Assembly (NCBI GenBank): GCA_021166815.1 | Contig: JAJPEO010000254.1 | Span: 1-21,359, forward strand | DNA length: 21,359 bases | Reading direction: 5' to 3' | DNA from: Nocardioides sp. | Lineage (GTDB): Bacteria > Actinomycetota > Actinomycetes > Propionibacteriales > Nocardioidaceae | Part shown: positions 1-21,359 of the stretch, in pieces | Layout: the number at the start of each line of letters is the position of its first letter | How positions within the stretch are numbered: the stretch's first letter is position 1 | Program-made: the position numbers and the translations under genes | The notes under the pieces: model-generated | The model's input: the letters and a program-made list of their open reading frames with translations, nothing else | What the model was told of the DNA's origin: nothing | The model's database searches: none

Positions 1-24
1 GCCCGGGCCATCGGCATGTGCGCG

Positions 25-846
25 TCAGCCCTTCCGGCCGTCCGACCACTCGAGCGTGACCTCGTACTTCCCGCACGTCCCGGAGTAGTGGCACGCCTTG
101 GCGGCCCCCTGACCCGGCCCCTGCGCGTAGCCGTACGCACCCCGCTCCTCCTCCGGCGGCATCGCCACGTCGACGCTGTCGGGGTAGTCGAGCCGCCACT
201 CCACGGCCTCGCTGGTCATCCGCACCAGACGGCCGTCGGCGTCGATCCAGAGGTCGTACGCGGGCCGCAGCGGGTTGAGCGCCCCGTCCGGGGGCAGGCC
301 GGTGGTGCGGACGTGGACGAGCCCCTCGCCGTCGACCTCCTCCACGACCGGCTCGAGCCAGTCGTCGTCGGTCTCGAGCCCGTCGAGGCGCACCGCAACG
401 TCCTGGCGCGGGATGTGCCACGTCAGCAGGGCCGTCATCGGGAAGTCAGGCTCGGAGCAGGTCCAAGGCGTGTCGTCGTACTCCGCGACGCCGTAGCTCA
501 TCGCCAGCGCCTGCTGGACCAGCGGGCGAGTCGCCTCGTCGAAGCAGACCTCGCCGTCGCCGATGATCATCGTCGCCGGGTCGTCCCCACCGGTCGGGTC
601 GGGCCGCTCGGCCCGCATGGTGTCGCCGTCGTGGATGAACGTGGAGCTCGCGTCCTCGGCGCCGTCCACGAGGTACTCGACGACGTAGGGCTCGTCGAGG
701 CCCTGCCGGATGGAGTAGAGGATCCCCGACGGCGACCGCGCGGACAGTTGCTCGAGACGCTCCTTCGGGCTGGGCTCGTCAGCGGTGGACGTCGTGCCGC
801 AGCCTGCGACCGCCAGCAGCGGAACCACCATGAGCACCCGGATCAT
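25..846 (-). CDS. Predicted lipoprotein of unknown function
   Basis: A 273-residue protein with a short hydrophobic N-terminus and a lipobox (LAVAGC, Cys16). It should therefore be exported, acylated on Cys16 and held on the outer face of the membrane. The remainder is acidic and beta-rich, with four later cysteines, including a pair near the C-terminus (ACHYSGTC). I recognise no named domain; the size and repeated short strands recall LolA/LppX-like lipoproteins, but that is only an impression. The ATG is preceded by no Shine-Dalgarno sequence; a TAGCAT hexamer lies 6 bases upstream, which suggests a leaderless mRNA. The gene follows hspR by 20 bases on the same strand and may also receive read-through from the chaperone operon. 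The reading is secure, the function unknown. Confidence 0.85.
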   Translation of the reverse strand: MIRVLMVVPLLAVAGCGTTSTADEPSPKERLEQLSARSPSGILYSIRQGLDEPYVVEYLVDGAEDASSTFIHDGDTMRAERPDPTGGDDPATMIIGDGEVCFDEATRPLVQQALAMSYGVAEYDDTPWTCSEPDFPMTALLTWHIPRQDVAVRLDGLETDDDWLEPVVEEVDGEGLVHVRTTGLPPDGALNPLRPAYDLWIDADGRLVRMTSEAVEWRLDYPDSVDVAMPPEEERGAYGYAQGPGQGAAKACHYSGTCGKYEVTLEWSDGRKG

Positions 847-852
847 CCCGGA

Positions 853-858
853 ATGCTA
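853..858 (-). promoter_or_regulatory. Probable -10 element of the lipoprotein gene
   Basis: Minus-strand TAGCAT (a TANNNT hexamer) lies 6 bases before the ATG, so transcription would start at or next to the start codon. There is no Shine-Dalgarno sequence. It lies between the hspR stop and the lipoprotein start. Confidence 0.5.
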
Positions 859-866
859 GTGGCTGG

Positions 867-1280
867 TCAGTGCCCGCGTCTCCAGACGACGAGCGACTGC
901 GCCATCGCGCTGTGCAGCACCGGAAGGCGGTCGGAGGAGGACGCGGGCCGGCCCATCGCCTGGCGCAGCGCCTCCCGCGTGGCCTCGAGCTCGGCGATCA
1001 GCTCGGCGTTGCGGGCCTGCAGCGCGTCGACGCGCTGCTCGAGCTGCAGGATGCGGCGTACTCCCTCGATGCCGATCCCCGACGCGGTGAGGTCGGCGAT
1101 CTGGCGCAGCAGCTCCAGGTCGCGGTGGGAGTAGCGCCGTCCCCCACCACCGGTGCGGCCCGGGGTGATCAGGCCCATCCGCTCGTAGGCGCGCAGGGTC
1201 TGCGGGTGCAGCCCGGTGAGCTCGGCGGCGACGGAGATGACGTAGACGGCCGCGTCGGGGGGCGGGACGGCGAAGCTCAT
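867..1280 (-). CDS. hspR: HspR, MerR-family heat-shock repressor
   Basis: A 137-residue MerR-type regulator. Residues 13-50 form the winged helix-turn-helix (VAAELTGLHPQTLRAYERMG, then GGRRYSHRDL), followed by a helical part to about residue 75 and a coiled coil at about 76-110. HspR binds HAIR inverted repeats and represses the dnaK operon, with DnaK acting as co-repressor in Streptomyces; this is family knowledge. The position as last gene of dnaK-grpE-dnaJ-hspR and the HAIR site upstream of dnaK support the identity. The ATG overlaps the dnaJ stop codon by one base (TGATG), and a GAGGAGG ribosome-binding site lies inside the dnaJ end, so the two are translationally coupled. Confidence 0.96.
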   Translation of the reverse strand: MSFAVPPPDAAVYVISVAAELTGLHPQTLRAYERMGLITPGRTGGGGRRYSHRDLELLRQIADLTASGIGIEGVRRILQLEQRVDALQARNAELIAELEATREALRQAMGRPASSSDRLPVLHSAMAQSLVVWRRGH

Positions 1281-2470
1281 CACGCCTCCTCGAAGAGGTT
1301 GGCCCGCAACGGCTTGCCGGCCGTGGCAGCACGATAGGCCTCGAGCGCCTCGCGCGCGGTCGGGTCGAGGCTGGCGGGCACCGCCACCTCGATGGTGGCG
1401 AGCAGGTCGCCCCTGGTGCCGTCCTTGCGGGTGGCGCCCTTGCCGCGCACGCGGAAGGTGCGGCCGTTGGGGGTGCCGGCGGGGATCTTGAGGGTCACCG
1501 GGGCACCACCGAGCGTCGGGATCTTGACCTCGGCGCCGAGTGCCGCCTCGTCGAAGGAGACCGGAACGTCGATGGTGAGGTTGTCGCCCTTGCGGCCGAA
1601 CACGCGGTGGGGGCTGACCTTGACCGTGACGAACAGGTCCCCGGCCGGCCCGCCGCTCTCGCCGGGTGCGCCCTTGCCCTTGAGGCGGATCTTCTGTCCG
1701 TCCTTGACCCCGGCGGGGATGCGCGCCTGGATCGAGCGGGTGGAGGTGCCACGGCCACTGCCGTGGCAGGTCGGGCAGGCCTGGTCGTAGACCAGCTGCC
1801 GTCCGCGGCAGCGCGGGCAGGTCTCGTTCATCGAGAACGCACCGCCGACGCCGGCGACGACGTAGCCGGCGCCCTCGCACTCGGGGCAGATGTGGGGCTT
1901 GGTGCCCGGCTTGCCGCCGGTGCCCTGGCAGGTCGCGCACGCGGCGTCGGAGGACAGCCGCAGCGAGATCGTGACGCCGTCGAGGGCGTCGGTGAAGCCG
2001 ATGGTCGCCGTCGTCTCCACGTCGGCGCCGCGGCGTGCCCGCGGCTGGTGGGTACGCCGCCCGCCGCCACCGAACAGGTCGCCGAACATGTCGCCGAAGC
2101 CACCGCCGCCACTGCCGGAGCTGCGGAGCAGGTCGTCGAGGTTGAAGCCGCCCGCGCCGCCACCGCCGCCGAAGCCACCGGGGAAGCCCCCGCCCATGCC
2201 CGGGCCGAACCCACCGGACGCGGCGACCGAGCGGAACTCGTCGTACTTCTTGCGCTTCTCGGCGTCACCCACGACGTCGTAGGCCTCGGCGACCGCCTTG
2301 AAGCGCTCGTGCTTGGCGGCGTCGTCGGGGTGGGAGTCAGGGTGGTTGTCGCGCGCGAGCTTGCGGTAGGCCTTCTTGATGTCGGCCTGGCTCGCGTCCT
2401 TGGCCACGCCCAGGACCTTGTAGAAGTCCTTGGTCGCCCAGTCGTTGCGGAAGCCGGTCTCGTCAGCCAT
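1280..2470 (-). CDS. dnaJ: Chaperone DnaJ (Hsp40 co-chaperone)
   Basis: A 396-residue type I DnaJ. The J-domain spans about residues 14-80 with the HPD triad at 43-45, which stimulates DnaK ATPase. A Gly/Phe-rich linker runs from about 86 to 137. The zinc-binding region has four cysteine repeats at 178-185 (CATCQGTG), 195-202 (CPECEGAG), 218-225 (CPRCRGRQ) and 232-239 (CPTCHGSG). The C-terminal substrate-binding domains follow. The third repeat keeps both cysteines but lacks the usual final glycine. The start has a strong ribosome-binding site (AGGGAGG) 7 bases upstream. Unlike the other joints of the operon, it is separated from grpE by 93 bases holding a large hairpin. Linkage to hspR marks it as the operon copy, often called DnaJ1. 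Confidence 0.97.
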   Translation of the reverse strand: MADETGFRNDWATKDFYKVLGVAKDASQADIKKAYRKLARDNHPDSHPDDAAKHERFKAVAEAYDVVGDAEKRKKYDEFRSVAASGGFGPGMGGGFPGGFGGGGGAGGFNLDDLLRSSGSGGGGFGDMFGDLFGGGGRRTHQPRARRGADVETTATIGFTDALDGVTISLRLSSDAACATCQGTGGKPGTKPHICPECEGAGYVVAGVGGAFSMNETCPRCRGRQLVYDQACPTCHGSGRGTSTRSIQARIPAGVKDGQKIRLKGKGAPGESGGPAGDLFVTVKVSPHRVFGRKGDNLTIDVPVSFDEAALGAEVKIPTLGGAPVTLKIPAGTPNGRTFRVRGKGATRKDGTRGDLLATIEVAVPASLDPTAREALEAYRAATAGKPLRANLFEEA

Positions 2471-2511
2471 GCGTCAACCTCCCTTCGAGAATCTGGTGGG
2501 TGCTCCGCCTT

Positions 2512-2555
2512 GCGTCATGCGAACCCGCACCCATGGGTGCGGATCCGCATGACGC
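2512..2555 (-). repeat. 44-base near-perfect palindrome between grpE and dnaJ
   Basis: Two 22-base arms meet at 2533/2534. Twenty positions are Watson-Crick pairs. The other two (2522/2545 and 2524/2543) are A/C or C/A on the plus strand but become G-U wobbles in minus-strand RNA, so the grpE-dnaJ transcript can form an unbroken stem of about 20 pairs around a small loop. It starts 8 bases after the grpE stop. No U-tract follows, so it does not look like a classical terminator. It may be a partial terminator, an RNA processing or stability element, or a copy of a dispersed palindromic repeat. Confidence 0.75.
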
Positions 2556-2563
2556 GTACGGGG

Positions 2564-3189
2564 TCAGTCGTCTGCCGGGTCGACGACCAGCACCTGGGCG
2601 GCCCGGATCACCCGGTCGCCCAGCCGGTAGCCGGCCTTGGCGATGTGCTTGCACGTCGTGACCTGGACGTCCGGGTCGGTGCCCATGTGGCTCAGGGCGT
2701 CGTGCAGGTTGGGGTCGAACACGTCGCCCGGCTCGCCGAAGCGGACGAGGCCGGACTGCCCGACCGCGTTGGTGAGCTGGTCGGCGACCGCGTGGAACCC
2801 GGGGTCGTCCTCGCCCGCCTCCTTGGCCCGGTCGATCGTGTCGAGCACGTCGACGATCGGGGTCAGGGCCTTCCAGGTGGCGTTCTCGGCCACGACCTGA
2901 CGGTCGCGCTCGACGCGGCGCTTGTAGTTGAGGAACTCCGCCTGCAGCCGCTGCAGGTCGGAGGTGCGCTCCGCGAGCTGCTCCTCCAGCGACGGACCGG
3001 CCTCGACGTCGGCGACGTCGACCGGCTCGACGGGAGCGCCTTCCTCGACCATGTCGGAGACACCCGAGGTGTCCTCCGGGCCGGGCTCGTCGGCGGTCGG
3101 CGAGTGGTGGGGAGACCCCTGCTGGGCAGGGGCCTCCACCTCCGTCTCGTTGACCATCTGGGAGGCCTGGTCTCCGAAGGACTCATCGG

Positions 3190-3193
<4 letters not shown>
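2564..3193 (-). CDS. grpE: Nucleotide exchange factor GrpE
   Basis: A 209-residue GrpE. The first 65 residues are acidic and probably disordered. A long coiled coil follows ([20 protein letters not shown] onward), then the C-terminal beta domain with the GrpE signature ending in [21 protein letters not shown]. GrpE releases ADP from DnaK and also acts as a thermosensor in the family. The start is GTG at 3193, overlapping the dnaK stop by four bases (GTGA); the nearby ATG at 3186 is out of frame. This tight junction implies coupled DnaK and GrpE synthesis. Confidence 0.97.
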
Positions 3194-5043
<1,850 letters not shown>

Positions 5044-5117
5044 GGTTTCCTCCTGGTGCTGGCCCGGGGTCCGGGCGCTGGTTTGGTGCTTGGATGTCTG
5101 GGAAGCGTCTCAACAGA

Positions 5118-5138
5118 CTTGAGCCGCTTGCGCTCAAC
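5118..5138 (-). promoter_or_regulatory. HAIR element, HspR operator
   Basis: CTTGAGC, a 7-base spacer, then GCTCAAC. This fits the known HspR-associated inverted repeat CTTGAGT-N7-ACTCAAG, with the outer six bases of the left arm exact and one symmetric T-to-C/A-to-G change. It lies 75-95 bases upstream of the dnaK start, and hspR is the last gene of the same operon, so the circuit is probably autoregulated. Confidence 0.9.
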
Positions 5139-5150
5139 TCTACGCACCCG

Positions 5151-5180
5151 GTTCAACGCACCGACACCGGGTCTATTCCC
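5151..5180 (-). promoter_or_regulatory. Possible SigH/SigR-type promoter of dnaK
   Basis: On the minus strand GGGAATA (5180-5174) is followed 15 bases later by CGTT (5158-5155). Heat and disulfide-stress sigma factors of the SigH/SigR group use GGGAAT/C and CGTT boxes with slightly longer spacing, so the match is good in sequence but one or two bases short in spacing. A housekeeping-like TAGAGT (5142-5137) overlaps the edge of the HAIR element and is an alternative -10. Both would place HspR on or just after the start site. Confidence 0.4.
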
Positions 5181-5194
5181 GGGGACACCGCACT

Positions 5195-5263
5195 CGGGGT
5201 AGTTCGGGACACGGCGGTGGTTTGAGGCGACCGAAACCCACCGGGGTGTCCCTGACTACCCCG
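5195..5263. repeat. Long imperfect palindrome between dnaK promoter and GNAT gene
   Basis: The arms 5195-5223 and 5234-5263 enclose a 10-base loop. There are about 25 Watson-Crick pairs, in blocks of 9, 7, 6 and 3, separated by a two-position internal mismatch (one position G-T), a G-G double mismatch and one bulged C at 5237. It begins 10 bases after the stop of the GNAT gene, so it may end the five-gene redox operon before the dnaK promoter. There is no U-run. It could equally be a dispersed palindromic repeat. Confidence 0.7.
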
Positions 5264-5273
5264 AAAGACAGCC

Positions 5274-6059
5274 TCAGCGCGTCCAGACGTACGGGGTCGT
5301 CGTGGTCACGGCCACGAGGCCGCTGCGCTCGAGGATCGGGCGCGACATCGCCGTGCAGTCGGAGTGCATGAACTCGATCCCCCGGTCGAGGGCCGACCGG
5401 GCGCGGGCGCTGACGAGGGCGCGGTAGATGCCGCGACCGCGCCAGCCGGGGTCGGTGCAGCCGCCCCACAGGCCGGCGAACGGGGTGCCGCGCACGGGCT
5501 GGAGGCGACCTGCAGAGACGACCCGGCCCTCGGCCTCGGCGATCCAGTACTCGTTCTCGCCCAGCAGGATCTCCTCGAGCACGGACGCAGCCGTCGGACC
5601 GCGGTGGCTGAACACGGAGTCCTGCAGCGCCACCATCCGCTCGACGTCGACGCGCGTGTCGTGGCCGTCGCCGATGCGGCGTACGACGACGCCCTCGGGC
5701 AGGTCGACGTCGACGGCGAGCAGGCGGGCCTCGCCCAGCATCACCGTCTCGACCTCCTCCCCCACCAGGCCGTGGGCCGCGAGGCGCTCGGGGAGGTCGG
5801 CGGGAGCGTCGTGCCCCCGCGTCTTCCACTCGAAGGTCCGCACCGACGTGGCGTCGCGGAAGTGGGCCACGGTCTCGGCGATGAGCCGGTCCAGCTCGGC
5901 ACCGACCAGGCCGCCCAGTGTGCGGTAGGTGACGAAACCGCCGTGGGAGAACTCCGCCCACACCACCGGCCCGTGGCGCTCGACGGCGTGGGCACCCGCC
6001 AGCTCGCCCTCCTCGCGCAGGTGGGCGTCGTACGCGGCGAGGAGCTGTTCCTTGGTCAC
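5274..6059 (-). CDS. GNAT-family N-acetyltransferase
   Basis: A 261-residue protein whose C-terminal half (about 122-261) is a GNAT domain. The acetyl-CoA pyrophosphate-binding motif is at 205-215 (GWRGRGIYRAL), after the typical beta-strand GLWGGCTDP. It would transfer an acetyl group from acetyl-CoA to an amine; the substrate cannot be told. The first 120 residues have no motif I recognise and may be a degenerate second GNAT-like domain. The GTG start overlaps the stop of the upstream ABC1 kinase gene by four bases (GTGA), with an AAGGA ribosome-binding site 8 bases before it. It is the last gene of the five-gene operon. Confidence 0.92.
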   Translation of the reverse strand: MTKEQLLAAYDAHLREEGELAGAHAVERHGPVVWAEFSHGGFVTYRTLGGLVGAELDRLIAETVAHFRDATSVRTFEWKTRGHDAPADLPERLAAHGLVGEEVETVMLGEARLLAVDVDLPEGVVVRRIGDGHDTRVDVERMVALQDSVFSHRGPTAASVLEEILLGENEYWIAEAEGRVVSAGRLQPVRGTPFAGLWGGCTDPGWRGRGIYRALVSARARSALDRGIEFMHSDCTAMSRPILERSGLVAVTTTTPYVWTR

Positions 6060-7756
6060 AGCACGTCCTTCCTCGCTGACGTGTCGCGCTGCGTCCGGGC
6101 GACCTTGCGGTCGGTCGTGATGATCCAGATGGTGAGGGCGACGCCCGCGCAGACCGCGAAGACGAAGAAGAACAGCGCGACCACCGGCAGCCCGAGCACC
6201 TCGGTGTCACTCGGCACGCGCGCCAGCAGCGCCGCGCCGAGGATGGTGGCCGCGATGATGATCCCGAGCGTGATGCGGTTGGCCACGCGCTGGAGCACGG
6301 TGTGCAGGCGCTCCTCGTCGATCGCGTGCACCTGGAGGTGGAACTCGCCCTCGGCGAGGTTCTCCATGATGCGGTTGGCCCGCTTGGGCAGCATCGCGGT
6401 GAACTCCTTGGCCTCCACCGCGGCCGCCATCAGCCCGCCCGGGCTCACGCGCAGGCCGCCGGCCATCATCTGCCCCACGTTGTCCCGCAACGCGTCGGCC
6501 GGGGAGAAGTCCGGGTCGAGGTGGAGCGTGGCCTCGTCGAGGTTGAGCAGCGCCTTGCCCACCATGGACATCTCCGCCGGCGGGCGCAGGCCGTGGGCGG
6601 CGGAGAGCCGGCTGAGCTCGACCAGCACCGAGCCGGCCTGGAGGTCGCTGCCCGCGTTGATGGCCTCGGAGACGAGGTGGGACACGTCGTCGCGGAAGGC
6701 AGCCGCGTCGTAGTCGGGCAGGGGGTGGCCCATGGCCGCCAGGGTCCGGGCCGCCTCCTCGCCGTCGCCGTCGCTGATCGCGAGCAGCAGCTTGAGCACT
6801 GAGTCCTGCAGACGCGGCGGCACGGTCACGACCATGCCGAAGTCGATGAGCGCCAGCCGGCCGTCGTCGGTGAGCAGGAGGTTGCCCGGGTGGGGGTCGG
6901 CGTGCAGGAGCCCCTTGTCGAGCATCATCGTGAGGTAGAAGGAGAACAGCTGCTCCACGATCGGGCGCGAGTCGACGTCGAGCATCCCCAGCTTGCCGAC
7001 GTCGGTGACCTTGCGACCCTCGACGTGGTCCATCGTGAGGACGCGGCCGGTCGTGTGCGTCATCACCGGCTCGGGCACGAGGAGCAGGTCGTACGGCTCG
7101 CTGAGCTCGATGAACTTCGCGAGGTTGCGGGCCTCGCGGCGGTAGTCGAGCTCCCCGGCGAGCGAGCGGCCGAACTGGGCGACCAGCTTGCCGAGGCCGT
7201 AGCGGCGCCCGGCGTCGGTGCGCTTGTCGGCGGCGGCGGCGAGCTTGCCGAGCATCTCCATGTCGGAGCGCACGGCATCGCGCACCCCCGGCCGCTGGAC
7301 CTTGACGACGACCTCGCGGCCGGTCGGCAAGGTGGCCCGGTGGACCTGGCCGAGGGACGCGGCGGCGACGGGCGTCTCGTCGAAGTCGAGGAAGAGGTGG
7401 CGCAGCTCGCCGCCCAGCTCCTCCTCCACGATCCGGCGTACGTCCTCGAACGGGAACGGCTCGACCTCGTCCTGCAGCCGCGCCAGCGCGGAGGTGTACG
7501 CCGCCGGCAGCAGGTCGTAGCGCGTCGAGAGCAGCTGGCCGAGCTTGACGAAGGTCGGCCCCATCGCCTCGAGGTCGCGGGTGAGCTGCTCGGCCTTGCC
7601 CTCGTCTCCCAGCGGCCCCTCCTCGTCACCGAAGGTGAACTGGTCGAGGCCGGCGTCGGCGAGCAGGTCGGAGCGACCGTGGCGCCACGCCAGGCGTGCC
7701 AGGTCGCGGTAGCGGACGGAGCTCGTGCTCGCGGCGTCGGTGCCCGTGTCGGTCAC
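6056..7756 (-). CDS. ABC1/UbiB-family atypical kinase, membrane anchored
   Basis: A 566-residue member of the ABC1/ADCK/UbiB family. It has the family KxGQ motif (KLGQ, 71-74), the Ala-rich loop AAASLGQVHRA (131-141) replacing the usual glycine loop, the probable ATP-contacting lysine K152, the catalytic HADPHPGN at 285-292 and the DFGM metal-binding motif at 305-308. Two hydrophobic segments at about 490-540 are probable C-terminal membrane helices. UbiB proteins support quinone biosynthesis by ATPase or kinase activity; actinomycetes generally use menaquinone, so the client here is unknown. The GTG start overlaps the CDGSH gene stop by four bases, with a GGGAGG ribosome-binding site. Family assignment is firm, the role uncertain. 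Confidence 0.95.
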   Translation of the reverse strand: MTDTGTDAASTSSVRYRDLARLAWRHGRSDLLADAGLDQFTFGDEEGPLGDEGKAEQLTRDLEAMGPTFVKLGQLLSTRYDLLPAAYTSALARLQDEVEPFPFEDVRRIVEEELGGELRHLFLDFDETPVAAASLGQVHRATLPTGREVVVKVQRPGVRDAVRSDMEMLGKLAAAADKRTDAGRRYGLGKLVAQFGRSLAGELDYRREARNLAKFIELSEPYDLLLVPEPVMTHTTGRVLTMDHVEGRKVTDVGKLGMLDVDSRPIVEQLFSFYLTMMLDKGLLHADPHPGNLLLTDDGRLALIDFGMVVTVPPRLQDSVLKLLLAISDGDGEEAARTLAAMGHPLPDYDAAAFRDDVSHLVSEAINAGSDLQAGSVLVELSRLSAAHGLRPPAEMSMVGKALLNLDEATLHLDPDFSPADALRDNVGQMMAGGLRVSPGGLMAAAVEAKEFTAMLPKRANRIMENLAEGEFHLQVHAIDEERLHTVLQRVANRITLGIIIAATILGAALLARVPSDTEVLGLPVVALFFFVFAVCAGVALTIWIITTDRKVARTQRDTSARKDVL

Positions 7757-7974
7757 TGCTTGGCCTCCCTGTTGATGCGTGCCCGGGCGGCCGCCCGGTG
7801 CGTGCCGTCACACCATGGCATCCGCTGCGACATGTCGCACCTGCACAACGCCACGACGGCGCGCGTGACCGGGTGCGCGACCCCGTCCTCGTCCACCACC
7901 TCGTCGGCGCCGCGGACCAGGATCGGCCCGTCGGGGCACGGCGTGAGGCGGACCGACTTCGTCCGCTCGGTCAC
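7753..7974 (-). CDS. CDGSH-type iron-sulfur protein
   Basis: A 73-residue protein with one CDGSH motif: Cys44, Cys46, Ser49, Pro53, Cys55, Asp56, Gly57, Thr58 and His59 fit C-x-C-x2-(S/T)-x3-P-x-C-D-G-(S/T)-H. The three cysteines and the histidine should bind a redox-active, pH-sensitive 2Fe-2S cluster, as in mitoNEET-like proteins. It has no membrane segment, so it is probably cytosolic. The GTG start overlaps the stop of the haem-oxygenase-like gene by four bases, with an AGGAGG site upstream. Lying between an iron-dependent redox enzyme and a UbiB-type kinase, it may be the electron donor or cluster carrier for the operon; that is inference. Confidence 0.95.
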   Translation of the reverse strand: MTERTKSVRLTPCPDGPILVRGADEVVDEDGVAHPVTRAVVALCRCDMSQRMPWCDGTHRAAARARINREAKQ

Positions 7975-8996
7975 GACGCCTCCTGGGCCGCCGGCGCGAG
8001 CAGGCTGCTGCGGTCGGCCTGCCAGGCCTCGACGACGGGCGCGGCGGCGGCGTCCTCCACGACCAGGCAGCTCGCCGCTCCCAGCAGTACGAGCTCCTCC
8101 TGGTCCGGGTCCGCCTCGACCACGGCCTCGCAGACGTCGCGGAAGACCAGCTGCTCGTGGACGGCGTCGGCCTCGACGTGCTCGTCGAAGTAGTCGCGCA
8201 CGCGCTGGTCGAGCCCGAGCCGCTCGGCCCCGTTCGACGCCCGCTGGCTGGGCGCCGAGCTGGTCGCCTCGAAGGCGCCGTAGTGGCCGACCGATGCGGC
8301 CACGAGGTCGCGGCGCAGGGCGAAGAGGTGCATCACGTTGACGATCACCAGGGTCGTGGCAGGCAGGACGTCGACGTACGCGCCCGGGGTGGGATCGAGC
8401 CCGCAGGCCTCCATCGCCTCGGCGAACAGCAGGCTGTGGCGCCGGTCCGGCCGGCCCGCGCCGTACTCGTCGTAGACCAGCTCGGCCATCGCCACCTGTG
8501 CGCGCCCGGGCAGGCGCGGCATCGCGAAGACCTGCGGATCGGTCTCGCGCAGGTTGTAGATGCTGCGGTGCACCAGGTGCTCGGCGAACTGCTCGGCGGT
8601 GGCCTCACGCTGGAGCAGGGTCGAGGTGCCGGCCCCGTCGAAGCTGTCGACCATCGTGAACAGCCGCTCGGCGAGCCCCGGCCCGCCGTCCTCGGCGCGG
8701 GCGGCCTCCACCACGTCGGCGGTGCGTTCCCTCAGGTCCGCCAGCAGCAGGTCCTCGAGCCCACGCCGCAGTGCGATGAGCGCGGGATCCCACTCCAGGG
8801 CGGCGGCACCGCCGTCGAAGTCGTCGTAGTGCAGCTGGTGGAGCATCCAGAGAGCGAGCTGCACGTCGTCGTCCTCGAGGACCCCCGAAGCGTCTTCGGG
8901 GTCCGGCAGGTCGAGCGCAGGCAGGTCGCGGACGGCGCCCCTCAGCACCTCGGCCACCGCCGTGCTGATCGGGCCACGCGGCATCGGCACCCTCAT
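7971..8996 (-). CDS. Iron-containing redox enzyme, haem-oxygenase-like fold
   Basis: A 341-residue, mostly helical protein that resembles the iron-containing redox enzyme family (Haem_oxygenas_2 type), related to haem-oxygenase-like diiron oxidases. Candidate metal ligands lie in VYDEYG at 174-179 with His187, His238 with Glu243 (GHYGAFEATSS), and DEHVEADAVH at 271-280. The N-terminal QLHYDDFDG stretch (54-62) and EWDP (68-71) are also typical of the family as I recall it. Members oxidise small organic substrates with O2; the substrate here is unknown. The ATG at 8996 overlaps the methyltransferase stop (ATGA) and has a GGAGGAG ribosome-binding site. An upstream in-frame extension lies inside the methyltransferase gene and is rejected. 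Confidence 0.88.
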   Translation of the reverse strand: MRVPMPRGPISTAVAEVLRGAVRDLPALDLPDPEDASGVLEDDDVQLALWMLHQLHYDDFDGGAAALEWDPALIALRRGLEDLLLADLRERTADVVEAARAEDGGPGLAERLFTMVDSFDGAGTSTLLQREATAEQFAEHLVHRSIYNLRETDPQVFAMPRLPGRAQVAMAELVYDEYGAGRPDRRHSLLFAEAMEACGLDPTPGAYVDVLPATTLVIVNVMHLFALRRDLVAASVGHYGAFEATSSAPSQRASNGAERLGLDQRVRDYFDEHVEADAVHEQLVFRDVCEAVVEADPDQEELVLLGAASCLVVEDAAAAPVVEAWQADRSSLLAPAAQEAS

Positions 8997-9643
8997 CGCT
9001 GCTCCTCCATCAGGTCCAGGCGCACCAGCGCGCCCCGGTCGCCGGCACGGCGCACCTCCACCAGGCCGTGGTCGTGGTCGGCCGCCAGCGTCGCGACGTC
9101 GTCCACCTGGTCCGGGCCGACCTGCAGCAGGAGCACGCCGCCGGGCAGGACGTGGTCGCGCGCGACCGCGAGGCAGGTACGGACCATCGCGAGCCCGTCC
9201 TCCCCGCCGTCGATGGCGTGCACGGGGTCCTCGGGGAAGTCGCCCACCCGGACGCTGGACACCCACGGCGGATCCGCGATGACCAGCGCGAACCGCTCAT
9301 CGGGCGCCAGGGCGCCGTCGACCCGGCCCTGCCTCACCTCGACGCGGTCGGCCATGCCCGCGCGCTCGGCGTTGGCCAGCGCGTGCTCGCACGCGACCGG
9401 GTTGTCGTCCACGACCACCAGCCGACGACGCGAGTGCAGCAGCCCGTGCAGGCCGATGTGCGCCACACCGCAGCACAGCTCCAGGGCGTCGCCCTCGGGC
9501 ACGACCAGCAACAGCTCCCCGACCCAGTCGGACTGGGCGAGGGTCCACTCGCGGGGCACGAGGACGCGGTCGTCGTAGGCGATGTCGAGCTCCCCGAACC
9601 TCATTCCCTGCACGGGACTGGATGCGAGCGACGGGGTTGTCAC
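8993..9643 (-). CDS. Class I SAM-dependent methyltransferase (HemK/MTQ2-like)
   Basis: A 216-residue Rossmann-fold methyltransferase. Motif I is ALELCCGVAHIG (53-64), the acidic residue contacting the SAM ribose is at the end of VVVDD (76-80), and the catalytic loop is DPPW at 124-127 where N5-glutamine methyltransferases of the HemK/MTQ2 group usually have NPPY. The target could be a protein, RNA or small molecule; the sequence does not decide. The GTG at 9643 is preferred because AGGAG lies 6 bases upstream; an ATG at 9604 would give 203 residues. It is the first gene of a five-gene operon and its stop overlaps the next start (ATGA). Confidence 0.87.
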   Translation of the reverse strand: MTTPSLASSPVQGMRFGELDIAYDDRVLVPREWTLAQSDWVGELLLVVPEGDALELCCGVAHIGLHGLLHSRRRLVVVDDNPVACEHALANAERAGMADRVEVRQGRVDGALAPDERFALVIADPPWVSSVRVGDFPEDPVHAIDGGEDGLAMVRTCLAVARDHVLPGGVLLLQVGPDQVDDVATLAADHDHGLVEVRRAGDRGALVRLDLMEEQR

Positions 9644-9649
9644 GGTGGT

Positions 9650-9654
9650 CTCCT
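9650..9654 (-). promoter_or_regulatory. Ribosome-binding site deciding the methyltransferase start
   Basis: Minus-strand AGGAG is 6 bases before the GTG at 9643. The internal ATG at 9604 has no comparable site. This favours the longer, GTG-initiated protein. Confidence 0.65.
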
Positions 9655-9697
9655 GGGGGGTTGCGACGTGGCTGGGACATCTTCGGCTCGACCGTAC

Positions 9698-9739
9698 CGG
9701 CCCTGGAAACACCCCTGCGGAGGGACTGCGACAGGGCCG
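9698..9739. repeat. Inverted repeat in the divergent promoter region
   Basis: An 8-base perfect inverted repeat, CGGCCCTG (9698-9705) and CAGGGCCG (9732-9739), is separated by 26 bases. It lies between the divergent methyltransferase and SGNH hydrolase genes (gap 9644-9811). It could be a regulator site, but arms this GC-rich can arise by chance here. Confidence 0.3.
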
Positions 9740-9811
9740 ATCGACCACCATTCGGGGGACCGGCTGCCCGGTAACGCCACGAACGCGTCGGCGAACGGGG
9801 ACACTTCTCCC

Positions 9812-10519
9812 ATGGTCCACCGGGGGAGCAGCCCGCGCCGGCTGATGGGCGCCCTGGCCGCGGCGCTGCTGTGCGCGACCCTCCTGGGCTACGGGATGGC
9901 CGACCACGCCGACGCCGGGGTGAAGCGCTGCGAGCGCCACCGGGTCGACGCCGCCGACCGCGCCCGCACGGTGACCGGGTCGGGCGAACGGATCGTCGTC
10001 ATCGGCGACTCGTGGTCGGTGGGGCTCGGCCTCGACGACCTCGCGGGCTCCTGGCCCAGCCGGCTCGACGGCGAGGTCCACGTGGCCGGCTTCTCCGGGT
10101 CGGGCTTCAGCGCCTGGGCGAGTGGCTGCGGCCGGGTCTCCTTCGCCGACCGCGCGGCCGACGCTGTCGCCGGCGGTGCCGACGTGGTCGTGGTCGAGGG
10201 CGGGCTCAACGACTTCGACCAGCCCAACGCGGCGACCGACGCCGGCTTCCGGCGCCTCATGGAGGTCCTGGCCGGACAGCGGGTGGTCGTCGTCGGCCCC
10301 GTGCCGGCCCCGGCGCGCGAGGGAGCCGTACGGCGTGTGGACCTGCTGCTGGCCGAGCTCAGCACGGAGTACCGCGTCCCGTACGTCACCACCACCGACC
10401 TCGACCTGGCCTACCTCGGCGACGGCCTGCACCTCACCGAGGGCGGGCACCGCGAGTTCGGCGACGCCGTGGCCGAGCGCCTGGCCACCCTCACCCCGTC
10501 GCGCCCCCGCCCCATGTAA
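9812..10519 (+). CDS. Secreted SGNH/GDSL-family hydrolase
   Basis: A 235-residue protein with a hydrophobic segment at about 11-28 followed by ADHADA, a plausible signal peptide end. The SGNH blocks are clear: block I VVIGDSWSVG with nucleophile Ser67, block III GGLND with Asn133, and block V DGLH with Asp204 and His207 as the other catalytic residues. A block II glycine probably lies in the FSGSGFS stretch (94-100). It should hydrolyse an ester, for example an acyl or acetyl group on a cell-surface glycan or lipid. Cys40 and Cys106 might form a disulfide. The ATG at 9812 has no clear ribosome-binding site; the in-frame ATG at 9845 would still leave the hydrophobic segment. The stop lies within the left arm of a long palindrome. 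Confidence 0.88.
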   Translation: MVHRGSSPRRLMGALAAALLCATLLGYGMADHADAGVKRCERHRVDAADRARTVTGSGERIVVIGDSWSVGLGLDDLAGSWPSRLDGEVHVAGFSGSGFSAWASGCGRVSFADRAADAVAGGADVVVVEGGLNDFDQPNAATDAGFRRLMEVLAGQRVVVVGPVPAPAREGAVRRVDLLLAELSTEYRVPYVTTTDLDLAYLGDGLHLTEGGHREFGDAVAERLATLTPSRPRPM

Positions 10520-10588
10520 CCGGCAGTTAGTGTCACTGGCCGTCGCGAATTCGCGCCGGGAAGTGCCGCTAACTGCCGGTTGCATGGG
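10511..10588. repeat. 78-base imperfect palindrome at the SGNH hydrolase stop
   Basis: Two 39-base arms meet at 10549/10550, with the perfect core CGCGAATTCGCG. Of 39 positions, 33 are Watson-Crick pairs, two are T-G wobbles in plus-strand RNA (10517/10582 and 10531/10568), and four are mismatched (10533, 10538, 10539, 10543). The longest block is AACCGGCAGTTAG against CTAACTGCCGGTT. It covers the last nine bases of the hydrolase gene and ends 30 bases before the aldo/keto reductase start. It is either a terminator-like hairpin or a dispersed palindromic (REP-like) element. Confidence 0.8.
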
Positions 10589-10605
10589 CTTGGGGAGCAG
10601 CGCCC

Positions 10606-10611
10606 TACATT
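10606..10611 (+). promoter_or_regulatory. Probable -10 element of the aldo/keto reductase gene
   Basis: TACATT is followed by 7 bases and the ATG at 10619. This spacing suggests a leaderless mRNA. A G-run fills the spacer, but it is too close to the start to act as a normal Shine-Dalgarno site. Confidence 0.5.
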
Positions 10612-10618
10612 GGGGGGC

Positions 10619-11461
10619 ATGAGCGTCCCGCAGATCGCACTCCACGACGGCACGTCCATCCCGCAGCTGGGGCTGGGCACCTTCCAGGTCCCCGACGCGG
10701 AGGTCACCGACATCGTGGCCGAGGCGCTGGACATCGGCTACCGCCACGTCGACACCGCCCAGATGTACGGCAACGAGGCGGGCGTCGGCCGCGCGCTGGC
10801 GGCCTCCGGCATCGCCCGCGAGGACCTGTACGTCACCACCAAGCTCAACAACGACAACCACCGGCCCGACGACGTACGTCGCAGCCTCGTCGAGTCCCTC
10901 GAGCGGCTCGGGCTCGACCGCGTCGACCTCTTCCTCATCCACTGGCCGCTGCCCACGCGCTACGACGGCGACTTCGTGTCGACGTGGCGCGCGATGACCG
11001 AGGTGGCGGCCGAGGGGCTGACCACGTCGGTGGGCGTGTCCAACTTCCAGCCCGCCCACCTCGACCGCATCGTCGCCGAGACCGGCGTCGCGCCGGTGAT
11101 CAACCAGGTGGAGGTGCACCCGTTCTTCGCCAACGAGGACGTGCGCTCCGCCAACCGCCGGCACCGCGTCGTCACCGAGGCGTGGGCGCCGATCGCGCGC
11201 GGTGCCGTCGGCGACGACGAGCAGATCGGCGAGATCGCGTCACAGCTCGGGCGTACCCCCGCCCAGGTCGCGCTGCGCTGGCACATCCAGCGCGGGGACG
11301 TGGTCTTCCCGAAGACCACCCACTCCGAGCGGCTGCGGTCCAACTTCGACGTCCTGGACTTCGAGCTGTCGCCCGAGCAGATGAGCGTCGTCGACGGGCT
11401 CGACCGCGGCCCGGCCGGCCGGATGGGCCCGGACCCCGACGTCTTCGACTGGGTGCCCTGA
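10619..11461 (+). CDS. Aldo/keto reductase (AKR5-like)
   Basis: A 280-residue TIM-barrel oxidoreductase. The catalytic tetrad of the family is visible as Asp45 (GYRHVDTAQMY), Tyr50, Lys75 (VTTKL) and His108 (LFLIHWP). The C-terminal PKTTHSERLRSNFDVLDFELS segment is the NADPH-binding loop. It would reduce aldehydes or ketones with NADPH; the length and the N-terminal LGLGTFQV motif resemble 2,5-diketo-gluconate reductase types, but substrates of this family are poorly predicted by sequence. The ATG at 10619 is chosen because the family begins just before the first beta-hairpin. An upstream in-frame start (10580) would lie inside the palindrome and add 13 atypical residues. It converges with the M3 peptidase gene, 18 bases away. 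Confidence 0.94.
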   Translation: MSVPQIALHDGTSIPQLGLGTFQVPDAEVTDIVAEALDIGYRHVDTAQMYGNEAGVGRALAASGIAREDLYVTTKLNNDNHRPDDVRRSLVESLERLGLDRVDLFLIHWPLPTRYDGDFVSTWRAMTEVAAEGLTTSVGVSNFQPAHLDRIVAETGVAPVINQVEVHPFFANEDVRSANRRHRVVTEAWAPIARGAVGDDEQIGEIASQLGRTPAQVALRWHIQRGDVVFPKTTHSERLRSNFDVLDFELSPEQMSVVDGLDRGPAGRMGPDPDVFDWVP

Positions 11462-11475
11462 GCCCCCGGGGTCAG
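11458..11475. terminator. Possible small bidirectional hairpin between convergent genes
   Basis: CTGA and TCAG flank CCCC and GGGG with one G-G mismatch, overlapping the aldo/keto reductase stop. It could mark the end of both convergent transcripts, but the stem is short and lacks a U-run. Confidence 0.25.
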
Positions 11476-11479
11476 AGCC

Positions 11480-13402
11480 TCACTCGGACAGCCAGGCCGC
11501 GAACGCGTCGAAGGAGTACGGGCGCCCGAGGAAGTCGGCCACCAGGTCGGCCGCGTCGGCACGCCCGCCCTGCGCGAGCACCTTGTCGCGATAGGCCTGC
11601 GCGACCTCGGGGGCGAACATGTCGTCGCGGTCGAACGCGGAGAACATGTCCTTCGCGATGACCATCGACCACATGTAGGTGTAGTAGCCCGACGAGTAGC
11701 CGTCGAGGTGGCCGAAGTTGCAGTGCATGTGGCCACCGGGCAAGGGCGGGTAGACCGAGTACTTCGACTGCAGCTCGTCGCTGAGCGCGCTGAGGTCGTC
11801 GTGCGGCTCGGCGTGGAAGTAGTAGGAACGGGCGGCGTACGCCATCTGCTGCGCGGCGTGGGCCCCCTTGCCGAAGTCGTCGGCGCGGCGCATCGCCGCG
11901 ACGAGGTCGGCCGGGATCGTCTCGCCGGCCGCGTCGCGCGCGAAGGTGGCGAGCACGTCGGCGTCCCAGGCCCACTCCTCCAGCATCTGGCTCGGCGCCT
12001 CGACGAAGTCCCACTCGGTCGCGACTCCGCTGAACCGCACCCAGTCGACCTGGCCGCCGAGCACGTGGTGCACGAGGTGGCCGAACTCGTGGAAGAGCGT
12101 GACGACCTCGTCGTGTTCCATCAGGCCGCGGTTGAAGTTGCAGACCAGCACGCCCTCGGGGAGCTGGCGCCCGGTGACGCCGCGCACGAGGTCGAACTGC
12201 GCGGCGTGCTTGTACTTGCCCTCGCGCGGGTGGAGGTCGAGGTGGATGCGCCCGATGCGGCGGCCGTCGAGGCTGACGTCGTACGTCGCGACCTCGTCGT
12301 GCCAGGTGCCGGCGTCCGCGGCGGCGACGGGGGTCCACTCCAGGCCGAAGAGGCGCCCGGTGACGTCGAGGAGGCCCTGGCGGACCTGCTCGAACGGGAA
12401 GTAGGTGCGGATCTTCTGGCCGTCGACGCCGTACTGCTCGCGGCGCACGAGCTCGGAGTAGTAGCTGGAGTCGTACGAGGCCAGCTCGGCGTCGGGGTGG
12501 TCCTGGCGCATCCGGTCCTGGAGCTCGGCCTTGTCCGAGACCGCGCGCTCGGCGACCAGGCCGCTGATGCGCTCGATGAACTCCGCGATGGCCTGCCCGC
12601 TGCCGATCATCTTGACCTCGGCGTCGAGGTCGGGCCAGGAGTCGTAGCCCAGCAGCGACGCGGTCTCGCGGCGCACCGCGAGCAGGTCCTGCAGGACCGC
12701 GTCGTTGGCTGGCCAGGCGATCGTGTTCTTGGCCAGGGACAGGTCGGCACGGGCGTCGCGGTCGGCGGCGAAGGTCAGGAAGGGGAACAGGTCGGGGTAG
12801 TCGGTCGTGACGGTCACGAGGCCGTCGTCACCGGCCGGGTGGGCGTCGATCCAGTCCTGCGGCAACCCCTCGAGGCGCTCCGGGGCGACCTTGATCGACC
12901 GGACGTCGTCGCGGATGTTACGGCCGAAGTCCTGCGACAGCAGGACGGCCTTCTCGTTGAGCTCGCGCAGCCGCGCGCGGGTCTCCTTGTCGCGGTCGAC
13001 ACCGGCGCGGCGGAAGTCGCGCAGGGTGCGCTCGAGGACGCGGGTGGCGTCGGCGTCGAGGCCGTCGGGCGAGAGCCCGGCGAGGACGGCGTACAGGTCC
13101 TGGTCGAGGCTGAGGTCGGTGCTGAGCTTCTGCACCTCCTGCATCAGCTCGTCGGCGCGGTCGCGCACCGGCTCCTCGGGGTGGACCTCGGCGAAGAGCG
13201 ACGCGATGGAGGCGGCGTTGTCGATCGCGGTCTGCACGGCGTCCCACCGGCGCAGCGCCGCGAGCGCCTCGGCGGGCGGGTTCGCCTTGAGCTCGTCGAC
13301 CAGGCGGCGGGCCTCGGCGAGCTGGCCGTCACCGCGCTCGGCGACCCAGGTGAGCCAGTCGGCGGATCCGGGCAGGGACAGGGGCTGCAGGTGGGACGTC
13401 AC
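11480..13402 (-). CDS. M3-family zinc metallopeptidase (thimet oligopeptidase-like)
   Basis: A 640-residue, cytosolic-looking protein. The zinc site is HEFGH (438-442) with the third ligand Glu468 in FVEAPSQ, the spacing typical of family M3 (oligopeptidase A, Dcp, thimet oligopeptidase). The helical N-terminal half forms the lid that limits substrates to short peptides. The C-terminal part holds the substrate-binding tyrosines and glycines (GYSSGYYTY). It should recycle peptides left by other proteases. The GTG at 13402 is chosen because the family N-terminus (LQPLSLPG) starts here; a much longer in-frame extension would run through the divergent MFS gene. A TACGCT hexamer lies 8 bases upstream, so the mRNA may be leaderless. 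Confidence 0.94.
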   Translation of the reverse strand: MTSHLQPLSLPGSADWLTWVAERGDGQLAEARRLVDELKANPPAEALAALRRWDAVQTAIDNAASIASLFAEVHPEEPVRDRADELMQEVQKLSTDLSLDQDLYAVLAGLSPDGLDADATRVLERTLRDFRRAGVDRDKETRARLRELNEKAVLLSQDFGRNIRDDVRSIKVAPERLEGLPQDWIDAHPAGDDGLVTVTTDYPDLFPFLTFAADRDARADLSLAKNTIAWPANDAVLQDLLAVRRETASLLGYDSWPDLDAEVKMIGSGQAIAEFIERISGLVAERAVSDKAELQDRMRQDHPDAELASYDSSYYSELVRREQYGVDGQKIRTYFPFEQVRQGLLDVTGRLFGLEWTPVAAADAGTWHDEVATYDVSLDGRRIGRIHLDLHPREGKYKHAAQFDLVRGVTGRQLPEGVLVCNFNRGLMEHDEVVTLFHEFGHLVHHVLGGQVDWVRFSGVATEWDFVEAPSQMLEEWAWDADVLATFARDAAGETIPADLVAAMRRADDFGKGAHAAQQMAYAARSYYFHAEPHDDLSALSDELQSKYSVYPPLPGGHMHCNFGHLDGYSSGYYTYMWSMVIAKDMFSAFDRDDMFAPEVAQAYRDKVLAQGGRADAADLVADFLGRPYSFDAFAAWLSE

Positions 13403-13410
13403 GAGAGGGG

Positions 13411-13416
13411 AGCGTA
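13411..13416 (-). promoter_or_regulatory. Possible -10 element of the M3 peptidase gene
   Basis: Minus-strand TACGCT lies 8 bases before the GTG at 13402. No Shine-Dalgarno sequence is present. It shares a 55-base divergent promoter region with the MFS gene. Confidence 0.35.
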
Positions 13417-13444
13417 CTTCGCCGCCCCACGTTGCGCGCGCCAC

Positions 13445-13450
13445 TAACCT
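13445..13450 (+). promoter_or_regulatory. Probable -10 element of the MFS transporter gene
   Basis: TAACCT lies 7 bases before the GTG at 13458, with no purine-rich ribosome-binding site between. This predicts a leaderless mRNA. Confidence 0.45.
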
Positions 13451-13457
13451 GCCTGAC

Positions 13458-14660
13458 GTGACCCCGCCAGCCGACACCGAGTTCCGGCTGCGCGACATCT
13501 GGTGGGTGGCGTACGGCCCCTCGGTCGTCAGCTCCGTCGGGCACGGCGCCGTGATGCCGGTGCTCGCGCTGCGCGCCCGCGACCTGGGCGCGGACGTGGC
13601 GACCGCGGCGGCGGTCGTGGCGGTGCTGAGCCTCGGCATGCTCGCGGCGAGCCTGCCGGCCGGGGCACTGGTGGCGCGGATCGGCGAGCGCACCGCCCTG
13701 CTCGCCGTCGGCGCGGTGGACGCGGTGGCCATGTCGTTCGCGGCCCTCACCGACTCGGTGCTGGGCCTGAGCGCGGCGGTGTTCCTGAGCGGGATGTCGT
13801 GGACGGTCTTCCTCATCGCCCGGCAGGGCTTCCTCATCGACGCGGTGCCCGAGCACTACCGCGCCCGGGCGATGTCGATGCTCGGCGGGACCTACCGCAT
13901 CGGCGTGCTCGTCGGGCCGTTGCTGGGCGCCGGGCTGCTCACGGTGTTCGGCCTGCCGAGCGTCTTCTGGCTGGCCGGGGCGATGTCGGTGGTCTCGGCG
14001 GTGATGGCGCGGATGATGCCCGACTTCGGCAAGGAGTCGCGCGACGAGGCCCGCGCCACCGGGCACCTGTCGGTGTGGGCGGTGATCCGCGAGCACCGCC
14101 GCACCCTCGCGACCCTCGGCGTCGCGGTCGTCATCCTGGGCGCCAGCCGGTCGCTGCGGGCCAGCCTGCTGCCGCTGTGGGCGGAGAACATCGGCATCTC
14201 GGCCTCGACGACGTCGCTGATCTTCGCCGTCGCGGCAGCCGTCGACGTCGCCTTCATGTGGCCGGGAGGGTGGCTGATGGACACCCGCGGCCGAGCCGTC
14301 GTCGCGGTGCCGGTCGTGCTGTCCATGGCGGTGGCCTGCCTGCTCCTGCCCCTGGCCACCACGGCGGTCGGCGTCACCTTGGTCATGCTGCTCATCGCCG
14401 TGGGCAACGGCCTCGGTTCCGGCATCGTGATGACCACCGGCGCCGACGTCGCACCCGCCGTCGGGCGCGCCCAGTTCCTCGGCGCGTGGCGCCTGTGCGG
14501 CGACATCGGCAACAGCGGCGGCCCGCTGATGGTCAGCGCCGTCGCGGCGGTAGCGCCGCTCGCGACGGCCAGCCTGGTCGTGGGCGGGCTGGCCCTGCTC
14601 GGCACGGGGTGGGTCGGCTACTGGACCCGGCGGCTCGGCCTCAGCCGACGGTCACCCTGA
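13458..14660 (+). CDS. Major facilitator superfamily transporter
   Basis: A 400-residue integral membrane protein with about 12 hydrophobic segments and a central cytoplasmic loop at about residues 190-215 (FGKESRDEARATG). The loop after the second segment (VARIGERTALL) matches the MFS motif A region loosely, and GGTYRIGVLVGPLLGAGLL resembles the antiporter-like motif C of drug efflux carriers. It probably exports or imports a small molecule by proton coupling; the substrate is unknown. The start is a GTG placed by a -10 hexamer 7 bases upstream and by the first membrane segment. Its last 20 bases overlap, tail to tail, the gene on the other strand. Confidence 0.9.
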   Translation: MTPPADTEFRLRDIWWVAYGPSVVSSVGHGAVMPVLALRARDLGADVATAAAVVAVLSLGMLAASLPAGALVARIGERTALLAVGAVDAVAMSFAALTDSVLGLSAAVFLSGMSWTVFLIARQGFLIDAVPEHYRARAMSMLGGTYRIGVLVGPLLGAGLLTVFGLPSVFWLAGAMSVVSAVMARMMPDFGKESRDEARATGHLSVWAVIREHRRTLATLGVAVVILGASRSLRASLLPLWAENIGISASTTSLIFAVAAAVDVAFMWPGGWLMDTRGRAVVAVPVVLSMAVACLLLPLATTAVGVTLVMLLIAVGNGLGSGIVMTTGADVAPAVGRAQFLGAWRLCGDIGNSGGPLMVSAVAAVAPLATASLVVGGLALLGTGWVGYWTRRLGLSRRSP

Positions 14661-15174
14661 CCGGGTTGGACGCCACCTTGCTGTCGGTGTCGATCACGCG
14701 GAAGCGGTTGACGCCGAGTCGGCCGGTCATGACGTACGTCGAGAACGTCTGCCCGCTGACCGACATGGTCACGGGGAAGTCGGCCCAACCGCCACCCTCG
14801 AAGCGCTGCACCTGCAGGACCGAGCCCTCCCCGGTCGGATAGGTGCCGGTGAGGTCGATCTGCTGCATCGGGGCCACGGACGACTGGCCGACGGTCAGGT
14901 TGATGCCCTTCTGCGGCGCCTCCGACTCCGACGGCTCGTTGGACGGCTCCTGCTCCTGGGGCTGCTGCTGGGCGGTCTCGCTCTCGGTCTCGGTCGGCTC
15001 GGGGATGTACATCGCCGCCTCGCCGCTGCTGCCCGAACCGCCGCCGCCCTCGCCGATGCCGGCGACCTTGACACCGAACGCCGCGAACAGGCCACCGAGC
15101 ACGCCGAAGACCACGGCCACGGTCGCGAGGGCGACGAGGCCGGCGAGCACGGGGCGCTTCTCGGTGTCGATCAC
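14641..15174 (-). CDS. Membrane-anchored surface protein with C-terminal Ig-like domain
   Basis: A 177-residue protein with a short cytoplasmic N-terminus, one membrane helix at about 9-34, a Gly/Ser stretch, then a Glu/Pro/Gln-rich spacer (about 57-90). A compact beta-rich domain follows (91-177), with strands such as QQIDLTGTYP and NRFRVIDTDSKVASNPVRVTV that suggest an Ig-like or fibronectin-like fold. It would sit outside the membrane on a flexible stalk. No enzyme motif is seen. The GTG at 15174 fits the start of the helix. GACAAT lies 6 bases upstream, so the transcript may be leaderless. The gene end overlaps the MFS gene by 20 bases. Confidence 0.8.
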   Translation of the reverse strand: MIDTEKRPVLAGLVALATVAVVFGVLGGLFAAFGVKVAGIGEGGGGSGSSGEAAMYIPEPTETESETAQQQPQEQEPSNEPSESEAPQKGINLTVGQSSVAPMQQIDLTGTYPTGEGSVLQVQRFEGGGWADFPVTMSVSGQTFSTYVMTGRLGVNRFRVIDTDSKVASNPVRVTVG

Positions 15175-15180
15175 GCAGCC

Positions 15181-15186
15181 ATTGTC
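15181..15186 (-). promoter_or_regulatory. Possible -10 element of the surface protein gene
   Basis: Minus-strand GACAAT, preceded by TGT (an extended -10 pattern), lies 6 bases before the GTG at 15174. It suggests a transcript separate from the oxidoreductase gene 30 bases upstream. Confidence 0.35.
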
Positions 15187-15216
15187 ACAAACGAACGCGC
15201 CCGGCCCAATCCTCGT

Positions 15217-15687
15217 TCACCGGCGCTCGCAGATCACGACCGGGATGACCCGGTCGGTCCACGACTGGTAGGAGTCGAAGTCGGCGTAGACGTCGACCAG
15301 CCGGGGCCACAGCCGCTCGCGCTCCTCCGGCGTCGCAGTGCGGGTGTGGACGTCGATGACCTCGCGCCCGATCTGCAGCCGGGTGTCGGGGTGGGCCTGG
15401 AGGTTGCGGTACCACTGCGGGGTGCGGTCCATCCCGCCCGAGCTCGCGACGACGACCACGTCGTCACCGTCACGCAGGTGCAGCAGCGGCGTGGTGTACG
15501 TCGTGCCACTGGATCGACCGACGTGGTCCAGCAGCAGCACGGGCACGGGCTTGCTCCACCCGGCGCCGACGCGCCACTTGCCGCCGATGCGGCCACCGGT
15601 GGCGCGGTAGAGCGCGACGTGTGCCCGCCCGCCGTGCTTGAGCACCCCGCGGACCCAGGGAGCGTAGAGGTTGGGCGGCTTCTCCAT
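15217..15687 (-). CDS. Ddn-family F420-dependent nitroreductase-like oxidoreductase
   Basis: A 156-residue protein of the deazaflavin-dependent nitroreductase (Ddn) family, a split beta-barrel flavin/deazaflavin reductase fold. Visible family features are LLLDHVGRSSGTTYTTPL (51-68), the strand VVVVASSGGMDRTPQWYRNL (77-96) and the C-terminal YQSWTDRVIPVVICER (139-154). Ddn enzymes use F420H2 to reduce quinones or unsaturated ketones; the native substrate here is unknown. The ATG has an AGAGGA ribosome-binding site. It follows the SnoaL-like gene by 12 bases, so both are read from the promoter at 16135-16140 and share its KstR-like operator. With the LLM enzyme opposite, the cluster has two probable F420 enzymes. 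Confidence 0.92.
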   Translation of the reverse strand: MEKPPNLYAPWVRGVLKHGGRAHVALYRATGGRIGGKWRVGAGWSKPVPVLLLDHVGRSSGTTYTTPLLHLRDGDDVVVVASSGGMDRTPQWYRNLQAHPDTRLQIGREVIDVHTRTATPEERERLWPRLVDVYADFDSYQSWTDRVIPVVICERR

Positions 15688-15699
15688 CGCGAGGTCCTC

Positions 15700-16128
15700 T
15701 CAGCGGGTCCAGACGAGCTCGTCGACCATGTGGCGCGAGCGCCAGCCGTCGGCGGTGCGGACGAGCTCGTGGTGGTAGTAGCCGCCGACCTCGATGACGG
15801 TCTCGGTGCCGTCGGGGTTGGTGGCGACCATCGGGTTGGTGAGGTACGCGGTGGCGCGGGCCGTGTCGCCGTCGAGGGTGATGTCGACCTGGCCGATGAG
15901 GTGCTGCCAGCGGGCGAACGCCGACTTCATCTCGCGGACCCAGGCGAGGGTGACCGCGGGCGTGTCGACCGGCCCACCGGCGGAGGAGTAGTCGAGCGTG
16001 GCGTCGTCGGTGAAGACCTGCGAGGGGTCGTACTGCCCGCTGTCGAGGGCGTCGCTGTCGACCAGGCGGGTGTACCGCGTGATGACCGCGCGGATCTCCT
16101 CGCGGTCGGCGAGTTCGGGAAGCTCCAT
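15700..16128 (-). CDS. SnoaL-like / NTF2-fold protein
   Basis: A 142-residue protein with the NTF2-like pattern: an N-terminal helix (REEIRAVITRYTRLVDS), a loop with DPSQVFTDDATLDYS, then curved strands ending in GGYYHHELVRTADGWRSRHMVDELVWTR. Such SnoaL-like proteins are small dehydratases, isomerases or ketosteroid-isomerase-like enzymes, or non-catalytic binding proteins. The fold holds a hydrophobic pocket, which would suit a steroid or polyketide substrate; that is inference. The start is set by a -10 hexamer 6 bases before the ATG. It is the first gene of the minus-strand pair, divergent from the LLM oxidoreductase, with a KstR-like operator between them. Confidence 0.88.
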   Translation of the reverse strand: MELPELADREEIRAVITRYTRLVDSDALDSGQYDPSQVFTDDATLDYSSAGGPVDTPAVTLAWVREMKSAFARWQHLIGQVDITLDGDTARATAYLTNPMVATNPDGTETVIEVGGYYHHELVRTADGWRSRHMVDELVWTR

Positions 16129-16134
16129 GGACCC

Positions 16135-16140
16135 ACACTA
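16135..16140 (-). promoter_or_regulatory. Probable -10 element of the SnoaL/Ddn operon
   Basis: Minus-strand TAGTGT lies 6 bases before the ATG at 16128. Its first TA is the end of the operator palindrome. A loose -35 (TGGACG) lies 18 bases upstream. A leaderless mRNA is predicted. Confidence 0.55.
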
Positions 16141-16152
16141 GAACTCGTTCTA
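16139..16152. promoter_or_regulatory. KstR-like operator in the divergent promoter
   Basis: TAGAACTCGTTCTA has perfect 6-base arms and fits the KstR consensus TnnAACnnGTTnnA. The wider sequence 16135-16156 is also symmetric except for one position pair (16138/16153). It touches both divergent -10 elements, so one bound TetR-family dimer could silence both operons. KstR controls cholesterol catabolism in mycobacteria and rhodococci. No kstR gene is in the window, so the regulator is inferred. Confidence 0.75.
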
Positions 16153-16156
16153 ATGT
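16151..16156 (+). promoter_or_regulatory. Probable -10 element of the LLM oxidoreductase operon
   Basis: TAATGT lies 7 bases before the ATG at 16164, and its first TA closes the operator palindrome. A weak -35 (TGGACC, 16128-16133) lies 17 bases upstream. A leaderless mRNA is predicted. Confidence 0.55.
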
Positions 16157-16163
16157 TGCGTCC

Positions 16164-17036
16164 ATGAGGTTCACCTACGCCGAGGCCATGACCCGCGCCG
16201 AGCTCTACGCGCCGCTGGCCCAGGCCGCCGAGGCGGCCGGCTACACCACGATGACGGTCGCGGACTCGCTGATCTACCCCGAGGTGTCGGACTCGACCTA
16301 TCCCTACACCGACACGGGCGACCGGGAGTTCCTGGAGGACAAGGAGTTCATCGAGACGATGGTGCTCGTCACGCACCTCGCGGCGGTGACGACGACCCTG
16401 CGCTTCTCGCCCTTCGTCCTCAAGCTCCCCGTGCGCCCGCCCGTGCTCGTCGCCAAGCAGGCGTCGTCGATCGCGTTCCTCTCGGGCGGCCGGCTCACCC
16501 TCGGCGTGGGCCTGTCCCCGTGGCCGGAGGACTTCGCGGCGATGGGCGTGCCGTGGGAGCGCCGCGGCCGGCGTACCGACGAGTGCATCGACATCATGCG
16601 CGGGCTGTGGAGCGGCGACTTCTTCTCCTACTCCGGGGAGTTCTTCCAGATCGAGTCGATGAAGCAGACCCCGGCGCCGCCCTCCCCCATCCCGCTGCTG
16701 GTCGGCGGGCACTCCGACGCGGCGCTGCGTCGGGCGGTGCTCAAGGGCGACGGCTGGATGCACGCCGGCGGCGACGGCGAGGAGCTCGACCGCCTGCTCG
16801 CCCGCCTCGCGGAGATCCGGCGCGCCGAGGGCGACACGCGCGAGGACTTCCAGGTCCACGTCATCAGCTACGACGCCTACACCCCCGACGGCATCAAGCG
16901 CCTCGAGGACAAGGGCGTCACCGACTGCATCGTCGGCTTCCGCGTGCCCTACGTGATGGGCCAGGACGACGAGCCCCTGGCGGACAAGGTGCGACACCTG
17001 GAGTCGTACGCCGAGTCCGTGATCGCGAAGGTGTGA
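16164..17036 (+). CDS. LLM-class F420-dependent oxidoreductase
   Basis: A 290-residue luciferase-like monooxygenase-fold protein. It shows the N-terminal barrel strand (MRFTYAEAM), the conserved RPPVLVAKQASSIAFLSGGRLTLGVG block (about 91-116) and the PLLVGGHSDAALRRAVLKGDGWM block (about 178-200), typical of F420-binding members. It probably transfers hydride between F420 and a carbon substrate such as an alcohol, ketone or enone. The ATG is fixed by the -10 hexamer 7 bases upstream. It is the first gene after the KstR-like operator and is followed by an overlapping DUF1214-like gene. In M. tuberculosis an LLM gene (Rv3520c) belongs to the KstR regulon; that parallel is from memory. Confidence 0.93.
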   Translation: MRFTYAEAMTRAELYAPLAQAAEAAGYTTMTVADSLIYPEVSDSTYPYTDTGDREFLEDKEFIETMVLVTHLAAVTTTLRFSPFVLKLPVRPPVLVAKQASSIAFLSGGRLTLGVGLSPWPEDFAAMGVPWERRGRRTDECIDIMRGLWSGDFFSYSGEFFQIESMKQTPAPPSPIPLLVGGHSDAALRRAVLKGDGWMHAGGDGEELDRLLARLAEIRRAEGDTREDFQVHVISYDAYTPDGIKRLEDKGVTDCIVGFRVPYVMGQDDEPLADKVRHLESYAESVIAKV

Positions 17037-18187
17037 GCGGGGTGTCGCTCGACGCGTTCCGCGAGGCCATCGCCGAGGCGGAGGGGCTGATCCGCAAACC
17101 GCCCTTCGAGGTGACCCCGGCCGAGCTGGCCGAGGGCCTCGACTACCTCGCCGGGTCGATCCGGTCCTCACTGCAGATGGCCTTCGACTACGACCTCGAC
17201 CACCCGGTGCTGGTCAACCCCACGCACCAGTACGCCCGGCAGGGCCTGGACAACCCCGACGCCATCTACTTCAACGCCCACCTCACCGAGGGCGCGTCGT
17301 ACGTCGTGTCGGGCCGGCGCGGCACCACCACCGACCTGTCCTTCCAGGTCATGGACGGCACCTACTCCGACACCGGCGCGCCGCAGTCCGTGGTCGCGTT
17401 CGACGACCGCGACCTCGAGGTCGGCCCCGACGGCTTCTTCGAGTGGCGCTTCGGCCCGGAGCTGGGGCTGCGGAAGGGGGCCACGCTCATCGTGCGCGAG
17501 GTGTACGACGACTGGGTCACCGAGGAGCGCGGCACCCTGCGCATCCAGCGCCTCGACACCGCCGGCATCCCCCGCGCCGCCGTCACCGAGGCGAGCGTGG
17601 AGAAGCGCTACGGCGTCGCCGCCACGATGCTCGTCGGCCGGATCAGGACGTGGTTCGCCTTCCCCGAGTGGTTCACCTACAAGGAGCCGGTCAACACGCT
17701 CACCGCACCCGCCTCGACGCCCGGCGGCCTGGCCTCGCAGTTCTCCTCCATCGGCCACTACTCCCTCACCCCGGACGAGGCGATGGTCGTGACGGTCCCC
17801 GCCTGCGCCGACGCTCCGTACCAGGCGATCCAGGTCGGGTCGAAGTGGTACGTCTCCACCGACTACGAGCACCACCAGACCTCGCTGACGCGCGCCCAGT
17901 CGCACCTCGACGCCGACGGGATGCTGCGCTACGTGGTCAGCGAGCGCGACCCCGGTGTGGCCAACTGGCTGGAGACCACCGGGCACGCCCAGGGCGTGAT
18001 GATGCTGCGCTGGCAGCGGGTCGCCAGGCCGCTCGGGCACGCCGACGGCCCCACGGTCGAGGTGGTGCCCTTCGACGAGCTGCGCTCGCGCGTGCCGGAG
18101 CTCGACGCCCAGGCGATCGGCCCCCTCGAGTGGCGGCGGCGGATCGAGGCGCGGCAGGTCGGCGTGGCGCGGCGCATGATCTCGTGA
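17033..18187 (+). CDS. DUF1214-like protein
   Basis: A 384-residue protein. The C-terminal third has a pattern like DUF1214: an SIGHYSLTPDEAMVV strand, QAIQVGSKWYVSTDY, DGMLRYVVSERDPGVANWLETTG and a final MMLRWQRVARP. The central part contains YVVSGRRGTTTDLSFQVMDGTY. No catalytic function is established for this family. The start is taken as GTG at 17033, overlapping the LLM stop (GTGA) as at other joints of this window; a GTG at 17042 is also possible and fits an upstream AAGG better. It is co-transcribed with the LLM oxidoreductase. Its size and neighbours recall Rv3531c, which lies next to SDR and sulfotransferase-like genes in M. tuberculosis; this is remembered, not compared. Confidence 0.85.
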   Translation: MSGVSLDAFREAIAEAEGLIRKPPFEVTPAELAEGLDYLAGSIRSSLQMAFDYDLDHPVLVNPTHQYARQGLDNPDAIYFNAHLTEGASYVVSGRRGTTTDLSFQVMDGTYSDTGAPQSVVAFDDRDLEVGPDGFFEWRFGPELGLRKGATLIVREVYDDWVTEERGTLRIQRLDTAGIPRAAVTEASVEKRYGVAATMLVGRIRTWFAFPEWFTYKEPVNTLTAPASTPGGLASQFSSIGHYSLTPDEAMVVTVPACADAPYQAIQVGSKWYVSTDYEHHQTSLTRAQSHLDADGMLRYVVSERDPGVANWLETTGHAQGVMMLRWQRVARPLGHADGPTVEVVPFDELRSRVPELDAQAIGPLEWRRRIEARQVGVARRMIS

Positions 18188-18224
18188 GCCCCGGCGCCGG
18201 GTGACGCCTGCAAGGATGAGGGGC

Positions 18225-19004
18225 ATGAACGTCCGCCTGAGCACGAACAAGGCCGCACTCGGAGGCCTGGCCACGACGGCGATCGGCGCCCTGGCCACCG
18301 CTCCGGGGAAGGTCACCCACGTCCTGCGCAAGCGCTACCCCACCGTAGCGGTCACCGGCATGACCGGCGTCGGGAAGTCCCGCCTGGCCGACCGCCTCGC
18401 GCGTCGCGCCGCCGCGAGCGACGACACGGCCGTCGGCTCGGCCGTGATGGAGCGGCGTACGCGCAGGACCTCGCGGATGCGCGGCTTCCGCTTCCGGGTC
18501 GTCCCGGGCGACAACGCCGCGACGCGCCTGGGCGCGCTCGACGAGGTCTTCCACGACGAGCCCGTCGACGGCGTCCTCCACGTGGTCGCCTGGGGTCATG
18601 CGACGCCGCGGCGCGCGGCCGGCACGACCGGGGCCGCTACGGCCAGCCGGGAGGCGCTGCTCGCCGCCGAGCTCGAGGACTGGACGATCACCGCCCACCG
18701 CATCGCGTCGCTGGCCGTGCGCCGCGACCAGCCGATCTGGTTGGTCATCGCGGTGACGAAGGCCGACCTCTACCCCGACCGGGTCGACGAGGCGGTGGCG
18801 TACTACTCCCCCGGCAGCGGCACGCCCTTCGGCGACAAGGTCGACGAGCTCCGCGCGCTGGCCGGAGGGGCGAAGCTCTCGATCGACGTGCTCCCCGTCT
18901 GCTCCCAGGGCGGCGACAAGCGCTCGCCCATGCCGACGAAGGCCTGCACGGCCCTCCTCGACAAGCTCGCCACCCGGCTGGAGCAGCTCAGCGGCCACGT
19001 CTGA
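18225..19004 (+). CDS. P-loop GTPase-like protein
   Basis: A 259-residue protein. A hydrophobic N-terminal stretch (about 10-27) precedes a P-loop GMTGVGKS at 45-52. A TKAD at 178-181 matches the guanine-specificity motif NKxD. The usual DxxG switch II motif is not seen; RVVPGD at 91-96 stands where it would be. It is therefore probably a small GTPase-like NTPase of unknown role, possibly membrane-associated. The ATG at 18225 is preferred because AAGGA lies 8 bases upstream; ATG 18216 and GTG 18201 are also in frame. The gene sits between the DUF1214-like gene and the SDR gene, with 37 and 39 bases on either side, and may not be functionally tied to them. Confidence 0.82.
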   Translation: MNVRLSTNKAALGGLATTAIGALATAPGKVTHVLRKRYPTVAVTGMTGVGKSRLADRLARRAAASDDTAVGSAVMERRTRRTSRMRGFRFRVVPGDNAATRLGALDEVFHDEPVDGVLHVVAWGHATPRRAAGTTGAATASREALLAAELEDWTITAHRIASLAVRRDQPIWLVIAVTKADLYPDRVDEAVAYYSPGSGTPFGDKVDELRALAGGAKLSIDVLPVCSQGGDKRSPMPTKACTALLDKLATRLEQLSGHV

Positions 19005-19019
19005 GGGTGGCCAGGTTCA

Positions 19020-19033
19020 TAGAACACGTTCTA
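19020..19033 (+). promoter_or_regulatory. KstR-like operator upstream of the SDR gene
   Basis: TAGAACACGTTCTA has perfect 6-base arms and fits TnnAACnnGTTnnA. It differs from the site at 16139-16152 at one central base only. It overlaps the first two bases of the -10 element, as the other site does. The whole intergenic gap is 39 bases, so operator and promoter fill it. Confidence 0.78.
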
Positions 19034-19037
19034 GTGT
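19032..19037 (+). promoter_or_regulatory. Probable -10 element of the SDR/sulfotransferase operon
   Basis: TAGTGT lies 6 bases before the ATG at 19044 with no Shine-Dalgarno sequence, predicting a leaderless mRNA. A weak -35 (TGGCCA) lies 18 bases upstream. Confidence 0.55.
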
Positions 19038-19043
19038 GACCCC

Positions 19044-19829
19044 ATGACGCTTCTCCAGGACAAGGTCGTCGTGCTCTCCGGGGTCGGGCCCGGGCTGGGG
19101 CGCGCCCTCGGCGAGGAGGCCGCGCGCATGGGCGCCCACCTCGTGCTCGTCTCCCGCACCGAGCGGCGCCTGGAGAAGATGGCCGACGTCGTACGCGGCC
19201 TCGGGCGACGCGCGCTGGTCGTGCCCACCGACATCACCGACGAGGCCGCGCGCCAGCGCCTCGTCGAGGCGGCGCTGGCCGAGTTCGGCCGGGTCGACGT
19301 GCTCGTCAACAACGCCTTCGGCATCCCCCCGATGGACCCGCTCACCTCCCTCGACGTCGACGCGCTGCGTGTCGCCAACGAGACCAACGTCTTCGCACCG
19401 CTGCGGCTGAGCGCGCTGTTCGCCGACGCGCTGGCGGCGGCCAAGGGCGCGATCGTCAACGTCAACTCGTGCGTGCTCTACCAGTCGCAGCCGGAGTTCG
19501 CCGGCTACAAGCTCAGCAAGGGCGCGCTCGCCCACCTCGCCAGCAGCCTCGCGACCGAGCTCGGGCCGCGCGGCATCCGCGTCAACTCGGTCGCGCCGTC
19601 CTACATCTACGAGGACGTCAACAAGGCCTACTTCGACTGGATCGCCGCCGAGACCGGCCGCACCCACGAGGAGGTCTACGCCGAGAAGGCCGAGCCGACC
19701 GACCTCAAGCGCCTGGCCACGCCCGACGAGGTGGCGCGCGCGGCGCTCTTCCTCGCCAGCGACCTGGCCAGCGCGGTGACCGGCCAGATCCTCAACGTCG
19801 ACTGCGGTGAGTTCCATGCTGGGGCGTGA
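19044..19829 (+). CDS. Short-chain dehydrogenase/reductase (SDR)
   Basis: A 261-residue classical SDR. The cofactor motif GxxxGxG is GVGPGLG at 13-19, with SRTERR (37-42) after strand 2 suggesting possible NADP preference. The NNAG motif appears as VNNAFG (88-93). The catalytic residues are Ser142 and Tyr155 with Lys159 (YKLSK). The C-terminal ATPDEVARAALFLASDLASAVTGQ and the following NVDCG strand are typical. It should oxidise or reduce a hydroxyl or keto group, here plausibly on a steroid or acyl intermediate given the KstR-like operator. The promoter and operator lie directly upstream. Its end overlaps the sulfotransferase-like gene. By size and neighbour it resembles Rv3530c, from memory. 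Confidence 0.94.
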   Translation: MTLLQDKVVVLSGVGPGLGRALGEEAARMGAHLVLVSRTERRLEKMADVVRGLGRRALVVPTDITDEAARQRLVEAALAEFGRVDVLVNNAFGIPPMDPLTSLDVDALRVANETNVFAPLRLSALFADALAAAKGAIVNVNSCVLYQSQPEFAGYKLSKGALAHLASSLATELGPRGIRVNSVAPSYIYEDVNKAYFDWIAAETGRTHEEVYAEKAEPTDLKRLATPDEVARAALFLASDLASAVTGQILNVDCGEFHAGA

Positions 19830-20961
19830 GCGGGCCGACGTCGGGTCGTACGACGACATCGTCGCGGCGGCCGTGCGCACCACGGGCCTCGACGACTTCG
19901 GCGGCAGCGAGCACGAGGAGGGGTTGCGCCTCCTCGTCGACGACCTCGGCTCGAGTGCGGCCGGACTGACCGGAGTGGGCAACCACCGCAAGCGGGCCGA
20001 CGTCAAGGGCGTGCTGGTCGCGCGCCTCATGGCCGAGCAGGGCTTCAAGGACCACCCTGCCCACGCCGACGTGCCGATCGAGGCACCGGTCTTCGTGACC
20101 GGGCTGCCGCGCTCGGGGACCACGCTCGTGCAGCGCCTGCTCACCGCCGACCCCCACGCGCAGGGCCTGGAGCAGTGGCTGGCCGACCTGCCGCAGCCGC
20201 GCCCGCCCCGCGAGACCTGGGACGACCACCCGATCTTCAGCGCGATGCAGGCGGGCTACCAGGCCTTCCACGAGGCCAACCCCGAGCTCGCCGGCATCCA
20301 CTACTCCGACGCCTCGACCCACGAGGAGTGCTGGCGGTTGCTCCAGCAGGCCGGGACGTCGGTGGCGTGGGAGACCCAGGCCCACGTGCCGCGCTACTCC
20401 GCGTGGCTGCAGCAGGCCGACTGGGTGCCGGCCTACCGCCGCCACCGCCGCCTGCTCCAGCTCATCGGCCTCCACGACGCCGACAAGCGGTGGGTGCTCA
20501 AGAACCCCAGCCACCTCGTCGCGATCGACGCCCTGCTCGAGGTCTACCCCGACGCCCGGATCGTCGTGACCCACCGCGACCCGGTCGAGTGCGTGGCCTC
20601 GATGTGCTCGCTGGCGGAGGCCTCGACGCGCGGGCAGTCGACGACGTTCGTGGGCGAGACCATCGGCCGCACCCAGCTCGACCTGCTGGCCCGCGAGCAG
20701 GCGGCGTACCTCCGCAGCCGCGAACGCGCCGGCGAGGACCGCTTCGTCGACGTCTCCTACACCGACCTCGTCGCCGACCCGATCGGCACGATCGCCGCGG
20801 TGCACGAGGCCTTCGGCCTGCCGTGGGACGCGACGGCCGCCGACGCCGTCCGGCGCGAGCACGACCTCACGCGGCAGGGTCCGCGGGCCCCCCGGCACGC
20901 CTACGACCTGGCCGACTTCGGCCTCACCGAGGCCGAGGTGCGGGACCGCCTGACCGCCTGA
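19816..20961 (+). CDS. Sulfotransferase-fold protein
   Basis: A 381-residue member of the sulfotransferase family. The 5'-phosphosulfate-binding loop is TGLPRSGTTLVQ at 95-106 and the 3'-phosphate-binding region is HRDPVECVASMCSL at 253-266. KNPSHL at 229-234 is a further family motif. The family transfers sulfate from PAPS to hydroxyls, but this actinobacterial branch has not, to my knowledge, been shown to do so, and might use another chemistry. The start is taken at ATG 19816 behind GGTGAG; a GTG at 19807 is also in frame. Either way it overlaps the SDR gene, so the two are coupled. The SDR-sulfotransferase pair matches the order I recall for Rv3530c-Rv3529c. Confidence 0.92.
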   Translation: MLGRERADVGSYDDIVAAAVRTTGLDDFGGSEHEEGLRLLVDDLGSSAAGLTGVGNHRKRADVKGVLVARLMAEQGFKDHPAHADVPIEAPVFVTGLPRSGTTLVQRLLTADPHAQGLEQWLADLPQPRPPRETWDDHPIFSAMQAGYQAFHEANPELAGIHYSDASTHEECWRLLQQAGTSVAWETQAHVPRYSAWLQQADWVPAYRRHRRLLQLIGLHDADKRWVLKNPSHLVAIDALLEVYPDARIVVTHRDPVECVASMCSLAEASTRGQSTTFVGETIGRTQLDLLAREQAAYLRSRERAGEDRFVDVSYTDLVADPIGTIAAVHEAFGLPWDATAADAVRREHDLTRQGPRAPRHAYDLADFGLTEAEVRDRLTA

Positions 20962-21018
20962 TCCACGCCCTCGTGAGACGCAGGTTTGAGACCGCGTCGA
21001 TCGGGGCACATACGCCTC

Positions 21019-21306
21019 ATGACGGAGGAGATGAGGATCCCCGAGGGGTTGTTGAGGACCATCAACAGCGACCTCGAGGACGCCCGCACTGCGGTGGAGA
21101 AGGCCCTCACGGCAGTCGAGACTCCCCCCGACCAGGGCCCGTGGCACGGCATCCTCGAGCGCGCGCACGTGCTGCTCGTCGAGGGCGCCGAGCAGGTCGA
21201 GCGCCGCCTGCGCCACGTCGGCGGGGCCATCGAGGACTGGGTCGCCGACGTCAACGATGCCGACCGGTCGGCCGCCGCCACCGGGAAGCGCCCGGTGGCC
21301 CAGTGA
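21019..21306 (+). CDS. Small helical protein, possibly type VII secretion-related
   Basis: A 95-residue, probably all-helical protein. Residues 7-30 form one charged helix and 50-83 a second (LERAHVLLVEGAEQVERRLRHVG), separated by a turn with PPDQGPW. The tail VADVNDADRSAA recalls the D..A ending of EspC-like type VII secretion proteins, but there is no WxG motif and the likeness is weak. The start at ATG 21019 lacks a good ribosome-binding site; the in-frame ATG at 21031 has a purine run too close to it. Its stop overlaps a GTG start (GTGA) of a gene leaving the window, which would fit a small protein paired with a larger secreted partner. Confidence 0.65.
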   Translation: MTEEMRIPEGLLRTINSDLEDARTAVEKALTAVETPPDQGPWHGILERAHVLLVEGAEQVERRLRHVGGAIEDWVADVNDADRSAAATGKRPVAQ

Positions 21307-21359
21307 CCCGGATCGCCGCCCCCGACCCGTGCGGGATCCGCGGCGGCGCCGACGGCTTC
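21303..21359 (+). CDS. Start of a coupled downstream gene, cut by the window edge
   Basis: A GTG at 21303 overlaps the preceding stop by four bases and the frame stays open for the 19 codons to the window end (begins MTRIAAPDPCGIRGG). The four-base overlap is the usual junction in this window, which supports a real gene. Too little is present to identify it. Confidence 0.5.
   Translation, partial: MTRIAAPDPCGIRGGADGF

Follow-up and report, generated by a model that had tools for sequence, protein, structure and literature searches.

Two near-identical palindromes in the Nocardioides sp. DNA analysed here (the window, 21,359 bases) are in all probability operators of the genome's own KstR, encoded on contig C336, which would occlude the promoters of the LLM-DUF1214, SnoaL(-Ddn) and SDR-sulfotransferase genes, the second operator having most likely arisen after the interruption of an operon. 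The cluster is a new member of the KstR regulons, a kind already described for mycobacteria and predicted for N. simplex. A preliminary description of this DNA had proposed one co-regulated steroid or lipid pathway segment under KstR. The assignment to a KstR steroid regulon is supported by the sites, the enrichment of the motif, the presence of KstR and conservation, but orientation and spacing point to three or more transcription units (SnoaL-Ddn, LLM-DUF1214 and SDR-sulfotransferase) in place of a single one. The features concerned are as follows.

15217 to 15687, minus strand: F420H2-dependent quinone reductase family gene (Ddn-like; F420H2_quin_red, PF04075), downstream of the SnoaL gene; Pfam 1.9e-39, TIGR00026 over cut-off
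15700 to 16128, minus strand: SnoaL_4 gene (Pfam 7.7e-29), probably leaderless here
16135 to 16140, minus strand: putative SnoaL-promoter -10 box, TAGTGT, sharing bases with the opposite end of operator 1
16139 to 16152, no strand: operator 1, predicted KstR-type, TAGAACTCGTTCTA, separating the SnoaL and LLM genes, which diverge from it; exact TNNAACNNGTTNNA match
16151 to 16156, plus strand: putative LLM-promoter -10 box, TAATGT; operator 1 ends with its first TA
16164 to 17036, plus strand: F420-dependent LLM-class oxidoreductase gene (Bac_luciferase, TIGR03619; NCBIfam 202.2 bits, cut-off 166.9), probably leaderless
17033 to 18187, plus strand: gene for a DUF1214-like protein of 384 aa (start at 17033, or 17042 by the gene caller); gene-order match to Rv3531c
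18225 to 19004, plus strand: P-loop NTPase/GTPase-like gene (AAA_16 22.3 bits, below cut-off), interrupting the DUF1214-SDR operon ahead of operator 2
19020 to 19033, no strand: operator 2, predicted KstR-type, TAGAACACGTTCTA, preceding the SDR-sulfotransferase genes; exact TNNAACNNGTTNNA match
19032 to 19037, plus strand: putative SDR-promoter -10 box, TAGTGT, sharing bases with operator 2
19044 to 19829, plus strand: SDR gene (NF005909 family; NCBIfam 367.8 bits, cut-off 258), probably leaderless; gene-order match to Rv3530c
19807 to 20961, plus strand: Stf1-type sulfotransferase gene (Sulfotransfer_3; Pfam/NCBIfam gene call)

Both palindromes lie where the preliminary description had placed them, with perfect arms and a single spacer base as their only difference. 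They are the only two TNNAACNNGTTNNA matches in the window, and 100 dinucleotide shuffles of the window gave none. Their position at promoters was likewise borne out: operator 1 ends 11 bp from the LLM start codon (16164) and 10 bp from the start codon of SnoaL, which runs the other way (16128, minus strand), operator 2 ends 10 bp from the SDR start codon (19044), and the predicted -10 boxes overlap the operators. The operator ahead of the LLM gene was exact in 78 of 84 loci (window included) and had one mismatch in 5 more, and 63 of the 78 exact operators were 10 to 12 bp from the start codon. Outside the Nocardioidaceae, where 21 of the 24 genomes sampled had LLM loci, it was exact in 17 of these 21 loci and had one mismatch in 2; the other 2 (L229 and L233) had no site within one mismatch. 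The idea that operator 1 is a chance palindrome is refuted by this conservation across LLM loci.

The genome as a whole was searched for the same motif and for its regulator. It contained 22 exact TNNAACNNGTTNNA sites versus 5 for the reversed control pattern, 17 of the 22 outside predicted genes and 5 inside, and several of the 17 adjoined recognised steroid genes, as the preliminary description had anticipated. Two motif sites were found next to HsaA, which precedes HsaD/HsaC-type genes, and KstD; further sites adjoined KshA, FadE34-like, FadA5/P450, FadD8, Rv3520c-type and ChsH2-like/lipid-transfer genes. The strict consensus TAGAACNNGTTCTA, with two mismatches allowed, was not enriched in this genome (39 matches versus 76 for the control); this pattern is noise and was therefore not used to extend the regulon, and weak sites cannot be called. 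A kstR homologue, also expected earlier, was present at C336:15480-16097 (PF17925, 88 bits). Its best PDB match was M. tuberculosis KstR (176 bits, with the next distinct TetR chain at 92.5), to which 47 of the 60 residues of its N-terminal DNA-binding stretch were identical. With regard to possible autoregulation, a one-mismatch site, TGAAACGCGTTCCT, lay 117 bp ahead of kstR (L017:15349). Among 120 genomes of the family, 38 carried the LLM gene and all 38 had KstR (Fisher p 4.5e-21), versus none of the 70 genomes lacking KstR. The 12 of 50 KstR-positive genomes without the LLM gene had motif counts near background (median 12.5).

It was next to these data that two other explanations of the sites were weighed. 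That the matches are chance palindromes is close to negligible: the 5 intragenic matches in this genome do equal the total of the reversed control, but neither the empty shuffles nor the conserved sequence and spacing ahead of the LLM gene fit with chance. A real but different role, in which the sites are operators bound chiefly by another TetR repressor and serve a response to non-steroid lipids, is improbable, though less so. Contig C69 encodes a KstR paralogue, a second PF17925 protein over cut-off whose nearest solved structure is 3BJB and not KstR; it could share the sites, or some other protein might be the main binder. In addition, excerpts of Kendall 2007 (PMC1995591) argue that KstR serves diverse lipids. 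Against this stand the occurrence of the same motif at HsaA, KstD, KshA and FadA5/P450, the DNA-binding stretch largely common to this KstR and that of M. tuberculosis, and the absence of the LLM gene from every KstR-less genome of the family.

If KstR is the repressor, it would bind each palindrome as a dimer and repress through occlusion, which is expected because the operator sits between the predicted -35 and -10 elements and its final TA provides the first two bases of the predicted -10 box (TA[GC]T[GC]T), a -10/operator profile conserved in 63 aligned loci. Operator 1 would shut a pair of promoters that diverge, one reading leftward into SnoaL(-Ddn) and one rightward into LLM-DUF1214, and operator 2 would shut SDR-sulfotransferase. 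In most relatives the SnoaL start is farther from the operator, most often by 21 to 23 bp, so the symmetric divergent layout is not general. Since the start codons follow only 6 to 8 nt after the predicted -10 boxes, the transcripts from the operator-bearing promoters (LLM, SDR and, in the window, SnoaL) are probably leaderless. The ligand that releases KstR would be a sterol acid or a CoA derivative of it, and the units would be induced together with the core sterol genes; excerpts of one study report such release by 3-oxocholest-4-en-26-oic acid and its derivatives (PMC7807495).

The DUF1214-SDR-sulfotransferase trio occurs widely as an operon and in most cases has a KstR-type site; the presence of a second operator within it was associated with its being split. 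Where the gap between DUF1214 and SDR was wide, 29 of 30 loci had an operator ahead of SDR; where it was narrow, 0 of 65 did (window included), L104 (216 bp) being the sole wide-gap locus without one. The 160-bp threshold was chosen after the gaps were seen; the widest narrow gap was 149 bp and the narrowest wide gap with an operator 169 bp. These 95 loci were what remained of 121 (window included) after the exclusion of 11 duplicates (identical over 300 bases), 12 loci in which the DUF1214-SDR gap could not be measured, L145 and L149 of Dietzia, whose gene order is rearranged and which have no operator, and L173, which had a truncated LLM gene, a narrow gap and no operator. On a quick tree, upon which all of our statements about the tree rest, 7 of 8 independent contrasts agreed with the association, none opposed it and 1 was a tie (p 0.0156), and a single-clade origin of the second operator was rejected (p-AU 4.7e-10). 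An uncounted locus, L134, has SDR and sulfotransferase genes with an operator, which agrees; its DUF1214 gene was not found in that stretch.

The most likely reason for the existence of operator 2 is that an LLM-DUF1214-SDR-sulfotransferase operon was interrupted, here by the P-loop gene, and that the half cut off would have gained its own KstR site. The P-loop gene, which the preliminary description did not mention, had no other match in the 121 loci (tblastn, E 1e-5) and its best PDB matches reached only E 0.19. That one and the same insert caused every split was ruled out for the five split loci read, where the inserts, named from their translations, seemed to be a PhoX-like gene, aldo-keto reductases in two loci, an alpha/beta hydrolase and a GH25-like gene. 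The reverse history, an ancestral second operator that disappeared repeatedly wherever the halves fused into one operon, is a minority possibility that deserves some weight. Eight changes are counted whatever the root, and the count alone cannot separate gain from loss; L130 and the window's own three-locus clade, early Nocardioidaceae branches, have the second operator; and the best site ahead of SDR in the 65 narrow loci had one mismatch in 2 (L198 and L210, both Amycolatopsis) and two mismatches in 4. Yet in the other 59 it had at least three, 25 of the 65 have a common spacer of 59 to 65 bp, and the inserted genes differ in the five loci read. Furthermore, in all 20 outgroup loci of the tree (Actinomadura, Nocardia, Prauserella and others) the genes lie unbroken with no exact operator ahead of SDR, as they do in the early Nocardioidaceae loci L053, L137 and L131/L132. 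Gain after interruption, the history that we prefer, would make this a naturally occurring case in which a repressor site repeatedly appears where an operon is broken.

We take the gene order DUF1214-SDR-sulfotransferase to be that of Rv3531c-Rv3530c-Rv3529c, Rv0940c and Rv0953c (either of which may be the counterpart of the window's LLM protein) both to be LLM proteins, Rv3570c to be hsaA and Rv0551c to be fadD8. The trio is not new as such, because it matches the mycobacterial genes by gene order and by similarity to Stf1. In excerpts on the mycobacterial KstR regulon (Kendall 2007, PMC1995591; the regulon is also the subject of Kendall 2010, PMC3068626), the 14-bp palindrome is identical and lies partly over the -10 region, the repressor is of the same TetR family and the targets overlap (the double site Rv3570c/Rv3571, fadA5, fadD8, fadE34, Rv3520c and Rv3531c); gel shifts with KstR were positive at the Rv3531c, Rv0940c, Rv0953c, Rv3520c and Rv0551c sites (Kendall 2007, PMC1995591). 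In contrast to mycobacteria, the Nocardioides sites are scattered over numerous contigs, the assembly being fragmented, LLM, SnoaL and Ddn genes stand ahead of or next to the Rv3531c-type trio, the trio is split in the window with a second operator, and kstR lies approximately 4 kb from a fadE34-like gene and is not divergent from it. Several conserved unassigned enzymes, including Nocardioides kin of Rv3529c-Rv3531c, are in this way placed in the sterol regulon of a genus with culturable, non-pathogenic species.

Two Pimelobacter simplex loci (L163 and L184) carry the cluster with both operators, and we take this species and N. simplex to be one. Nocardioides simplex VKM Ac-2033D, of the same family as the organism studied here, has a predicted KstR regulon whose motif is called very similar to the mycobacterial one; the excerpted text does not name the cluster, which may be in the supplementary tables (PMC7807495, PMC7593942). 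Phytosterol induced only 27 of 71 predicted KstR operons in that organism, according to excerpts of PMC7807495. Among the matches listed from the open-access literature, we found no report of recurrent KstR operator gain or of PAPS genes beside the operon, which is weak evidence of absence.

The earlier gene calls held for F420H2_quin_red (Ddn-like), SnoaL_4, Bac_luciferase (TIGR03619 over cut-off), SDR and Sulfotransfer_3. Homologues of the SnoaL_4 gene were present in 83 of the 84 LLM loci and of the Ddn-like gene in 53. The same genome also encodes an F420 ligase family member. The label DUF1214-like proved reasonable for the 384-aa protein, which had no Pfam or NCBIfam match at E 0.001, because its structural model resembles DUF1214-type folds (VPA0735 is presumably a DUF1254/DUF1214 protein) and several plasmid homologues carry a DUF1214 annotation. 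For the SnoaL protein, the PDB matches under E 0.001 were three uncharacterised proteins, and a BaiE-type 7-alpha-dehydratase is only suggested by the N. simplex text, excerpts of which call KR76_16145 a baiE orthologue, place it in the KstR regulon and describe its induction by cholesterol and lithocholate (PMC7593942). The closest known systems also include an uncharacterised Burkholderia cenocepacia protein, 6ANS, whose listing gives no function.

The window's sulfotransferase is akin to Stf1 in fold and sequence (PDB 2ZQ5). It contains PRSGTT, a type of loop that we take to be the PAPS-binding motif of sulfotransferases, with R102, G104, T105 and T106, though not S103, found in at least 97% of 128 sequences. 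Excerpts of PMC8882603 call Stf1 Rv3529c and cite an effect on host signalling. We tentatively suggest that KstR governs a sulfation branch of sterol metabolism, a possibility to which we give well under even chances, in which DUF1214-SDR-Stf1 would move sulfate from PAPS onto an alcohol, sterol-derived or lipid, that the SDR makes or exposes, with LLM, SnoaL and Ddn acting earlier. Through the link to PAPS genes, the label "sulfotransferase-like" becomes a hypothesis of sulfation in sterol catabolism that can be tested: sulfate-activation genes adjoin the operon in 15 of 44 loci of other actinobacteria, although not in LLM-type loci. In Dietzia, and in a second copy in one Nocardioides relative, the module lacks a recognisable KstR site and comes with another TetR gene, and in several other lineages it occurs with its own sulfate-activation genes (CysD, CysNC and CysQ).

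A motif scan of the window returned two palindromes fitting KstR, the TetR-family repressor of sterol breakdown, both exact, and no others; 100 shuffles of the window returned no palindrome matches. The two sites, which differ by a single spacer base, had been proposed as operators in the preliminary description, and that proposal held. They and the gene beside the second are placed as follows.

16139-16152, operator 1, between the divergent SnoaL (minus strand) and LLM (plus strand) genes
18225-19004, plus strand, P-loop NTPase/GTPase-like gene between the DUF1214-like and SDR genes, with GMTGVGKS and TKAD in its translation
19020-19033, operator 2, between the P-loop gene and the SDR gene

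Across the assembly (2.83 Mb, 400 contigs, 89.7% complete), 22 exact motif sites were found versus 5 for the reversed pattern used as control. Five of the 22 lie within predicted genes and 17 outside, two of the latter (contigs C71 and C157) with atypical arms. A pair of sites lies between the genes for HsaA (604.5 bits, cut-off 450) and 3-oxosteroid 1-dehydrogenase (882.3 bits, cut-off 788), and HsaA is followed by genes with HsaD- and HsaC-compatible Pfam domains; this pair of sites resembles one in the mycobacterial KstR regulon, for which Kendall 2007 lists a double site at Rv3570c/Rv3571 (PMC1995591). Further sites were located at the following genes.

KshA_C protein (PF19298)
P450/steroid 3-ketoacyl-CoA thiolase pair (626.2 bits, cut-off 515)
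FadD8 (965.3 bits, cut-off 875)
TIGR03559 (Rv3520c) LLM gene with a ChsH2-domain gene and a lipid-transfer gene
Double acyl-CoA dehydrogenase, here named FadE34
GMC, FAD-binding, SDR, thioesterase, SnoaL_2 and wax-ester synthase/lipase genes

KstR itself is encoded on contig C336 (PF17925, 88 bits). Its closest solved structures are the M. tuberculosis KstR chains at 176 bits, the next distinct chain scoring 92.5, and a one-mismatch motif site lies 117 bp upstream of the gene. A PF17925 paralogue (L035:677-1267, contig C69) scored 152.6 bits with 3BJB versus 71.5 with KstR, and its 10.9-kb contig has no exact motif site. The excess of sites over the control, the presence of KstR, the sites at steroid genes and the conservation described below together bear out the KstR regulon that had been suggested for these genes. 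A regulon of this kind is already known; the novelty lies in evidence given for individual sites, in how operators are arranged at the split described below and in the link to sulfation.

Among 120 genomes of the family, the LLM gene was present in 38 (E 1e-60), the sulfotransferase in 32 and KstR in 50 (E 1e-40). KstR accompanied the LLM gene in all 38 genomes, and the 70 genomes without KstR all lacked the LLM gene (Fisher 4.5e-21). The median motif count was 39.5 (control 8.5) in genomes with both genes, 12.5 (control 5) in the 12 with KstR and no LLM gene, and 11.5 (control 7) in the 70 without KstR. Ahead of the LLM gene, the operator was exact in 78 of 84 deduplicated loci, window included, and had one mismatch in 5, the remaining locus being truncated. 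A class-wide sample had the LLM gene in 33 of 296 genomes, 24 of them outside the family; the 21 loci compared there, covering 21 of these 24 genomes, comprised 17 with an exact operator, 2 with one mismatch and 2 with no site within one mismatch.

Sixty-three loci with an operator-to-start spacing of 10-12 bp were aligned. The operator ends in an invariant T-A, and the bases after it are G/C, T (98%), usually G/C, and finally T (100%). Approximately 17 bp upstream lies a TGGCA element, and the start codon (60 ATG, 3 GTG) lies 6-8 nt past the -10 box. From this pattern, we infer that the promoters are probably SigA-type, that the operator sits between their -35 and -10 elements and that the transcripts would be leaderless. 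The window's LLM, SnoaL and SDR genes keep the -10 pattern and its spacing, the -35 elements there are weak by eye, and the operator-to-start distance on the SnoaL side is 10 bp versus most often 21-23 bp in relatives. The same -10 overlap occurs at only some of the 17 non-intragenic sites of this genome. Kendall 2007 describes the motif as overlapping part of the kstR -10 region (PMC1995591).

In the tree, 20 loci form the outgroup (Actinomadura, Nocardia, Prauserella and others), and in these the DUF1214, SDR and sulfotransferase genes stand side by side; the Nocardioidaceae loci of the tree have the LLM gene ahead of this trio. An exact operator was found at most 400 bp ahead of the DUF1214 gene in 18 of 24 deduplicated loci without the LLM gene. 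A second operator precedes the SDR gene in 29 of the 30 loci with a DUF1214-SDR gap of at least 160 bp, a threshold chosen after the gaps were seen, and in none of the 65 whose gap is narrower. These counts cover 95 loci including the window's; the other 26 of the 121 were dropped. Four loci have the operator with a spacer of only 169-298 bp. In the five loci read, the genes inserted at the split look mutually unrelated except for two aldo-keto reductases, and the P-loop gene of the window had no further tblastn match across the 121 compared loci.

On a quick tree, the presence of operator 2 needed 8 changes and a single clade for it was rejected (p-AU 4.7e-10); the 8 independent operator-gap contrasts gave 7 concordant, 0 opposite and 1 tie (p 0.0156). 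The simplest reading is that the second operator was gained repeatedly. It may instead have been repeatedly lost, which is compatible with the tree counts, and 2 of the 65 narrow-gap loci have a one-mismatch site. Approximately 5 kb away, the window also carries an aldo-keto reductase gene (10580-11461) that by eye resembles those inserted in loci L114 and L115.

Outside the window's own group, 15 of 44 loci, a set neither random nor independent (L203 and L240 are duplicates, and several loci are closely related), have CysD and CysNC, some also CysQ, at most 6 kb from the DUF1214 gene; CysQ is our name for an inositol-phosphatase-type gene. Represented among the 15 are Nocardia, Amycolatopsis, Prauserella, Kibdelosporangium, Dietzia, a Tsukamurella plasmid (RefSeq annotation), one Nocardioides relative by its second copy (L135) and 4 others; 10 of the 15 have an exact operator ahead of the DUF1214 gene. 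Pfam identified APS kinase, CysD-type and inositol-phosphatase-type domains in the tested loci L194, L197 and L145. No CysD was found nearby in any of the 84 loci with an LLM gene, among them the window's; these loci reach only a few kb. The donor for mycobacterial sulfotransferases is PAPS, and CysQ is a PAP phosphatase (PMC3141025). The neighboring CysD, CysNC and CysQ genes are circumstantial support for the view that this Stf1-type enzyme under KstR control does have a substrate that it sulfates. In L145, L149 (Dietzia) and L135, a CysQ-type gene lies ahead of the DUF1214-sulfotransferase genes, with CysD and CysNC as well in L145 and L135. These three loci have a different TetR gene, and their best upstream KstR-like site is two mismatches off; a change of regulator there is possible.

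Another SnoaL_4-type gene lies upstream of the DUF1214-like gene in L193, L194, L196-L201, L203, L208-L211, L213, L215, L240 and L242, at approximately 0.5-0.7 kb except in L200 and L242, where the distance is 1.5 kb. The association with SnoaL may therefore predate the Nocardioides arrangement. At 14641-15174, the window encodes a 177-aa hypothetical protein that is hydrophobic over an N-terminal stretch and has no Pfam or NCBIfam match at E 0.001; its homologues adjoin SnoaL/Ddn genes in many Nocardioidaceae loci. The minus strand at 867-5043 carries, as read from its translations, an ordinary DnaK-GrpE-DnaJ-MerR (HspR-like) heat-shock operon.
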